64,000 bases of DNA, taken from Rhodococcus tukisamuensis NBRC 100609. Lineage in GTDB: Bacteria; Actinomycetota; Actinomycetes; Mycobacteriales; Mycobacteriaceae. The translations under genes were made by a program, and so were the position numbers. The stretch spans positions 1 through 64,000 of the forward strand of contig NZ_BCXG01000002.1 in the NCBI RefSeq assembly GCF_001894985.1, given 5' to 3'. Shown here one piece after another: positions 1-64,000 of this stretch (its first letter is position 1; every line of letters starts with the position of its first letter). The notes beneath the pieces are model-generated. The model was not told the DNA's origin, searched no databases, and was given only the letters and a program-made list of their open reading frames with translations.

Positions 1-2456
1 TGGTCGAGTGCCACCGCTCGGTCGCTCTGCAGCATCGCCACGATCGACGAACTCCAGTACGCCCGCGACCGTCCGGCGTCGTCGATCGCACCGGACTCGA
101 GCGCCGCGGACAGCCACCGCCGCGCCTCCGAGAGGCTGCAACTTGCCAGCCAGTAGAAGTGCAGGGACGTCACGATCTCGATCGCCGGCGCGGTGAGCTC
201 CCCGTCGCTCCTCCCGTACGCGAGCGCCGCCCGGATGTTCTCCCGCTCGGCGTGGACGGCGTCGTACACCGCCTGCTGGCGTGGGCCGAACCAGCCCTGC
301 CGGAACTCGACGGCGAGCCGTCGGCTCCGCTGCACGAACCGTTCCACACATTCCGCCCCCAGGTCCGACTCGGCCAGCCGCTCGCGCCCGAAGTCACGCA
401 GCGTCACCAGCATTCGGTAGCGGCGGGTTCCGGACACGGTGTCGGACAACAGCATCGACTTGTCGACCAGGGAGGCGAGGATCAGCCGCACGTCCAGTTC
501 GTGGTACGCCGGACCCGCGCAGACCTCGGCGGCTGCCGCCGCGGTGAAATCGCCCGAGAACAGCGACACCATCGCCCACACGTCCCGTTCCGGCCCGGTG
601 AGCAGGTCGTAGCTCCATTCGACCAGTGCACGCAGGGAACGGTGCCGCGGATCTGCCGCACGGTTGCCCGTGGCGAACAACCGAAACCGGTCGGCAAGCA
701 TCTGCAGCATCTCGTCCACGCCGTACGCGCGGATCCGGGCTGCCGCCAGTTCGATGGCCAGTGGCACGCCGTCCAACTCCCGGCACAGCCGGTCGACGGC
801 GGCCCGGTTGGCGGCCGTGACGGCGAATTCCGGAGACACCGCGTGCGCCCGCGCGGCAAAGAGTTCGACCGCCTCGGAGTCGCTCTCCCCCGCGCCCTCG
901 GCTGCGTCGTCGGCAGGAGCGGGCAGCGTCAGCGGCGGCACCGGGTAGACGTGTTCGCCGCCCACCCCGAGGACCCGTTGGCTGGTCACCAGCACCCGCA
1001 GGCCACCGACGGTGTGCAGGAGCTCCTCCACGAGCGGGCCGCACTCCTCGACCAGGTGCTCGCAGTTGTCCAGCACGATCAGTGCCTCGCGATCGCCCCA
1101 CGAGTCGGCGAGGCGGTCGGCGAGGGCGCGTGCCGGGTCACGTGAGGGAACCGGCTCGTCCCCGAGACCCACCGCGTCCGCGATCGTGCCGACGAGTTGC
1201 TCCGGCGCGAGCACGGCGCCGAGCTCGATCAGCCACACGGCGTCGCGCCAAGCCGAGTCCGACGCCGCCGCCAACGCCAGACGGGTCTTGCCCACACCGC
1301 CCGGACCGGTCAGCGTCACCAGCCGCGCGGCGGCCAAGAGCTCGCCGATCTCGGCAAGCGCGGCGCCCCGCCCGACGAAACTGGTCAGCGGCAACGGCAG
1401 CCGACGGGGGCGGGTCTGGCGGGAGGCCAACCCGGTGCGGTCGGCGGTGGCGCCCCCGCGCACGCTCCAACCCGACGGTGAGCCGTCCCATGCGGTCGCT
1501 GCGGCTGCGTCCGACGCCACGTCCGGCCCGGACGCCGGGCCGACGGGTAGGGCCATCTCGTCGATCGCCAACCCGCACTGCAGCTCGGCCTCACGCAGGG
1601 CGTTGCCGAATTCGGCGGCCGTGCGGGGGCGGGCGGACGGGCGACGCGACATCGCCGCTTCGAGGAGGGCGCACACGACGTCCGGGACCCCCTGCGTGCG
1701 CAGGTCCGGTATCCGATTCGCGGCGATCCGCAGAAACTGGGCGAGCGGCTCTTCGCCCGGCCTGCGTTCGAAGGCGGCGTGCCCCGTCACGAGGCAGAAC
1801 AGCGTTGCACCGAGCGCGTAGACGTCCGACGCCACAGACGGGGCACCGCCCTCGAGTACCTCGGGCGCGGTGAAGGCCAACGTCCCGGTGACCGCACCCG
1901 CCGTGGTCTCGTACCCGCCGGCGATGCGGGCAACACCGAAGTCGGCGAGTTGCGGCTCGCCGTAGTCGGTGAGCAGGACGTTCGCGGGTTTCACATCGCG
2001 GTGCAGGATTCCCGCGCCGTGTGCGGTCTCGAGGGCGCCCGCCAACTTCACGCCGACCCGCAGCGCCGCACCCCAGTCCAGCGGCCCTTCCCGACGGGTC
2101 CTCGCCTCGAGCGAGCCGGCCGCGCAGAAGGGCATCACGATGAACGGTCGGCCGCTCGCTGTGACCTCGACCTGGTAGACCGCGACGATGTTCGGGTGGC
2201 CCGAGAGCCTCCCCATCGCGTACTCCTCGCGCAGGAAGCGTTCCCGATTCTCACGGTCGAGCGACGCCGAGAGCACCTTGACCGCGACCGTCCGTCCGAG
2301 GGCACTCTGTCGGCAGCGGTAGACGACGCCGAAGCCGCCGCGCCCGACCTCCTCGGAACCCTCGAATCCGGACGCGCTCAGCTCCGCGGCGATGTCCCCG
2401 GCCGAATCGAAACCGGGAAGGTCGTCCTGCGTCGCCGGTGGATCCGCGTCGGCCAC
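1..2456 (-). CDS. PknK-like Ser/Thr protein kinase fused to a STAND-type ATPase (C-terminus outside window)
   Basis: These are the first ~818 residues of a large soluble signalling protein; the frame is open to the left edge, so the C-terminus is missing. Residues ~36-290 form a kinase: glycine loop GRGGFGVVY (38-46), catalytic Lys in VAVK (K60), HRD at 152-154, DFG at 172-174, then an APE motif. From about residue 360 an NB-ARC/STAND ATPase follows, with an SFVGR entry motif, P-loop GPGGVGKT near 385 and a Walker B-like LDNCEH, and then TPR-like helices. The kinase half resembles M. tuberculosis PknK, but PknK, as I recall it, carries a MalT-like ATPase, so this is a different fusion. A C-terminal LuxR-type DNA-binding domain is possible but unseen. 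Start is GTG, with GAGGA about 13 nt upstream. Likely role: phosphorylation-linked transcriptional control (inference). Confidence 0.9.
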   Translation of the reverse strand, partial: MADADPPATQDDLPGFDSAGDIAAELSASGFEGSEEVGRGGFGVVYRCRQSALGRTVAVKVLSASLDRENRERFLREEYAMGRLSGHPNIVAVYQVEVTASGRPFIVMPFCAAGSLEARTRREGPLDWGAALRVGVKLAGALETAHGAGILHRDVKPANVLLTDYGEPQLADFGVARIAGGYETTAGAVTGTLAFTAPEVLEGGAPSVASDVYALGATLFCLVTGHAAFERRPGEEPLAQFLRIAANRIPDLRTQGVPDVVCALLEAAMSRRPSARPRTAAEFGNALREAELQCGLAIDEMALPVGPASGPDVASDAAAATAWDGSPSGWSVRGGATADRTGLASRQTRPRRLPLPLTSFVGRGAALAEIGELLAAARLVTLTGPGGVGKTRLALAAASDSAWRDAVWLIELGAVLAPEQLVGTIADAVGLGDEPVPSRDPARALADRLADSWGDREALIVLDNCEHLVEECGPLVEELLHTVGGLRVLVTSQRVLGVGGEHVYPVPPLTLPAPADDAAEGAGESDSEAVELFAARAHAVSPEFAVTAANRAAVDRLCRELDGVPLAIELAAARIRAYGVDEMLQMLADRFRLFATGNRAADPRHRSLRALVEWSYDLLTGPERDVWAMVSLFSGDFTAAAAAEVCAGPAYHELDVRLILASLVDKSMLLSDTVSGTRRYRMLVTLRDFGRERLAESDLGAECVERFVQRSRRLAVEFRQGWFGPRQQAVYDAVHAERENIRAALAYGRSDGELTAPAIEIVTSLHFYWLASCSLSEARRWLSAALESGAIDDAGRSRAYWSSSIVAMLQSDRAVALD

Positions 2457-2570
2457 GGCACGCTCTTTTCCTCGAACACCCGTGTCGCTGTCTGCTCAGC
2501 GTCTCCAGATTACCCGCGGCGGGCGCCCCGGAGACGTGAGCGAACGCTGCTGCCCCAGCGGCAGGTCGGG

Positions 2571-2744
2571 TCAGCGCCTGCTGGGGTCGTACCGGCCGAG
2601 TTGCACCGCCCGCACCAGCCGGCGCGGCACCCTGTGCACCACTGCGCCGACGGTCACCTCGACCAGGTCGGGGACCGTGGCCTTCCACTGGGACCGCCTG
2701 CTGCGGGTGTTCGAGCGGGACATCCTGCGCTTGGGGACTGCCAT
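2571..2744 (-). CDS. rpmF: 50S ribosomal protein L32
   Basis: A 57-residue basic protein beginning [17 protein letters not shown], the conserved L32 N-terminus; it acts in the large ribosomal subunit. It has no cysteine, so it cannot form the zinc ribbon of cysteine-bearing L32 proteins. AAGGAG lies seven bases before the ATG. It is the last gene of the leftward mrf-rpmE2-rpmF transcript, about 60 bp after rpmE2. Its place beside other zinc-free ribosomal proteins suggests it is made under zinc shortage; many actinobacterial L32 proteins lack cysteine anyway, so this gene alone does not prove that. Confidence 0.93.
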
Positions 2745-2770
2745 TGGTCGTTCTCCTTCACTTCTCTGGG

Positions 2771-2804
2771 CAGGGCTTTTCTCAGGTCAGGGCTTTTCTC
2801 AGGT
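2771..2804. repeat. 17-bp direct tandem repeat, two copies
   Basis: The unit cagggcttttctcaggt occurs twice in succession and is followed by a third partial copy (cagggc). It fills the rpmE2-rpmF spacer, and the second copy touches the rpmE2 stop codon. It looks like a small slippage duplication; no function is evident. Confidence 0.85.
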
Positions 2805-3055
2805 CAGGGCCGACGTCGCCCGTAGCGGCGCTCGAACTTCTCCACGCGACCAGCGGTGTCCATCACCCGCGCCGCGCCGGTCCAGAAGGGATGCGACTCG
2901 CTGGTCACGTCGACCACGACGAGGGGGTAGCTGTTGCCGTCCTCCCACTCGGTGGTGCGGTCGCTGGTCACGGTGGACCGGGTGAGGAACCTCGTCCCGG
3001 TGCCCGCGTCCTGGAAGACCACCGGGTGGTAGTCGGGGTGGATGCCGTTCTTCAT
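2804..3055 (-). CDS. rpmE2: 50S ribosomal protein L31 type B (zinc-free paralog)
   Basis: An 83-residue protein starting [16 protein letters not shown], typical of type B L31, with the family's ...HPFWTG segment in the second half. It contains no cysteine, whereas zinc-binding L31 carries a CxxC motif. Its ATG overlaps the TGA of the upstream mrf gene (ATGA), implying translational coupling, and AGAGG lies about eight bases upstream. In other bacteria this paralog replaces the zinc form when zinc is scarce and so frees zinc. The Zur-like box at the head of this operon supports the same regulation here. Confidence 0.95.
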
Positions 3056-4326
3056 GATCGGGCCTCTCTGTCGGTGTCGTTGGTGTTGCTGTACTCGGCG
3101 TCCCGCGGCGCCCCGTCGACTGTCTCGCAGGGGTCCTCGTGCCACTGCCCGAACGGGTCGGGCCAGCGCGCCCAGTCGGCCTCGCGACGCAGTTCGTCGT
3201 CGGTGACCAGCGCGCCCCGCAGGGCGCGCTCGACTTCGGCGGGCTCGGCGGCGTGCACCAGCACCACCACCGACGTGTCCCGGTCGCCGAAGCGCTCGTC
3301 CCAGCGCAGCGCGGCCATCGCCCGCCGCGCAGTCGGCATCCGCTCCTGCTCCTGGGGCGTCATCGCGGCGAGCCAGCGGCCGGCGGACGCCACCCGCAGT
3401 CCGCCACCCGCGGACTCCAGCCACATCACGTGGTCCGGCTGCGTGGCCAGCCACAGCCGCCCGCGCGCGGTCACGACGCCGTCGAGCAGCAGGTCCACCG
3501 CGTCGTGCAGTCGCCCGGGGTGGAAGGGCCGGTCCGCGGCGAACTCGACGAGCGCGAGGCCGCAGTCCGCGGCCAGCGGAGGCTGCCCGCGCAGCAGCGG
3601 CGAGTGCGCGTCGCGTCCCTCCCCCCGCCGGGCGTGCGGCGGGACTCGGCGCAACAGCTGCTCGGCTTCGACCTCGCCGGCGTCGTCGACCCAGTCGATC
3701 GGCGCCGACGGGGCGAGGCGCACCAGGGCGGCGTGCAGCTTCGCCTGCTGCCAGCCGTCGGCGCCGCGGGCGGACACCACGACCGCGTCGGCGTAGTCCA
3801 CCTGGCCGACCACCACCTGCGCGACGGTCCGCTCGTCGTCCGGGCTCGCGTTCAGTCCGCGGTCCGCGAGGTCGTCATCGCCGGTGGCGTCGTCGAACCA
3901 GCTCTCGGCGTCGACGCAGGTGAGCACCGCCTCGACCCGAACGTCCCGCGAGGCCGGGCCGTCGATCTGGCCCACCACCCCGACCACCGGCACGTGCTCG
4001 ACGGCCCAGCACACCGCCTCCGGCTCGAGCGTCCGGTCCAGGTGCAGCACGATCCGCCGCACCGAACTGCGGGCGTGCAGCCGGCGCAGCATCGGCAGCA
4101 GGTCCTCCCGGAGGGTGCAGGACACGCAGGCGTGGGCCAGCTCCAGGATCTGAGTGTCGGTGACGCCGTCGGCGCCGGTCACCGCCCGGCGCACCACGCC
4201 CTCCCGCACCTGGCTCAGGTCGTGGTGCACCACCACCGTGCCCTCACCGGCCAGGGACCCGACCGCGGCCTGCACCGCCTCCGACCATCCCGCCACCACC
4301 ACGAGCGGTGTCCGCTGGTCGCCCAC
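3052..4326 (-). CDS. mrf: MRF-like protein (ribosome hibernation factor-recruiting, CobW-related)
   Basis: A protein of about 424 residues in the CobW/COG0523 superfamily, closest in my memory to M. tuberculosis Rv0106 and the mycobacterial Mrf protein, which recruits hibernation factor MPY to zinc-free ribosomes. Seen here: a [14 protein letters not shown] segment matching the CobW metal motif region, and a CobW C-terminal region ([20 protein letters not shown], then an [16 protein letters not shown] block). No GxxGxGKT P-loop is visible at the N-terminus, so the GTPase label should be treated with care; Rv0106 also lacks one. The frame extends to ATG 4356, but that would place the Zur-like box inside the gene. 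I prefer GTG 4326 (or 4329), which sits just after AAAGAGG. First gene of the leftward operon. Confidence 0.88.
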
Positions 4327-4337
4327 CACATCACCTC

Positions 4338-4356
4338 TTTCGACAACGATTGTCAT
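4338..4356 (-). promoter_or_regulatory. Zur-like operator box 1 (for mrf-rpmE2-rpmF)
   Basis: The sequence tttcgacaacgattgtcat shares the core cga-aa-gattgtcat with box 2 some 54 bp away; 14 of the 16 core bases are identical. It lies directly before the mrf ribosome-binding site. The flanking genes are textbook Zur targets, so Zur is the likely ligand, by inference. The motif also resembles general Fur-family boxes. Confidence 0.75.
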
Positions 4357-4391
4357 TACGTAGAGGGGACGTTACAGTGCCATCCTGTCGT

Positions 4392-4410
4392 TGTCGAAAA
4401 TGATTGTCAT
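4392..4410 (+). promoter_or_regulatory. Zur-like operator box 2 (for rpmB-rpmG-rpsN-rpsR)
   Basis: The sequence tgtcgaaaatgattgtcat matches box 1 in its core and the AT-rich Fur/Zur style of GAAAATGATT...TCA. It ends about 30 bp before the rpmB start, where a repressor would block the rightward promoter. Confidence 0.78.
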
Positions 4411-4439
4411 CTCAATGTGAGGTGACGAAGGAGGTCACC

Positions 4440-4676
4440 ATGTCGGCGCACTGCCAGGTCACCGGACGCAGGCCAGGGTTCGGCAAGTCCGTCTCGCATT
4501 CGCACACCCGGACCAACCGGCGCTGGGACCCGAACATCCAGAAGAAGACCTACTACCTGGCGAGCGCGGGCCGGCGGATCACCCTCACCGTCTCCGCCAA
4601 GGGCATCAAGACCATCGACCGGGACGGCATCGAGACCGTCGTCGCCCGGCTGCGCGCCCGCGGGGTCAAGCTCTGA
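4440..4676 (+). CDS. rpmB: 50S ribosomal protein L28 (zinc-free paralog)
   Basis: A 78-residue L28 with the family's [20 protein letters not shown] block. The zinc-binding CxxC pairs are lost: the N-terminus reads MSAHCQVTG with a single cysteine. This marks it as the C-minus paralog made in low zinc; a C-plus copy is expected elsewhere. A perfect AAGGAGG lies upstream of the ATG. It heads a four-gene rightward operon and overlaps rpmG by one base (TGATG). Confidence 0.95.
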
Positions 4677-4840
4677 TGGCGCGAAACGAGATCCGGCCGA
4701 TCGTCAAACTCAGGTCCACCGCGGGCACCGGGTTCACCTACGTCACCCGCAAGAACCGCCGCAACAACCCCGACCGCATGGTGATCCGCAAGTACGACCC
4801 CGTCGTGCGCAGGCACGTCGACTTCCGCGAGGAACGCTGA
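4676..4840 (+). CDS. rpmG: 50S ribosomal protein L33 (zinc-free paralog)
   Basis: A 54-residue protein [19 protein letters not shown]... with the [10 protein letters not shown] core of L33. It has no cysteine, so it lacks the zinc ribbon of the C-plus form. It overlaps rpmB and rpsN by one base each (TGATG at both junctions), indicating tightly coupled translation within the zinc-responsive operon. Confidence 0.95.
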
Positions 4841-5145
4841 TGGCCAAGAAGTCGAAGATCGCCAGGAACGAGCAACGACGGGTGGTCGTCGCCCGGTTCG
4901 CCGAACGCCGGGCCGAACTGAAGGACATCGTCCGGCGGCCGTCGAGCACCCCCGAGGAGCGGGCGGAAGCCCAGTCCGCACTGCAGCGTCAGCCGCGCGA
5001 CGCCAGTCCGGTACGATTGCGAAATCGTGACGCTGCGGACGGACGTCCGCGAGGTCACCTGCGAAAGTTCGGGCTCTCCCGCGTGCGCGTACGCGAGTTG
5101 GCCCATCGCGGGGAACTGCCAGGCGTCCGCAAGTCCAGCTGGTAA
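4840..5145 (+). CDS. rpsN: 30S ribosomal protein S14 (long, zinc-free type)
   Basis: A 101-residue S14 of the long type: [14 protein letters not shown]... at the N-terminus and [27 protein letters not shown] at the C-terminus spread over residues 75-101. The short zinc-binding S14 is ~61 residues with CxxC motifs, which are absent here. S14 sits in the head of the small subunit. It overlaps rpmG by one base; rpsR follows after 22 bp. Confidence 0.95.
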
Positions 5146-5167
5146 CACTCGATCGGTAAGGGAAGCA

Positions 5168-5425
5168 ATGGCAGTCAAGAGAGCCCCGTCCAAGAAGCCC
5201 CGCGGCGCTGACGCGGGTCGCAAGCCCAAGAAGAACCCGCTCTTCGCGGCGAAGATCGAGCACGTCGACTACAAGGACGTGAACCTGCTCCGCACGTTCA
5301 TCTCCGACCGCGGCAAGATCCGCAGCCGTCGCGTCACGGGCCTGACCCCGCAGCAGCAGCGTCAGGTTGCCGTCGCGGTGAAGAACGCCCGCGAGATGGC
5401 TCTGCTGCCCTTCACCAGCCGGTAG
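5168..5425 (+). CDS. rpsR: 30S ribosomal protein S18 (zinc-free paralog)
   Basis: An 85-residue S18 with the conserved [18 protein letters not shown] and [14 protein letters not shown] segments. It has no cysteine, unlike zinc-binding S18. I chose the ATG at 5168, preceded by AAGGGAAG, because the longer upstream frame runs back into rpsN. It is the last gene of the rightward zinc-starvation operon and is followed directly by a strong terminator. Confidence 0.95.
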
Positions 5426-5444
5426 TCAGCCAAGTTTCCAGGCC

Positions 5445-5480
5445 AAGGCCGCGCAGTCCTCACGGACCGCGCGGCCTTTG
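5445..5480 (+). terminator. Intrinsic terminator after rpsR
   Basis: A ten-base perfect stem (aaggccgcgc at 5445-5454 with gcgcggcctt at 5469-5478) whose loop can pair further (gtcc/ggac), followed by ttgtcg. It lies 20 bp past the rpsR stop. Confidence 0.85.
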
Positions 5481-5556
5481 TCGTTTCCCCGGCACCGAAA
5501 TCCTTCGCCCGGCTACCGACTAGACTCGGCACGGTTTCGTTCTAGGAGGTCCCGCG

Positions 5557-6483
5557 GTGTCCGGTGTGTTCGCGGGCTTTCTGGTCATCTTCGTCATCAT
5601 CGCCATCGGCTACGTCCTCGGCCGGACCCGGGTGCTCGGCGAGCACGGCGAGTTCGTGCTCAGCCGGCTGGTGTTCTTCGTCGCAACCCCCGCGCTGCTC
5701 TTCGACACCCTCGCCCGGGCAGACCTGTCGGTGGTGTTCTCCCCCACCCTGGCCGTCGCCGCCGCGACCGCATTCGCCGTCGGCGGCATCTACCTGGCGC
5801 TCGCGCTCGGCGTCATGCGCAAGGCCGTGCCGGAGGCGACCATCGGCGCACTGGCGGCCTCGTACGTCAACTCGGCGAACCTCGGCATCCCGATCTCCGT
5901 CTTCGTGCTCGGCGACGCGTCGTTCGTGGCGCCGCTGCTGCTCTTCCAGATCCTGGTGTACTCGCCGATCGCGTTGACCGCGCTGGACCTGACGACCGCC
6001 CGCAGCGGCGCCTCCCTGCGGGAGACGCTGACCACGCCCTTCAAGAACCCGATCGTCGTCGCCGGCGTCGCCGGACTGGCGGTCGCGCTGTCCGGATGGA
6101 CACCCCCCGAGGCGCTCATCCAGCCGTTCCAATTGATCGGGGGCGCCTCGGTGCCGGGCGCGCTGCTGACCTTCGGACTCTCGCTGTACGGGGTGCGGGT
6201 GCTCCAGCGCGGCGTCAGTCCGCGCCGCGAGATCGCGCTCGCGTCCGTGCTCAAGATCCTGGTCCAGCCCGCACTGGCGTACCTGATGGGACGGTTCCTG
6301 CTCGGCCTGGACGGCCACGAACTGTTCGCGGTGGTCGTGGTGTCGACGCTGCCGACCGCACAGAACGTGTTCGTCTACGCCAGCCGGTACCAGCGCGGCA
6401 CGGTACTGGCACGCGACGCCGCGCTGGTCACCACGCTGGCGTCGATCCCCGCCATCGGGTTCGTCGCCTGGGCGCTGGCCTGA
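5557..6483 (+). CDS. AEC-family transporter (auxin efflux carrier-like permease)
   Basis: A 308-residue integral membrane protein with about ten hydrophobic segments in two halves, as usual for the auxin efflux carrier (AEC) family. Typical features are the N-terminal GFLVIFVIIAIGYVLGR helix, the SYVNSANLGIPI segment (AEC N-x-x-N/G-I-P signature) and the matching second-half LPTAQNVFVYASRY. Members export organic acids or small anions; the substrate here is unknown. Start is GTG with AGGAGG seven bases upstream. It stands alone between the zinc operon and the acyltransferase gene. Confidence 0.9.
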   Translation: MSGVFAGFLVIFVIIAIGYVLGRTRVLGEHGEFVLSRLVFFVATPALLFDTLARADLSVVFSPTLAVAAATAFAVGGIYLALALGVMRKAVPEATIGALAASYVNSANLGIPISVFVLGDASFVAPLLLFQILVYSPIALTALDLTTARSGASLRETLTTPFKNPIVVAGVAGLAVALSGWTPPEALIQPFQLIGGASVPGALLTFGLSLYGVRVLQRGVSPRREIALASVLKILVQPALAYLMGRFLLGLDGHELFAVVVVSTLPTAQNVFVYASRYQRGTVLARDAALVTTLASIPAIGFVAWALA

Positions 6484-6500
6484 CGCCGCAACCCACGAAG

Positions 6501-6538
6501 CCGTAACCTACGTAGCCGTAGGTTACGGTACCGTAGGT
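6501..6538. promoter_or_regulatory. Palindromic operator-like element before the acyltransferase gene
   Basis: A perfect 12-bp inverted repeat (ccgtaacctacg / cgtaggttacgg, 4-bp spacer, 6501-6528) overlaps a second palindrome acggtaccgt (6525-6534) and a third half-site (ccgtaggt). Repeated CCTACG/CGTAGG half-sites are the style of a TetR-family operator. The hairpin could also end the AEC gene transcript, but there is no T-run. Confidence 0.6.
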
Positions 6539-6570
6539 CCGGCAGATCGACGGCACGAAATGGGGACGAC

Positions 6571-7308
6571 ATGCTCAGGCCCGACGTTTCACTCGACGAC
6601 CAGCAGGGCGTCTACGACTTCTACCTGGACCATCAGCAGAATCCGCTGCTCGCAAGGCTGGCCTACGCGGCACTGAGCGCCCGGTACCGCCCGCGGGTCA
6701 GCTTCGCCCCCGGGGCGGAGGAGTCGATCCGGGCACTGCTCTCCGACGGCACCAGCCTGATCATCGCGGCCAACCATCTCACCGACAGCGACCAGTACAT
6801 CCTGGCGGCGACCGCCTGGCAGACCCCGCTGCGGTCCGCGATCGGCCGGACCCGGGTGCTGGCGAAGGACGAACTGTTCCGGGAGCCGAAGCTGCGCAAG
6901 CGCATCGACATGATGGGCGGCATCCCCGTCTTCCGGAGCAAGAACCACGGGCTGCGCGCGGTCTCCGACGCGGGCCGACGCATGATGGAGATCTCCGCCG
7001 AACGGGTCCGCCGCGGTGACAGCCTGGCGATCTTCCCGGAGGGCACCTGCAACACGGAGGATCCCGCCCGCGTCCAGCACGTCAACAGCGGGATCGGACA
7101 CATCGCCTCGCGGGCGGGGAAACTCGGCGCGACGCCGGCGCTCCTGCATCTGGGCATCAGCTACGGTCCCGCCACCGCAACCGTGAAGTCCGCGAGCGTC
7201 CACGTCGGGCACCCGGTGACCGAGATCCCGGCCAAGCCGATGGAGATCGCCCGGACCGTCCAGCAGCACCTGCAGGAAACGGTGGACGAGGCCCGGCGGC
7301 GGTACTGA
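6571..7308 (+). CDS. PlsC-like 1-acyl-glycerol-3-phosphate acyltransferase family protein
   Basis: A 245-residue LPLAT-fold acyltransferase. Motif I is NHLTDSD (catalytic His and Asp of HX4D, near residue 70) and the FPEGT motif III is near residue 151; the GGIPVFRSK segment between them matches motif II. Family members transfer an acyl chain to lysophosphatidic acid or related lysolipids at the membrane. No clear transmembrane helix is visible, so it is probably a peripheral enzyme. The upstream palindromes suggest repressor control. Confidence 0.88.
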   Translation: MLRPDVSLDDQQGVYDFYLDHQQNPLLARLAYAALSARYRPRVSFAPGAEESIRALLSDGTSLIIAANHLTDSDQYILAATAWQTPLRSAIGRTRVLAKDELFREPKLRKRIDMMGGIPVFRSKNHGLRAVSDAGRRMMEISAERVRRGDSLAIFPEGTCNTEDPARVQHVNSGIGHIASRAGKLGATPALLHLGISYGPATATVKSASVHVGHPVTEIPAKPMEIARTVQQHLQETVDEARRRY

Positions 7309-7313
7309 CTTCC

Positions 7314-9260
7314 CTACCTGCGCCGCAGTCGCATGTAGTCGCTGACGACCGCCGCACCGAGACCGTCCAGGTCCGGCGCGACCACCCGGCCGCCGACGCG
7401 GTGCGCCATCCGGTCCACCACCCGGGCCAGGCCGGGGTCGTCACCGAGCCGGAAGATCGTCACCTGGGCGCCGAGCCGGGCCACGTTGTCGAGTTCCCGG
7501 ACGGTCAGGCCCAGCGTCTTGGGGTGCGGCGGGTAGTCGAAGAAGGCGTGGCCGTCCGGCTCGAGGTGCGCGGTCGGCTCCCCGTCGGTGACGATCAGCA
7601 CCACCGGCTGGGCGTTCGGGTTGCGACGCAGGTGCCGGCCGGCAAGCAGCAGCGCGTGATGAAGGTTGGTGCCCTGGTCCCACGCCCCGTCCAGGCCGGC
7701 CAACTCGGACGGGGTGAGCTGGCGGGCCAGCCGCCCGAACCCGATCAGCTGCAGGTCGTCGCCGCGGAACCGGGTGGTGATCAGGTGGTTGAGGGCCAGG
7801 GCGGTGCGCTTCATCGGCACCCACCGGCCGTCCATCACCATCGAGAAGGACGTGTCCACGAGCAGCGCGACCGCCGCGTGCACCCGCTGCTCGGTCTCGG
7901 CGACCTCCACGTCGGACACCTGCAGGCGGACGGGCAGCCGGGGCCGCCCCGACGCCGACTCGCGCAGCACGGCATTGGTGACGGTCCTGGTGACGTCCCA
8001 CGGCTCGGTGTCCCCGAACTCCCACTCCCGGCTCGCCCCCGTCGGTTCCCCCGTCGCGCCGGCCCGTTGGGTGTCGCGCTCGCCGCGGCGGCCCGAGAGG
8101 CGCCCGGCGACGTCACGCAACGCCGACTGCCCCAGCTGCCGCATCGCCTTCGGGGACAGCCGCCACTGGCCGTCGGCGCCGCGGTCGAGGAAGCCCTGCT
8201 GCTGCAGGGCCCGCTCTAGGTCGGCGAGGGTCCGGGTGTCGGCGGCGGCCTCCTCGCCGAGCTGACGCAGCAACGCCTCTGGGTCGATGTCGTCGAGCTG
8301 GGCACCCGCATATTCCTGCGAGAGTTGTTGTGCCAGTTGCTCGAGTTCGGCGATGTCCGCCAGTGCGCCGGTACCCTCACCGAGACCCATGCCGTCGTCC
8401 CCGCGGAAGCGTTGCCCGCCGCCCCAGTCCTCGCCGGGCCGCGCCGCCCGCAGGTTCGCGTCCAGCCGGTCCAGCTGACCGATCAGGCTCGGGCTGCCGA
8501 AGGCCTGCTGCGCCAACACATCCAACTCGGCGCGCTGCTCGTCGGTCAGCGAGTTCCGCAGTCGCTGCGCGGCCGCCGCCCGCCGGGCCAGCGAGTCCAG
8601 GAGTTCCTCGGTGTTGCGGGGGTTCTCGGGAAAGAAGTCGCCGTGCCGCTTCATGAACTCGTCGAAGTCCTGCTGACTGTCCTCTCCGCGAGAGTGCTTG
8701 TCCAGCAGGTCGTTCAGGTCCGAGAGCATCTCGTCGACGCGCCTGCGGTCCTCGTCGGTGGCGTTCTCGAGAGCCTCTTTCATGCCGGCGAAACGCTGGT
8801 CGAGCAGCTCCCGGCCCAGCAGGTCCCGGATCTTCTCGTAGTCCGCCTCGGCCTCGGGGCTGCGCCAGGTGTACTCCGACAGCTCGCGGACTGCCTGCGC
8901 GATGGACGGCGACAACTCGTCGAGCTGCAGCTCGGAGAACCTGGCGTCGTCGTCGAGCGCGCGAGCCAGTTCCTTGCGTTCGGCCAGGACCGCGCGGTCG
9001 AGCAGCTCGCGCACCTCCGCCAGGGTGCCGCCGAGATTGTTGCGTTCCAACAGCTCCCGCCGACGCCGATGCGCCTGCGCGGCGAGCTCGTCGAGGCCAC
9101 GCATGTTCTTGCTGCCGCGGCGCAGCAGTTCGCGCAGCGCCCGGCGCGGGGACGACCCCTCCAGCACGTCGTTGCCGATCGCGTCCAGCGCCTCGCGCAG
9201 GTCCACCGGCGGCGCCAGCGGATCCGGGCCGCCGTGGTACGGGCCGTAACGCTGGTTCAT
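7314..9260 (-). CDS. VWA-domain protein (Rv0959-like) paired with a MoxR-type ATPase
   Basis: A 648-residue protein with a long, highly charged helical N-terminal region (1-~420, many Glu/Arg/Leu heptad-like stretches) and a C-terminal von Willebrand A domain. The metal-ion-dependent adhesion site is complete: DTSFS near 466-470, a Thr in DQGTN and TDGEP. Its ATG overlaps the stop of the upstream ATPase gene (ATGA), so the two are co-translated, as in the M. tuberculosis Rv0958-Rv0959 pair. Such AAA+/VWA pairs act as chelatase-like or chaperone-like machines that remodel or metallate a client; the client is unknown here. Confidence 0.88.
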   Translation of the reverse strand: MNQRYGPYHGGPDPLAPPVDLREALDAIGNDVLEGSSPRRALRELLRRGSKNMRGLDELAAQAHRRRRELLERNNLGGTLAEVRELLDRAVLAERKELARALDDDARFSELQLDELSPSIAQAVRELSEYTWRSPEAEADYEKIRDLLGRELLDQRFAGMKEALENATDEDRRRVDEMLSDLNDLLDKHSRGEDSQQDFDEFMKRHGDFFPENPRNTEELLDSLARRAAAAQRLRNSLTDEQRAELDVLAQQAFGSPSLIGQLDRLDANLRAARPGEDWGGGQRFRGDDGMGLGEGTGALADIAELEQLAQQLSQEYAGAQLDDIDPEALLRQLGEEAAADTRTLADLERALQQQGFLDRGADGQWRLSPKAMRQLGQSALRDVAGRLSGRRGERDTQRAGATGEPTGASREWEFGDTEPWDVTRTVTNAVLRESASGRPRLPVRLQVSDVEVAETEQRVHAAVALLVDTSFSMVMDGRWVPMKRTALALNHLITTRFRGDDLQLIGFGRLARQLTPSELAGLDGAWDQGTNLHHALLLAGRHLRRNPNAQPVVLIVTDGEPTAHLEPDGHAFFDYPPHPKTLGLTVRELDNVARLGAQVTIFRLGDDPGLARVVDRMAHRVGGRVVAPDLDGLGAAVVSDYMRLRRR

Positions 9261-10687
9261 CAGCTGTACACCAGCTGCCCGTCGTCGTCCGGGTCCTTGG
9301 CGATCCGCCGCGCCAGGTACAGGCCCTCGAGCGCCAGTTCCACGGCGGCCGCCCGGGCACCGGCGGTCTGCGCGCCGAGCCGGGTGGCCAGCTGGTCGAA
9401 CACCTCGAGCTCGGGCAGCTCGCCGAGCAGGTCCTTGGCGGTGACCCGGGCGCCGGTGACCACCGGGCCGCCCGACTCCACCGCCGCCACCAACGGGCCC
9501 AGGTCCAGGCCGCCGAGCCGCTCGCGCACCGTGTCCGCGGTGGCCCGGCGCAACAGGTGCTCGAGCACCTCGAGCTCGCGGCCCTCCTCCCCCGACTCGA
9601 ACTCGATCTTGCCGCGCAGCACCTCGATCAGGGTGCCCAGGTCCACCGGTCGCGCGGTCGGGTCGGCCTCGCCGAGCACCGCCCCCCGGTGCACCGCCGC
9701 CGCGCTGACGGTCTCCGCCGCGGCCACCGCGAACCGCGCCGACACCCCGGACCGCTGGTCCACCGACGGCGACTCCCGCAGCAGCCGGGTGAAGCGCGCA
9801 AGTATCTCGAGCAGGTGCCCGGGGACCTCCGCCCGCAACTGGGCCTCCTGCCCGACGACCGCGATCTCGTCGTCGAGTGCGTTCGGGTAGTGGGTGCGGA
9901 TCTCGGCGCCGAAGCGGTCCTTGAGCGGGGTGATGATCCGCCCGCGGTTCGTGTAGTCCTCGGGATTCGCACTCGCCACCAGCAGCACGTCCAGCGGCAG
10001 CCGCAGCGTGTATCCGCGGACCTGGATGTCGCGTTCCTCCATCACGTTCAGCAGTGACACCTGGATCCGCTCGGCCAGGTCGGGCAGCTCGTTGACCGCG
10101 ACGATGCCGCGGTGCGCGCGCGGCACCAGTCCGAAGTGGATGGTCTCGGGGTCGCCGAGGCTGCGGCCCTCCGCGACCTTCACCGGGTCGACGTCGCCGA
10201 CCAGGTCCGCCACCGACGTGTCCGGGGTGGCGAGCTTCTCCGAGTACCGCTCGTCGCGATGCCGCCACACGACCGGCAGCTCGTCGCCCATCTCGGCAGC
10301 TCGCCGGATCGACGCGGGGGTGATCGGCTCGTACGGGTGCTCGCCGAGCTCGGAGCCGGCGATCACCGGCGTCCACTCGTCGAGCAGCAGCGGCAGCGTC
10401 CGCAGCAGCCGGGTCTTGCCCTGCCCGCGTTCGCCGAGCAGCACGACGTCGTGGCCGGCGATCAGCGCCCGTTCCAGCTGCGGCAGCACCGTGTCACCGA
10501 AGCCGACGATCCCCGGCCAGGGGTCGCGGCCGTCGCGCAAAGCCGCCAGCAGGTTCTCCCGGATCTCGTCCTTGACCGGGCGGGTGACGTGCCCCGACGC
10601 GCGCAGCTCACCCAGGGTGCACGGGGCGGGCGGCGACGTGGGCGCGTCGGCGTTCGTGGTGCGAGAAGCGGGGCTCGAGGCAGTCAC
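9260..10687 (-). CDS. MoxR/magnesium-chelatase-like AAA+ ATPase (Rv0958-like)
   Basis: A 475-residue AAA+ protein. Walker A is GERGQGKTR (85-93); the Walker B region reads GIVAVNELPDL, with Asn before the catalytic Glu; a SANPEDY sensor-1 motif follows. The layout and the VWA partner directly downstream place it with the BchI/MoxR clade (COG1239-like). The start chosen is GTG at 10687; the frame remains open upstream, but that part is low-complexity and overlaps the divergent DUF3311 gene region. Probably forms a hexameric ring that works with the VWA protein. Confidence 0.88.
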   Translation of the reverse strand: MTASSPASRTTNADAPTSPPAPCTLGELRASGHVTRPVKDEIRENLLAALRDGRDPWPGIVGFGDTVLPQLERALIAGHDVVLLGERGQGKTRLLRTLPLLLDEWTPVIAGSELGEHPYEPITPASIRRAAEMGDELPVVWRHRDERYSEKLATPDTSVADLVGDVDPVKVAEGRSLGDPETIHFGLVPRAHRGIVAVNELPDLAERIQVSLLNVMEERDIQVRGYTLRLPLDVLLVASANPEDYTNRGRIITPLKDRFGAEIRTHYPNALDDEIAVVGQEAQLRAEVPGHLLEILARFTRLLRESPSVDQRSGVSARFAVAAAETVSAAAVHRGAVLGEADPTARPVDLGTLIEVLRGKIEFESGEEGRELEVLEHLLRRATADTVRERLGGLDLGPLVAAVESGGPVVTGARVTAKDLLGELPELEVFDQLATRLGAQTAGARAAAVELALEGLYLARRIAKDPDDDGQLVYS

Positions 10688-10876
10688 CCCACACACGCTA
10701 CGAGCGTTCGCCGGATTCGGCACTGACAATCCCCGGACCGGGACGAGACGACGCGTTTCGGCGCGTCCTGCGCGACACTTCCGTGACCGTCGTTGCCCGA
10801 TGCGGTCCCGCGATCCGGAGTAACTTCCCGCATGTGCGGGCCATGCCACGCCCGCGTGAAGAGTGGGGAGAACGCC

Positions 10877-11155
10877 GTGACCGACGAACCCGACGACAAC
10901 ACCGCACCCCCGGCCGACAAGGCGCTGCTGGCAGTGGCCGCCGTCCTGCTCGCGCTGCCCCTCGTCGCGATCCTGTGGGTGCCGTTCTACGCCCGCAAGG
11001 ATCCCGAACTGGGCGGGGTGCCGTTCTTCTTCTGGTACCAGTTCGCCTGGGTGTTCCTCTGCGCGGCCGCGACCTGGGCCGCGTACCGGCTGGTGCTCAA
11101 GGCCCGGCCGCACCGGCCGATGCGCGGGTCCGCCGACGACGGCGACGCCCGGTGA
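10877..11155 (+). CDS. DUF3311 small membrane protein (symporter partner)
   Basis: A 92-residue protein with two hydrophobic segments (about residues 19-39 and 55-75) separated by a short ARKDPELGGVPFFFWYQ loop, the DUF3311 signature. Genes of this family commonly sit next to a sodium:solute symporter, as here, where its TGA overlaps the symporter GTG (GTGA). It is likely an accessory subunit of the transporter. Start GTG with GGGGAG nine bases upstream. Confidence 0.88.
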   Translation: MTDEPDDNTAPPADKALLAVAAVLLALPLVAILWVPFYARKDPELGGVPFFFWYQFAWVFLCAAATWAAYRLVLKARPHRPMRGSADDGDAR

Positions 11156-12831
11156 GCACGCTGACCGTGCTCGCCGACGCGGACAACAAGACCGGCGTCG
11201 ACACGGTGGCCCTGGCCGTGCTGATCGCACTGTTCGCCCTGGTGACGGTCCTGGGGTTCCTGGCGTCGCGGTGGCGCCGGGCGTCGAACCTGCAGAGCCT
11301 CGACGAGTGGGGCCTGGGCGGGCGCAGCTTCGGCACCTGGGTGACGTGGTTCCTGATCGGCGGCGACATCTACACCGCCTACACGTTCATCGCGGTGCCG
11401 GCCGCCATGTTCGCGCTCGGTTCGGTCAGTGGCTTCTTCGCGATCCCGTACACGATCATCCTGTACCCGATCATCTTCGTGTTCATGTCCCGCCTGTGGT
11501 CGGTGAGCCACCGGCACGGCTACGTCACCACGGCGGACTTCATCGGCGGCCGGTACGGCTCCAAGGGGCTCTCGCTGGCGATCGCGCTCACCGGCATCCT
11601 CGCGACCATGCCGTACATCGCCCTGCAACTCGTCGGCATCCAGGCGGTGCTGGAGGTGATCGGCATCGGCGGCTCGGACAACGTGATCGCCCGCGACCTG
11701 CCGCTGCTGATCGCCTTCGCCGTGCTGGCCGCGTACACCTACTCGTCGGGGCTTCGGGCGCCCGCGATCATCGCCTTCGTCAAGGACACCCTGATCTACC
11801 TGGTGATCATCGTCGCGGTGATCTACCTGCCGTCCCGGTACGGCGGGTGGGCGCACATCTTCGACGCCGCCGAGACCAAGATGTCGACCCCGAACCCCAC
11901 GACGGGCAAGCCGACCGGGTCGTTCATCCCGAACAGCCAGCAGTACTGGGCGTACGCCACCCTCGCGCTCGGGTCCGCGCTGGCGCTGTTCATGTACCCG
12001 CACTCGGTCACCGCGACCCTGTCGTCGAAGTCGCGCAACACGATCCGGCGCAATGCCACCATCCTGCCCGCCTACAGCTTCCTGCTCGGCCTGCTCGCGC
12101 TGCTCGGCTGGGTCGCCATCGCCGCCGGCACCAAACCGGTCGGCCTGGACGGGAAACCCAACGCCCAGTTGGTGATCCCGCAGCTGTTCGAGGACTCCTT
12201 CCCGTCCTGGTTCGCGGGCGTCGCGTTCTCGGCGATCGCGATCGGCGCCCTGGTCCCGGCGGCGATCATGTCGATCGCGGCGGCAAACCTGTTCACCCGC
12301 AACGTGTACCGCGAGTGGTTCCGGCCGTCGGCGACGCCGGCGCAGGAGGCGAAGGTCAGCAAGGTCGTCTCGCTGTTCGTGAAGTTCGTGGCGCTGATCT
12401 TCGTGCTGACCATGGACAAGCAGAACGCCATCAACTTCCAGCTGCTCGGCGGAATCTGGATCCTGCAGACCTTCCCCGCCATCGTGTTCGGGCTCTACAC
12501 CCGCTGGTTCCACCGGTGGGCGCTGCTGGCCGGCTGGGCGGTCGGGATGGTCTACGGCTCGGTGGCCGCCTACAACGTGTCCTCGCCCACCGCCGCGCAC
12601 TTCGCCGGCTCGGTGGCCTCGATCCCCGGCATCGCGCAGATGGGCTACATCGCGCTCACCGCATTCGTGGTGAACATCGTCGTCGCTGCGGCGGGGACCC
12701 TGGCACTGCGGGCGGCCAAGGCGCCGTACGGGGTGGACACCACCATCAAGGGCGACTACTTCGCCGACACCGGCGACCCGAAGGTCCGGCCGTTGCCCGC
12801 CACGCCGGCCGAGGCCTCGCCGAGTCCCTGA
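11152..12831 (+). CDS. Sodium:solute symporter (SSS family, MctP-like)
   Basis: A 559-residue transporter with about 13-14 membrane segments. SSS landmarks are the N-terminal GLGGRSFGTWVTWFLIGG region, the GLRAPAIIAFVKDT sodium-motif region and the conserved AAIMSIAAANLFTRNVYRE segment. Pairing with DUF3311 is typical of the MctP-type monocarboxylate importers, so lactate, pyruvate or similar acids are plausible substrates (inference). It overlaps the DUF3311 gene by four bases. The tail after residue ~530 is short and cytoplasmic. Confidence 0.9.
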   Translation: MSTLTVLADADNKTGVDTVALAVLIALFALVTVLGFLASRWRRASNLQSLDEWGLGGRSFGTWVTWFLIGGDIYTAYTFIAVPAAMFALGSVSGFFAIPYTIILYPIIFVFMSRLWSVSHRHGYVTTADFIGGRYGSKGLSLAIALTGILATMPYIALQLVGIQAVLEVIGIGGSDNVIARDLPLLIAFAVLAAYTYSSGLRAPAIIAFVKDTLIYLVIIVAVIYLPSRYGGWAHIFDAAETKMSTPNPTTGKPTGSFIPNSQQYWAYATLALGSALALFMYPHSVTATLSSKSRNTIRRNATILPAYSFLLGLLALLGWVAIAAGTKPVGLDGKPNAQLVIPQLFEDSFPSWFAGVAFSAIAIGALVPAAIMSIAAANLFTRNVYREWFRPSATPAQEAKVSKVVSLFVKFVALIFVLTMDKQNAINFQLLGGIWILQTFPAIVFGLYTRWFHRWALLAGWAVGMVYGSVAAYNVSSPTAAHFAGSVASIPGIAQMGYIALTAFVVNIVVAAAGTLALRAAKAPYGVDTTIKGDYFADTGDPKVRPLPATPAEASPSP

Positions 12832-12862
12832 CCGACGCCGCACCGGCCCCTACACTCTGCCC

Positions 12863-13435
12863 ATGGAGACCTGGCTGCTGCCCACGGTGCTCGGACTCGG
12901 CCTGGCGGCGGCCACCGGTCTGCGCACCTTCCTGCCGCTGCTGATGCTCAGTGCGGCAGTGCACTTCGGGCTGTTCGGCATCACACTCGGCGAGTCGTTC
13001 GCCTGGGTCGGGTCGACGGGCGCACTGGTCGCGCTGACCGTCGCGACCGCCGTCGAACTGGTCGCCGACCTGATCCCGGTGGTGGACAACGCCCTCGGCG
13101 TGTTCGGCACCTTCACCCGGCCGATCGCCGCGGCCATCGCCGCGGGCGCGGTGTTCACCGACCTCGGCCCCACCGGCGCGGTGATCGCCGGCATCATCGT
13201 CGGTGCGCCGACCGCCCTGGCGTTCAGCGCCGCCCAGACCGGCACCCGGGCGGCGAGCACGGCCGGCACCGCGGGGCTGGCGAACCCGGTGATCTCGGTG
13301 GTCGAGGACGTCCTGTCCTTCGTCCTGGTCCTGGTCGCCTTCCTGCTGCCCCTGCTGATCCCGGTGCTGCTGGCGTTCCTGCTGTGGTTCGCGTGGAAGG
13401 GCGTGCGCCGGGTGCAGGCGCTGCGGCGCGCGTAG
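12863..13435 (+). CDS. DUF4126 membrane protein
   Basis: A 190-residue protein with roughly five hydrophobic segments, beginning METWLLPTVLGLGLAAATGLRTF. The TGLRTFLPLL motif and the alternating Gly/Ala-rich helices match DUF4126, a bacterial membrane family of unknown function. A basic tail (KGVRRVQALRRA) is probably cytoplasmic. It lies 31 bp after the symporter gene and may be co-transcribed with it; no functional link is evident. Confidence 0.8.
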   Translation: METWLLPTVLGLGLAAATGLRTFLPLLMLSAAVHFGLFGITLGESFAWVGSTGALVALTVATAVELVADLIPVVDNALGVFGTFTRPIAAAIAAGAVFTDLGPTGAVIAGIIVGAPTALAFSAAQTGTRAASTAGTAGLANPVISVVEDVLSFVLVLVAFLLPLLIPVLLAFLLWFAWKGVRRVQALRRA

Positions 13436-13462
13436 GTCGCGCCGCCGTCGCCCCTGCGCCTG

Positions 13463-14332
13463 TCAGCCCGGGATCTGCCGGGCCAGGCCGTTGCGGCGGA
13501 AGTCGGAGAACTGGCTGCTGTCCGAGCAGAAACCGCAGTTCTGGCCGAAGAACTCGGCGCGCGCGTTCTGGTCGTCCATCAGCCAGTACCGCAGCCACGC
13601 CGTCGACGGGGCCCGCATGTCGCCGCCGGAGATCCCGGTGCCGAAGTGGGTGGCGCCGCGCAGTTCCGCGTACTCGGCGGGAACGTGGTCGGCGTCGTTG
13701 TACATGCCCTTCACCAGGATCGGCCACACGATCGCGTCGAACTGGCCGGCCAGGTACAGGACCGGTTCGTCGATCAGGTCGACGTCGTTGAGCGGTCCCG
13801 GCTGGATCGCGACCGCCGTGTCCACCCGGGGGTCGACGGCAGCGTTGACGGCCGCGGAACCGCCCTGCGAATGACCGGCGGATCCGATCCGGTCCAGGTC
13901 GACCTTGCCGAAGAAGACGCTGGACGGGTCGGCGTTGAGCTGCTCGGCGAGGTCGATGCCGCCGCGCATGGTGATCGCGAAGTTGGTCATGGGCGTGTTG
14001 GCGGCGACCACGATGAAGCCGTGGCTGGCGTAGTGGCGCAGCAGCACGGTGTAGGCACCCGGCACCACGCCGGTGCCGTTGCCCCAGATGACCACGGGGT
14101 GCTTCTCGCCGTGCGATCCCATGTTCTGCGGGTAGTACAGGGTGTGGACCAGGCCGACGCTCACCTCCGGGGTGTACGGCCCGGCAGCGCCCCAGTTCCG
14201 GCCGACGCTCGGGATGCCGTCCGCCTGAGCCGGGGTGGCGACGGCCGTCATGGCCAGCGCCGCAACCGTGGTCGCCATCGCGGCGGCGAGGATCCTGCGG
14301 ACGAGGGCGGTGCGGGTGTCGTATCTGCGCAT
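13463..14332 (-). CDS. Secreted PETase/cutinase-like alpha/beta hydrolase
   Basis: A 289-residue exported hydrolase. Residues 1-~37 form a signal peptide with basic start, hydrophobic core and AQA cleavage site. The nucleophile elbow is GHSQGG (Ser155); a catalytic Asp is likely in AGQFDAIV and His in GATHFGTG. The sequence around the elbow resembles the polyesterase/chlorophyllase-like family that includes PET hydrolases. The C-terminal region carries a CGFC pair that could form a disulfide. I chose ATG 14332, with GAAGGGAAG ten bases upstream. The substrate is unknown. Confidence 0.85.
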   Translation of the reverse strand: MRRYDTRTALVRRILAAAMATTVAALAMTAVATPAQADGIPSVGRNWGAAGPYTPEVSVGLVHTLYYPQNMGSHGEKHPVVIWGNGTGVVPGAYTVLLRHYASHGFIVVAANTPMTNFAITMRGGIDLAEQLNADPSSVFFGKVDLDRIGSAGHSQGGSAAVNAAVDPRVDTAVAIQPGPLNDVDLIDEPVLYLAGQFDAIVWPILVKGMYNDADHVPAEYAELRGATHFGTGISGGDMRAPSTAWLRYWLMDDQNARAEFFGQNCGFCSDSSQFSDFRRNGLARQIPG

Positions 14333-14415
14333 GCGCGAACATCTTCCCTTCGGCGGTCGCCTTCGACAGGCGAGGGTGGCAACCGGGTCAGCCGGCTTCG
14401 GTGGCGCTGACGCGG

Positions 14416-14434
14416 ACCTGCCTGTCCGGCAGGT
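14416..14434. terminator. Short hairpin downstream of the PucR gene
   Basis: The arms acctgcc and ggcaggt pair perfectly around a 5-nt loop, within the 219-bp gap between the PucR gene and the secreted hydrolase gene. No clear T-run follows, so termination is uncertain. The rest of the gap shows only the hydrolase ribosome-binding site. Confidence 0.35.
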
Positions 14435-14551
14435 GAGGTGAAAGGTATTCCCCGCACCGCCGCCGCACAGCGGAAGACCGAACTGGGACGAACCTTGTGC
14501 CCGAGCACAATCCGGCGGTGCCGACACTGGCCCGCATGCCCAGGATCGGCG

Positions 14552-15748
14552 CTACCGGCGGGCGGCCTCGACGGCCAGCGCCAGCTCCACCATCTGCCGA
14601 GGATCGCCGATGGAGCGGCCGGTGAGTTCCTCGATCCGACGCAGACGGTTGAGGACGGTGTTGCGGTGACAGAACAGTGCGCCCGCCGCGACCTGCGCCG
14701 AGCCTCCCGCGTCGAACCAGGCGGTGAGGGTTGCGAGCAGCAGCTCCCGTTCGGCCCGTGGCAACCGGAGCACCGGGCCCAGGACGACCGTCCGCAGCCG
14801 CTCGGCGAGGTCCGACTGGGCTGCCACCAGCGCGGCGGGCAGCCGCTGGTCGAGCACCACCACCTCGTCGCCCGCGGCCACACAGGTCTGCAACGCGATC
14901 TCCGCCAGCCAACGCGCCCTGAACAATTCGGCGGGCGAGCCGACCACCGGGCTCACGCCGGCCCGCACCCCGGGCACCCCGAGCGCCCGGACCGCGTCGC
15001 CGAGATCGCCCGAGCCGAGCGTGATCAGGCCGACCTCGTGGTCGGCGCGGATCCGCCACATCACCTGGAAGCCGTCCGACCGCGGGCCTGCGTGTGCGGA
15101 TCCCACCCCGCGTCCGTCCGACCGCACGACGGCCACCGCGTAGCGGCCGCGTTCGGCCAGGCCGAGGAAAGCCGACGCCTCCGCGACCAGGCCCGCGCCG
15201 CCGCCGGCCGGCAGGTCGGCACCCGGACCGCCGAGGAGGACGTCGAACAACGCGTTGCGGCGCTCGATGTCGCGGGCCAGTCGCTCCGACTCCGTCTTCT
15301 GGTAGGCGTCCGCGACCGCCCCGGTCATCAGGTCCACGATGTCCCAGAGGTCACCGACGCACGGCAGCAACTCGGGCAGCGAGGCCGGGTCCTCCTGCCG
15401 CACCGTCTCGACCATGGCCTGCCACAGCAACCGGCAACCGCGGCGATAGGCGTGCTGCAGCGAGGCGAGCGGCAGCCCCTGCTCGGCGCGGACCCGTCCG
15501 GTCCGGGCGGCGTCGGAGAGGTCCACCGGCCGGTCCGCCGACCGCGCGCGCATCGAGGCCGTCGCGTGTCGCAGGTTGTGCAGGATCGTCTCCCGCAGTT
15601 CCGCGGGTTCGATCAGTGCCGCGTAGGCCGCGTCCTCGGCCAAGATCTCCTCGGCCAGAACGCCTGCGATCGCGGGCAGCCGACGGGCGAGGGACTTGTC
15701 CACGGCGGTGAGGATGTGCGCTGCCGTGTCCCGGACGACCACCACCAC
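14552..15748 (-). CDS. PucR/CdaR-family helix-turn-helix transcriptional regulator
   Basis: A 398-residue cytoplasmic regulator. An N-terminal helical sensor-like region (RsbRD_N-like, ~1-170) and a GGDEF-like middle (~180-310) precede a C-terminal PucR-type HTH (AGALFCHRNTVLNRLRRIEELTGRS, residues ~360-385 split over two helices). GTG start at 15748 follows GAGGAGAGG. The family usually regulates nearby catabolic genes. The divergent alpha/beta hydrolase gene, 121 bp away, and the secreted hydrolase downstream are candidate targets. Confidence 0.88.
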   Translation of the reverse strand: MVVVVRDTAAHILTAVDKSLARRLPAIAGVLAEEILAEDAAYAALIEPAELRETILHNLRHATASMRARSADRPVDLSDAARTGRVRAEQGLPLASLQHAYRRGCRLLWQAMVETVRQEDPASLPELLPCVGDLWDIVDLMTGAVADAYQKTESERLARDIERRNALFDVLLGGPGADLPAGGGAGLVAEASAFLGLAERGRYAVAVVRSDGRGVGSAHAGPRSDGFQVMWRIRADHEVGLITLGSGDLGDAVRALGVPGVRAGVSPVVGSPAELFRARWLAEIALQTCVAAGDEVVVLDQRLPAALVAAQSDLAERLRTVVLGPVLRLPRAERELLLATLTAWFDAGGSAQVAAGALFCHRNTVLNRLRRIEELTGRSIGDPRQMVELALAVEAARR

Positions 15749-15869
15749 GCCGCCTCTCCTCGCCCGACCGTGCCCGCACCACGGGGAAAGGGCGGGAGCA
15801 GCAGAATAGCCCGGCGGACAGTCCGTGCGGGTCGTTCCGCGGCCGAGCGGCCCTGACAGACTGGTCACC

Positions 15870-16835
15870 ATGGCCGACACCGAGATCACCTTCACCAGCG
15901 GCGACGTCACCCTGCACGGCAGCTTCCTCCTGCCCGACGCGGTGACGGGACCGGTCCCCGCGGCGCTGCTGCTTGCCGGCAGCGGCCCGACCGACCGCAA
16001 CGGCGACAGCGCGCTGCTGCCCGGCGACATCGGTACCCTGCGCTTCCTCTCCGAGACGCTGGCCGGGGCCGGCATCGCGAGCCTGCGCTACGACAAGCTC
16101 GGCAGCGGCGAGACCGGGCTCGGCCCGTACGAGGTCGAGGACGTCGCCGGGCTCGGCTTCTCAACCTTCGTCGACGCGGCCGCGAACGGCCTCGATTACC
16201 TTGCGGCGCAACCGAACATCGACGCCGACCGCCTGCTGGTGATCGGGCACAGCGAGGGCGCGCTGGTCGCCCTCGCGCTGGCCGTGGCCGACGACGCCCC
16301 CGCCGTCGCCGGCCTCGGTCTGCTCGAACCGCTCGCGGTCCGGCTGCTCGACCTGCTGACCCGGCAGATCAACGACCAGGTGGACGCCGCCGCCGGCGCG
16401 GGCGCCCTCCCTCTGGAACTCGCCGACGAACTGCGCACCGCGCTGACCGAGGCGGTGGAGTCGCTGCGCACCGACGGCACCCTGCCCGACGACCTGCCCG
16501 AGCCGCTGCGGATGGCCGGCTTCGTCCCGGTCAACGCCAAGGCCCTCGCCGAGGAGGACGCCCTCGACCCCCGCGAGCTGGCGGCCGCGCTGCCCGCCGG
16601 GCTGCCGGTGCTGACCAGTTGCTCGGCACGCGACACCCAGGTCTCGGACGCCGACGTGGACGCGCTGGACGCGGCACTGGCCGGGACGGCCCTGACGTCG
16701 GTGCGGATGACGACGGCGAACCACGTGCTCAAGGAGATCGGCGAGCGCGACTCCACCGGCGCCGACTACATCGAGGACCTGCCGTTCTCGGCCGAGTTCG
16801 CGGCCGGGTTCAAGGACTGGATCGCCCGCTTCTAG
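15870..16835 (+). CDS. Alpha/beta hydrolase family protein
   Basis: A 321-residue cytoplasmic hydrolase without signal peptide. It has an oxyanion-hole region LLAGSGPTDRNGD, a nucleophile elbow GHSEGA near residue 131 and a late catalytic His in TTANHVLKEIG. The GSGPTDRNG pattern is typical of prokaryotic esterase/peptidase-like members of COG1073. The region between ~170 and 230 is an acidic helical lid. It is transcribed divergently from the PucR regulator, which may control it. Natural substrate unknown. Confidence 0.85.
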   Translation: MADTEITFTSGDVTLHGSFLLPDAVTGPVPAALLLAGSGPTDRNGDSALLPGDIGTLRFLSETLAGAGIASLRYDKLGSGETGLGPYEVEDVAGLGFSTFVDAAANGLDYLAAQPNIDADRLLVIGHSEGALVALALAVADDAPAVAGLGLLEPLAVRLLDLLTRQINDQVDAAAGAGALPLELADELRTALTEAVESLRTDGTLPDDLPEPLRMAGFVPVNAKALAEEDALDPRELAAALPAGLPVLTSCSARDTQVSDADVDALDAALAGTALTSVRMTTANHVLKEIGERDSTGADYIEDLPFSAEFAAGFKDWIARF

Positions 16836-16850
16836 TTCCGCGCCGCCGTC

Positions 16851-16913
16851 CGCCGAGTGTGCACTTCTGTCCGTGCGCACTCGGCCGACGCACCCGCAAG
16901 TGCACTCTCGGCG
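16851..16913. repeat. 63-bp dispersed palindromic element, copy A
   Basis: An element with near-perfect terminal inverted repeats (cgccgagtgtgcact against agtgcactctcggcg; 14 of 15 pairs) and a conserved ccgacgc centre. It has exactly the same length as two other copies in this window (17942-18004 and 34492-34554). It sits 15 bp after the hydrolase stop codon and could also act as a transcript end. Confidence 0.75.
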
Positions 16914-16916
16914 GGC

Positions 16917-16943
16917 TGTGGACAAACGCCGACGTTGTCCACA
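16917..16943. promoter_or_regulatory. Inverted pair of perfect DnaA boxes
   Basis: tgtggacaa and ttgtccaca form a perfect 9-9-9 inverted repeat. TTGTCCACA is the actinobacterial DnaA-box consensus. The pair lies between repeat copy A and the DUF559-type pseudogene and is not near any dnaA or dnaN gene. It could titrate or respond to DnaA, or be an operator of the lost gene. Confidence 0.65.
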
Positions 16944-16993
16944 ATTGCGGAACCTGTCCGCCGACCGGGTGAGCCGTCCGCCAGTCTCGAGGG

Positions 16994-17385
16994 ATGGGGG
17001 AATTCGATGAACCGTTTCCGGGAGGTGTCGCCGTCGCGACGGGCGCACTGACCGATCGCCAGTTGCGCCACGACACACCCGGCTGCATCGAGATGTCTAC
17101 ATCACCAAGGGAATTGGCCTCGGCGCCCTGATCCGGGCGCGGGCCGCCGAGACGCTCGACGCGCTCTGCAACGCCACCGGCACGACGCCCTCCCCGATCG
17201 CGGCCGTGCCCGAGAAGCACCGTGACACAAGGGGAATCGTGCAGCTCCGCCAGGTCCTCGAACTGGTCGACGACGGACTGCCGCGGCCGCAGACACAGGT
17301 CGAGATCCGGGACCGGCCCGGACGGATCTTCGCCCGCTCGGACGTGGGCTGGGCACGCGGAAGGTGCTCGTCGAGTACGACGGTG
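16994..17385 (+). pseudogene. Decayed DUF559/AbiEi-type endonuclease-domain gene
   Basis: The remains lie in three frames. From ATG 16994 the frame reads MGEFDEPFPGG...LTDRQLRHD, the usual start of this rhodococcal/mycobacterial family. After about 17072 the match shifts frame to LHRDVYITKGIGLG, jumps over what is normally ~90 residues to ALCNATG...RGIVQLRQVLELVDDG, loses another short block, and continues as PRPQTQVEIRDRPGRIF. Near 17355 it shifts again to KVLVEYDGA. So at least two frameshifts and two internal deletions are present. Intact relatives have an N-terminal winged-helix-like part and a C-terminal DUF559 nuclease-like fold. Recognition is from memory of the family, not a search. 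Confidence 0.7.
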
Positions 17386-17503
17386 CCCGTACCTGCACAC
17401 TCGGGCCGACGCGCCGCGGAACGATACCGAAGTGCGGATGTCGCTACCGTGCTGTAGCGTTCTCGCCTAACCACCGATGCCTAGAGGAAAGGGACGGCCC
17501 ACA

Positions 17504-17617
17504 GTGAAGCAGTTTGCGCATTCTTGCGTTGCACATTTCTACGTTGCACGCAGCGGCGCCGTACCCATGTGGCTCTGCCACTCCCAGGCAATGCGTGGAC
17601 CCCGAGAACACTCCTGA
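17504..17617 (+). CDS. Putative 37-residue leader peptide
   Basis: A short frame starting at GTG and reading MKQFAHSCVAHFYV...CHSQAMRGPREHS. Its first half uses AT-rich codons (ttt, cat, tct, gtt, gca) unlike the genes around it. AGAGGAAAGGG lies upstream, though 16-20 nt from the GTG. The end of the frame overlaps the left arm of a hairpin, which in turn competes with a terminator, the layout of an attenuator leader. It holds four His and two Cys codons but no run of one amino acid, so the sensed signal is unclear. No homolog is recognised. Confidence 0.5.
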   Translation: MKQFAHSCVAHFYVARSGAVPMWLCHSQAMRGPREHS

Positions 17618-17670
17618 CGTAACGGAACTGTTCTCGGCACCCGGGCAATCGCCCCGGGTGCCGTTCTTCT
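17602..17670 (+). promoter_or_regulatory. Candidate transcription attenuator (competing hairpins)
   Basis: Hairpin 1 pairs ccgagaaca (17602-17610) with tgttctcgg (17629-17637). Hairpin 2, a terminator, pairs cggcacccggg (17635-17645) with cccgggtgccg (17653-17663) and is followed by ttcttct. The two share bases 17635-17637. A ribosome on the leader stop codon (17615-17617) would cover the left arm of hairpin 1 and favour the terminator; a ribosome held upstream would leave hairpin 1 free. The downstream gene is the 63-residue protein at 17741. Confidence 0.6.
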
Positions 17671-17740
17671 AGCTACCCCAAACTTCTCGAGATCGTCGCT
17701 ACCGAAAGCACTCTCGAAACTGCACAACAAGGAGATCCAC

Positions 17741-17932
17741 ATGAAGCTTCGTATCCACACCCTGGCCGCGGTCCCGCCGCTGGCCGACCTGCCCGCCGAC
17801 CTCTCCGGCCAGGTCATCACCCTCGACCTGTCGCACACCGACACCCACCAGCGGGCCGCGGCCACCGACCTGGCCCGCGAACTGCTCGACCGCGGCGCCG
17901 CCCGCATCGTGATCTCCGGGTCGGCCGCCTGA
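17741..17932 (+). CDS. Orphan 63-residue small protein behind the attenuator
   Basis: A short protein MKLRIHTLAAVPPLADLPADL... ending RGAARIVISGSAA, with no signal peptide, membrane segment or metal motif. AAGGAGATCCAC gives an ideal ribosome-binding site, and codon use is typical of the GC-rich host, so I regard it as real. The pattern strand-helix-strand (QVITLDLS, ATDLARELLDRG, ARIVISG) suggests a small alpha/beta fold. It is the only gene between the attenuator and the convergent purH. No family is recognised. Confidence 0.65.
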   Translation: MKLRIHTLAAVPPLADLPADLSGQVITLDLSHTDTHQRAAATDLARELLDRGAARIVISGSAA

Positions 17933-17941
17933 CCTCAGTCC

Positions 17942-18004
17942 GCGCGAGTGTGCACCTTCCGGGGCGTCGGACCAGGAGAAACGCCGAGAGGCGCACACTC
18001 GACG
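17942..18004. repeat. 63-bp dispersed palindromic element, copy C (inverted)
   Basis: In reverse complement this copy aligns without gaps to copy B (34492-34554) with 47 of 63 identical positions by hand count. It keeps the cgagtgtgc and tgcacactcg ends and the ccgacgc centre. It starts 9 bp after the small-protein stop codon and overlaps the hairpin at 17984-18026. Confidence 0.75.
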
Positions 18005-18026
18005 GAATCGAGCGCGCACCTCTCGG
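17984..18026. terminator. Likely bidirectional terminator between the small gene and purH
   Basis: Left arm ccgagaggcgcacactcga (17984-18002) pairs with tcgagcgcgcacctctcgg (18008-18026) at 16 of 19 positions, with a 5-nt loop. It lies between two convergent genes and uses part of repeat copy C. Confidence 0.7.
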
Positions 18027-18051
18027 CGAACGATTTGGACTGACGGTCAGG

Positions 18052-19611
18052 TCAGTGGGCGAAGTGCCGGGCCCCGGTCAGGTACATCGTGACGCCGGCC
18101 TCGCGGGCGGCCTCGATGACCTCGTTGTCACGAACCGAACCACCCGGCTGCACGACCGCCTTGACGCCCGCGGTCGCGAGCACCTGGAAGCCGTCCGGGA
18201 AGGGGAAGAACGCGTCCGAGGCGCCCACCGAACCGGCGACCCGGTCCCCCGCGCGCTGCACGGCCAGGTGCGCCGAGTCGACACGGTTGACCTGGCCCAT
18301 GCCGACGCCCACCGAGGCGCCGTCGTGGGCGAGCAGGATCGCGTTGGACTTCACGGCACGGCATGCGCGCCAAGCGAATTCGAGATCCCTCAGGGTTGCG
18401 GCGTCGGCCGCGTCACCGGTGACGAGGGTCCAGTTGGCCGAGTCGTCGCCCTCGGCGTCGAGCACGTCCCGCTCCTGCAGCAGCGCGCCACCGGAGATCG
18501 GGCGCAGCTCCACGCCGGTCGCGTTCGGAACCGCGGCCTCGAGCACCCGCACGTTCTTCTTGCGGGCCAGCACCTCGACGGCGCCGGGGGCGTAGGACGG
18601 CGCGATGACAACCTCGGTGAAGATGTCGGCGACCTGCTCGGCCATCTCCACGGTCACCTCGCGGTTCGCCGCGATGACGCCACCGAACGCACTGACCGGA
18701 TCGCAGGCGTGCGCCTTGCGGTGCGCCTCGGCGATGTCGGCGCCGACGGCGATGCCACAGGGGTTGGCGTGCTTGATGATCGCGACCGCGGGCTCGGCGT
18801 GGTCGAAGGCGGCGCGCCAGGCGGCGTCACCGTCGGTGTAGTTGTTGTACGACATCTCCTTGCCGTGCAACTGCTTCGCCTGCGCGAGTCCCGCGGCGGC
18901 CGCCGGGTCCTCGTACAGCGCGGCGGCCTGGTGCGGGTTCTCGCCGTAACGCAGGACCGCGGTGCGGTTCCAGCTCGCACCGGCCCACTCCGGGAACTGG
19001 GTGTCGGAGTCGGACGCGACGAGGGTCGAGGTCATCCAGCTGGCGACCGCGACGTCGTAGGACGCCGTGTGCTGGAACGCCTGCGCCGCAAGGGCGGTGC
19101 GCTCCTGCAGGGTGAATCCGCCGGCCGCGACCGCGGCGAGGACGTCCTCGTAGCGGGCCGGGTCGACGACGACGCCCACCGAGGGGTGGTTCTTCGCGGC
19201 GGCGCGCACCATCGACGGTCCGCCGATGTCGATCTGCTCGACGCACTCGTCGGGCGTCGCACCGGACGCGACGGTCGCGGTGAACGGGTAGAGGTTCACC
19301 ACCACCAGCTGGAAGGCCTCGATGCCGAGGTCCGCGAGCTGCGCGAGGTGGTCTTCCTTGCGGGTGTCGGCGAGGATGCCGGCGTGCACGCGCGGGTGCA
19401 GGGTCTTGACCCGCCCCTCGAGGCACTCGGGGAACCCGGTGAGCGACTCGACCGGCGTGACGGGGATGCCCGCGTCGGCGATCTTCGCCGCGGTGGAGCC
19501 GGTCGAGACCAGTTCGACCCCGGCCTGGTGCAGCCCGGTGGCCAGTTCAACGAGGCCCGTCTTGTCGTAGACGCTGACAAGTGCGCGGCGCACAGCCTTA
19601 CGTTCGGTCAC
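18052..19611 (-). CDS. purH: Bifunctional AICAR formyltransferase / IMP cyclohydrolase
   Basis: A 519-residue cytosolic enzyme for the last two steps of de novo IMP synthesis. The N-terminal IMP cyclohydrolase (MGS-like) domain starts [17 protein letters not shown] and includes [14 protein letters not shown]. The C-terminal AICAR transformylase carries the catalytic Lys-His pair in [14 protein letters not shown]. Length is normal for the family. Its start overlaps the purN stop by four bases, so purN and purH form one leftward operon, the same order as Rv0956-Rv0957. Confidence 0.97.
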
Positions 19612-20249
19612 TTCGGGATCACGGCCTTTCGTCCATCGGAAATAACACCTCGGGTGGCGACCGCGGCGAGCACCTCGACCAGCAGCCGGCGTTCCACAGT
19701 CTTGATTCGCTCGTGCAGCGAGGCCTCGTCGTCGTCGTCGAGGACCGGCACCGCTTCCTGCGCCAGCACGGGTCCGGTGTCGACGCCGGCGTCGACCAGG
19801 TGCACGGTCGACCCGGTGACCTTCACCCCGTACGCCAGGGCGTCGGGCACCGCGTGCGCGCCGGGAAACGACGGCAGCAGCGCGGGGTGGGTGTTGACGA
19901 TCCGGCCACCGAAGCGAGCGAGGAACTCGGGCCCGAGGATCTTCATGAACCCGGCGGAGACGATCAGGTCCGGGGCGTGGGCATCTACGGCCTCGGTGAG
20001 CGCGTGGTCCCAGGCGGCACGGTCGGCGTGCTCGCGCAGCGCGACGCGGAAGTCGGCGATGCCGGCGGCGCGCGCGTGGAGCGCGGCGTCACAGTCCCGG
20101 TCGACGCCGACGGCCACGATGCGGGCTGGGTAGTCGTCGACCGCGGCCGCGACCAGCGACTGCAGCAGGCTTCCGGTACCGGAAGCGAGGACCACGACCC
20201 GGGCCGGCGTGGAAGCGCCGGGCCGGAAGTACTCACGCGAGGCTGTCAG
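19608..20249 (-). CDS. purN: Phosphoribosylglycinamide formyltransferase (GAR transformylase)
   Basis: A formyl-THF-dependent enzyme of purine synthesis. Seen are [14 protein letters not shown] (phosphate-binding loop), SAGFMKILG, the catalytic [14 protein letters not shown] and [13 protein letters not shown]. The only conventional in-frame start, GTG 20195, begins inside the first beta strand (at VLASG) and has no ribosome-binding site. A CTG at 20249 has AGGAG seven bases upstream and gives an N-terminal lead close in length to that of the M. tuberculosis protein, so I prefer it. The protein is then 213 residues. The stop overlaps the purH start. Confidence 0.9.
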
Positions 20250-20303
20250 CGCTCTACTCCTGTGTGCGGACCATCGGCCGGAAGTGACCGGCCGCAGTGA
20301 ATG

Positions 20304-21794
20304 CTAGTCGCTGCCCGGCCGGGCACCTCCGGGCAGGTCCTGCTCGCCCTCGGGCGCCGTGACCTGCGCCACCTCGACGACCTCGCCCTCGAGCACCTCG
20401 CCGTCGAACAGCCCGGCCTCGACCACCTCCGCCTCGACCACGGCCGCGGCGGGGACGGACTTCGCCGCGGGCTCGGTCGCCACCGGCTCGCCGACCACCT
20501 CGGCCTCGATCACGGTGCCGGACGCCACCGGCGTCTCGGCCACCGACAGCGCGATCGGCTCGGGGGCCGGCCGTGCAGGCGCGCTTCTCGGCTGCGTCGC
20601 GGCCGGTTCCGGCCTGCGCCCGCGCAGCCGCGACAGCGCCGCGACCGCCCCGCCCAGCAGTCCGAGCCAGGCGAACACGAGGCCGACGAAGGCCGGCAGG
20701 TCCACCCCGACCGTCCCGAAGGAACCGAGGTCGCCGCCCCCGGCGAAGGCGAGCAGTCCCAGCCCGGTCGCCACCGCCACGGCAGCGACCGTCGCCCGTT
20801 GCGCCGCCTCGAGCGAGGAGGACACGCCACGCGCGCAGTCGCGGCCGAGCATCACCCCGATCGCCGCGGGGACCGTCAGCAGCGCGAGCGCCGCGCCCCC
20901 GCCACCCCCGGCCGGCAGCGCGCCCAGCAATGGCAACGCCGGCACCGGTCCCCCGCTCACCTCCAGCAGGCTGACGGCGGCGGTACCCACGTGTGCGGTC
21001 GCACCGACGAGCACCGCGACCGCGCCCAGCACGACATTCGGCAGGTACAGGATCGAGAGCACGGTCAGGCCGAGTCCTCCGACGAAGCCGTTGCCCGCCG
21101 CAACCAGCGCCCCGACGGTGTCCCAGGACGAGACCAGCGCGACGGCGGTGAGCGCGGCGCCGGAGGCGAGCAACGCCATCGCGGCCCGCAGCGCGGGCTG
21201 CGCGGCCGCGAACACCCACGCCGGCACCGGCAGCTGTGCGGTCAGCGGGCGCCACAACCGGCTGCCCATCCCGATCCCGGCGGCGGTCAGGTGCACCGCC
21301 AGCACCCAGCCGAACGCGGCCAGGACATTCGGCGAGGCCAGCGGGATCACCTCGGATGCGTCCTGCACCACGGCCAACGCGATCGCGGTGACCAGCAGGG
21401 GCCCGGACAGTGCCGCACCGAGCACCCACCAGCGTTCGTACGACGGACTGTCCTCGGTGACCGTCCGCACGCAGGCCTTGGCGCAGGCCCAGACCATCAG
21501 CAGGGTCGGCAGCAGCGGCAGCACCCCGAGGGAGACGCCGCTGACGGTCAGCTGGACCTGGTGCACGGCCAGCCAGCTCGCCGCGATCGCACCGCTGGTC
21601 CCGTTCAGCTCACTGTTCGACGCGACCAGCGTGACCAGCACGCAGGTCGCGATGATCACGAGCGCCAGCACGGTCGGCCGGAATGCGACCCCGAGCAGGG
21701 CCCGGACCTGTTCCGGGGTGGGGGTCGGCCGGGGTGCGGCCACCCTCCCCCGGGTCGGATTCCGGGCGGTGTCGCGGCTCAGCAAGGAACTCAT
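20304..21794 (-). CDS. DUF6350 multi-pass membrane protein (Rv0955-like)
   Basis: A 496-residue protein with about nine to ten hydrophobic segments from residue ~38 to ~385, followed by an acidic C-terminal tail. The tail repeats short E-x-E-V-V units (IEAEVVGEP, VEAEVVEAG, LEGEVVEVA), probably flexible and cytoplasmic. Position just upstream of purN and downstream of the Rv0954-like gene matches the mycobacterial order. Function is unknown. It ends 54 bp before the purN start and is probably co-transcribed. Confidence 0.85.
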   Translation of the reverse strand: MSSLLSRDTARNPTRGRVAAPRPTPTPEQVRALLGVAFRPTVLALVIIATCVLVTLVASNSELNGTSGAIAASWLAVHQVQLTVSGVSLGVLPLLPTLLMVWACAKACVRTVTEDSPSYERWWVLGAALSGPLLVTAIALAVVQDASEVIPLASPNVLAAFGWVLAVHLTAAGIGMGSRLWRPLTAQLPVPAWVFAAAQPALRAAMALLASGAALTAVALVSSWDTVGALVAAGNGFVGGLGLTVLSILYLPNVVLGAVAVLVGATAHVGTAAVSLLEVSGGPVPALPLLGALPAGGGGGAALALLTVPAAIGVMLGRDCARGVSSSLEAAQRATVAAVAVATGLGLLAFAGGGDLGSFGTVGVDLPAFVGLVFAWLGLLGGAVAALSRLRGRRPEPAATQPRSAPARPAPEPIALSVAETPVASGTVIEAEVVGEPVATEPAAKSVPAAAVVEAEVVEAGLFDGEVLEGEVVEVAQVTAPEGEQDLPGGARPGSD

Positions 21795-21905
21795 CTCCTC
21801 GAGGGTGGCATCTGGGTCGGCGGCCGTCGGCCAGGCGCGCCGACGCTCCGGCGCCCGACACGACGGCGCCCCCCAGGTTCACCCGGGGGGCGCCCGACGT
21901 CGGGG

Positions 21906-22829
21906 TCAGTCGTCGGTGGGCTTGGTGGCGGCGCCGAACACCTGCGTCGGCGCCCCCGGTGCGCCGCCTGCCGGCTGGTCGGTGCCGGGAGTCTCGGCGG
22001 GCTTGTCGGCACCGGACTGCTCGGCGGGTGGGGCCTGCTGCGGCTGTCCGCCGGGCTGCTGCTGGCCGGCGGCCGGCGGGGAGGCCGGGGTGGGCGCGTA
22101 GGGGTTGGCCTGCTGGCCGTAGCCCGCACCGTAGGCCTGCGGCGCCTGGGCCTGCGGCTGTCCGTAACCCTGCGGCTGGCCGTAACCCTGCGGCGCCTGC
22201 GGCTGGCCGTAACCCTGGGGGGCGTAGCCGCCGGGGTACTGCTGCTGCGGGTATCCGGGCGGCTGCTGGCCGTACGCCTGCGGCTGGCCGTAGCCGGCCG
22301 GGTACTGCTGCTCGCCGTAACCCTGCGGCTGCCCGTAGCCCTGCGGGGCGTAGCCGACCGGTCGCGGCGCGGGCGCCTTGAGGAGGCCGAGCGCGAACAG
22401 CACCACCGTGACCGCCAGCACGAGCTGCACGAAGCCGAGGACCAGGATGACGATGCCGCCCCAGGCCAGCGACACACCTTCGGACAGCGAGAACAGGAAG
22501 CACAGCGAGACCGCGAAGCCCACCAGCGACGTGGCCGCGGCGAGCGCCTCGTAGGAGTGCTCGGGCAGCAGCGACAGGCCCGCGAGCAGCCCGCCGAGCA
22601 GCAGCATCGCGAGCCCGACCACCGGGTATCCGCCCTCGAAGGACGTCTGCGACAGGGTGGCGTCCGCGAAGGTGCTGACCTTCGCGAACGGGGCGAATCC
22701 GATCAGGAAGATCACGACTCCGAGCACCAGCACGCCGAGGGTCAGCAGGTGCGGCATTCCCTTCGAGCCCAGGCCGCCGGACGGCTGAGCGGGCGGGCCG
22801 TAACCCGGCCCGGGTGGGTTGAAACTCAT
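21906..22829 (-). CDS. DUF5336 membrane protein with Pro/Gln/Tyr-rich tail (Rv0954-like)
   Basis: A 307-residue protein with four membrane segments (about residues 28-160) and a long tail rich in YGQPQ and PQGYG repeats, presumably unstructured. The domain order and gene position match M. tuberculosis Rv0954, which I recall being reported as a component of the cell-division complex; that role is not shown by this sequence. ATG 22829 is chosen because AAGGAG lies six bases upstream; the longer frame adds only low-quality sequence. Repeats in the DNA at about 22090-22360 come from this tail. Confidence 0.87.
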
Positions 22830-22915
22830 GTCGGCTCCTTGGGGTGGGCGCACGCGGAATCGATTCCCCTTGAACGCTAGCGCATCCGGGCGCGACGCCT
22901 CGGTCACCGAGCACG

Positions 22916-22962
22916 CCGAAGGGCACCCGAATTCGCGAAACGCGAGTTCGGGTGCCCTTCGG
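22916..22962 (-). terminator. Terminator after sucCD
   Basis: A 16-bp perfect stem (ccgaagggcacccgaa / ttcgggtgcccttcgg) with additional inner pairing tcgcg-aaa-cgcga. It sits 44 bp beyond the sucD stop and ahead of the DUF5336 gene. Confidence 0.85.
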
Positions 22963-23005
22963 TGGTGTTCAAGCCGCAGGCAGAGCCGGCGGCGGGCAGA
23001 GCAGC

Positions 23006-23914
23006 CTAGGCGGACAGGCTCTGCAGGATCTCGCGCGCGAGGGCGGCGGTGGCGGACGGCGTCTTGCCGACCTTCACGCCGGCGGCCTCGAGGGCCTCCT
23101 GCTTGGCCTGCGCGGTGCCCGAGGAGCCGGAGACGATGGCGCCGGCGTGGCCCATGGTCTTGCCCTCGGGAGCCGTGAAGCCCGCGACGTAGCCGACGAC
23201 CGGCTTGGTCACGTTGGCCTTGATGTAGTCGGCCGCCCGCTCCTCGGCGTCGCCACCGATCTCACCGATCATCACGATGACCTTGGTGTCGGGGTCGTTC
23301 TCGAACGCCTCGATGGCGTCGATGTGCGTGGTGCCGATGACCGGGTCGCCGCCGATGCCGATGGCGGTGGAGAAGCCGAAGTCACGCAGCTCGTACATCA
23401 TCTGGTAGGTCAGGGTGCCCGACTTGGAGACCAGGCCGATGGGGCCGGTGCCCGCGATGTTGGCGGGCGTGATGCCGACCAGGGCCTCGCCCGGCGTGAT
23501 GATGCCGGGGCAGTTCGGGCCGATGATGCGGGTCTTCTTGCCCTTGGACTCGTTGTACGCCCATGCGTATGCGGAGTCCTGGACCGGGATGCCCTCGGTG
23601 ATGACCACGAGGAGCGGGATCTCCGCGTCGATGGCCTCGACGATGGCGTCCTTCGAGAAGGCCGGGGGGACGAACGCGATGGAAACGTCCGCGCCGGTCT
23701 CCTTCATTGCCTCTTCGACGGTGGCGAAGACGGGCAGCTCGACGGCGTTGCCGTCCTTGTCCGTGTGCGAGACCGTGGTGCCGGCCTTGCGGGCGTTGAC
23801 GCCGCCTACGACCTGGGTGCCGGCCTTGAGCATCAGTGCGGTGTGCTTGGTGCCCTCGCCGCCGGTGATGCCCTGGACGATGACCTTGGAGTCCTTGGTG
23901 AGGAAGATTGCCAT
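23006..23914 (-). CDS. sucD: Succinyl-CoA synthetase, alpha subunit
   Basis: A 302-residue TCA-cycle enzyme subunit that converts succinyl-CoA to succinate with substrate-level phosphorylation. The CoA-binding Rossmann region starts [21 protein letters not shown]; the nucleotide/CoA region includes [12 protein letters not shown]. The phosphorylated His lies in the conserved [10 protein letters not shown] segment near residue 256. The gene follows sucC after 15 bp in the same leftward operon and is closed by a strong hairpin. Confidence 0.98.
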
Positions 23915-23929
23915 TGTTCTGTGAGTCCC

Positions 23930-25099
23930 TTACTTCGCTGCGTGAGCGAGCTCGGCGGCCTTGTCGGCGGCCTCGTCCATGGTTGCGACGACCGTCACCA
24001 GCGGGTGGTTGGCCTCGGCGAGGATGCGGCGACCCTCTTCGACGTTGTTTCCGTCCAGGCGCACGACGAGCGGCTTGTTGGCCTCGTCACCCAGGGTCTG
24101 CAGGGCGCCGACGATGCCGTTGGCGACCGCGTCACAGGCGGTGATGCCGCCGAAGACGTTCACGAACACGCTCTTGACCTGCGCATCGTTCAGGATGACG
24201 TCCAGGCCGGCGGCCATGACCGCTGCCGAGGCGCCGCCGCCGATGTCGAGGAAGTTGGCGGGCTTGACGCCGCCGTGGTTCTCACCGGCGTACGCGACGA
24301 CGTCGAGGGTCGACATGACCAGACCCGCGCCGTTGCCGATGATGCCGACCTCGCCGTCGAGCTTGACGTAGTTGAGGTCGTTCTCCTTGGCCTTGAGCTC
24401 GAGGGGATCGGTGGCGTCCCGGTCCTCGAAGGCCTCGTGGCCGGGCTGACGGAACGCGGCGTTCTCGTCCAGGGTGACCTTGCCGTCGAGGGCCAGGATC
24501 TGGTCGTCGGGCGTGCGGACGAGGGGGTTGACCTCGACGAGGAGGGCGTCTTCGTTGATGAAGACCTCCCACAGCTTCTGGATGGTGATCGCGGCGGCGT
24601 CGAGCACCTCGGCGGGCAGCTTGCCGGCCTCGGCGATCTGACGCGCGAACGCCAGGTCGACACCCTTGACGGCGTCGACGGCGATCTTGGCGAGGGCGTC
24701 GGGGTTCTCCTCGGCGGTGACCTCGATCTCGACGCCACCCTCCACCGAGCACATGGCCAGGTAGGTGCGGTTGGTGCGGTCGAGCAGGAAGGAGATGTAG
24801 TACTCCTCGGCGATGTCACTGGCCTCGGCGACCAGCAGCTTCTTGACGACGTGACCCTTGATGTCCAGGCCCAGGATTGCCTCGGCGTTGGCCACTGCGG
24901 CATCAACGTCGGGCGAGTACTTCACGCCGCCGGCCTTGCCGCGGCCGCCGACCTTGACCTGCGCCTTGACCATCACCGGCTTGCCGATTTCCTCGGCAAT
25001 CTCGCGCGCCCCGGCGACCGTGTCGGTAACACGCCCGGCCGAAGTCGGTACACCGTGCTTGGCGAAGAGTTCCTTCGCCTGGTATTCGAAGAGATCCAT
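23930..25099 (-). CDS. sucC: Succinyl-CoA synthetase, beta subunit
   Basis: A 389-residue ATP-grasp subunit starting [19 protein letters not shown]. Family landmarks are [22 protein letters not shown], and [10 protein letters not shown] before the CoA-ligase domain. It binds ADP or GDP and pairs with SucD. The frame is open further upstream, but ATG 25099 fits the family start. The 5' leader holds a small hairpin (cccgctc/gagcggg, 25126-25148) of unknown role. First gene of the sucCD operon. Confidence 0.98.
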
Positions 25100-25244
25100 C
25101 TGCTCACCGTCTCGTCTGCTTGACGCCCGCTCGAGGGGTAAGAGCGGGTCCGTTCGGACTTTATCTAGTTGAATCATTGGTCCAACCGCCGCGTCGGTGG
25201 TATGTGGCATATCTCACCAGATCAGCCCCGTGCGCGGCAGCTCA

Positions 25245-27053
25245 CTACCGCCGGGGTCGAACCGCCACGACAGCGGCCGCGCCCAGCAGCACCACACCAA
25301 GGATCGCACCCACCGCCCCGAGACCTGCGACCGGCTCGGCTACCCGGGCACTGGTCAGTGGCCAACCGATCAGGTATATGCCCATACCCACTGCCGACCC
25401 GACCAGCAGCGACGCCGCCCGCGCCGGCCGCGACCGGGCCGCCACCCACACCGCGGTCGCGACCACCACGGCGAGCAGCGCCCGTCCCCACAGGTCCCAC
25501 CCCCACGGCCACTGGGCGACGGAGGCGGGGCCGAAGTCGGTGCCGCGGTAGAGCGGCAGTGCCAACCCGGCGACGGACGCCAGCGCCGCGGGCACGCCGA
25601 TCGCCAGCACCGCCGTCCGCGGCTCGGGGGGCGCGGAGGTGTCGATGCCATCGCGCTCCACCGAACCGGCAATCGCGACCGCGATCCCCGCCACCGTCGC
25701 GGCCACGGCGGACAGCCCGAGCACTACTGCGCCGAGCCCCGGGCCGGCGCCGGGCAGGTCCGACGCGACGACCACGGCCTGCAGCGCGGCGGCCACCGCC
25801 ATCACCTGCGCCGCCCAGAGCACACCGACGGCGGGCCGCACCAGCGCTGCGAACTCCGAGAGCAGCAACCACGCGCCCGCCACCACCAAGGTGGCACCGG
25901 CGACCAGGGCGAGCCTGGTGACCAGCAGACGGGGCTCGGGCACGCCGGCAGGCAACGCGAGCAGCGGCAGCAGCGCGCCGACCACGGCGAGCACCCCGGC
26001 CGCCACGGTGGCGACGCCTGCGACCGCGTGCCGCCGGTCGAGCCGGGCCCGGGCGGCGCTCTCCGCGGCCTTCCGGCCGAGGACCGGATCGCCGGATCGC
26101 CGCGCCGGTCCCGAGAGCAGCCGGTCCAGGCCGCGCCGGGCGCGCGCGGGGGCGACCACGGGCACCGCCGCCGCGACGGCGACGAGCGCCAGGGCTGCGA
26201 GCGTCCCGGCCACCGGCCCCGGCCCGGCCGACACCCCGTCGGCCACCAGGCCCGCCACCAACCTCGACCCGACCAGCCCCAGCGCGGCGGTGGCGGCGCC
26301 GAGCAGCGCGCCCGACGCGACCGCGGGCGAGACGGACACCAGCGCTGCCGCGACCACCACCAGCACCGCGACCGCCACCAGCGCGGTGCCGATCGCGGTG
26401 GCGGCGGGCGAACCCAGCAGCGGGCGCATCAGCAGCACCGGGTCGGCGGAGTGCAGGGGCGCGGCGCAGAGCGCGGCCGCCAGGATCAGCGCGGCAGTCG
26501 CCGCGGCCGCAGAAAGCGGGGCCCCGATGCGACGGCCGACCGCGGCGCCGTCGTGATCCGGGAAGTCGCTGCGGCCGTAGCCGTCCGCCTCGGCGGCCCG
26601 CGCGACCGTCACCATGCCGAGCACGCCCGCGAGGACCGCGAGCCCGTGTCCCAGCAGCACCGCGACGGCGCCCGGGCCCGCATCGAGACGAGCGGCGGTG
26701 AGTGGGCGGAAGAGTTCGAGCCGGTTCGCGTCGATCGGCGACTCCCACAACTGCAGGTCCATGACGGCGAGCCCGAGGGCCACCGCTCCGGCACCGGCCA
26801 GCAGCGCGCCCGCGGCGGCGGGGCGTCGGCGGAGCAGCGCCAGCAGCGCCAGTACGGGCGCGGCGGCGGCGCATACCGCGGCCACGATCGCGGCGGCCGT
26901 CACCGCCTCCCCGGCGGACGGACCCGCCACCACGAGCACTGGGGCGACAGCGAGGAAGACGGCGCCGATCAGCCCGACGGCGACTGCAGCGGACGCCGTG
27001 GACCGCCGGGGAGCGACCGGGACGGAAGGCCTGGCCTGAAGTGAGGACGACAC
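25245..27053 (-). CDS. Large Ala/Val-rich multi-pass membrane protein of unknown function
   Basis: A protein of ~602 residues with 14 or more hydrophobic segments and very high Ala, Val, Leu and Gly content. No conserved enzymatic or transporter motif is recognised; loops contain PLYRGTDFGPASVAQWPWG and MDLQLWESPIDANRLELFRP. I chose GTG 27053 (SSSLQARPSVP...) over upstream starts because the extra stretch overlaps the divergent regulatory region. It sits between sucC and the M23 peptidase gene and shares the Crp-like site at 27114 with the latter. Confidence 0.7.
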   Translation of the reverse strand: MSSSLQARPSVPVAPRRSTASAAVAVGLIGAVFLAVAPVLVVAGPSAGEAVTAAAIVAAVCAAAAPVLALLALLRRRPAAAGALLAGAGAVALGLAVMDLQLWESPIDANRLELFRPLTAARLDAGPGAVAVLLGHGLAVLAGVLGMVTVARAAEADGYGRSDFPDHDGAAVGRRIGAPLSAAAATAALILAAALCAAPLHSADPVLLMRPLLGSPAATAIGTALVAVAVLVVVAAALVSVSPAVASGALLGAATAALGLVGSRLVAGLVADGVSAGPGPVAGTLAALALVAVAAAVPVVAPARARRGLDRLLSGPARRSGDPVLGRKAAESAARARLDRRHAVAGVATVAAGVLAVVGALLPLLALPAGVPEPRLLVTRLALVAGATLVVAGAWLLLSEFAALVRPAVGVLWAAQVMAVAAALQAVVVASDLPGAGPGLGAVVLGLSAVAATVAGIAVAIAGSVERDGIDTSAPPEPRTAVLAIGVPAALASVAGLALPLYRGTDFGPASVAQWPWGWDLWGRALLAVVVATAVWVAARSRPARAASLLVGSAVGMGIYLIGWPLTSARVAEPVAGLGAVGAILGVVLLGAAAVVAVRPRR

Positions 27054-27113
27054 GGGGTCCGACGGTAGTGCCGGAGGGCGCCGAATCACGCCGATAGGCC
27101 ACCGTGACCATTC

Positions 27114-27129
27114 TGTGACAGATGTCACA
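27114..27129. promoter_or_regulatory. Perfect Crp/GlxR-type binding site
   Basis: tgtgacagatgtcaca matches TGTGA-N6-TCACA exactly and is symmetric. It lies in the divergent gap, 61 bp before the membrane-protein start and ~105 bp before the M23 peptidase start. Regulators of the Rv3676/GlxR family bind this motif. Confidence 0.8.
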
Positions 27130-27234
27130 TATGGGCCGGGAGGGGGCCGAAGAGTTGCGACCACTGCGACCGTTTCGTTACCGTCGCTTCGGTCAAAGTC
27201 ACAGGCAGGTCACGAACGAGGAAGGTCGCAGGTT

Positions 27235-28206
27235 TTGTCTAAACACCGCACTTCCTCCACGAATCGGTTTGTCGCCCAGCCGGAGCCGGAAGACCTACCC
27301 GCTTACCCGTATTCGCAGAATTCGGCACAGCGTTACACCGGGCTCTCGAATGTCGAGATCGCCGCCGCGACGAGTCACCTCCCCACCCCGCCCGACCAGT
27401 TCGACGCCTTCTCCTCGGATCTCGCAGCTCCCGCTCGAAGCGGTGGAGCGCACCGGATCCCCACTCCCCCCTCCGCCCTCAAGGGCCGCGCCGCGGTGCT
27501 CGCAGTCGCCGCCGGCGCCGTCGCGGTCGCCGGCCAGTCCGCTCTCACCGACGCCCCGGGCCAGAACGCCCAGGTCGCGCTCGCCGCGGACAGCGAGTCG
27601 AACATCGGCGCCACCGCCGAGCCGCAGGCCGCCCAGTTCGGCGGCACCGCCGCCGCCGGCATCACCGACGCCGCCGCCCCGTCGCAGGCACCGCAGGTGC
27701 TCAACGTCGCCGACCCGGCAGACCTCGGCCAGTTCTCGAACCTGCTCGCCAAGGGCCAGCGGTTCACCGAGGAACGCGCCGCCCGCGAGGCAGCCGCCCG
27801 TCGCCCGCTCTTCGCCCTGCCCGCCGTCGGCTCCTTCACCTCGAACTTCGGTGCCCGCTGGGGCACGCTGCACGCCGGCGTCGACATCGCGAACGCCATC
27901 GGCACCCCGATCTACGCGGTCGCCGACGGCGAGGTCATCGACTCCGGCCCCGCACAGGGCTTCGGCATGTGGGTGCGCCTGCTGCACGCCGACGGAACCA
28001 TCACCGTCTACGGCCACATCGACTCGTCCAACGTGTCGATCGGCCAGCACGTCATGGCCGGCGACCAGATCGCCCGGATGGGCAACCGCGGCTTCTCCAC
28101 CGGCCCGCACCTGCACTTCGAGGTGCACCTGGCCGGCGAGAACAAGATCGACCCGCTGCCCTGGCTGGCCGCTCGCGGCATCAGCCTCGGCGTCGAGCGC
28201 GACTGA
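27235..28206 (+). CDS. M23 (LytM-type) peptidoglycan endopeptidase (Rv0950c-like)
   Basis: A 323-residue cell-wall hydrolase. After a charged, disordered N-terminus comes one hydrophobic segment (AAVLAVAAGAVAVAG, near residue 90), so it is exported or anchored with the enzyme outside. The C-terminal LytM domain has the zinc ligands in HAGVDIAN and HLHFEVH, plus VYGHIDSS. I chose TTG 27235, preceded by GAGGAAGG; the longer frame would run into the Crp-like site. It probably cleaves peptide cross-links during growth or division. Confidence 0.9.
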   Translation: MSKHRTSSTNRFVAQPEPEDLPAYPYSQNSAQRYTGLSNVEIAAATSHLPTPPDQFDAFSSDLAAPARSGGAHRIPTPPSALKGRAAVLAVAAGAVAVAGQSALTDAPGQNAQVALAADSESNIGATAEPQAAQFGGTAAAGITDAAAPSQAPQVLNVADPADLGQFSNLLAKGQRFTEERAAREAAARRPLFALPAVGSFTSNFGARWGTLHAGVDIANAIGTPIYAVADGEVIDSGPAQGFGMWVRLLHADGTITVYGHIDSSNVSIGQHVMAGDQIARMGNRGFSTGPHLHFEVHLAGENKIDPLPWLAARGISLGVERD

Positions 28207-28212
28207 CCGGGA

Positions 28213-29322
28213 CTAGCGCAGCCCCGCGAACCAGCCGTCGGGTCTCAGTTCCTGACCAAGTCGTGGCAGGTACTCGGTGTGTACCAGGTGGGCGACCAGA
28301 CTCCTGCGGCTGTGCACACCGGTCTTGGCGAAGATGCTCTTCAGGTGGTCCGCGGCGGTGTACGGACTGATGAACAGTCGTCGCCCGATCTCGTCGCGGG
28401 TACGTCCGGCGAGGACCTGCTCGAGAACCTCGGCCTCGCGCGGGGTCAGGCCGTACGCGGCAACGACGAGGGACACGATCTCGGGGAGCCGGGCCTGTTC
28501 GAGCGTCAGCACGATCCGGCCCTGTCCGATCCGGCCCGCCCGCAGCAGGACCCATTCTCCGGCGCCGGTGTGGGCCCGCAGGACCACCGACCCGCCGTCG
28601 GCGGTGCGGGCCCGCAGCGCCGCGGCCCGCACCGGCACCGGCACCCCCTGATCCGGTCGCCCCCAGCCGAGTCTCTCCACGTAGTCCGCGGCCGCGGGCG
28701 TCATCGTTTCCACCTCGTTGTCCGCCCCGATGACGACGACGGCCGGTCCGTCCGGGGTCTCGGGCGCCACTCGTGATGCCCCCCTCAGGAGGGACGTGCG
28801 GAGGCCGTCGCCGATCGTGCGGAGCACGCGGGCAAGCGATTCGACCTCCGCGTCGTCGAATCCCGGTGCCCCGGACCGGGCCAGGTCGCAGATGCCCCAG
28901 CACACACCGTCGCGGGCACGCAGAACCATCCGGACGTGATCGCGCATCCCGAGAGGCGCGAGCAGTTCGCGATAGGGCCGGCTCTCGCGGATCTTCCCGC
29001 CTGTCGCCTCACCGATCGTCCGGATTCCCCTGGTCCGCCTCAGCAGCGATGCGAAGCTGTTGACGGCGGGGACCTCCCCGTATTCGAGCGCCGTCGCGAG
29101 TTCGGCGCCACGCACTACCTCTACGTCGTCATAGCCGGCCGCGGCCACCGCAGTGGGCACCAGGACGGCCGGGTCCACCGAGCACAGGATGGCACCGTCG
29201 GAGGGGACACGGTCGCAGATCGCGTCCAGGACTACCTCGCGGAACTCGGAGTCGGACTCGGCGGCGGACGCCGCGTCGCGCACGACCGTCGAGAGCCGGG
29301 CCCCGGTCTGCACCGGGGTCAT
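28213..29322 (-). CDS. LuxR-family regulator with N-terminal GAF-like sensor region
   Basis: A 369-residue transcription factor. The first ~190 residues look GAF-like (SEFREVVLDAICDRVPSDGAILCSVDP...), the middle is PAS-like (VVVIGADNEVETMTPAA), and residues ~300-365 form a LuxR HTH: LTPREAEVLEQVLAGRTRDEIG then a recognition helix near SPYTAADHLKSIFAK. ATG 29322 has GAGGGGGA upstream. It is divergent from the hemerythrin gene, 90 bp away, and may regulate it. The ligand is unknown. Confidence 0.85.
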   Translation of the reverse strand: MTPVQTGARLSTVVRDAASAAESDSEFREVVLDAICDRVPSDGAILCSVDPAVLVPTAVAAAGYDDVEVVRGAELATALEYGEVPAVNSFASLLRRTRGIRTIGEATGGKIRESRPYRELLAPLGMRDHVRMVLRARDGVCWGICDLARSGAPGFDDAEVESLARVLRTIGDGLRTSLLRGASRVAPETPDGPAVVVIGADNEVETMTPAAADYVERLGWGRPDQGVPVPVRAAALRARTADGGSVVLRAHTGAGEWVLLRAGRIGQGRIVLTLEQARLPEIVSLVVAAYGLTPREAEVLEQVLAGRTRDEIGRRLFISPYTAADHLKSIFAKTGVHSRRSLVAHLVHTEYLPRLGQELRPDGWFAGLR

Positions 29323-29412
29323 GAGTCGAGTATCCCCCTCGTTCGTGGGATTGAGAATCCGCGCGGCCGGACCCACGCTCGAAGTGCGAGGTTCGAGAAG
29401 TGAGGTGGCGAC

Positions 29413-30069
29413 ATGACGACCACGCAATCCACCGAGATGATGTCCGACACCGACATCGAGATCATGGGCATCCTGCACGACGCGTTCCGCCGGGACGCGG
29501 CCCGCCTCGCCCGCGCGGCGCAGCGCTACGGCAGCGAGGATCCGGCCGCGCACGCGGCCCTCCTGGTCGGCTGGCACGGGTTCAGCCACGAACTGCAACA
29601 CCACCACACCGTCGAGGACACCTACGTCTGGCCGCTCATGCGCAGCAAGCTCGCCGGTCACCCGGACGCGGTCGCAGTGCTCGACGCGATGGAGGCGGAA
29701 CACGCGCTGATCGACCCGGCGCTGGCGGAGGTCGAATCGGCGTTCGACGACCCGGACCACGGGCACGAGCGGCTGGCCGACCGCGTCGACGACCTGGTCG
29801 GGATCCTGCACGCACATCTGGCGCACGAGGAACGCGAGGCCGTGCCGATGATCCGGGCCACGATCACGGCACGGGAATGGCGCGGGGTGTCGAAGAATGC
29901 GCTGCATGACATGACGTACCGGGAGAAGGCCGACGGGGTGCCCTACCTGCTCGAGGAGGCGCCGGAGGCGCGGGTTCGCATCATGCTCGACGTGCTGCCC
30001 CCGCCGCTGCGGTTCATGTACCGGCACCGCTGGAACCCCCGGTACCGCCGGGTGCGGCGCTGGGAGTGA
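29413..30069 (+). CDS. Hemerythrin (HHE) domain protein
   Basis: A 218-residue helical protein with hemerythrin di-iron ligands: HDAFRRD (first His), HELQHHHTVEDTYVWP (His-His-x-x-x-Glu), EAEHALIDPAL, and HLAHEEREAVP. Such proteins bind oxygen, nitric oxide or peroxide or store iron, in the cytoplasm. The C-terminal ~60 residues (MTYREKADGVPYLLEEA...) form an extra conserved tail typical of actinobacterial members. The LuxR gene next to it is transcribed away from it and is a candidate regulator. Confidence 0.88.
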   Translation: MTTTQSTEMMSDTDIEIMGILHDAFRRDAARLARAAQRYGSEDPAAHAALLVGWHGFSHELQHHHTVEDTYVWPLMRSKLAGHPDAVAVLDAMEAEHALIDPALAEVESAFDDPDHGHERLADRVDDLVGILHAHLAHEEREAVPMIRATITAREWRGVSKNALHDMTYREKADGVPYLLEEAPEARVRIMLDVLPPPLRFMYRHRWNPRYRRVRRWE

Positions 30070-32547
30070 CTACAGCTTGACCATCGGGACGCCACCGATG
30101 AGCATCAGCCGCACCTTGCCCGCGGACCCGAAGTCCACGGTCACCGTCGCGGTCGGCCCGGCGCCCTTGACCTCGAGCACCGTGCCCAGGCCGTACTTGT
30201 CGTGGCTGACCCGGTCCCCGACCGCCAGCACCAGGTGGTTGTTGCGCCCGCGGGGGGCACCGAAGCTGGGGGTGGCGTTCTCCGAGCGGCTGCCGCCGTA
30301 CCCGGACCCGGACCCGTACCCGCCGCTTCCGTAGCTGCCGCCGTAGCCCTGGCCGCCACGCGGACGTCCGCCGCCGATGGCCCCGCCCCCGGGTCCCGGA
30401 TCCTCGCGACGCCAGTGCAGCAGGTCCGTCGGGATCTCCTGCAGGAACCGTGACTCCGGGTTGGTGATCGGCTGGCCCCACGCCGACCGCATCACCGCGC
30501 GGGTCAGGTACAGCCGCTGGCGCGCCCGGGTGATGCCGACGTACGCCAGTCGGCGCTCCTCCGACAGCTCGGCGGGGTCGCCGAGGGCCCGCATGTGCGG
30601 GAACTGGCCGTCCTCCCAGCCGGTCACGAACACCACCGGGAACTCGAGGCCCTTGGCGGTGTGCAGGGTCATCAGGGTGACCACGCCGTCGCCGTTGTCC
30701 GGCAACTGGTCCGAGTCCGCGACCAGCGACACCCGCTCGAGGAACGCGGCCAGCGACCCCGGATCGGGTTCGCCCTCGCCGGGGTTGAGGTCGTCGACCT
30801 CGGCGGCCGCCGCGGCGCCCTCGAGCGACTCGTCGACCTCCGGCTCCGGCTCCAGCCCGGCAGCGTTGCGCGCGTCGGAACTGAATTCCCTTGCCACGCT
30901 GACCAGTTCGTTGAGGTTGTCTAGACGGGCACCGTCCTGAGGGTCGCTGCTGGCCTCGAGTTCGGCGCGGTAGCCGGTGCGGTCGAGCACCGCCTCGACC
31001 ACCTCGCCGATGTCGATCAGGCCGTTCTCGTCCAGCGTCATGGACTCGCGGATGCCGTCCATCATCTCGGCGAACGCGGCAATGGCCTTCTGCGATCGGG
31101 TGTTCAGCAGCGGGACGGTGCCGTCGACCGCGTCCTGCAGGGCCCGGGCGAAACCGATGCCGCGCTGCTCCGAGTGCACCGCGACACAGGCCTCGGCGCG
31201 GTCGCCGATCCCGCGGCGCGGGGTGTTGAGGATGCGGCGCAGGCTGACGGTGTCGTCCGGGTTCGCCAGCACCCGCAGGTACGCGACGATGTCGCGGACC
31301 TCCTTGCGCTCGTAGAAGCGCACGCCGCCGACCACCTTGTACGGCAGCCCGAGCCGGATGAAGATCTCCTCCAAAGCCCGGGACGAGTTGTTGGTGCGGT
31401 AGAATACCGCGACGTCGCCGAACTTCGCCTCGCCGGCGTCGACCAGCCTGTCGATCTCCGACGCCACGAACGACGCCTCGTCGTGCTCGTTGTCGGCGAC
31501 GTACCCGGTGATCAGCTCGCCCTCGCCGGAGTCGGTCCACAGCCGCTTGTCCCGGCGGCCGGTGTTGCGCGAGATCACCGCGTTGGCCGCGGACAGGATG
31601 TTCTGCGTCGACCGGTAGTTCTGCTCGAGCAGGATGGTCCGGGCGTCGGGGTAGTCCCGCTCGAACTCCTCGATGTTGCGGATGGTGGCGCCCCGGAAGG
31701 CGTAGATCGACTGGTCCGCGTCGCCCACCACGCACAGCTCGGCCGGCTCCACCGTCGGGTCCGCCGACTCCCCGGCCGCCCCGACCAGTTCGCGCACCAG
31801 CACGTACTGGGCGTGGTTGGTGTCCTGGTACTCGTCCACCAGCACGTGCCGGAACCGGCGCCGGTAGTACTCGGCGACCTGCGGGTAGTTCTGCAGCAGC
31901 GCGACCGCCTCGCCGATCAGGTCGTCGAAGTCCATGGCGTTGGCCGAGCGCAGCCGGGCCTGGTAGTGGCCGTACACCGTGGCGACCAGACGGACCAGCT
32001 CGTTGGGGTCCTTGTCCGCGTCGGCGGCCGCACGCTCCGGGCCGATCAGCTCGTTCTTGAGGTTCGAGATGTGGGTGGCCAGCAGCCGCGCCGAGTACCG
32101 CTTGGTGTCGATCTCCAGGTCCTTGGAGATCATCGTCAGCAGCCGGCGCGAGTCGTCCGCGTCGTAGATGGTGAAGTTCGAGTTGAGCCCGGGCAGCAAC
32201 GCCGCCTGCATCCGCAGGATCCGCACGCAGCTGGAGTGGAAGGTGGAGACCCACATGTTCCGGGCCCGCGGCCCGACCAGCTGCGCCACCCGCTCACGCA
32301 TCTCCGCGGCCGCCTTGTTGGTGAACGTGATCGCCAGCACCTGCCCGGGCGAGACGTCCCGTTCGGCCAGCAGGTAGGCGATCCGCCTGGTCAGCACCGC
32401 GGTCTTCCCCGAGCCGGCGCCGGCCACGATGAGCAGCGGGGAACCCGCGTGCACCACGGCCTCACGCTGCTGCGCGTTGAGCCCCTCGAGGAGCGCCGTC
32501 GTGGAGGTGCGGGTGTCCGCCTGACCTGCTGCAGAGAAAGTGTTCAT
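30070..32547 (-). CDS. pcrA: ATP-dependent DNA helicase PcrA/UvrD1
   Basis: An 825-residue superfamily 1A helicase for repair and replication-conflict resolution. Motifs in order: LNAQQREAV (Q motif), GAGSGKTAVL (Walker A), TFTNKAAAEM, VDEYQDTN (motif II), VGDADQSIYAFRGA (III), QNYRST (IV), TLHTAKGLEFPVVF (V) and YVGITRAR (VI). A Gly/Tyr-rich linker and a C-terminal Tudor-like domain (VGDRVSHDKYGLGTV) follow, as in UvrD1, where this end binds Ku or RNA polymerase. It is convergent with the hemerythrin gene, with no gap. Confidence 0.97.
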   Translation of the reverse strand: MNTFSAAGQADTRTSTTALLEGLNAQQREAVVHAGSPLLIVAGAGSGKTAVLTRRIAYLLAERDVSPGQVLAITFTNKAAAEMRERVAQLVGPRARNMWVSTFHSSCVRILRMQAALLPGLNSNFTIYDADDSRRLLTMISKDLEIDTKRYSARLLATHISNLKNELIGPERAAADADKDPNELVRLVATVYGHYQARLRSANAMDFDDLIGEAVALLQNYPQVAEYYRRRFRHVLVDEYQDTNHAQYVLVRELVGAAGESADPTVEPAELCVVGDADQSIYAFRGATIRNIEEFERDYPDARTILLEQNYRSTQNILSAANAVISRNTGRRDKRLWTDSGEGELITGYVADNEHDEASFVASEIDRLVDAGEAKFGDVAVFYRTNNSSRALEEIFIRLGLPYKVVGGVRFYERKEVRDIVAYLRVLANPDDTVSLRRILNTPRRGIGDRAEACVAVHSEQRGIGFARALQDAVDGTVPLLNTRSQKAIAAFAEMMDGIRESMTLDENGLIDIGEVVEAVLDRTGYRAELEASSDPQDGARLDNLNELVSVAREFSSDARNAAGLEPEPEVDESLEGAAAAAEVDDLNPGEGEPDPGSLAAFLERVSLVADSDQLPDNGDGVVTLMTLHTAKGLEFPVVFVTGWEDGQFPHMRALGDPAELSEERRLAYVGITRARQRLYLTRAVMRSAWGQPITNPESRFLQEIPTDLLHWRREDPGPGGGAIGGGRPRGGQGYGGSYGSGGYGSGSGYGGSRSENATPSFGAPRGRNNHLVLAVGDRVSHDKYGLGTVLEVKGAGPTATVTVDFGSAGKVRLMLIGGVPMVKL

Positions 32548-32659
32548 CGCCTCTCAACGCTACCGGCGTGGACCGACAAGGAGGTGCCCGGATGGGGGCC
32601 GGTCGTGGCCACCGGCATCTCCGCGTGAGAAAATGTGGCCGACACGAGGAGAACATCAC

Positions 32660-32953
32660 ATGGGCACCCCAGTTTCCGCCGACGCGTCCGACGCCGACCT
32701 GCCCACCAGCGAGGCGGAGATCGACGAACTGCGCAAGGAGATCGACCGGCTCGACGCCGAGATCCTCGCGGCCATCAAGCGGCGCAGCGAGGTCTCCCAG
32801 ATCATCGGTCGCACCCGGATGGCGTCCGGCGGCCCGCGGCTGGTGCACAGCCGCGAGATGAAGGTGCTCGAGCGGTTCAACGAACTCGGTCAGGAGGGTC
32901 ACACCCTCGCGATGCTGCTGCTGCGCCTCGGTCGCGGGCGCCTCGGCCACTAG
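32660..32953 (+). CDS. Chorismate mutase (AroQ, Rv0948c-like)
   Basis: A 97-residue intracellular AroQ-delta chorismate mutase converting chorismate to prephenate. Conserved residues are seen in EIDELRKEIDRLDAEILAAIKRR, in SQIIGRTRM and in SREMKVLERF. The C-terminus ends LLRLGRGRLGH as in the M. tuberculosis enzyme, where it contacts DAHP synthase and boosts activity. ATG 32660 follows GAGGAG. The gene is divergent from pcrA with a 112-bp promoter gap. No signal peptide, so not the secreted form. Confidence 0.94.
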   Translation: MGTPVSADASDADLPTSEAEIDELRKEIDRLDAEILAAIKRRSEVSQIIGRTRMASGGPRLVHSREMKVLERFNELGQEGHTLAMLLLRLGRGRLGH

Positions 32954-32962
32954 CCACAACGC

Positions 32963-32989
32963 CGCCGCGGGCCGTCCGGGCCCGCGGCG
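32963..32989. terminator. Hairpin between chorismate mutase and the aldehyde dehydrogenase
   Basis: Perfect 11-bp stem cgccgcgggcc / ggcccgcggcg with a 5-nt loop, between two convergent genes. There is no T-run, as is common in GC-rich actinobacteria. Confidence 0.6.
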
Positions 32990-32991
32990 CG

Positions 32992-34452
32992 CTACTGCAG
33001 CGCGATGTACTTGGTCTCCAGGTACTCGTCGATCCCCTCGATGCCGCCCTCCCGGCCGAAGCCGGAGGACTTGACCCCGCCGAACGGCGCGGCGGCGTCG
33101 GAGATCACGCCCCGGTTCACCCCGACCATCCCGGCCTCGAGCGCCGACGCCACCCGCAGGGCCCGGTCCAGGTCCCGGGTGTAGATGTACGCGGCCAGGC
33201 CGTACTCGGTGTCGTTGGCAGCGGCGATGCCGTCGGCCTCGGTCTCGAAGCCGTGGATCGCGGCGACCGGGCCGAACACCTCCTCGCGCAGGATCCGGGC
33301 GTCGGCCGGCACCTCGGTGAGCACCGTCGCCGGGTAGAAGTAGCCGGGACCGGCGGGTTCGACCCCGCCGAGGCGCAGCACCGCGCCCCGGTCGACGGCG
33401 TCGCCGACCAGCTCGCGCACCGTCGCCACCTGGTCGGGGTTGATCAGCGGGCCGAGCTTGGCGTCCGGGTCGGTGCCCGGCCCGAGCGTCATCGCCCGCA
33501 TCCGCTCGGTGAGCCGGGCACCGAACTCCTCACGCACCGAGTTCTGCACGTGGAAGCGGTTGGCCGCGGTGCAGGCCTCGCCCCCGTTGCGCAGCTTCGC
33601 GAGCATGGCGCCGTCCACCGCCGCGTCCAGGTCGGCGTCGTCGAACACCACGAACGGGGCGTTGCCGCCGAGTTCCATCGAGGTCCGCAGAAGCCCGGTC
33701 GCGGACTGCCCGAGCAGCGCCTTTCCGACGCCGGTCGACCCGGTGAAGGTGAGCTTGCGCAGCCTCGGGTCCGCGAGCAGCGGCGCGGTCAGCGCGCCCG
33801 CCCGGGAGGTCGGCAGCACCGCGAGCACGCCGTCGGGAACGCCGGCGTCGGCGCACAGCTGACCGAGCAGCAGCATCGTCAGCGGGGTCTCGGCGGCGGG
33901 CTTGACGATCATCGTGCAGCCGGCGGCCAGCGCCGGACCGATCTTGCGGGTGCCCATGGCCAGCGGGAAGTTCCACGGGGTGATCGCCAGGCACGGCCCG
34001 ACCGGCATCTTGTCGACCAGGATCCGGCCGGTGCCGGCGGGTGCGGGCGTGTACCGGCCGCCGATGCGCACCGCCTCCTCGCTGAACCACCGGAAGAACT
34101 CGGCGCCGTACGCCACCTCGCCGCGGCTCTCGGCGAGCACCTTGCCCATCTCCAGGGTCATCAGGAGGGCGAGGTCGTCGGCGCGGGAGGTGACGGCCTC
34201 GAACAGCGCGCGCAGCACCTCGGCCCGCTGCCGCGCGGGGGTGGCGGCCCACGCCGCCTGGGCCTCGACCGCGGCGTCGAGCGCCCGCATCCCGTCGGCC
34301 GGGGAGGCGTCCGCGACGGTGGCCAGCGGCTCGCCGGTCGCGGGGTTGCGCACGGTGAACGTGGCACCGTCCTCCGCGTCGACCTGCTTGCCGCCGATCC
34401 AGAGCTTGGTGGGGACCGAATCGATCAGTGCTCGCTCGTCCATGGCCTCCAT
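32992..34452 (-). CDS. NAD(P)-dependent aldehyde dehydrogenase, succinate-semialdehyde type
   Basis: A 486-residue ALDH. Seen are the substrate/cofactor segment TPWNFPLAMGTRKIGPALAAG, the Rossmann loop FTGSTGVGK, the catalytic Glu in MELGGNAP and the catalytic Cys in GGEACTAANR. The pattern, including KSSGFGREGG near the C-terminus, fits succinate-semialdehyde dehydrogenase (GabD/SSDH), feeding succinate to the TCA cycle; related ALDH substrates remain possible. Two ATG codons, 34452 and 34443, compete. It stands alone and is convergent with the chorismate mutase gene. Confidence 0.88.
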   Translation of the reverse strand: MEAMDERALIDSVPTKLWIGGKQVDAEDGATFTVRNPATGEPLATVADASPADGMRALDAAVEAQAAWAATPARQRAEVLRALFEAVTSRADDLALLMTLEMGKVLAESRGEVAYGAEFFRWFSEEAVRIGGRYTPAPAGTGRILVDKMPVGPCLAITPWNFPLAMGTRKIGPALAAGCTMIVKPAAETPLTMLLLGQLCADAGVPDGVLAVLPTSRAGALTAPLLADPRLRKLTFTGSTGVGKALLGQSATGLLRTSMELGGNAPFVVFDDADLDAAVDGAMLAKLRNGGEACTAANRFHVQNSVREEFGARLTERMRAMTLGPGTDPDAKLGPLINPDQVATVRELVGDAVDRGAVLRLGGVEPAGPGYFYPATVLTEVPADARILREEVFGPVAAIHGFETEADGIAAANDTEYGLAAYIYTRDLDRALRVASALEAGMVGVNRGVISDAAAPFGGVKSSGFGREGGIEGIDEYLETKYIALQ

Positions 34453-34491
34453 ACTGCCCGCCCCGGGGCCGCCGCGTCAGGCCGTACGGCC

Positions 34492-34554
34492 CGCCGAGTG
34501 TGCACCTCCCGTCGCGGCTCCCGGACCGACGCCTCGGCAACTGCACACTCGGCG
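34492..34554. repeat. 63-bp dispersed palindromic element, copy B
   Basis: The best-preserved copy: its outer 13 bases (cgccgagtgtgca and tgcacactcggcg) are perfect inverted repeats. It aligns without gaps to copy A (45 of 63 identical) and to the reverse of copy C (47 of 63). It lies in the divergent gap between the aldehyde dehydrogenase gene and pgi. Confidence 0.78.
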
Positions 34555-34649
34555 AAACCGAAGCGGCACTACGTCACACGATCGATCAAGGGGTCTCGAC
34601 AGTCGGAAGTAGGTCGGCGTACCCTGCCCCGCCCCACTAGGCTCGCTGC

Positions 34650-36299
<1,650 letters not shown>

Positions 36300-36309
36300 C
36301 GCCGCTCGG

Positions 36310-37149
36310 TCAGGCGACGTGGCCGTGCGGGGACAGGTGCGTCCAGGCCTCGGTGGTGCGCACGCTCCCCCGCCGGTACGCCACCCGGCCCGCGAGGTCG
36401 TTCTCGGCCAGCCACCTCAGTGCCGCCACGCCCCGGCCCAGCGCGGCCGCCGCGGCGGCGTAGGCCCACAGCCCGTCCTCCGCGATCACCGTGACCGTCT
36501 CGAGGCCGGCGTCCGCGACGTCCGGCCCCGGCACCGCCGCACGGGCGCGGGCCAGCGCGGTTCCGGTGAGTACCTCGACGCAGGTTCCGGCGGTGGTGAA
36601 ATTCCCCGGCGCTGTGCTCGCCCCGATATCGACCTGCCAGCCCCCGATCGGACAGTGCCCGGCCGTGGCGACGACGTCGCCGACCCGGACCAGCACCCCG
36701 CACTCGAGCGAGGCGGCCGCCACCCGGGCGGCCTCGTGTGCCGTCCCGGCCTTGGCGGTGCCGGTGATGTCCAGGCAGACCCCGAACGGGGCGAAGACGG
36801 TGTCCCCGGTGACCCGGACGTCGGCGAAGGTCGGCTCCAGGTGAATGGACGGCACCCGAGCCGGGTCCACCGGCTCGCGCGAGAGTGGCGAGACCGCGCC
36901 GCCGGTCATCCTCGCAGCCCACAGCGCCGAGCGAATCAGTGCGAGCAGGCGCCTGCTGGCCTGGACCGGCACGCCCTGCGCCATGTTGACCGCGTGGATC
37001 TCGGCGTCGCCTCGCGTGAGGTCACAGGCCGCACGGACGTCCGCCAAGGCGGCGGACACGATGTCCGCGGCGCATCCGAGGGCCGCCCCCTCGGTGACGC
37101 GCACCTCGATCTCACTTCCCCAGGTACTCCACTGCGTGCTCGGAACCAT
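36310..37149 (-). CDS. ApbE-like protein with altered FMN-transferase motifs
   Basis: A 279-residue protein with the overall ApbE layout: N-terminal TQWSTWGSEIEVRV, central LDITGTAKAGTAHEAA and late FTTAGTCVEVLTG. Genuine FAD:protein FMN transferases have D-L-G-G-I-A-K-G-x-A and a GGN motif; here the first is DITGTAKAG and the second appears as RVGDVV, so FAD or metal binding may be reduced. No signal peptide or lipobox is present, unlike periplasmic ApbE. ATG 37149 is preferred over GTG 37161 because GGAG sits six bases before it. Function is uncertain. Confidence 0.7.
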   Translation of the reverse strand: MVPSTQWSTWGSEIEVRVTEGAALGCAADIVSAALADVRAACDLTRGDAEIHAVNMAQGVPVQASRRLLALIRSALWAARMTGGAVSPLSREPVDPARVPSIHLEPTFADVRVTGDTVFAPFGVCLDITGTAKAGTAHEAARVAAASLECGVLVRVGDVVATAGHCPIGGWQVDIGASTAPGNFTTAGTCVEVLTGTALARARAAVPGPDVADAGLETVTVIAEDGLWAYAAAAAALGRGVAALRWLAENDLAGRVAYRRGSVRTTEAWTHLSPHGHVA

Positions 37150-37268
37150 GGCGTGCTCCACACGGAAAATTGGCGCTGCCCCGCGAGACAGCGGTACTGA
37201 ACTTCCAGTATGCGCCAGTATCCTGAGATTCGACTGTGCAACTCCACGAGCGGGCGTAACGTCGGGAC

Positions 37269-38051
37269 ATGAGTGCGCTCAGTGAGCCTGCCGGAGTGCG
37301 CGTCGAGCGCCGCGGCGCCGTCACCACCGTCGTCCTGAACCGTCCCGCGGCCCGCAACGCAGTCGACGGCCCCACCGCCGCCGCACTGGTGGACGCCTTC
37401 ACCGCCTTCGACACCGACACCGACACGTCGGTGGGGGTGCTGCACGGCGACGGCGGAACCTTCTGTGCCGGAGCCGACCTCAAGGCCCTCGGCACGCCGG
37501 ACTCCAACCGGCTGGACCGGGAGGGCGACGGCCCGATGGGTCCGACCCGGATGCGACTGGGCAAGCCGGTGATCGCGGCGATCGCCGGGCACGCGGTGGC
37601 CGGCGGGCTCGAACTGGCGCTGTGGTGCGACCTGCGCATCGCCGAGGAGGACGCGGTCCTCGGGGTGTTCTGCCGGCGATGGGGCATCCCGTTGATCGAC
37701 GGCGGCACCGTGCGCCTGCCGCGGTTGATCGGCGCCGGCCGGGCCATGGACCTGGTACTCACCGGCCGTCCGGTCGACGCGCAGGAGGCCCTGTCGATGG
37801 GCCTGGTGAACCGGGTGGTCCCGGTCGGCCAGGCCCGGGCCGAGGCGGAGAAACTGGCCGCCGAACTGGCCGCGTTCCCGCAGACCTGCCTGCGCCAGGA
37901 CCGGTTGTCGCTGCTCGAGCAGGAGGGACTCGACGAGGACGCGGCCCTGCGCTCTGAGTTCGAGCGGGGGCTGGTCTCGCTGCAGGCCGACGCGCTCTCC
38001 GGCGCGGCCCGCTTCGCCTCCGGCGCGGGCCGGCACGGGAGCTTCGGCTGA
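37269..38051 (+). CDS. Enoyl-CoA hydratase/isomerase (crotonase) family protein
   Basis: A 260-residue crotonase. The oxyanion-hole segments are FCAGADLKAL and AGHAVAGGLELALWCDLRIAEE (spread over residues ~100-120), followed by GIPLIDGGTVRLPRLIG. The first catalytic Glu position is present (GGLELA). The second usually lies in a G-x-x-P-x-x-G-G-T stretch, where this protein has Ile-Asp, so it may not be a classical hydratase. Fatty acid or related acyl-CoA breakdown is the likely role. It is convergent with the SDR gene. Confidence 0.87.
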   Translation: MSALSEPAGVRVERRGAVTTVVLNRPAARNAVDGPTAAALVDAFTAFDTDTDTSVGVLHGDGGTFCAGADLKALGTPDSNRLDREGDGPMGPTRMRLGKPVIAAIAGHAVAGGLELALWCDLRIAEEDAVLGVFCRRWGIPLIDGGTVRLPRLIGAGRAMDLVLTGRPVDAQEALSMGLVNRVVPVGQARAEAEKLAAELAAFPQTCLRQDRLSLLEQEGLDEDAALRSEFERGLVSLQADALSGAARFASGAGRHGSFG

Positions 38052-38063
38052 GCCCACCCGCCG

Positions 38064-38828
38064 CTACATGAACCGCCCGGTCAGCCGGGCTGGCAGCACC
38101 CGCAGCAGTAGCTCGATCGGCCGCCACGGCCAACCGGGCACCACCGCGCGACGCGGTTCCCGCTCGATCGCGGCCACCATCGACCGCACCCCCGCGACGG
38201 TGTCCGCCATCAGCGGCGTCTTGGCGACCTTCTCGTTGATCGGCGTGCGGATGTAACCGGGCAGGATCGTGGTGACCACGATGTCGCTGCCCGCCAGTTC
38301 GGTCGCCAGGCCCTCGCCCATCGCGGCGACCGCCGCCTTGCTCGCCGAGTACGCGGTCTGCGCCTTGGGCATCCCGCGCACCGCGCTCATCGACGACACC
38401 AGCACCAGGTGCCCGGCGCCGCGGGCCCGCAGCAGTTCCATCGCCGACTCCGTCTGCGCCAGCGCGCCGAGGAAATTGGTCTGCGCGGTCTCGAGATTCG
38501 CCTCCGGCCGGCCCGAGCCGATCACCGCGCCCTTGCCGAGACCCGCGTTGACCACGAACCTGTCGATCCCGCCGAGCTCGTCGTCCAGTTCGCCGAAGAC
38601 CCGGCGGACCGCGGCGTGGTCGTTGACGTCCAGGGCGCGGACCGCGACGGTGACCGACGGGTGCGCGGCCAGCAACTGCGCCCGCAGCGCCTCGAGCGCG
38701 TCCACCCGCCGGGCACAAAGCGCCAGGTCGCGGCCCTGCGCGGCGAACTGCCGGGCCATCTCGGCGCCGAGCCCCGAGCTCGCGCCACTGATCAGGATGC
38801 GGGTGCGGGTCTGCCGCGTTGCGCTCAC
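38064..38828 (-). CDS. Short-chain dehydrogenase/reductase (Rv0945-like)
   Basis: A 254-residue classical SDR: cofactor loop ISGASSGLGAEMA, NAG motif VVNAGLGKG, catalytic Ser in VLVSSMSAVRG and Y-x-x-x-K in AYSASKAAVAAM. The C-terminal WPWRPIELLLRVLPARLTGRFM hints at membrane association. GTG 38828 gives a length equal to Rv0945, and GGGTGGG lies upstream; ATG 38846 is an alternative. The divergent flavoprotein gene starts 31 bp away. Substrate unknown, possibly a lipid ketone. Confidence 0.87.
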   Translation of the reverse strand: MSATRQTRTRILISGASSGLGAEMARQFAAQGRDLALCARRVDALEALRAQLLAAHPSVTVAVRALDVNDHAAVRRVFGELDDELGGIDRFVVNAGLGKGAVIGSGRPEANLETAQTNFLGALAQTESAMELLRARGAGHLVLVSSMSAVRGMPKAQTAYSASKAAVAAMGEGLATELAGSDIVVTTILPGYIRTPINEKVAKTPLMADTVAGVRSMVAAIEREPRRAVVPGWPWRPIELLLRVLPARLTGRFM

Positions 38829-38859
38829 GGGTGCCCACCCTGCCATTACGGTGGAACCC

Positions 38860-40323
38860 ATGACCACCACGACAGACGAATACGACGTCATCGTGATCGG
38901 CGGGGGGCCCGCCGGGGAGAACGCGGCCGCCTACGCCATCGCCGGATCATCTCGCACCGCGGCAATCGTCGAGCACGAACTGGTCGGCGGCGAGTGCTCG
39001 TACTGGGCGTGCATGCCCAGCAAGGCACTGCTCCGGCCCGCGGAGGTGCTCGGCTCCGCCCGCGCCATGCCGGGGGTCCGCGGCCTGGTCGGCATCGGCC
39101 GGCTCGACGTGCCCGCGGTGCTGCGCAGGCGCGACGCCGTCACCAACAATCACGACGACTCCGGCCAGGTGTCCTGGGCTGAGTCCGCGGGAATCGACGT
39201 GATCCGCGGGGCGGGCTCGCTCACCGGCGAGCGGACCGTGCTCGTCTCGCGGCCGGACCGGCCTACCCGCACGTTGCGGGCCCGCTCCGCGGTGGTGCTG
39301 GCCACCGGGACCACGGCCGCGGTGCCGCCGGTCCCCGGCCTCGCGGAGGCGCTACCGTGGACCTCCCGCGACGCCACCAACCTGCGGGAGGTGCCCGCCC
39401 GGGTCGCGATCATCGGCGGCGGCGTGGTGGCCACCGAGTGCGCGAACTGGATGCTCGCCCTCGGGGTGCGCGAACTGACGCTCCTCGTCCGCGGCGACAC
39501 GCTGCTCGCATCCGCGGAACCCTTTGCCGGCGAACTGGTCACGCGGTCGTTGCGAGAGGCCGGGGCCAGCGTGCGGTTCGGGGCACGGCTGCAGTCAGTC
39601 GAGCGCGAGGACCCGGAGGACACCGGCATCGGACGCATCCATGGCGGCCCGGTCACCCTGGTCGCCAACGGCGAGCCGCTGGTCGTGGACGAGGTGATCG
39701 TCGCGGCCGGCCGTGTTCCCGCGACCGCGTCGTTGGGGCTCTCCGAGGCGGGTGTGGTGGCCACCGGCGCCGGACATGTCACCACCGACGAGCATCTGAC
39801 CGTGGAAGGCGCTGCGGGAGCGTGGCTCTACGCGGTCGGCGACGTCAACGGCCGGGCGCCGCTCACCCACATGGGCAAGTATCAGGCCCGCGTGTGCGGG
39901 GACGTGATCGCGGCCCGCGCGGACGGCCGCAGCCTGGACGGCCCGCGCTTCACCGCGCACGCCGACCACGACCAGGTTCCGCAGGTGGTCTTCACCGACC
40001 CCGAGGTGGCCTCCGTCGGACGCACCGAACGCCGTGCCCGCGCCGACGGACTCGACGTGGAGACCGTCGAGGTGCCGATCGCGGTGGCCGGATCATCTTT
40101 GGCCCGAGACGATTTCACGGGTCGCGCCAAGTTGGTCATCGACCGGGCCACCGACACCCTGGTGGGCGCCACCTTCGCCGGCACCGAGGTCGCGGAGTTG
40201 GTGCACGCGGCGACCGTGGCCGTGGTGGGCGCCGTGCCGATGGACACGCTCTGGCATGCCGTCCCGTCCTACCCGACCGTCAGCGAGGTGTGGCTCCGGC
40301 TGCTCGAGGCCAGGCGTGACTGA
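38860..40323 (+). CDS. FAD-dependent pyridine nucleotide-disulfide oxidoreductase
   Basis: A 487-residue class I disulfide reductase, related to dihydrolipoamide dehydrogenase and mercuric reductase. It has the FAD loop VIGGGPAGENAA, the redox pair in GGECSYWACMPSK (C46 and C51), the NAD(P) loop IIGGGVVATE, and LYAVGDVNGRAPLTH for FAD. A C-terminal dimerisation domain ends HAVPSYPTVSEVW, which supplies the partner His region. No N-terminal metal-binding domain is present. The gene overlaps the esterase gene by eight bases, suggesting one transcript. Confidence 0.9.
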   Translation: MTTTTDEYDVIVIGGGPAGENAAAYAIAGSSRTAAIVEHELVGGECSYWACMPSKALLRPAEVLGSARAMPGVRGLVGIGRLDVPAVLRRRDAVTNNHDDSGQVSWAESAGIDVIRGAGSLTGERTVLVSRPDRPTRTLRARSAVVLATGTTAAVPPVPGLAEALPWTSRDATNLREVPARVAIIGGGVVATECANWMLALGVRELTLLVRGDTLLASAEPFAGELVTRSLREAGASVRFGARLQSVEREDPEDTGIGRIHGGPVTLVANGEPLVVDEVIVAAGRVPATASLGLSEAGVVATGAGHVTTDEHLTVEGAAGAWLYAVGDVNGRAPLTHMGKYQARVCGDVIAARADGRSLDGPRFTAHADHDQVPQVVFTDPEVASVGRTERRARADGLDVETVEVPIAVAGSSLARDDFTGRAKLVIDRATDTLVGATFAGTEVAELVHAATVAVVGAVPMDTLWHAVPSYPTVSEVWLRLLEARRD

Positions 40324-41806
40324 CCCGCTGCTGGTCCGGACGGACGCCGGCGACGTCCTCGGACGCGAGCAGGGCGGGCTCCGCTCCTGGCGCGCGATCC
40401 CCTACGCCGCGCCGCCGGTCGGCGCGCTGCGACTGCGGGCACCGCAACCGGTGACACCCTGGCCGGAGGCACTGGAGGCGTTCGAGTTCGGTTCCGCCGC
40501 ACCGCAGTCGGGTCGGTTCGGCCGTCACGACGGTGGCACCGACGAGGACTGCCTGACCCTGAACGTGCTGGCGCCGTCCGCCCGCAGCATCAACCCCAGG
40601 CCGGTGATGGTGTTCATCCACGGCGGCGCGTACAGCGGCGGGTCGGCCTCCTCCCGGCTGTACCGCGGCGAGCGCCTGGTCCGCAACGGGCACGTCGTGT
40701 ACGTGTCCCTGAACTACCGGCTCGGCGCGCTGGGCTACCTCGACTTCGGCGAGTACTCCACGCCGGAGCGCACTTTCGACTCGAACCTGGGCCTGCGCGA
40801 CCAGGTGGCCGCGCTGGAGTGGGTGCAGCGCAACATCGCCGCGTTCGGCGGCGACCCCGACGCCGTCACCGTGTTCGGGGAGTCGTCCGGCGCCAACGCC
40901 GTCACCACCCTGATGTGCACGCCCGCCGCCCGCGGACTGTTCGCCCGGGCGATCGCGCAGAGCCCGCCCGCCGCGTCCGCGTACGGCCCCGACCGATCGA
41001 GACTCTGGGCGGCGGAGTTCCTGGAGCTGCTCGGCGGTTCCGACGACCCGGTCACCGCGCTGACCACCGCGAGCGCCGAGACCCTGACCCGGGCGGGCGA
41101 CGCCCTGGCCGCCCGCGGTGCGGACGAGGCGCCCGGCACCCGCGCGTTCGCCCCGCTGGTCGACGGCGAGTTCCTGCCGCGGCACCCGCTCGACGCCTTC
41201 GCCGACGGACACCAGCATCGGGTGCCGCTGATCATCGGCACCAATGCCCGTGAGGGCACGATGTTTCCGCGGTTCCTCGACATCATCCCGACCGACCCGG
41301 TTCGGATCGAGAAGATGTTCGCCGAGACCGACCCGGTGCTGAAGGCCCGGATCCTGGCCGCCTATCCCGGCTACCCGGACCGCGCGGCCGCCGTGCAGCT
41401 CGGCGGCGACGTCACCTTCTGGGAGCCGTCCGTGCTGGTGGCCCAGGCCCACGCAGAGGTGGCGCCCACCTACGACTACCGCTACGACTTCGCGCCACGC
41501 CTGCTGCGGGCCACCGGGTTCGGCGCCACCCACGGCACCGAACTGCTCGCGGTGTTCGACGCCGCCGACCTGCCGCTCGGACGCGGGGCGACCGTCCTCG
41601 GCGGCCGGAAGGGGTTGCGCGCGGTCGCCTCGATCATGCAGTCGCACTGGCTGAACTTCGCCCGGCACGGCGAGCCCCGGCCGACGTGGCCGCGCTACAC
41701 CGCCGAGCGACGCGAAACGCTGGTCGTCGACACCGTCGCCCGCGTGGAGTACGACCCGGACGCGGAGCGGCGTCGGGCCTGGATCGGCTACCGGCACCGG
41801 CGTTGA
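40316..41806 (+). CDS. Type-B carboxylesterase (para-nitrobenzyl esterase family)
   Basis: A 496-residue esterase without signal peptide. Seen are EDCLTLNVLAP, the oxyanion HGGAYSGG, YRLGALGYLD, the nucleophile elbow FGESSGAN (Ser near 190) and the late His in GATHGTELLAVF; the catalytic acid is probably in the GTNAREGTMF region. Residues around QSHWLNFARHGEP are typical of the C-terminus. It hydrolyses carboxylic esters of unknown identity. GTG start lies inside the end of the flavoprotein gene. Confidence 0.9.
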   Translation: MTDPLLVRTDAGDVLGREQGGLRSWRAIPYAAPPVGALRLRAPQPVTPWPEALEAFEFGSAAPQSGRFGRHDGGTDEDCLTLNVLAPSARSINPRPVMVFIHGGAYSGGSASSRLYRGERLVRNGHVVYVSLNYRLGALGYLDFGEYSTPERTFDSNLGLRDQVAALEWVQRNIAAFGGDPDAVTVFGESSGANAVTTLMCTPAARGLFARAIAQSPPAASAYGPDRSRLWAAEFLELLGGSDDPVTALTTASAETLTRAGDALAARGADEAPGTRAFAPLVDGEFLPRHPLDAFADGHQHRVPLIIGTNAREGTMFPRFLDIIPTDPVRIEKMFAETDPVLKARILAAYPGYPDRAAAVQLGGDVTFWEPSVLVAQAHAEVAPTYDYRYDFAPRLLRATGFGATHGTELLAVFDAADLPLGRGATVLGGRKGLRAVASIMQSHWLNFARHGEPRPTWPRYTAERRETLVVDTVARVEYDPDAERRRAWIGYRHRR

Positions 41807-41824
41807 GCGGTCAGCGGCGCGCAA

Positions 41825-42700
41825 TCACTTGAGCAGTCTGGACATCCGCCGGTCCGCCAGCACCTTGCCGCCGGTCTGACAGGTCGGGCAGTACTGGAAC
41901 GAACGCTCCGCGTACGACACCTCGCGCACCGTGTCCCCGCACACCGGGCAGGGCAGGCCGGTCCGGGCGTGCACCCGCATGCCGGAGCGTTTCTCCCCCT
42001 TGAGCCGCGCCGCGTCCTGGCCCACCGAGCGCGTGACCGCGTCGGTCAGCACCGACCGCATCGCGGTGTGCAGCGCGGCGACCTGCTCGTCGGTGAGCTT
42101 GCTGGCCGTGGCGAACGGCGACAGCTGCGCCACGTGCAGGATCTCGTCGGAGTAGGCGTTGCCGATCCCGGCGAGCACGCTCTGGTCGGTGAGCGCGGAC
42201 TTGATCCGCTGGCCGGTCTTCGACAGCAGCTGCGCGAACGCCGGTTCGGTGACGTCGAGGGCGTCGGGTCCCAGCTTGGCGATGGTCGGCACCTCGGCCG
42301 GCGTCCGGACCAGCCACACCGCGAGCCGCTTCTTGGTGCCCGCCTCGGTGAGGTCGAACGCCGGGGTCCCGCCGTCGGGGGCGAAGAAGTGCATCCGCAG
42401 TGCCAGCGGCCCCTTGCCGGGCTTCGGCGGCGTCTCGCTGGGGTGATCGGTCCAGCGCAGCCAGCCGGCGCGGGACAGGTGCGTGATCAGCCACAGCCCG
42501 TCCTCCTCGCCACACCGGATGCCGAGGTGCTTGCCGAACCGGGCGGCGCCGCTCACGTCGCGGCCCGGCAGCGTGGAGATCGGCGGGTCGAAGGTCTTGA
42601 GCACGCTCAGGGCCGCGACGTCCACCCTCCCGATCACCGCACCCACCGCATGGGTGCGGAGGAACTGTGCCAGGGCCTCTACCTCGGGCAGTTCGGGCAT
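41825..42700 (-). CDS. Fpg/Nei-family DNA glycosylase (Fpg2, Rv0944-like, full length)
   Basis: A 291-residue base-excision repair enzyme. It begins MPELPEVE, giving the N-terminal Pro nucleophile and Glu3, has the helix-two-turn-helix [11 protein letters not shown] and a C-terminal zinc finger CPVC-x16-CPTC. It should remove oxidised purines or related lesions and cut the abasic site. The gene position matches M. tuberculosis Rv0944, which as I recall is N-terminally truncated, whereas this copy is complete. It is 18 bp downstream of cobF in the same direction. Confidence 0.92.
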
Positions 42701-42718
42701 GCGATCAAGCGTAAGGCG

Positions 42719-43459
42719 TCAGCGCCGGATCAGATAGGTGTCCATGATCCAGCCCTTGCGCTCCCGCAGCTCCGCGCGCACGCGGACGATCTCGTCCTCC
42801 ACCTGCCGCAGGTTCCCGGAGATCAGCACCTCGTCCTCGGTCCCGAGGTAGGCCCCCCACCAGATCTCGGCGTCCTCGCCCGGGACCTGGGTGAAGGTGC
42901 AGTCGGCGTCGAGCATCACCACGGCGTCGTCCACGCCGTCGGGCAGGCCCTCGCGCAGCCGGCGCCCGGTGGTGATGTGGACGGGACGGCCGATCCGGTT
43001 GAGCACGATCCGGTGCTGCGCGGCCAGCGACTGCACGCTGGTGACGCCGGGGATCACCGAGTAGTCGAAGTCGACCACACCGCGCGCGAGCACCCGCTCG
43101 ACGATCCGCAGGGTGCTGTCGTAGAGCGAGGGGTCGCCCCAGACCAGGATCGCGCCGACCCCGTCGACGGCGGCGAACTCGGCCTCGAACACCGCGGCCC
43201 GGCGGTCGTGCCAGTCGTCGACGACGCCCTGGTAGTCCGACGGCGTGCGGTCCCGCGGCGGGTCGGTGATGTCCACCACCCGGTAGGTCCCGCGCATGTG
43301 CTCGTCGAGGATGCCCATCCGCAGGTCCACCAGGTCCTGCTTCTCGTCACCCTTGCCGATGACAAAGAAGACGTCGGCCCTGTTCATGGCCTTGACGGCC
43401 TGGATCGTCACCTGGTCGGGGTCGCCGGCGCCGATGCCGATCACGAGGAGCTCACGCAT
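42719..43459 (-). CDS. cobF: Precorrin-6A synthase (deacetylating)
   Basis: A 246-residue SAM-dependent methyltransferase of aerobic cobalamin synthesis that methylates C-1 of precorrin-5 with loss of acetate. It starts [18 protein letters not shown] and carries [12 protein letters not shown] and [17 protein letters not shown], all typical of CobF. It stands apart from any other cob gene in the window; the remaining aerobic pathway must be elsewhere. It is read together with fpg2 and away from thyA. Confidence 0.93.
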
Positions 43460-43473
43460 AGGGCGAGGCTATC

Positions 43474-43521
43474 GCCCGTGCGCCCTTCCGGTGGTACCAG
43501 CTACCGGAAGGGCGCACGGGC
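43474..43521. promoter_or_regulatory. 19-bp perfect inverted repeat between divergent cobF and thyA
   Basis: Arms gcccgtgcgcccttccggt and accggaagggcgcacgggc are perfectly complementary, with a 10-nt loop. Lying between two gene starts it cannot be an ordinary end-of-gene terminator. It could be an operator, a 5' leader hairpin or a dispersed repeat. Confidence 0.7.
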
Positions 43522-43558
43522 GGCGCAGCCGCCATGTGCGGCGATTAGGCTTGCGCGC

Positions 43559-44374
43559 GTGACTGCCCAGCCCGCCCCCGTTGCCACCCCGTACGAGGAC
43601 CTGCTGCGGCTGGTCATGGAAACCGGCACGCCGAAAGCCGACCGCACCGGGACCGGCACCCGCAGCCTGTTCGGCCACCAGATGCGCTTCGACCTGCGCG
43701 ACGGCTTCCCGCTGATCACCACCAAGAAGGTGCACCTCAAGTCCATCGTCTACGAGCTGCTGTGGTTCCTGCGCGGCGAGTCCAACGTCGAGTGGCTGCG
43801 CGAGCACGGCGTCACCATCTGGGACGAGTGGGCCTCTCCCGAGGGCGAGCTGGGTCCGGTCTACGGCGTGCAGTGGCGGTCCTGGCCGACGCCGGACGGC
43901 GAGCACATCGACCAGATCAGCAAGGTGCTCGAGACGCTGCGGACCAACCCGGACTCGAGGCGCATCATCGTCTCGGCCTGGAACGTCGCCGACCTCGATG
44001 CGATGGCTCTGCAGCCCTGCCACGCCTTCTTCCAGTTCTACGTCGCCGACGGCAAGCTCTCCTGCCAGCTCTACCAGCGCAGCGCCGACCTGTTCCTCGG
44101 GGTGCCGTTCAACATCGCCAGCTACGCGCTGCTCACCCACATGGTGGCCCAGCAGGCCGGGCTCGAGGTGGGCGAGTTCATCTGGACCGGCGGCGACTGC
44201 CACATCTACGACAACCACACCGAGCAGGTCGCCGAGCAGCTCAGCCGCGAGCCCTACGAGTACCCGACGCTGAAGCTGCGCAAGCGGGACTCGATCTTCG
44301 ACTACGAGTTCGAGGACGTCGAGATCGTCGGCTACCGGCACCACCCGGCCATCAAGGCCCCGGTGGCCGTCTAG
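43559..44374 (+). CDS. thyA: Thymidylate synthase (ThyA)
   Basis: A 271-residue enzyme making dTMP from dUMP with methylene-THF. It has [18 protein letters not shown], the catalytic Cys in [13 protein letters not shown], the dUMP-binding [18 protein letters not shown] and [13 protein letters not shown] 43559 is the start. Its stop overlaps the folA start by one base, a common arrangement since ThyA produces dihydrofolate and FolA regenerates THF. Confidence 0.97.
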
Positions 44375-44859
44375 TGCTGGGTCTGATCTGGGCGCAGGAC
44401 CGGGCCGGGGTGATCGGCCGCGACGGCGCGATCCCGTGGCGCATCCCCGAGGACATGGCCTACTTCAAGGACGTCACCACCGGCCACCCGGTGGTGATGG
44501 GCCGCAAGACCTGGGACTCGATCCCGCCCCGGTTCCGGCCGTTCAGCGACCGGCGCAACATCGTGGTCACCCGCGACCCGCGGTGGGCGGCCGACGGCGC
44601 CGAGGCCGCACACTCGGTGCCCGACGCGCTGGCCCTGGCCGGCAACGGCGAGACCTGGGTCATCGGCGGCGGCCAGATCTACTCCGCCGCACTGCCACTC
44701 GCCGACCGACTGGCGGTGACGGAGGTCGACCTGGACGTCGAGGGCGACGCCTACGCCCCGCCGATCGGCCCGGAGTGGGCGCCCGATCACACCGGGGACT
44801 GGCAGACCTCCAGCCGGGACGGCGTCCGCTTCCGGTTCCGCACGTACGTCCGACGCTGA
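44374..44859 (+). CDS. folA: Dihydrofolate reductase
   Basis: A 161-residue NADPH-dependent reductase. Landmarks are GLIWAQDRAGVIGRDGAIPWRIPEDM (start of chain over residues 2-27), MGRKTWDSIPPRFRP and VIGGGQIYSAAL. It is the trimethoprim/methotrexate target family. GTG start overlaps the thyA stop by one base, so the two are translationally coupled. Confidence 0.97.
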   Translation: MLGLIWAQDRAGVIGRDGAIPWRIPEDMAYFKDVTTGHPVVMGRKTWDSIPPRFRPFSDRRNIVVTRDPRWAADGAEAAHSVPDALALAGNGETWVIGGGQIYSAALPLADRLAVTEVDLDVEGDAYAPPIGPEWAPDHTGDWQTSSRDGVRFRFRTYVRR

Positions 44860-44944
44860 GTCGTTACCCTCCTGTGGCCCCCTTTTGCGTGACGTGGGTC
44901 ATACTGCTGGTGCAGGTGACAGACCCACCCTCGAGAGGCACGAG

Positions 44945-45271
44945 ATGGACAAGAAGTCGCTGACCGCCGTTGCGCGGCAACAGCTCAAGCTCGCCGCCGC
45001 CGCCTCGAGCGGCCGCAGTTCGCAGACGCTCGTCGGGGGCCATTCACGCGCACTCCGGCAGACCGTGGTCGCGCTGCGCGCCGGCGAGGGCCTGGCCGAG
45101 CACGACAACGCCGGAGACGCCACACTGCTGGTCCTGAGCGGGACGCTGTCCCTCGTCGTCGGCGAGAACTCCTGGAAGGGTTCGGCGGGCGACCTCCTGG
45201 TCATCCCGCAGGCCCGGCACAGCGTCGAGGCGCTCGAGGACGTCGCGTTCCTGCTCACCGTCGCCAAGTAG
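44945..45271 (+). CDS. Small cupin-domain protein
   Basis: A 108-residue single-domain cupin. The barrel motifs appear as AEHDNAGDATLLVLSGTLSLVVG and GDLLVIPQARHSVEALEDVA, each split over strands. Metal ligands are partial: HDN and the later RHSVEA supply His residues, but the classic G(X)5HXH(X)3-4E motif is incomplete. It lies 85 bp after folA and may share its transcript. Enzymatic or sensory role unknown. Confidence 0.78.
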   Translation: MDKKSLTAVARQQLKLAAAASSGRSSQTLVGGHSRALRQTVVALRAGEGLAEHDNAGDATLLVLSGTLSLVVGENSWKGSAGDLLVIPQARHSVEALEDVAFLLTVAK

Positions 45272-45312
45272 CACGCAGCCGTCATCGCGGTGACGGCGTA
45301 GGTTTGGGCGCC

Positions 45313-45975
45313 ATGAGCGAGTTGTTCGAGCGCGACGGCGTACACGGTCACCTGCACCGCCCGGACGGCGAGCCGGTGGCCGCGCTGCTGCTGGCGCACG
45401 GCGCCGGCGGCAACTGCGAGGCTCCCCTGCTCCGACGCGCAGGCGACGAGTTCGCGGCGCGGGGCCTGCTGGTGCTGCGGTACGACCTGCCGTTCCGGCA
45501 ACGACGGCCGAAGGGTCCCCCGCACCCGTCCGGGGCCGAGGCGGACCGGGCCGGGATCGCGGCGGCCGCCGACGCGGTCTGCGAACTGGCGCCGGGACCT
45601 TTGCTGCTCGGCGGGCACTCCTACGGCGGCCGGCAGTCGTCGATGCTCGCGGCGGAACGCCCGCAGGCCTGCGACGGCCTGCTGCTGTTCTCCTACCCGC
45701 TGCACCCGCCTGGAAAGCCCGAGAAGGCAAGGACCGCACATCTTCCCGACCTGTGCTGCCCCTGCGTGTTCGTGCACGGCACCCGCGACTCCTTCGGCAC
45801 GCCGGACGAGCTGCGCGCCGCCCTCGAACTGGTCACCGCACCGACGACGCTGGTCCTGGTCGACGGCAAGGGGCACGACCTGGCCCCGGATCGCAGCGAC
45901 GCGGTCCCGCGCGCGGTGGCCGCCGCCGCGGAGGCCTTCGCCCTGCCCACGACAGACCCGGAGGACCCGCGATGA
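45313..45975 (+). CDS. Alpha/beta hydrolase of the TEX30/KANL3-like type
   Basis: A 220-residue hydrolase with LLLAHGAGGNCEAPLL, RYDLPFRQRRPKGPP, nucleophile elbow GGHSYGGRQ (Ser near 104), acid region HGTRDSFGTPDEL and late His in GKGHDLAP. This combination matches the compact KANL3/Tex30 domain. ATG 45313 is chosen over TTG 45304 upstream in the same frame. Its stop overlaps the next start (ATGA). Substrate unknown. Confidence 0.85.
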   Translation: MSELFERDGVHGHLHRPDGEPVAALLLAHGAGGNCEAPLLRRAGDEFAARGLLVLRYDLPFRQRRPKGPPHPSGAEADRAGIAAAADAVCELAPGPLLLGGHSYGGRQSSMLAAERPQACDGLLLFSYPLHPPGKPEKARTAHLPDLCCPCVFVHGTRDSFGTPDELRAALELVTAPTTLVLVDGKGHDLAPDRSDAVPRAVAAAAEAFALPTTDPEDPR

Positions 45976-46709
45976 CCACTGCCCCGCAGCCCGTGATCGA
46001 GGCCACCGTCGCCGCGGCGCCCGACCTCGTCTGGCAGGCCCTGCGCGACCCGGCCCTGATCAGGCGCTGGCACGGCTGGGAGTACGACGGCGAGGACGGC
46101 CTGGACGAGGAGATCACGCAGATCTACTTCGACGGCGTGAGCGAGGACGCGCCGGCGCGGACCCTGACCCTCCAGGGCGGTGACCGGTTCACCCTCTCCC
46201 CGTGCGACGGCACCACCACGGTGCGGATCACCCGGGCACCCAAGGGCGGAAACCCGGAGTGGGACGACTGGTACGAGGACATCACCGAGGGCTGGGCCAC
46301 CTTCCTGCAACAGCTGCGCTTCGGCCTCGAGCGGCACGGCCTCGCCGAGCGCCGCACCCTGCACCTGGACGGGCCGACCGGCGGGGTCACCGCCGCGCAC
46401 CTGCTCGGAGTGGACACCGTCGTGGGCGACCCCGGTTCCGGGTTCTCGGCGCCGGTCGCGACCGGCGACACCCTGAGCGGCACGGTGTGGTTCCGCTCCC
46501 CCACCCAACTCGGACTGACCGTGGACGCGTGGGGACCGGGACTGCTCATGCTCGGCGTCCTGCCCGGCAACCCACAGCGCCCCGGCGGAGGCGCTCAGGT
46601 CATCGTGAGCACCTACGGCCAGGGCGCCGAGGAGTTCGCGGCCCTCGCGGACCGCTGGGGCAGCTGGTGGGACACCCGCGAGAGCGCGGGCAGCTGCGAC
46701 TGCGGCTAG
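45972..46709 (+). CDS. SRPBCC (AHSA1-like) domain protein
   Basis: A 245-residue START/Bet v1-like protein: VIEATVAAAPDLVWQALRDPALIRRWHGWEYDG at residues 8-40 is the AHSA1 signature. The second half (~125-245) repeats a related beta-rich fold and ends with a CDCG motif. Such proteins bind hydrophobic ligands or act as co-chaperones. It overlaps the hydrolase stop by four bases, so the two are likely co-expressed. Confidence 0.8.
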   Translation: MTTAPQPVIEATVAAAPDLVWQALRDPALIRRWHGWEYDGEDGLDEEITQIYFDGVSEDAPARTLTLQGGDRFTLSPCDGTTTVRITRAPKGGNPEWDDWYEDITEGWATFLQQLRFGLERHGLAERRTLHLDGPTGGVTAAHLLGVDTVVGDPGSGFSAPVATGDTLSGTVWFRSPTQLGLTVDAWGPGLLMLGVLPGNPQRPGGGAQVIVSTYGQGAEEFAALADRWGSWWDTRESAGSCDCG

Positions 46710-46719
46710 CCGTGCCCGG

Positions 46720-47358
46720 TCAGGCCGTCACGATGCCCATGCTCGGCCACCAGATGGTGCTCGTGACGACGTCCTCGGCCTTCGGCCCCACCTTGTGCTT
46801 GAGGTTGCCGTAGACGGCGCCGACAACCATGCCGCTGCCCACGTTCAGCGGGGCGGAGGAGATGACGGTCGGGACCACCTTGTTGTTCTGGTCCAGCCTG
46901 GTGATGCCGCTGGTCCCGTTGGCCAGGCTGTACCAGACCACGTTCAGCTCGGCGCCGGTCTGGTCGTCGGCGATGGTGCCGGGCCCACCGAAGAACCCGA
47001 ACCGGAACTCCTTGTTCATGTTGGTGGCTACCCCGGACCCGTACAGCTGGCCGAGGACCTCGCCGCCCTGCCCGGTGTCGGAGTAGGCGGGGACCGGGAA
47101 GATCTGGCCCGGCAGCGTGAAGACCGGCGTCACCGCGCCCTTCACGTCCTTGGGTGCGGCGACGAGCCGCTCGACGGCGGCCGCGGCCGCCGGGTCGCCT
47201 GCCGCCGCGGACCGCAGGCCCGCCTCGGCCGCCGCGAGGTCGGCGGTGGGCTGCGGGGTCGGCGCCGCGACCGCGGTGCCGGCGAGCAGGGCCGTCGCCG
47301 CTGCCGCGGTGGTCAGGACGGTGGCCAGTCGACGCCCGAACGTGAAACGCTGCTTCAT
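46720..47358 (-). CDS. Secreted protein of unknown function
   Basis: A 212-residue exported protein. Residues 1-~31 are a signal peptide (MKQRFTFGRRLATVLTTAAAATALLAG..., AVAA cleavage region). The mature part has a short Ala-rich helix then a beta-rich segment, FRFGFFGGPGTIADDQTGAELNVVWYS, without cysteine. The pattern resembles Rv1269c/MspA-neighbour small secreted proteins of Mycobacteriales only loosely. It is convergent with the SRPBCC gene and shows a good GGAGG ribosome-binding site. Confidence 0.75.
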   Translation of the reverse strand: MKQRFTFGRRLATVLTTAAAATALLAGTAVAAPTPQPTADLAAAEAGLRSAAAGDPAAAAAVERLVAAPKDVKGAVTPVFTLPGQIFPVPAYSDTGQGGEVLGQLYGSGVATNMNKEFRFGFFGGPGTIADDQTGAELNVVWYSLANGTSGITRLDQNNKVVPTVISSAPLNVGSGMVVGAVYGNLKHKVGPKAEDVVTSTIWWPSMGIVTA

Positions 47359-47478
47359 GGAGCCTCCTTCGACGATGGGTCAGCTACTCAAAACATCGTT
47401 TCCGGTCTGGTTCCGTTACTGCGCAGCCCGATTCGGCCCGGCCCCTGCCGTCCGATCAGCCCTGCCCCGGCCGCCCGA

Positions 47479-48381
47479 TCAGTCCCGTGCCGGCGGCCGC
47501 ACGATCAGGACGGGGCAGTCGGCGGTGTTCATCAGCGCGTTGCTCGTCGAGCCGAGCACCATCCCCTTGAACCCGCCGCGGCCGTGGCTGCCGACCACCA
47601 GCAGCTGGGCCTGCTCGGAGTACTCGCTCAGCACCCGGACCGGGCGGTCGCGGCTCACCACACGCTGCACGTTCACGTCCGGGTACCGCTCGAGCCAGCC
47701 GGCCAGCCGCTCCGAGAGCACCGCCTCCTCCGCGGCCTGGATCCCGCTCCAGTGCGGGTCCGAGGCGGTGGCCCCGAGCGAGGGCTGGACGGACACGTCG
47801 CTCCAGACGTTCACCGCCACCAGCGAGGCGCCCCGGGCGGACGCCTCCGCGAACGCCACGGCCACCGCGGCCTCGCTCACCTCGGACCCGTCGACACCGA
47901 CCACGACCGGGCCCTGGGCGGGCGGGCGGCCGTCGAGGGTGCGGCCGCGCACCACCGCGACCGGGGCGGTCGAGTGCGAGGCCACCGCGCGGGTCACCGA
48001 GCCGAGCAGCGCCCCGGTGAACTCGCCGAGCCCCCGGCTGCCGAGCACGATCATGGTGGCGTCGGCCGAGTACTGCAGCAGGATGTCTGCGATCCGGCCC
48101 TCGTGCAGCTTGGTCTCCACCTCGAGCGGGCCGAGGTCCTCGGCGACCGAGCGGGCCAGCACCTCGGCGCTGTCGAGGTGCGCGCGGCCCTCGTTCTTCA
48201 GGTCGTCGCTGTAGCCGCGGGCCAGGTAGGGCTCGGAGTAGTAGTACGGGGGCACGTGGACCACCGAGACGAGCACCAGCGGAACCTTGCGGCCGGCCGC
48301 CGTCCGCGCGGCCCACACCACCGCGGTCGACGCCGATTCAGATCCGTCCACTCCGACTACGACGGGCTTGCCTGCGCTCAT
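47479..48381 (-). CDS. Universal stress protein, tandem UspA domains
   Basis: A 300-residue protein made of two UspA domains (about 1-145 and 155-295). Both keep the ATP-binding motif G-x2-G-x9-G-S: GSRGLGEFTGALLGS in the first and GSHGRGGFKGMVLGS in the second. Mycobacterial relatives are part of hypoxia and dormancy responses; regulation here is not visible. GGAGGACAAGGC precedes ATG 48381. The 227-bp divergent gap to the histidine kinase gene shows no clear operator. Confidence 0.92.
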   Translation of the reverse strand: MSAGKPVVVGVDGSESASTAVVWAARTAAGRKVPLVLVSVVHVPPYYYSEPYLARGYSDDLKNEGRAHLDSAEVLARSVAEDLGPLEVETKLHEGRIADILLQYSADATMIVLGSRGLGEFTGALLGSVTRAVASHSTAPVAVVRGRTLDGRPPAQGPVVVGVDGSEVSEAAVAVAFAEASARGASLVAVNVWSDVSVQPSLGATASDPHWSGIQAAEEAVLSERLAGWLERYPDVNVQRVVSRDRPVRVLSEYSEQAQLLVVGSHGRGGFKGMVLGSTSNALMNTADCPVLIVRPPARD

Positions 48382-48608
48382 GCCTTGTCCTCCAGCTGTC
48401 CGGTTTTCACCGATTGTGCCCTCCAGACCCGTCGCGCGGGGCGCACCCCGCCGCCCGGGCACCCGAAGTCCGAGGCGGGCCGAGACGCGGTGTGAGAAAC
48501 GGCACCACAACCGATCCCGGTCCCGGTCTCCGACTGCGCCGCGCGGCGGACTCCGCGTTACGCCTTCAGACCGATGCCGCGGCCGCCGTCCGGCGCTAGG
48601 TTGAAGCC

Positions 48609-49787
48609 ATGCATGCCCGGGTGCCGAGGCCCTTCGACGTCGCACTCGCGACGGCGGTCGGCGTCGTCTCCTGCGTCGGTTCGGTGGCCGCGGCCCGGCA
48701 CCAACCGGGCACGCAACCGCTCGACGCGGCGGCCTTCGTCCTGCTCGTGGTGGGTCCGGTCGCACTGCTGTGGCGGCGGACCGCGCCCGTCGCGGTGCTC
48801 GCGGTGACCGTGGCGGCGGCACTGGCCTACCTGCTGCTCGGGTACGGGGAGGGTCCCGTCTTCCTGTCCATGGTCGTCGCGTTCCTCACCGCCGCCCCGA
48901 CGACCCGGCGCTGGCCGATGTACGCGGTACCCGCGGTCGGCTACGTGGTGTTCGTGTGGGGCGTCCCGTGGGTCACCGGCCGCGCCATCCCGCCGGCCGC
49001 CGCAATGGTGGGGCTGGCCGCCTGGCTGCTCACCCTGCTGGCGGTGGCCGAGCTGATCCGGCAGCGACGCGACGCGGCCCGGGCACGCCGCCAACGGGCC
49101 CGGGCGGCCGCCCGCAGCGCCGAGGAGGAGCGCCTGCGTCGCGCCACCGAGGAGCGGCTCGACATCGCGCGCGAGCTGCACGACGTACTGGCGCACAGCC
49201 TTTCGATGATCAACGTCCAGTCCGGCGTGGCCCTCGAGCTGCTCGAGAGCCGGCCCGAACAGGCGGGCATCGCACTGGCCTCCATCAAGACCGCCAGCCG
49301 CGACGCCCTGCTCGAGGTGCACTCCATGCTGCGGACGCTGCGCCGCGGCGGCGCCGAACTGGCACCGCTCGCGCCGGCCCCCACGGTCGCGGACCTCGAC
49401 GCCCTGGTGGAACGGGCCCGCGCCGCCGGGATCCGGGTGCAGACCACCACAACCGGTGCGGCGCAGCCCCTTCCGGCGGCGGTGGACCTGGCGGCGGCCC
49501 GGATCGTGCAGGAGGCGCTGACCAACGTCGCGCGGCACTCCGGCCAGACCGCGGCGCGGGTGTCGGTGCGTTACCTGCCCGGCCTGCTGGAACTGGAGGT
49601 GGACGACGACGGCGTGGGCGACGGCCGTCGTGCGGCCCCGCACGGCGCCGGCATCGCGGGGATGACCGAACGCGCCCACGCCCTCGGCGGCACCCTCAGC
49701 GCCGGTCCCCGGTCCCCGCACGGCTTCCGGGTACACGCGCGACTGCCCCTGCCCGGCAACGACATCGGCGGCGGTGAGCCAACGTGA
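48609..49787 (+). CDS. NarL-type sensor histidine kinase
   Basis: A 392-residue membrane kinase with about five to six N-terminal hydrophobic segments (1-155), a coiled-coil linker rich in Arg and Ala, and a HisKA_3 domain with the phosphorylated His in RELHDVLAHS. The HATPase has the N box QEALTNVARHS and the G box GAGIAGMTERA. There is no extracellular sensor domain, so it may sense membrane state. It overlaps its response regulator by four bases (GTGA). Confidence 0.92.
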   Translation: MHARVPRPFDVALATAVGVVSCVGSVAAARHQPGTQPLDAAAFVLLVVGPVALLWRRTAPVAVLAVTVAAALAYLLLGYGEGPVFLSMVVAFLTAAPTTRRWPMYAVPAVGYVVFVWGVPWVTGRAIPPAAAMVGLAAWLLTLLAVAELIRQRRDAARARRQRARAAARSAEEERLRRATEERLDIARELHDVLAHSLSMINVQSGVALELLESRPEQAGIALASIKTASRDALLEVHSMLRTLRRGGAELAPLAPAPTVADLDALVERARAAGIRVQTTTTGAAQPLPAAVDLAAARIVQEALTNVARHSGQTAARVSVRYLPGLLELEVDDDGVGDGRRAAPHGAGIAGMTERAHALGGTLSAGPRSPHGFRVHARLPLPGNDIGGGEPT

Positions 49788-50461
49788 CGCCGCCCGCGAT
49801 CCGGGTCCTGGTCGCCGATGACCAGGCGCTGGTGCGGGCCGGGTTCGCCGCCCTGCTCGACGCCCAGGACGACATCGAGGTGGTCGGCCAGGCCCAGGAC
49901 GGCGCGGAGGCACTGCGGCTGGCTACGGAGCTGGTGCCCGACGTCGTGTTGATGGACATCCGGATGCCGGTGCTCGACGGGCTCGAGGCCACCCGCCGGA
50001 TCGCGGCCAGGCCGGCACTGTCCGGGGTCCGGGTGGTGGTGCTGACCACCTTCGAGCTGGACGAGTACGTCTTCGAGGCGATCCGCGCCGGTGCCGCCGG
50101 GTTCCTGGTCAAGCACACCGAACCGGCCGACCTGGTGCGCGCGGTGCGGGTGGTCGCGGACGGCGAGGCGCTGCTCTCCCCCGGCGTCACCCGGCGGCTG
50201 CTCGCCGAGTTCGCGGCCCGCGCCAAGCCCGCCCCCGACGCCGCCCAGCTGACCGAGCTCACCGACCGCGAACGCGAGGTGATGACCCTGGTGGCGGAGG
50301 GCCTGACCAACGCCGAGATCGGGGAACGGCTGTTCCTCAGCCCCGCCACCGCGCGCACCCACGTCAGCCGGATCCTGTTCAAGCTGGGTGCGCGGGACCG
50401 CACCCAACTGGTGGTGCTCGCCTACGAGTCCGGCCTGGTCCGGCCCGGCTGGCGGGACTGA
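49784..50461 (+). CDS. NarL/LuxR-type response regulator
   Basis: A 225-residue regulator. The receiver domain carries the acidic pocket ADD (11-13), phospho-acceptor D58 in VLMDIRMP and the Lys in FLVKHTEP. The C-terminal LuxR HTH is LTDREREVMTLVAEGLTNAEIG followed by TARTHVSRILFKLG. GTG start is inside the end of the kinase gene, giving a coupled two-component pair. Targets unknown; the following small gene may be one. Confidence 0.93.
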   Translation: MTPPAIRVLVADDQALVRAGFAALLDAQDDIEVVGQAQDGAEALRLATELVPDVVLMDIRMPVLDGLEATRRIAARPALSGVRVVVLTTFELDEYVFEAIRAGAAGFLVKHTEPADLVRAVRVVADGEALLSPGVTRRLLAEFAARAKPAPDAAQLTELTDREREVMTLVAEGLTNAEIGERLFLSPATARTHVSRILFKLGARDRTQLVVLAYESGLVRPGWRD

Positions 50462-50538
50462 GGTACGTCCCGACGCGTACCCGAGATGCCGCGCGGCGGC
50501 CGATGCGCCGGAGCACCGCGAGCGGCCAGGCTCGGGAC

Positions 50539-50802
50539 ATGAACACTCTCAGCGCACAGACGTCCCTGATCCTGGCCGACCACTTCGACGGCCGCTACGG
50601 ACCCGGCTGGGGGCCGGGCCCGTGGTTCGTCCTCGTCCCCATCGCCTTCTGGGTGACCGTGATCGTGCTGGTCGTCCTCGCCCGTCGCCGCTGGCGCGGG
50701 CACCACGGCGAGTCCACGCTGCGCGACGTCTTCGCCCGCGGCGAGATCACCGAGGCCGAGTACCGCGCCCGGTTGGCGGTGCTGCGGGAGACCCGGCGAT
50801 GA
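50539..50802 (+). CDS. Single-pass membrane protein with SHOCT domain
   Basis: An 87-residue protein with a Gly/Trp-rich start (RYGPGWGPGPW), one hydrophobic helix (FVLVPIAFWVTVIVLVVLA in parts, ~32-50) and a C-terminal SHOCT segment (FARGEITEAEYRARLAVL). SHOCT domains mediate oligomerisation. ATG 50539 is preferred to an earlier in-frame start. It overlaps the next gene by four bases (ATGA). It may be controlled by the two-component system just upstream. Confidence 0.8.
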   Translation: MNTLSAQTSLILADHFDGRYGPGWGPGPWFVLVPIAFWVTVIVLVVLARRRWRGHHGESTLRDVFARGEITEAEYRARLAVLRETRR

Positions 50803-51605
50803 GGGTCGCGGTGGTGGAGGCCCCCGCCCGGTCCGGCGCCGACTGGATCCGGCGGGTCCGGCATCTCGAGGAGCAGGGGTTCGACTCACTGCTGGTGCCG
50901 GACACCCTGTGGACCACCTCGCCCTTCCCCGCGTTGGCGGCCGCGGCGGCGGTGACGACCACGCTCAGGCTGCGGACCTGGGTGACCGCGGCGCCGCTGC
51001 GCACCCCGGCCGCGCTGACGCGGGAATGCGCCGCCCTGCAAGAACTCTCGGACGGACGGTTCGATCTGGGCATCGGGCCGGGACGCCCGGATGCAGAGGA
51101 GGAGGCACGCCGGCTCGGGGCGTCCTGGCCCGCCGCGCCGGACCGGATCGCCGCGGTGGAGGAATCGGTGGCCGCGGTGCGGGCGGGCGTAGACCCGGCG
51201 CCGGAGGTGATCGTCTCGGCGGCGGGGCCCAAGATGACGGCCGCGGCGGGGCGGGTGGCGGATCGCATCGCGCTCGCCCTCGGCCCCACCGCAACCGAGG
51301 CAGATCTGGAGACAACCGTCGAGGCCGCGCGCGAAAAATGCGGCCCGGCAATGGTGTTCACCCAGTCGACGGTGGGCGTCGGCGAGGCGTTGCCGTCGTG
51401 GTTCGCCCGGACCGGCGGACCCACCCTCGACGAACTCCGGCGGCTGGGGTCGGCGGGCCTGCTGCCCGCGGACCCCGGCCTGGCCTTCGACCTCCTACGC
51501 CAGCGCGAGGAGCGTCTGGGCATCACGGAGGTGACGGTGCCGGGCGAGCTGGCCGAGGCGTTCGCCCCGATGCTGGCCCGGCTCCGCCGATCCCCCGCGC
51601 TCTAG
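50799..51605 (+). CDS. Luciferase-like (LLM class) oxidoreductase, short form
   Basis: A 268-residue TIM-barrel flavin or F420 oxidoreductase. It starts MRVAVVEAPARSGADWI and has LEEQGFDSLLVPDTLW, LQELSDGRFDLGIGPGRPD and VIVSAAGPKMTAAAG, the usual bacterial luciferase landmarks. It is shorter than the ~300-350 typical length, missing part of the insertion region. Cofactor (FMN or F420) cannot be told from sequence alone. Its stop codon overlaps that of the convergent LLM gene. Confidence 0.85.
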   Translation: MRVAVVEAPARSGADWIRRVRHLEEQGFDSLLVPDTLWTTSPFPALAAAAAVTTTLRLRTWVTAAPLRTPAALTRECAALQELSDGRFDLGIGPGRPDAEEEARRLGASWPAAPDRIAAVEESVAAVRAGVDPAPEVIVSAAGPKMTAAAGRVADRIALALGPTATEADLETTVEAAREKCGPAMVFTQSTVGVGEALPSWFARTGGPTLDELRRLGSAGLLPADPGLAFDLLRQREERLGITEVTVPGELAEAFAPMLARLRRSPAL

Positions 51606-52642
51606 TCGACGATCTTGCGCAGCTGCTCGATCAGCTTGACCCGGCCCGCCGAGTCCGCGGCCAGCGGCGCGACGTTCAGCGTGGTGACCCCGGCCTCCGC
51701 GAACGCGGCGACCCGCTCCTTGACGTAGCCGGCGGGACCGATCAGCGAGATCGCCCGCACCAGCTCGTCCGGCACGGCGGCCGCGGCCTCTTCCTTCTTG
51801 CCGGAGAGGTAGAGCTCCTGGATGGTCGCGGCCTCGACCTCGTAGCCGTAGCGGCAGGCCAGGTCGTTGTAGAAGTTCTTGCCCTTGGCGCCCATGCCGC
51901 CGATGTAGAGGGCCAGATTGGGCTTGATCCACTCGAGCATGTGGTCGACGTCCTCGCCGATCGCGAGGGCCGGCCCGGCGTAGACCTCCAGCTCGCCGAG
52001 GCTCGGGTCGCGCTTGGCCTTGCCCTTGGCGAGCGACTCGCCCCACACGTCGTCGGCGCGCTCGGGGTGGAAGAAGATCGGCTCCCAGCCCTCGGCGATC
52101 TCGGCGGTCAGCGCGACGTTCTTCGGCCCCAGCGAGGCGATCACGATCGGGATGCGCTCGCGCACAGGATGGTTGATCAGCTTGAGGGGCTTGCCCAGGC
52201 CGGTGCCCTTCTCGGCGGGCAGCGGGACCTGGTAGTACTTGCCCTGGTAGTTGACCTTCTCGCGGCGCCACACCTGACGGCAGATGTCGACGATCTCGCG
52301 GGTGCGTCCGAGCGGTGCGTCGTACGGCACGCCGTGGAAGCCCTCGATGACCTGCGGGCCGGAGGCGCCGATGCCGAGCACGAAGCGCCCGTCCGAGACG
52401 AAGTCCAGACCCGCCGCGGTCATCGCCATCAACGACGGGGTGCGGGTGTAGATCTGGAAGATGCCGGACGCGAGCTTGACCGTCTTCGTCTTCGCGGCGA
52501 GGAAGCCGAGCTGGCTCACCGCGTCGAAGGAGTACGCCTCGGCGACGAAAGCGATGTCGAGACCCGCGCGTTCGAGGTCCCCGACCTCCGCGACCGTCTC
52601 GGCGAAACCGCCGCTGTAGGTGATCTGCATTCCGATCTGCAC
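51602..52642 (-). CDS. LLM-class F420-dependent oxidoreductase
   Basis: A 346-residue luciferase-like enzyme: MQITYSGGF start, FVSDGRFVLGIGASGPQVIEGFHG split over the barrel, and IVIASLGPKNVALTAEIAEGWEPIFF. This pattern fits the mycobacterial F420-dependent family (Rv3520c-type), which reduces or oxidises substrates with coenzyme F420. GTG 52642 with GAGGTG upstream is chosen. It converges with the shorter LLM gene, sharing bases 51602-51605. Confidence 0.88.
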   Translation of the reverse strand: MQIGMQITYSGGFAETVAEVGDLERAGLDIAFVAEAYSFDAVSQLGFLAAKTKTVKLASGIFQIYTRTPSLMAMTAAGLDFVSDGRFVLGIGASGPQVIEGFHGVPYDAPLGRTREIVDICRQVWRREKVNYQGKYYQVPLPAEKGTGLGKPLKLINHPVRERIPIVIASLGPKNVALTAEIAEGWEPIFFHPERADDVWGESLAKGKAKRDPSLGELEVYAGPALAIGEDVDHMLEWIKPNLALYIGGMGAKGKNFYNDLACRYGYEVEAATIQELYLSGKKEEAAAAVPDELVRAISLIGPAGYVKERVAAFAEAGVTTLNVAPLAADSAGRVKLIEQLRKIVD

Positions 52643-52756
52643 CGGGCACCTCGAATCTGTTCGTTGGACGTTGCCTCGCACCCTACGCAGCGCGGCGCGG
52701 TAAACGTATGACAGAAGTGACCGTCTTCCGTGACCGAGTGACCCTACGATCGCGCC

Positions 52757-53569
52757 GTGAGACGAAAGAGACGGATCGACTGGCCGCACGCGCACGTGCT
52801 GGTGACCGGCGGCTCCCAGGGCATCGGCGCCGCGGTGGCCCGCGCCGCCGCGGCCCGGGGTGCGACGGTCTCGATCCTCGCCCGCGGCGAGGAACTGCTG
52901 CGCGCGACGGCCGAGCCGATGGGCGCGAACTGGGCGGTCGCCGACGTCACCGACCCGGCGGGACTGTCGCGGGCGGTCGAGCAACTCGAGGCCCGGTCCG
53001 GTCCCTGCGACGTGCTGGTCGCGTGCGTGGGCACCGCCCTGCCGGGGCGGTTCCTCGAGGTGCCGGTCGAGGAGTTCGAGTCGCAGATGCGGCTGAACTA
53101 CCTGGGCGCGGTGCATGCGGCGCGGGCGGTGCTGCCGGGGATGGTCGCCCGAGGCCGCGGCACCGTGGTGCTGACCAGTTCGACCGCCGGACTGATCGGG
53201 GTGGTCGGCTACAGCGGGTACGCACCCACCAAGGCCGCCGTGCACGAACTCGCGCACTGCCTGCGCTACGAGGTGCAGCCGGCCGGGGTCACGGTCGCGG
53301 TGCTGTACCCGCCGGACACCGACACCCCCGGCTTGGCCGTCGAGAACACCCGCAAGCCGCCGGAGACCGTGGCTGTGTCCGGCGCAGTCGCGCCGGTCTC
53401 CGCCGACAAGGTCGCGGCCGCGGTGCTGAAGGGGATCGAACAGGGCCGCCACCACATCTCGGTGGACCCGCTGACCCGCGTCCTGGTCCGCGCCGGCGGG
53501 ATCGCCGAACCGCTGCTGCGCCCGTTCCTGGCGCGCACCATCCGCCGGTCCCTGGGCACACCGGGTTAG
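52757..53569 (+). CDS. Short-chain dehydrogenase/reductase, ketosphinganine-reductase-like
   Basis: A 270-residue SDR with VLVTGGSQGIGAAVA, NYLGAVHA, VVLTSSTAGLIG (Ser) and YSGYAPTKAAV (Tyr-x3-Lys variant GYAPTK). The order and the YPPDTDTPGL segment resemble 3-ketodihydrosphingosine reductase-like SDRs, which act on lipid ketones. The C-terminus has a hydrophobic helix. It is divergent from the F420 enzyme (114-bp gap) and overlaps the convergent ABM gene by four bases. Confidence 0.87.
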   Translation: MRRKRRIDWPHAHVLVTGGSQGIGAAVARAAAARGATVSILARGEELLRATAEPMGANWAVADVTDPAGLSRAVEQLEARSGPCDVLVACVGTALPGRFLEVPVEEFESQMRLNYLGAVHAARAVLPGMVARGRGTVVLTSSTAGLIGVVGYSGYAPTKAAVHELAHCLRYEVQPAGVTVAVLYPPDTDTPGLAVENTRKPPETVAVSGAVAPVSADKVAAAVLKGIEQGRHHISVDPLTRVLVRAGGIAEPLLRPFLARTIRRSLGTPG

Positions 53570-54546
53570 GGCAGCGTCCACACCACCGTGGTGGCGAGCC
53601 AGAAGACGACGGCAGCCGCGGTCAGGAATCCCACCGAGGTCACCAGCCCCAGCGTGTCGGTGCGCCGGCCCGGGCGCCGGCCCGGCTCCAGCCAGAAGCC
53701 CAGCATGCGGGTGACCAATGGCATGACGACCCAGGTCAGGAGGCTGACCGAGGCGATGTTGCCGACCAGCAGGGTCGCCCACAGCTCCGCGCCCGGCCAG
53801 ATCTCGGTGAGCGCGACGGTGAGGATCACGACGGTCGGGTACAGGCCGACCAGCACCGAGAGCGCCGTCTTCCACGACGCGGTGGCGCCGGCCCCGGGCC
53901 CGGGCGCCGGGAACCACGACCCGTAGGGGTTCGCGATCTGGTGCACCTCGTACTCCTTGAAGTCGCGCCCCTCCGCAAGCAGCGCGGCACGTTCGGGCGA
54001 GCCCAGCCACGCGTCGAGGTGTTCCGCGGTGTCGAAGCTGAAGACGATCGCCCAGCTGTCCTGGATCCCGGGCACCGGCCGGTGCAGCCGAGAGCCCCGG
54101 AATCCCGGAAACCCCTTCTCCGCCTCGATGACCCGCTGCTGCCAGGCCACGAACTCGTCCTCCCGGCCGGGCACGTGCGGGTGCGAGACCACCACCGTCA
54201 CGACGTCGTCGTCGGCCTCGTCGACGAGCACGTGCTGGATCGGGGGCGCCTCGAAGAGGTCGGCGCCGCGGACCGTCAGCTCGCGCCGGGTGTCGCTGTC
54301 GAGCCACCGTTTCAGGTTCGCGGTGCCGTCGAACCGGTAGACCACCGACCACTGAGACCCGGCGCCGGTGGGCCCGGTGACCTCGGCGCCGAGGAACCCG
54401 GCGAACGCCGCGGCGGCGCGGTCCACCTCGTCCTGCCAGCGCCGGAAGTCGGCGCGCCGGCCCGGGCGGACGCGTTGCGTCACGACCACCGTCGCCGGCG
54501 AGTGTCGCGGTGCGGCGGTGCCGGACTCCGACGACGACGGACTCAT
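53566..54546 (-). CDS. Tandem ABM-domain protein with C-terminal membrane segments
   Basis: A 326-residue protein made of two antibiotic-biosynthesis-monooxygenase (ABM) like domains (about 20-110 and 115-215), recognised by repeated VVVTQRVRPGRRADFRRWQ / VVVSHPHVPGREDEFVAWQ units and by GFLGAEV / GFRGSRL. Three or four membrane helices follow (about 235-325). The fusion of soluble ABM barrels to a membrane anchor is seen in COG3224-like proteins. ATG 54546 is chosen; the longer frame reaches into the TetR operator region. Function unknown. Confidence 0.82.
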   Translation of the reverse strand: MSPSSSESGTAAPRHSPATVVVTQRVRPGRRADFRRWQDEVDRAAAAFAGFLGAEVTGPTGAGSQWSVVYRFDGTANLKRWLDSDTRRELTVRGADLFEAPPIQHVLVDEADDDVVTVVVSHPHVPGREDEFVAWQQRVIEAEKGFPGFRGSRLHRPVPGIQDSWAIVFSFDTAEHLDAWLGSPERAALLAEGRDFKEYEVHQIANPYGSWFPAPGPGAGATASWKTALSVLVGLYPTVVILTVALTEIWPGAELWATLLVGNIASVSLLTWVVMPLVTRMLGFWLEPGRRPGRRTDTLGLVTSVGFLTAAAVVFWLATTVVWTLP

Positions 54547-54666
54547 GGTGGGGGCCTCCCGACGGGACTCCCGATCAGCGTAGTCGCCACCCACGACGAA
54601 TGTGACCCACACCACTTCCGTTGCCGCACTGTGGCCAAGTCGACAATTCTGCAGACCTGCGCAAGA

Positions 54667-54682
54667 TTGCAGAACTCTGCAA
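54667..54682. promoter_or_regulatory. TetR-type operator palindrome
   Basis: ttgcaga-ac-tctgcaa is a perfect 7-2-7 inverted repeat, 19 bp before the TetR start. A related imperfect copy (ttctgcagacctgcgcaa) lies at 54648-54664. Both sit in the gap between the ABM gene and the TetR gene, so either promoter could be controlled. Confidence 0.7.
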
Positions 54683-54701
54683 CAAAGGTACCTTCGAGGA
54701 G

Positions 54702-55325
54702 GTGACCAGCAAATCCTGTCTGCGCGACCGCAAGAAGGCCGCCACCCGCACGGCCCTGAGCGACGCCGCGGTCTCACTTGCCCGCGCCGTCGGCGTAGAC
54801 GCCGTGACTGCTGACGCCATCGCCGCCGAAGCCGGCGTGTCCACCCGCACCTTCCACAACTACTTCTCGTCCAAGGAAGAAGCGATCCTGTACCGCTTCG
54901 AGACCGAGGCGACGGTGTGGATGCACCTGCTGCGGGCCCGGCCCGCCGACGAACCGATCTGGGACTCCCTGGAACGGCTGTCCGTCGACCTGGTCACCGA
55001 CCCGGCCAGACGCCTCGACGAGACCGTTGCCGTGATGGCACTGGTCGAGGACTCTCCCGCGCTGATGGCACGGAAGGTGGAGATGCGCGGACGCGTCACC
55101 CGGATCCTCGGCGAGGCCATCGCCGAGCGCACCGGCACCGACATCGACACCGACCTCTACCCCAACCTGCTGCAGATGGCCGCCGGCGCCGCCTGCAAGG
55201 CCGCGATCGAACTGTGGCTGCGCGACACCTCCACCGCCGCGGACCCGGGAGAGCTTGTCTCCCAGGCATTTCGGCAGATCCGTGCCGGTCTGCCGCAGCC
55301 GAACCCCGCCACACCCCAGTCCTGA
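54702..55325 (+). CDS. TetR-family transcriptional regulator
   Basis: A 207-residue repressor with an N-terminal HTH (VTADAIAAEAGVSTRTFHNYFSSKEEAI over residues ~30-57) and a divergent helical ligand domain. The frame extends to TTG 54621, but that would put the two operator palindromes inside the gene. GTG 54702, preceded by GAGGAG, fits family N-termini better. It is followed 27 bp later by the MMPL exporter and is very likely its regulator. Confidence 0.88.
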   Translation: MTSKSCLRDRKKAATRTALSDAAVSLARAVGVDAVTADAIAAEAGVSTRTFHNYFSSKEEAILYRFETEATVWMHLLRARPADEPIWDSLERLSVDLVTDPARRLDETVAVMALVEDSPALMARKVEMRGRVTRILGEAIAERTGTDIDTDLYPNLLQMAAGAACKAAIELWLRDTSTAADPGELVSQAFRQIRAGLPQPNPATPQS

Positions 55326-55352
55326 CAGTTCTCGACACCGAAGGGTCCTCCA

Positions 55353-57707
55353 TTGGCCACCTATCTGTACCGGATCGGCAAGTTCGCCTATCGGCGAAAA
55401 GGCATGGTCCTGGCGCTCTGGCTCGCGATCCTCGTTCTCATGGGGGTGGGCGCCGCCACCCTCTCCGGGCCGACCAACGACTCGGTCACGATCCCCGGGA
55501 CACCGGCGCAGCAGGCCCAGGACCTGATGGCCGAACGCTTCCCGGCAGCGGGCAAGGACCCGTTCAACGCGCTGAGCGCACGATTCGTCTTCGCCGCGCC
55601 GACGGGCCAGACGCTGGACACCCCGGTGAACGAAGCGGCGATGGACGCCGTGCTGGCCAAGGTCCGCGGCATCGATTTGGTCGAGCCGGCCGCAAAGGCC
55701 GACCCGGGCACCCCCGTCGCTGAGGGAACCCACAGTGCCGCTCTGGTGAATCCCGTTGTCGCCCATACGGGGTTACTCGACCAGGTCACGGCGAACGCCG
55801 AGGAGCAGGGCAAGCCGGTCGACCAGGCCCTTGCCAACGCGCAGGCCCTGTCCGCCCTGAGCCCCGACCGGACCGTCGGCTACGTCGACGTCCCGTTCAG
55901 CGGCGGCCACGAGGACGTCACCAAGGCCCTCACCGACCAGATCGACGCGGCCGCGCAGGCCGGGCGTGACGCCGGGCTGACCGTGCAGGTCAGTGGCAGC
56001 GCCGCCCAGACCGTCGACATGCCGGGCGGCTCCACCGAACTGATCGGCATGGGAGTCGCCGCGGTGGTCCTGATGATCACCTTCGGGTCCCTGGTGGCCG
56101 CAGGGCTGCCGCTCATCTCGGCGATCATCGGCGTGGCCATCGGCAGCCTGGGCATCACCATCGCCACGGGATTCACCACGCTCGGATCGATGACCCCCAC
56201 CCTGGCGATCATGATCGGCCTGGCGGTGGCCATCGACTACTCGCTGTTCATCGTCTCCCGGTTCCGCCACGAGATCTCGGTGACCGACGACCGGGAGGAA
56301 GCCGCCGGACGGGCCGTCGGCACCGCCGGGTCCGCGGTGGTGTTCGCGGGCCTGACCGTCATCATCGCGCTGGTCGCGCTGCGGGTCGTCGGAATCAAGT
56401 TCCTCACCGACATGGGCTCGGCCGCCGCGTTCGCGGTGTTCGTCGCGGTACTCATCGCGCTGACCTTCCTGCCGGCGATGCTCGGCCTGTTCGGCCGGAA
56501 GGCGTTCGCCGGCAAGATCCCGTTCCTCACGTCCAAGGACCCCGAGTCCGACGAGGGGAAGCCGGGGATCGGCACCCGATACGCCCACGCGATCACGCGC
56601 GTTCCCCTCGTCCCGTTGATCGGCGGCGTGCTGCTGCTTGCGGTGCTCGCCCTGCCCGCGACCGGCCTGCGACTGGCCCTGCCCAGCCAGGCCACCGCCG
56701 ACCCCGCGACCAGCGCGCGGCAGGCATACGACCTGATCGACAAGGGCTTCGGCCCGGGCCGCAACGGGCCGCTGGTGGTGGTCGTCGACGCGCAGGACGC
56801 AACGGTGTCGGCAGACCAGGCCTTCGGCGACGTCGTCGCGCACATCGAGGCCCAGCCGGACGTCACCAACGCCCAGGTCGTCGGGGTCAACCCGGAGGGT
56901 GACACCGCGCAGATCCTGGTGACCCCGGCGAGCGGGCCTAGCGACCCGCGGACCGTCGAGCTGATGAAGTCCCTCCGAGACGGCGAGGCCGGTCTGCACG
57001 AGCAGATCGGTGTCAACTACGGAGTCACCGGAATGACCGCGCTCGAGACGGACGTCTCGGACCGGCTGCAGTCCGCCCTGATCCCGTACCTCGCGGTGGT
57101 CGTCGGGCTGGCGTTCCTGCTGCTGATGCTGGTGTTCCGCTCGATCCTGGTGCCGCTGACCGCGACCCTGGGCTTCCTGCTCTCCGTCATGGCGACCTTC
57201 GGTGCGACCGTGGCGATCTTCCAGAACGGCTGGGGCGGGTTGATCGCGAACCCGCAGCCGCTGGTCAGCTTCATGCCGATCTTCCTGATCGGTGTGGTCT
57301 TCGGGCTGGCGATGGACTACCAGGTGTTCCTGGTGACCCGGATGCGTGAGGAGTACGTGCACGGCGCGTCCGCCAAGGACGCCGTGATCGCCGGGTTCAG
57401 CCACGGCGGCCGGGTAGTCACCGCGGCGGCGCTGATCATGATCTCGGTCTTCGCCGCCTTCATCGCCGAGCCGGACTCGTTCATCAAGTCGGTCGGCTTC
57501 GCTCTCGCCGCGGCCGTGTTCTTCGACGCCTTCGTCGTCCGCATGGTGATCATCCCCGCGGTGATGGCCCTGCTCGGCGACAAGGCCTGGTGGCTGCCGA
57601 AGTGGCTGGAACGGGTCCTGCCGAACGTGGACATCGAGGGCGCGAAGCTCGAGCGCGACCTCGAGACACCCGCGCCGTCCGAGCCGGAGGCGGTTGCCGC
57701 GCGCTAG
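55353..57707 (+). CDS. MMPL/RND-family exporter
   Basis: A 784-residue inner-membrane transporter with 11-12 helices and two extracytoplasmic loops. The duplicated proton-relay segments are GLAVAIDYSLFIVSRFR in the first half and GVVFGLAMDYQVFLVTRMR in the second, each with the Asp-Tyr pair of MmpL proteins. It probably exports a lipid, siderophore or toxic compound. Start is TTG with GAAGGG upstream. The TetR gene before it and the DUF3533 gene after it suggest one export module. Confidence 0.92.
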   Translation: MATYLYRIGKFAYRRKGMVLALWLAILVLMGVGAATLSGPTNDSVTIPGTPAQQAQDLMAERFPAAGKDPFNALSARFVFAAPTGQTLDTPVNEAAMDAVLAKVRGIDLVEPAAKADPGTPVAEGTHSAALVNPVVAHTGLLDQVTANAEEQGKPVDQALANAQALSALSPDRTVGYVDVPFSGGHEDVTKALTDQIDAAAQAGRDAGLTVQVSGSAAQTVDMPGGSTELIGMGVAAVVLMITFGSLVAAGLPLISAIIGVAIGSLGITIATGFTTLGSMTPTLAIMIGLAVAIDYSLFIVSRFRHEISVTDDREEAAGRAVGTAGSAVVFAGLTVIIALVALRVVGIKFLTDMGSAAAFAVFVAVLIALTFLPAMLGLFGRKAFAGKIPFLTSKDPESDEGKPGIGTRYAHAITRVPLVPLIGGVLLLAVLALPATGLRLALPSQATADPATSARQAYDLIDKGFGPGRNGPLVVVVDAQDATVSADQAFGDVVAHIEAQPDVTNAQVVGVNPEGDTAQILVTPASGPSDPRTVELMKSLRDGEAGLHEQIGVNYGVTGMTALETDVSDRLQSALIPYLAVVVGLAFLLLMLVFRSILVPLTATLGFLLSVMATFGATVAIFQNGWGGLIANPQPLVSFMPIFLIGVVFGLAMDYQVFLVTRMREEYVHGASAKDAVIAGFSHGGRVVTAAALIMISVFAAFIAEPDSFIKSVGFALAAAVFFDAFVVRMVIIPAVMALLGDKAWWLPKWLERVLPNVDIEGAKLERDLETPAPSEPEAVAAR

Positions 57708-57731
57708 CCGCTCCCGGACAATCACCGCAGA

Positions 57732-57774
57732 TCTGGCACCGTGTCCGCACCTCCTGGTGCGGGTGCGGTGCCAG
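57732..57774 (+). terminator. Hairpin between the MMPL and DUF3533 genes
   Basis: tctggcaccg...tccgcacc pairs with ggtgcgg...cggtgccaga around a short loop, with two or three mismatches. It may partially terminate MMPL transcription, so the DUF3533 gene could be expressed at a lower level or from its own promoter. Confidence 0.6.
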
Positions 57775-57823
57775 AATCGTTTCGGGCACCAGTCTCGAGT
57801 CCCTCGGCGGAAGGCGACGACCA

Positions 57824-59134
57824 GTGGCATCGACCGAATCCGTACTGCGCACGGCCCGGTTCTGGTTGGCGCCGCTGGTGGTGGTCAGTGCCCTGATGTC
57901 GCTGCTCGCCGGGCTCTACCTGGGCGGCGTCCTCGACGCGCAGGAGGAACTGCACGACTTCCCGATCGCGCTCGTCAACCAGGACGAGGGCGACACCCCC
58001 TCCACGCCGGGCGCGGAGCCGGTGAACTTCGGCAACCAGATCACCGACGGACTGGTCGCGAAAGTCCCCGCCGACAAGATCGAACTGCAGCGGATCGGCA
58101 TCGCACAGGCGCAGCAGCGGCTCGCCGACGGCGACGTCTACGGCGCAATCGTGATCCCCAGCGACTTCAGCAAGCGCCTGCTCATCCTGGCCGAGGCCAG
58201 CGTGGTGCCCGGCGACGTCGAGAAGCCGATCATCACCGTCTACACCAACCCCCGCGCCGGGACGTACAGCGCGGGACTCGTCACCGGCGTCACGCAGCGC
58301 GCTCTCGACGAGGTGAACGCGACGGTCGGGCAGCAGCTCACCGAGCAGGTCAACGCCCAGCTGGCGGGCATGGCGGGCGCCCCGCAGGTCGCCGGCGCCG
58401 CCCGGCTGACCCTGGCCACCCCGATCAACGTGGTCACCACGCCGTTCCACCCGCTGCCCGCGGGCACCGGCAGCGGGCTGTCCGCCTTCTACTACGCGCT
58501 GCTGCTCCTGCTGGCCGGCTTCACCGGCGGCATGATCGTGCACTCCCTGGTCGACGCCGCGCTGGGCTTCGCGCCGACCGAGTTCGGCCCCCGGTACGTG
58601 CACAACCCCGCCGTCGAGATCTCCCGGCTGCACACCCTGCTGGTCAAGTGGGGGGTGATGCTGGTGCTGGCCCCGCTGGTGTCCGGGCTCTACGTCGGGA
58701 TCGGCCGGGCACTGGGCATGCCGGTCCCGCACGGCCTCGGGCTGTGGCTGTACGGCGCGTTCGCCATCACCGCGGTGGGCGTCACCGCGCTGTCGGTGCT
58801 GGCCGCCTTCGGCACCGCGGGGCTGCTGGTCAACCTCATCCTGTTCGTGATCCTCGGCCTGCCCTCCTCCGGCGCCACCATCCCGATCGAGGCGACACCG
58901 CCGCTGTTCGGCTGGCTGGCGAACTTCGAGCCCATGCACCAGGTGTTCCTCGGCGCCCGGGCGCTGCTCTACTTCGACGGCGGCGCGGACCTCACCCACG
59001 CGGTCGGAATGACCGGAGTGGGGCTGCTGGTCGGGCTCCTGCTCGGCCTGGTGGTGACCCGGCTCTACGACGTGAAGGGTTTCCACCGCGGGACGGCGGC
59101 ACCCGGCCAGGAGCAGGCGCCGACGACGCCGTGA
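57824..59134 (+). CDS. YhgE/Pip-like DUF3533 membrane protein
   Basis: A 436-residue protein with one N-terminal helix (~10-32), a large extracytoplasmic region beginning FPIALVNQDEGD (the YhgE/Pip signature), and five C-terminal helices (~225-425) of the ABC-2 permease-like kind. Relatives are phage-infection proteins and ESX/type VII-associated or export-related membrane proteins. GTG 57824 is chosen, with GGAAGG upstream. It follows the MMPL exporter by 116 bp and probably belongs to the same TetR-linked module. Confidence 0.85.
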   Translation: MASTESVLRTARFWLAPLVVVSALMSLLAGLYLGGVLDAQEELHDFPIALVNQDEGDTPSTPGAEPVNFGNQITDGLVAKVPADKIELQRIGIAQAQQRLADGDVYGAIVIPSDFSKRLLILAEASVVPGDVEKPIITVYTNPRAGTYSAGLVTGVTQRALDEVNATVGQQLTEQVNAQLAGMAGAPQVAGAARLTLATPINVVTTPFHPLPAGTGSGLSAFYYALLLLLAGFTGGMIVHSLVDAALGFAPTEFGPRYVHNPAVEISRLHTLLVKWGVMLVLAPLVSGLYVGIGRALGMPVPHGLGLWLYGAFAITAVGVTALSVLAAFGTAGLLVNLILFVILGLPSSGATIPIEATPPLFGWLANFEPMHQVFLGARALLYFDGGADLTHAVGMTGVGLLVGLLLGLVVTRLYDVKGFHRGTAAPGQEQAPTTP

Positions 59135-59177
59135 CGGGGAGTCGGATAGACTCCGCTGCGGTGTGTACACACACAAC

Positions 59178-59253
59178 GCCTTCGTAGCTCAGGGGATAGA
59201 GCAACCCTCTCCTAAAGGGTAGGTCGCAGGTTCGAATCCTGCCGAGGGCACCA
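59178..59253 (+). tRNA. tRNA-Arg (anticodon CCU)
   Basis: A complete 76-nt cloverleaf with encoded CCA. Acceptor arms gccttcg and cgagggc pair with one G-U; the D arm is gctc/gagc; the anticodon stem accct/agggt encloses loop ctcctaa with anticodon CCU; the T arm gcagg-ttcgaat-cctgc is perfect. It reads AGG codons. No integrase gene or duplicated 3' end is seen beside it. Confidence 0.95.
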
Positions 59254-59401
59254 CATCTGCCGGTAGGGCGAGCGCCTGCCGGGCAGGCCGCGCCGTACCG
59301 AGCGCCATTCCTCCACTTTCACCCCCTCGGGATGAGGCCCGGGAGGCAGGTTCGCCGGGATGCTGGGGGCTCCACTGGTCTGAACTCAGGAGCGGCGAGG
59401 C

Positions 59402-60817
59402 ATGGGCAATGCAAAGGATCTGACTGCGGATTTGAACAGGATCGGCGTTCCGGACCGGGTGGAGACCCCGCTCGGCACGTTCGAGTTCTTCGACGGCGTA
59501 CCGCAGCCCGACTCGACCCGCGCGCTGTACGACGGCCTGGACTTCGTGCGAGGCATCGACGCCTTCCTCAACGCCGTGCCTGGAGCGTCTCTGGTGGCGA
59601 TGCGGCGCGGCTTTCGCGGTGTCGGTGTCGACGGGCTCAATGTCCTCGCCGTCACCGATCCCCGGGCCAATTCGGGAAGCTACTTCCTGACCCCGAACAC
59701 CGAGACCGCCTACGGGACGATGTTCATCGACCTGCGCGACGGGCCCGTGGTCATCGAGCCGCCGACGAACTCCCTGTGCGTCGTCGACGACTTCTGGTTC
59801 CGGTACGTCACGGACATGGGCATCGCCGGACCGGACAAGGGACAGGGCGGAAAGTACCTGTTCCTCCCGCCCGACTACACCGGCGACGAGCCCGCCGGCT
59901 ACTTCGTCTGTCGCACACCCACTTTCACCAACTGGGTGGTCTTTCGGGCCCTGGACGGGATCGAGGCGGTCAAAAAGACCCGCGTCTACCGGCTCGCCGA
60001 GGCCGGCGCTCCGCCCGAGATGACGTTCGTCAACGTGGCGGAGGAGACGTTCAACACCGTCCACGCCAACGACGTCTCCTTCTTCGGCGAGATCGACGAA
60101 CTGATCCAGGAGGAACCGCCCGGCTCGCTCGACGCCGAACGGGCGGGCCAGCTCGCCGCAATCGGCATCGAGCACGGGCGCCCCTTCTCGCCGGACGAGC
60201 GTCTGACCGCAATCCTCGACTCGGCGGCGAAAACGGCCGCAGGCATGAGCCGCGCACTCGTGTACTTCCCCCGCGATGCGGAGGCCTTCGTGTTCGACGG
60301 CGCGTCCTGGAAGGAGGGGTTCGTCGGGGGCAGCTACGAATTCCTGCGTGGGCAGGCCCGGCTGCTCGACGCCCGAACCCAGTTCCACTACTTCGCCACA
60401 GTGATCACGCCCGCCATGGCCCACGCGCAGGTGGGAGCCGGCTCTGCATACGCCTACACGGCGGAGGACTCGCGGGGGCACCTGCTCGACGGCGCCAAGA
60501 CCTACCGGCTCACCCTCCCCCCGAACCCGCCGGCAAAGAACTTCTGGTCGGTCGACGTCTACGACACCCAGACCCGGTCGCTGCTGCAGACGGACAACCC
60601 GTATCCGAGCCTGATGAGCCTCAGCGGCACCGTCCAGGAGGAACGGGACGGGTCGATCGTGCTGTGGTTCGGACCGACCGCGCCGGCGGGGAAGGAATCG
60701 AACTGGATCCAGACCGTCCCGGGCAAGAGCTGGTTCCCGATGCTCCGCCTGTACGGCCCGCTCCAGCCGTGGTTCGACAAGTGCTGGCAACCCGGCGAGA
60801 TCGAAGAATCCAGCTAG
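59402..60817 (+). CDS. DUF1254/DUF1214 domain protein
   Basis: A 471-residue soluble protein without signal peptide. The N-terminal DUF1254 part includes NSGSYFLTPNTETAYGTMFIDLRDGPVVIE and DFWFRYVTDMGIAGPDKGQGGKYLFLPP, seen across residues ~97-165; the C-terminal DUF1214 part includes FWSVDVYDTQTRSLLQTDNPYPS and WFPMLRLYGP. These proteins are widespread in soil bacteria, often beside catabolic genes, with no firmly assigned activity. ATG 59402 follows AGGAG. The 148-bp gap after the tRNA holds a small gcctgc/gcaggc hairpin and otherwise nothing clear. Confidence 0.87.
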   Translation: MGNAKDLTADLNRIGVPDRVETPLGTFEFFDGVPQPDSTRALYDGLDFVRGIDAFLNAVPGASLVAMRRGFRGVGVDGLNVLAVTDPRANSGSYFLTPNTETAYGTMFIDLRDGPVVIEPPTNSLCVVDDFWFRYVTDMGIAGPDKGQGGKYLFLPPDYTGDEPAGYFVCRTPTFTNWVVFRALDGIEAVKKTRVYRLAEAGAPPEMTFVNVAEETFNTVHANDVSFFGEIDELIQEEPPGSLDAERAGQLAAIGIEHGRPFSPDERLTAILDSAAKTAAGMSRALVYFPRDAEAFVFDGASWKEGFVGGSYEFLRGQARLLDARTQFHYFATVITPAMAHAQVGAGSAYAYTAEDSRGHLLDGAKTYRLTLPPNPPAKNFWSVDVYDTQTRSLLQTDNPYPSLMSLSGTVQEERDGSIVLWFGPTAPAGKESNWIQTVPGKSWFPMLRLYGPLQPWFDKCWQPGEIEESS

Positions 60818-60899
60818 CCAACGGATCTCCACACGGCGACGACGGGCAACAGCGGGGCGGCGCGACCGCCGACCCGCTGTTGCCCCGGACACACCGCCC

Positions 60900-61835
60900 A
60901 TGCACTATGTCCGGGTGCGCCGAATCGGACATCGCCCCGTCATGCTCACCCTCCTCGCGGTTTCCGCGCTTGCACTGAGCGGATGTTCGACCGCCACCAC
61001 CAGTGCGGACATCGATGCCGGCGTCACCTCGGACGAACACCCGATCGCCTTCACCAAGATTCCGTCGACCGCCGCGGTCACCACCTGCGGACCGAGCAGC
61101 GCGGCCACCGTCAAGAAGGGCACGCTCACCATCGCGACGGACTCGCCGGCCTACGAGCCGTGGTTCGTCGGCGACAACCCCGCCAACGGCACGGGATTCG
61201 AGGGCGCGGTCGCGAAGGCGGTCGCCGAGAAACTCGGCTACCAGGCCGGGCAGGTGGAATTCGTCCGGGTGCCGTGGGACGAGGCAATGGCGCCCGGCCC
61301 CAAGGACTTCGACTTCGACATCAACCAGTTCACCATCGTCGGCGAGCGCCGCGACGCCGTCGACTTCTCGTCGCCGTACTACGCGGTGGCGCAGTCGATC
61401 GTCGCGATGAGCGGTACCCCTGCCGCCGCCGCCCGCAACCTGAACGACCTCGCCCCCTACCGGCTCGGCGCTCAGCGCGGCTCCACCAGCCTGGCCGCGA
61501 TCACCGGGACCATCCGCCCCGGGCAGCCGCCCGTCGAGTTCGACACCACCGACGCCGCGAAGGCCGCGCTCACCGCCGGGACCATCGACGCTCTCGTGGT
61601 GGACATCCCCACCGGATTTCAGATCACCAAGTGGGAACTGCCGAACAGCGCTCTGGTAGGCCAGTTCCCACGACCGAACTCCGTCACCGAGTTCTTTGGC
61701 CTGGTGTTGGAGAAGAACAGCCCGATGACCCCGTGCGCGTCGGCCGCGGTGGACTCGCTCTACGCGGACGGGACCCTGGACCGGCTCGCGCAGACCTGGC
61801 TCATCGACACCGGCGACGCCCCCGTTCTCGAGTAA
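60900..61835 (+). CDS. Polar amino-acid type ABC transporter substrate-binding lipoprotein
   Basis: A 311-residue SBP_bac_3 protein. The signal ends in lipobox LALSGC (Cys about residue 29), so it is tethered outside the membrane. Typical regions are GTLTIATDSPAYEPWFV, FEGAVAKAVAEKLGY, FDINQFTIVGERRDAVDFSSPYY and LGAQRGSTS. It binds a small ligand, probably an amino acid. No permease or ATPase gene follows, so its partners are elsewhere. The start is uncertain: ATG 60900 has a poor ribosome-binding site and GTG 60915 is an alternative. Confidence 0.87.
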   Translation: MHYVRVRRIGHRPVMLTLLAVSALALSGCSTATTSADIDAGVTSDEHPIAFTKIPSTAAVTTCGPSSAATVKKGTLTIATDSPAYEPWFVGDNPANGTGFEGAVAKAVAEKLGYQAGQVEFVRVPWDEAMAPGPKDFDFDINQFTIVGERRDAVDFSSPYYAVAQSIVAMSGTPAAAARNLNDLAPYRLGAQRGSTSLAAITGTIRPGQPPVEFDTTDAAKAALTAGTIDALVVDIPTGFQITKWELPNSALVGQFPRPNSVTEFFGLVLEKNSPMTPCASAAVDSLYADGTLDRLAQTWLIDTGDAPVLE

Positions 61836-61852
61836 CCCTGTCCTCGAACGGC

Positions 61853-62284
61853 TTACGAATACAGCGAGACGAAGGTGCGCAGCGAAGCCTCGATGTCGCC
61901 CTTGAGCGCCCGCGCCACGCCGGATCCGATAGGGCCGAACAGCGGGGCGCCGCCGAGGTCGATGTCGAGTTCCACCTCCGAGCCGGCCCCCTTGGACCGC
62001 ACCGACAGGGTCATCTTGATCTTGACGCCGCCCTTGCCGTCACCCGCGAGCACCAGGTTGCGCGGCGGTGTGTAGCCGGTCAGGACCCACTTGACCCGGT
62101 TGCGGAGCCCCTTGACCGAGACCACCGACTCCGCGGTGGTGCCCGTCGCGAGGTGCTCGGGAATCTGGCTGCGCCAGCCGTCGTGGATCTTCAGCCACCG
62201 ATCGAATTCGGTCAGGGCACTTGCCTTTTCCCACGCCACCTCGGGCGCGAGGGGAACGTCGACCGAGACCTTCAGCTTTGCCAT
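61853..62284 (-). CDS. SRPBCC protein, Rv0910-like (toxin-family)
   Basis: A 143-residue Bet v1-like protein beginning MAKLKVSVDVPLAPEVAWEKAS, with WLKIHDGWRSQIPE, VKGLRNRVKW and GGAPLFGPIGSGVARALKGDIEASL. This closely resembles M. tuberculosis Rv0910, described as the toxin of an Rv0909-Rv0910 pair. No Rv0909-like antitoxin gene is found beside it, so it may be a housekeeping lipid-binding paralog. ATG 62284 is preferred. It is convergent with the lipoprotein gene. Confidence 0.8.
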   Translation of the reverse strand: MAKLKVSVDVPLAPEVAWEKASALTEFDRWLKIHDGWRSQIPEHLATGTTAESVVSVKGLRNRVKWVLTGYTPPRNLVLAGDGKGGVKIKMTLSVRSKGAGSEVELDIDLGGAPLFGPIGSGVARALKGDIEASLRTFVSLYS

Positions 62285-62316
62285 TGACGCATGGTAGCCA
62301 ACGGGGAAACGAAGCA

Positions 62317-62354
62317 CCCCGCACCTGGGTACAGGGGGTACCAGGTGCGGGGCA
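62317..62354 (-). terminator. Hairpin after the acetate symporter gene
   Basis: ccccgcacctgggtac pairs with gtaccaggtgcgggg with one bulged base around a short loop. It lies 33 bp beyond the symporter stop codon and before the SRPBCC gene start on the same strand. Confidence 0.7.
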
Positions 62355-62386
62355 CGTTTCGCGTCCGCAGGGACGATCCGGTCGCG

Positions 62387-64000
62387 TCAGTGCGCGACCG
62401 CCTTCTCCACGCCGACGCCGGTCAGGGAGCGCACCTCCATCTCGGCCTGCTTGCCCGCGTCCTCGAGCTTCCCACGGCCCACGTAGGTGCCGACGATGCC
62501 CAGCACGAAGGCCAGCGGGATGGACACGATGCCGGGGTTCGCCAGCGGGAACCAGGCGAAGTCGGCGTCGGGGAACATCGAGGTCGGAGTGCCGGAGACG
62601 GCCGGCGAGAAGACGATCAACGTCAGGCAGCTGAGCAGGCCACCGTAGATGCTGAACAGCGCGCCGGTGGTGTTGAAACCCTTCCAGAACAGGGAGTACA
62701 GCAGGGTCGGCAGGTTCGCCGACGCCGCGACCGCGAAGGCCAGCGCCACCAGGAAGGCGATGTTCTGCCCCATCGCCAGGATGCCGAGCACGATCGACAC
62801 CAGGCCGATGACCACCACGGTGATCCGCGAGACCCGGACCTGCTCCTCCTCGGATGCGTTGCCGCGCTTGATGACACTGGCGTAGATGTCGTGGGCGAAG
62901 GACGCCGACGCGGTGATCGCCAGGCCCGCGACCACGGCCAGGATGGTGGCGAACGCGACCGCGGAGATGATCGCCAGGAAGACCGTGCCGCCGAGCTCGA
63001 AGGCCAGCAGTGGCGCCGCCGAGTTCTCCTTGCCGGGCGCGGCCAGGATGGCGTCGGGTCCGACCAGCTTCGCGGCGCCGTAGCCGAGCACCAGGGTGAA
63101 CAGGTAGAAGGCGCCGATGAGGCCGATGGCCCAGGTGACCGAGCGACGGGCCTCCTTCGCGGTGGGCACGGTGTAGAAGCGCATCAGCACGTGCGGCAGG
63201 CCGGCGGTGCCGAGGACCAGCGCGAGGCCGAGGGAGATGAAGTCGAGTCGCGTCATCGAGCTGAGGCCGTACTTGGCGCCCGGCGCCAGCACGTCCCGGC
63301 CCGCGACCGCCTCGTTGGTGGAGCTGTTGACCATGGCCTGCGCGTCGGCGAGCAGCTGCGAGAAGTTGCCCTTCACCGCGAACAGGACCAGCACGAACAT
63401 GATGCCCGCGCCGAGGATCAGCAGCACGGCCTTGACCATCTGCACGTAGGTGGTGCCCTTCATGCCGCCGATCAGCACGTAGACGATCATGAGCAGGCCG
63501 ACCACGGTCACCACGATCGCCTGGCCGACCTTGTCGTGGATGTCGAGCAGGAGCGCGACGAGTCCGCCGGCGCCTGCCATCTGGGCGAGCAGGTAGAACA
63601 GCGAGACCACCAGGGTGGACAGCGCCGCGGCCATCCGCACCGGCCGCTGCTTGAGCCGGAAGCTCAGCACGTCCGCCATGGTGAACCGGCCCGTGTTGCG
63701 CAACAACTCCGCCACCAGCAGCAGGGCCACCAGCCAGGCGACCAGGAATCCGATCGAGTAGAGGAAGCCGTCGTAGCCGTAGACCGCGATGGCGCCGGCG
63801 ATGCCGAGGAAGGACGCCGCCGAAAGGTAGTCGCCCGCGATCGCGAACCCGTTCTGCGGGCCGGAGAACTGGGCGCCGCCGGTGTAGAAGTCCGATGCCT
63901 TGGTGGTGGTGCGGCTGGCGCGGATCACGATGGTCATGGTGATGACGACGAAGGCCACGAAGATGGCGATGTTGAGCATCGGGTTGCCGACATCGGCCGA
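62387..64000 (-). CDS. actP: Cation/acetate symporter, ActP-like (N-terminus outside window)
   Basis: At least 538 residues of an SSS-family transporter with 13 helices. Diagnostic stretches are RASRTTTKASDFYTGG, QNGFAIAGDYLSAASFLGIAG, GGMKGTTYVQMVKAVLLI and GLPHVLMRFYTVPTAKEARRS, all typical of ActP, which imports acetate with sodium or protons. The frame is open upstream of the first visible Met (63979), reading SADVGNP, as in full-length ActP, so the true start lies beyond the right edge. A DUF485 partner gene would be expected upstream, outside the window. Confidence 0.92.
   Translation of the reverse strand, partial: SADVGNPMLNIAIFVAFVVITMTIVIRASRTTTKASDFYTGGAQFSGPQNGFAIAGDYLSAASFLGIAGAIAVYGYDGFLYSIGFLVAWLVALLLVAELLRNTGRFTMADVLSFRLKQRPVRMAAALSTLVVSLFYLLAQMAGAGGLVALLLDIHDKVGQAIVVTVVGLLMIVYVLIGGMKGTTYVQMVKAVLLILGAGIMFVLVLFAVKGNFSQLLADAQAMVNSSTNEAVAGRDVLAPGAKYGLSSMTRLDFISLGLALVLGTAGLPHVLMRFYTVPTAKEARRSVTWAIGLIGAFYLFTLVLGYGAAKLVGPDAILAAPGKENSAAPLLAFELGGTVFLAIISAVAFATILAVVAGLAITASASFAHDIYASVIKRGNASEEEQVRVSRITVVVIGLVSIVLGILAMGQNIAFLVALAFAVAASANLPTLLYSLFWKGFNTTGALFSIYGGLLSCLTLIVFSPAVSGTPTSMFPDADFAWFPLANPGIVSIPLAFVLGIVGTYVGRGKLEDAGKQAEMEVRSLTGVGVEKAVAH

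Follow-up and report, generated by a model that had tools for sequence, protein, structure and literature searches.

A leader frame, two hairpins and a small gene beside purH

The window, meaning the whole 64,000-nucleotide stretch of Rhodococcus tukisamuensis NBRC 100609 DNA that was analyzed, carries a short leader open reading frame (ORF), two hairpins and a small gene on its plus strand. A -10-like box of a probable promoter, TAGCGT, is predicted from the sequence at 17455 to 17460 and is followed by the Shine-Dalgarno region of the leader, AGGAAAGGGACGG (17485 to 17497), which is also the left arm of a candidate hairpin designated P0. The leader ORF, VKQFAHSCVAHFYVARSGAVPMWLCHSQAMRGPREHS (17504 to 17617), has a GTG start and comprises 37 codons (17504 to 17614) and a TGA stop codon (17615 to 17617). 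It contains an in-frame tandem repeat of 30 nt (two units of 15 nt; 17519 to 17548), which adds the residues HSCVA and HFYVA, and the Val-Pro codons CCGTACCC (17559 to 17566; Val is GTA), identified as the right arm of P0 by their complementarity to the Shine-Dalgarno region. A small hairpin, GUGGC-UCU-GCCAC, covers Trp and His codons at 17569 to 17581 in the minimum-energy fold, and hairpins resembling it were also present in the folds of two other loci (L003 and L063). Its His codon CAC (17579 to 17581), the proposed control codon, is located 8 codons before the CGA codon of the first of the two hairpins.

This hairpin, P1 (17602 to 17637), was defined from folding and alignment and is the proposed partial antiterminator. 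Its arms are CCGAGAAC (17602 to 17609) and GTTCTCGG (17630 to 17637); the left arm overlies Pro-Arg-Glu codons and the leader stop codon falls in the loop. The second hairpin, T (17635 to 17670), is a terminator with an 11-bp stem (17635 to 17663) followed by the T-rich tail TTCTTCT (17664 to 17670). The Shine-Dalgarno sequence AAGGAG (17729 to 17734) precedes the proposed controlled gene (17741 to 17932), whose 63 codons encode an orphan protein ending in Ser-Ala-Ala. On the 3' side of this gene lies purH in the convergent orientation, and between the two is a long inverted repeat (17982 to 18028) that is terminator-like on the minus strand and is probably a 3' terminator common to both genes. 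The leader frame, both hairpins and the 63-residue gene were thus all found where the initial annotation had placed them. On folding, a 281-nt region was more stable than dinucleotide shuffles (z = -2.73, with 1 of 200 shuffles as good); the minimum-energy fold holds both P1 and T.

Orthologs of the small protein range from 63 to 90 residues, excluding L059, whose start codon was assigned at a point too far downstream, and L062, which has a longer frame, and consist of a conserved core and a variable tail. The protein ends in Ala-Ala in 61 of 62 orthologs, compared with none of the 33 long reference ORFs of the window; the exception is L062, whose much longer frame is apparently shifted near its end. 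Searches of Pfam, NCBIfam, PHROGs and the PDB returned no accepted family, in agreement with the earlier description of the product as an unknown protein. Weak PDB matches (best E value, 0.016, to designed TIM barrels) were not credited, and a STAS fold was rejected, as only one of 23 members matched Pfam STAS_2, at an E value of 0.078, and a profile-profile comparison with five STAS_2 matches from the same genome gave a probability of 0.7 out of 100. An Ala-Ala end is a feature of ssrA-type degrons, which are Clp-type degradation signals; because of this resemblance, the small protein is probably short-lived.

Distribution and conservation of the unit

Genomes of the same family and order were searched for the small protein. 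Matches with an E value of 0.001 or better were obtained in 64 of 401 family genomes before false ones were removed; two genomes (L067 and L068) and one second match (L069) were rejected, as there was no purH match nearby. The small gene was retained in 62 genomes from five genera, g1 (n = 6), g10 (n = 12), g23 (n = 25), g25 (n = 1) and g27 (n = 18). Three entries (L006, L010 and L011) were left out as duplicates of L003, L004 and L005, having a protein identical to that of their counterpart; for L006 and L010, the contig is also equal in length. Among 397 genomes of the order, strong protein matches were found in four, all within the same five genera, while weak matches in four further genomes (L074 to L077; E values, 1e-4 to 9e-4) were excluded from the ortholog set. 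Three relatives with species names, R. oryzae, R. triatomae and R. marinonascens, came out of a search of genome contigs as carriers of the unit.

The order -10-like box, leader ORF, P1, T and small gene was found in all 62 genomes with the small gene, as was the location, an orthologous site at which a convergent purH adjoins the small gene. Leaders were found by script in 57 of the 62 loci and set by hand from the sequence in five (L004, L009, L036, L041 and L047); the leader start of L034 was corrected by hand. A covariance model of P1 and T was built from 50 distinct sequences, the window element among them. It matched the window element with an E value of 9.7e-19, the next match in the same genome having an E value of 0.006, and, of 201 family genomes, 45 gave a single match to it at an E value below 1e-14, none of these lying outside the five genera; these tallies describe distribution and are not independent proof of the element, since the same sequences trained the model. 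By genus, the element was present in 25 of 28 genomes of g23, 18 of 18 of g27, 12 of 14 of g10 and 6 of 6 of g1. Five of the weaker covariance-model matches (best E value, 3.8e-8) were inspected and rejected as extra copies, as they look like the 3'-end terminators of other genes or chance hairpins.

Genomes lacking the element were of several kinds. In G105 and G117, only 21 nt separate the match to the neighboring hydrolase gene from the purH match. Other DNA lies beside purH in G052 and G068, and no purH match was obtained in G277, a genome that is 74% complete. The P1 and T motifs were not found in the five element-less loci inspected, which included one genome of g22. Because leader and gene are jointly present in 62 of 62 genomes and jointly absent at the empty sites, they appear to have been gained or lost together. 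The arrangement of frame, hairpins and small gene is not a product of chance. At the G052 and G068 sites (both g23; L113 and L112, respectively), the sequence between the hydrolase gene and purH seems to hold another gene, transcribed from the other strand.

A search for TANN(G/A)T 75 to 35 nt before the leader start gave a match at all 62 loci, at -45 to -59, and in 29 of 29 cluster representatives, compared with a mean of 4.9 (maximum, 11) when the stretches were shuffled. At 47 of the 62 loci, no more than 46 nt separate T from the small gene, a count in which the spacer of L059 is too long because of its misplaced gene start. Transcription starting downstream of 17670, which had been named as evidence against attenuation, therefore appears unlikely as a general case, as judged from the promoter-like box and these spacings. 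In the window itself, however, the gap is 77 nt, so spacing alone has no power to exclude a local promoter there. By eye, a loose block (GATGTCG, GGTGCGA or GATGCGC) was seen on the 5' side of the -10-like box in many of the 29 representatives; it may be an unusual -35 element or an operator.

Constraints on the leader and its hairpins

Leaders vary from 24 to 51 codons across the 62 loci, and in every one of them the start codon and the CGA of P1 share a reading frame. The ATG of the relatives aligns with the GTG at 17504, while the window has an ATG in the same frame farther upstream, at 17477. At each of the 62 loci, the stop codon lies 0 to 18 nt beyond the point where the left-arm CGAGA begins (6, 9, 12 and 18 nt in 34, 12, 7 and 8 loci, respectively, and 0 nt in one locus, in which CGA has been turned into TGA) and 14 to 31 nt before T (median, 22 nt; window, 18 nt), so that a terminating ribosome would mask P1 and not T. 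In L045 (G172), where the CGA of P1 has become TGA, the leader ends early, yet T is intact and P1 largely so.

Pairs of leaders of equal length differing at no more than 30% of positions were compared. The 130 pairs, which are not independent, showed 278 synonymous and 692 nonsynonymous codon changes, with 370, 415 and 447 substitutions at codon positions 1, 2 and 3, respectively. Thus, the make-up of the leader is kept and not its exact peptide, and with the peptide hardly constrained, the pattern is more readily reconciled with a regulatory leader than with an arrest peptide of fixed sequence or a small protein that has a function itself. The sequence evidence suggests that the leader is translated.

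Relative to the 33 long ORFs of the window, and with weighting over 29 peptide clusters, the leaders are enriched in His (5.8-fold), Cys (3.2-fold), Lys (2.9-fold), Trp (2.6-fold), Phe (2.4-fold) and Met (2.2-fold) and depleted in Leu, Gly, Asp and Glu; Tyr, Asn, Ile and Gln, which are also rare or AT leaning, were not enriched. The number of clusters above the reference was 29 of 29 for His, 27 for Lys, 26 each for Phe and Met, 25 for Trp and 21 for Cys. Much of this enrichment is specific to the reading frame. Per 100 codons, frame 0 compared with frames 1 and 2 contains 10.7 versus 3.2 and 6.2 His codons, 3.4 versus 0.2 and 0.1 Trp codons, 5.3 versus 0.5 and 0.7 Lys codons and 4.6 versus 0.2 and 1.1 GTA codons; Phe and Met are also enriched frame-specifically, whereas Cys (2.7 versus 2.9 and 2.9), GCA and CTT are not. 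GTA accounts for 64% of leader Val codons, compared with 2% in the reference, and the rare codons GTA, CTT, GCA and TTT are used in leaders across the family. The initial annotation had regarded the AT-rich first half of the leader as foreign to its neighborhood. In part this reflects the tandem repeat at 17519 to 17548, which is absent from the aligned relatives and supplies two extra His codons, and in part the family-wide use of rare codons, among which GTA is frame-specific and GCA and CTT are not.

A His codon is located upstream of P1 in all 62 leaders, and in 19 of the 29 cluster representatives one lies 7 to 8 codons before the CGA of P1; among 5,000 residue shuffles, the best two-position window held a mean of 10.0 and at most 17. 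Because clusters of one genus have common ancestry, the 29 do not count as independent events. The last His is 6 to 9 codons before CGA in 23 of 29 representatives. No His was found at -7 or -8 in the other 10 (L004, L007, L012, L021, L022, L026, L027, L029, L036 and L037), which include L026, the sole g25 locus. There is no general run of His codons, as HH or HxH occurs in only 29 of 62 leaders; L058 has a run of four. With the -7/-8 His codon in the A site of a ribosome, the left arm of P1 would lie approximately 18 to 24 nt ahead and be just free.

The relationship between P1 and T was examined in 49 distinct sequences. The paired bases of the two hairpins overlap by 3 in 39 sequences and by 2 in 10, at the lower end of the T stem adjoining the U tract, and their mean energies are -17.3 kcal/mol (P1) and -24.6 kcal/mol (T). 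When P1 is free to form, the mean modeled probability of the basal G-C pair of T is 0.66, that of the next pair 0.92 and that of the core 0.99; when a ribosome masks the stop region in silico, the first two rise to means of 0.97 and 0.99. Masking had little effect in 2 of the 49 sequences (L058 and L060), the basal pair remaining at about 0.5 either way. A scan of stall positions at 25 of the 62 loci revealed no conserved antiterminator that removes the core of T; stall positions that brought the core probability to less than 0.3 occurred only in L004, L005, L012, L021 and L045, with no evident common pattern, and for two of these the core was low even when the full leader was folded with no ribosome (0.13 for L021 and 0.54 for L004). 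P1 thus competes with T for its closing pairs only, and the loss of these two to three pairs would have to suffice to weaken the terminator. The proposal that the hairpins are mutually exclusive was not confirmed in a strict sense, as only two to three bases at the base of T are shared and P1 and T stand side by side in both the minimum-energy fold of the window and the consensus fold.

Conservation of the two stems, which had been suggested as a check together with covariation, is strong. In the alignment of 50 distinct sequences, an intrinsic-terminator stem is present in every one and the seven-pair lower stem of T is kept in 99.7% of cells; overall, 94.8% of stem cells pair, compared with 26 to 57% with slid partners, and 20 columns are invariant. 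Compensatory covariation, in contrast, was not above that of shuffles (0.092 versus 0.091, with one cell changed on both sides), because the P1 and T stems hardly vary. The variable inner stem of P1 folded better than its own shuffles at a P value of 0.05 or less in 12 of 29 representatives (mean z, -1.7), which gives it moderate support.

Support for P0 is likewise moderate. In this candidate hairpin, the Val-Pro codons can pair with the leader's Shine-Dalgarno region, as CCGUACC with GGUACGG in many lineages, and the mean pairing probability is 0.68, compared with 0.43 when codons are shuffled; the shuffle mean was exceeded at 58 of the 62 loci. In a duplex test, 11 of 29 representatives reached a P value of 0.05 or less (mean z, -1.6), the window having a value of 0.06. 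Such pairing would hinder reinitiation and leave the decision to the ribosome that loads first and is coupled to RNA polymerase.

A partial attenuator and its alternatives

The locus is probably best explained as a ribosome-dependent transcription attenuator. Transcription would start upstream of the leader ORF, and a ribosome reaching the leader stop would cover the left arm of P1, leaving T complete, so that RNA polymerase stops. A ribosome slowed farther upstream, most plausibly at His codons, such as the one 7 to 8 codons before P1, and at other rare codons, would allow P1 to form first and to take two to three of the lowest base pairs of T, those adjoining the U tract; the weakened terminator would then permit read-through into the small gene. 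With P0 limiting reinitiation, the first ribosome would set the outcome, and the Ala-Ala-tailed orphan protein may be made in bursts and quickly removed. The attenuation first proposed for this locus is thus favored by the frame, the stop position, the terminator, the promoter-like box and the co-occurrence of leader and gene, but not by the search of 25 loci for a full antiterminator or by covariation. The system would work like a classical attenuator and yet be a variant of it, since mutual exclusion is only partial.

The hisL-type and tryptophan attenuators of proteobacteria have a short translated leader with regulatory codons, and in the actinobacterial whiB7/wblC leaders a ribosome stalled on an upstream ORF (uORF) leads to read-through into a regulator gene. 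The present unit resembles hisL-type and trp attenuators in its short leader, probably translated, in having putative regulatory codons a little way ahead of a hairpin and a stop codon at the first hairpin arm, and in the intrinsic terminator that follows. It differs from hisL in that it has no general His run and no histidine biosynthesis, transport or hisS gene downstream, and from both in that no his or trp gene follows and the overlap of antiterminator and T is two to three bases. Unlike whiB7/wblC, its downstream gene has no WhiB match in Pfam or NCBIfam. A histidine attenuator is described in the excerpted text of PMC9413887, and whiB7 is mentioned in that of PMC13236596, according to which, at Mycobacterium tuberculosis ilvB1, a ribosome at the stop codon masks about 26 nt and prevents the antiterminator. 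In Corynebacterium, the lower portion of the terminator stem is sequestered by the ilvB-II antiterminator (excerpt of PMC10272879), compared with the last two to three pairs here. As far as these excerpts go, the ilvB-II motif and ilvB1 resemble the present unit in having an actinobacterial uORF followed by a terminator, but they have branched-chain codons before a biosynthetic operon where this unit has His-biased mixed codons before an orphan small gene. The duf1127_1 locus of Sinorhizobium meliloti, as excerpted from PMC12218461, also has a translated uORF before a small-protein gene of unclear function and responds to poor translation, and the start region of its uORF can be masked by RNA structure; it is, however, Gram negative and has no intrinsic terminator, probably depending on Rho, where this unit has T. 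DUF1127, the family of the duf1127_1 product, was not among the matches in the Pfam scan of the small protein. Seliverstov et al. (2005) treat trp, cys, ilv, leu and ileS leaders in the excerpted part of PMC1262725, and no paper on this locus was among the matches listed in a search of open-licence PMC literature.

The signal is less clear than the architecture. A bias toward sensing His is favored, with general slow translation as a close rival, and His alone may not be the signal, because Lys, Trp, Phe, Met and Cys are enriched too. A whiB7/wblC- or erm-type sensor of general translation stress, whose rare-codon, basic and aromatic leader slows ribosomes nonspecifically so that ribosome-targeting antibiotics or general starvation, not histidine, cause read-through, is a real possibility that we nevertheless consider somewhat doubtful. 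It would account for an enrichment that spans H, C, K, W, F and M and the codons GTA, CTT, GCA and TTT, and it has a counterpart in the S. meliloti duf1127 uORF, which senses translation inefficiency upstream of a small-protein gene (excerpt of PMC12218461), but His is the most enriched residue, lies above the reference in every cluster and has a preferred position, and Tyr, Asn, Ile and Gln show no enrichment. Control could also be mixed, the leader exposing or hiding a Rho site in addition to T. The excess of C over G in the leader (33.9 to 25.0%) and spacer (37.9 to 18.8%) would suit Rho, as would the uORF case ascribed to Rho in the excerpt of PMC12218461; since the small gene also has more C than G (39.3 to 28.5%) and all 50 distinct sequences have the stem of an intrinsic terminator, we consider this decidedly unlikely.

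Two readings dispense with translational control altogether. The RNA might bind a protein or metabolite, as a riboswitch or a T-box would, or act as a small RNA, with the near-invariant TTCTCGGGCACC as the binding or seed sequence; the P1 and T sequences are indeed far more constant than pairing needs, as their invariant columns show, and covariation is at the level of shuffles, but a frame kept in all loci, with frame-specific codons, and an Rfam scan of the 64-kb window that gave only a tRNA at gathering thresholds make this very unlikely. Alternatively, the leader could be a normal gene for a small protein, with T as its 3' terminator, and a separate promoter could drive the 63-residue gene; this is, in our judgment, most improbable: although T is strong, P1 and T coexist in folds and the 77-nt gap of the window leaves room for a promoter, the peptide is not conserved (278 synonymous to 692 nonsynonymous changes), the gap is mostly short elsewhere (46 nt or less in 47 of 62 loci), leader and gene occur together in 62 of 62 genomes and are both missing at two tight empty sites, and the stop codon is tied to P1 throughout.

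If the unit is an attenuator as proposed, its interest lies in several features. The actinobacterial attenuators in the excerpts cited above control amino acid operons or resistance regulators, while this one precedes a gene family for which no function was found. The unit is held at one syntenic site across five genera and predicts when the small gene is made, and its fixed overlap of two to three bases with the lower end of the terminator would allow the minimal size of an antiterminator to be examined in a natural setting. Were the response His specific, the leader would sense histidine without belonging to a his operon. The enzyme encoded by purH recycles AICAR, a by-product of histidine synthesis. 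It is conceivable, though unlikely, that a His-biased attenuator outside the his genes, responding to the supply of His-tRNA along with other rare residues and acting through an antiterminator that affects only the last 2 to 3 bp of the terminator, releases bursts of a short-lived, Ala-Ala-tailed regulator that couples histidine supply to the purine pathway; the putative link of the small protein to purH comes from synteny alone.

Upstream of the promoter, the region from 16990 to 17460 contains an apparent decayed gene, which we take to be of the DUF559 type. The stretch upstream of the unit in L003 gave tblastn matches to this decayed gene, though translated in a frame that looks wrong. A 9-mer, GAGTGTGCA, occurs five times in the window when both strands are counted (at 16855, 17394, 17946, 34496 and 34542), compared with 0.68 expected; it was also found four times in L003 (at 1658, 2677, 3203 and 3268) and not in L004 or L005, and it may be part of a lineage repeat.
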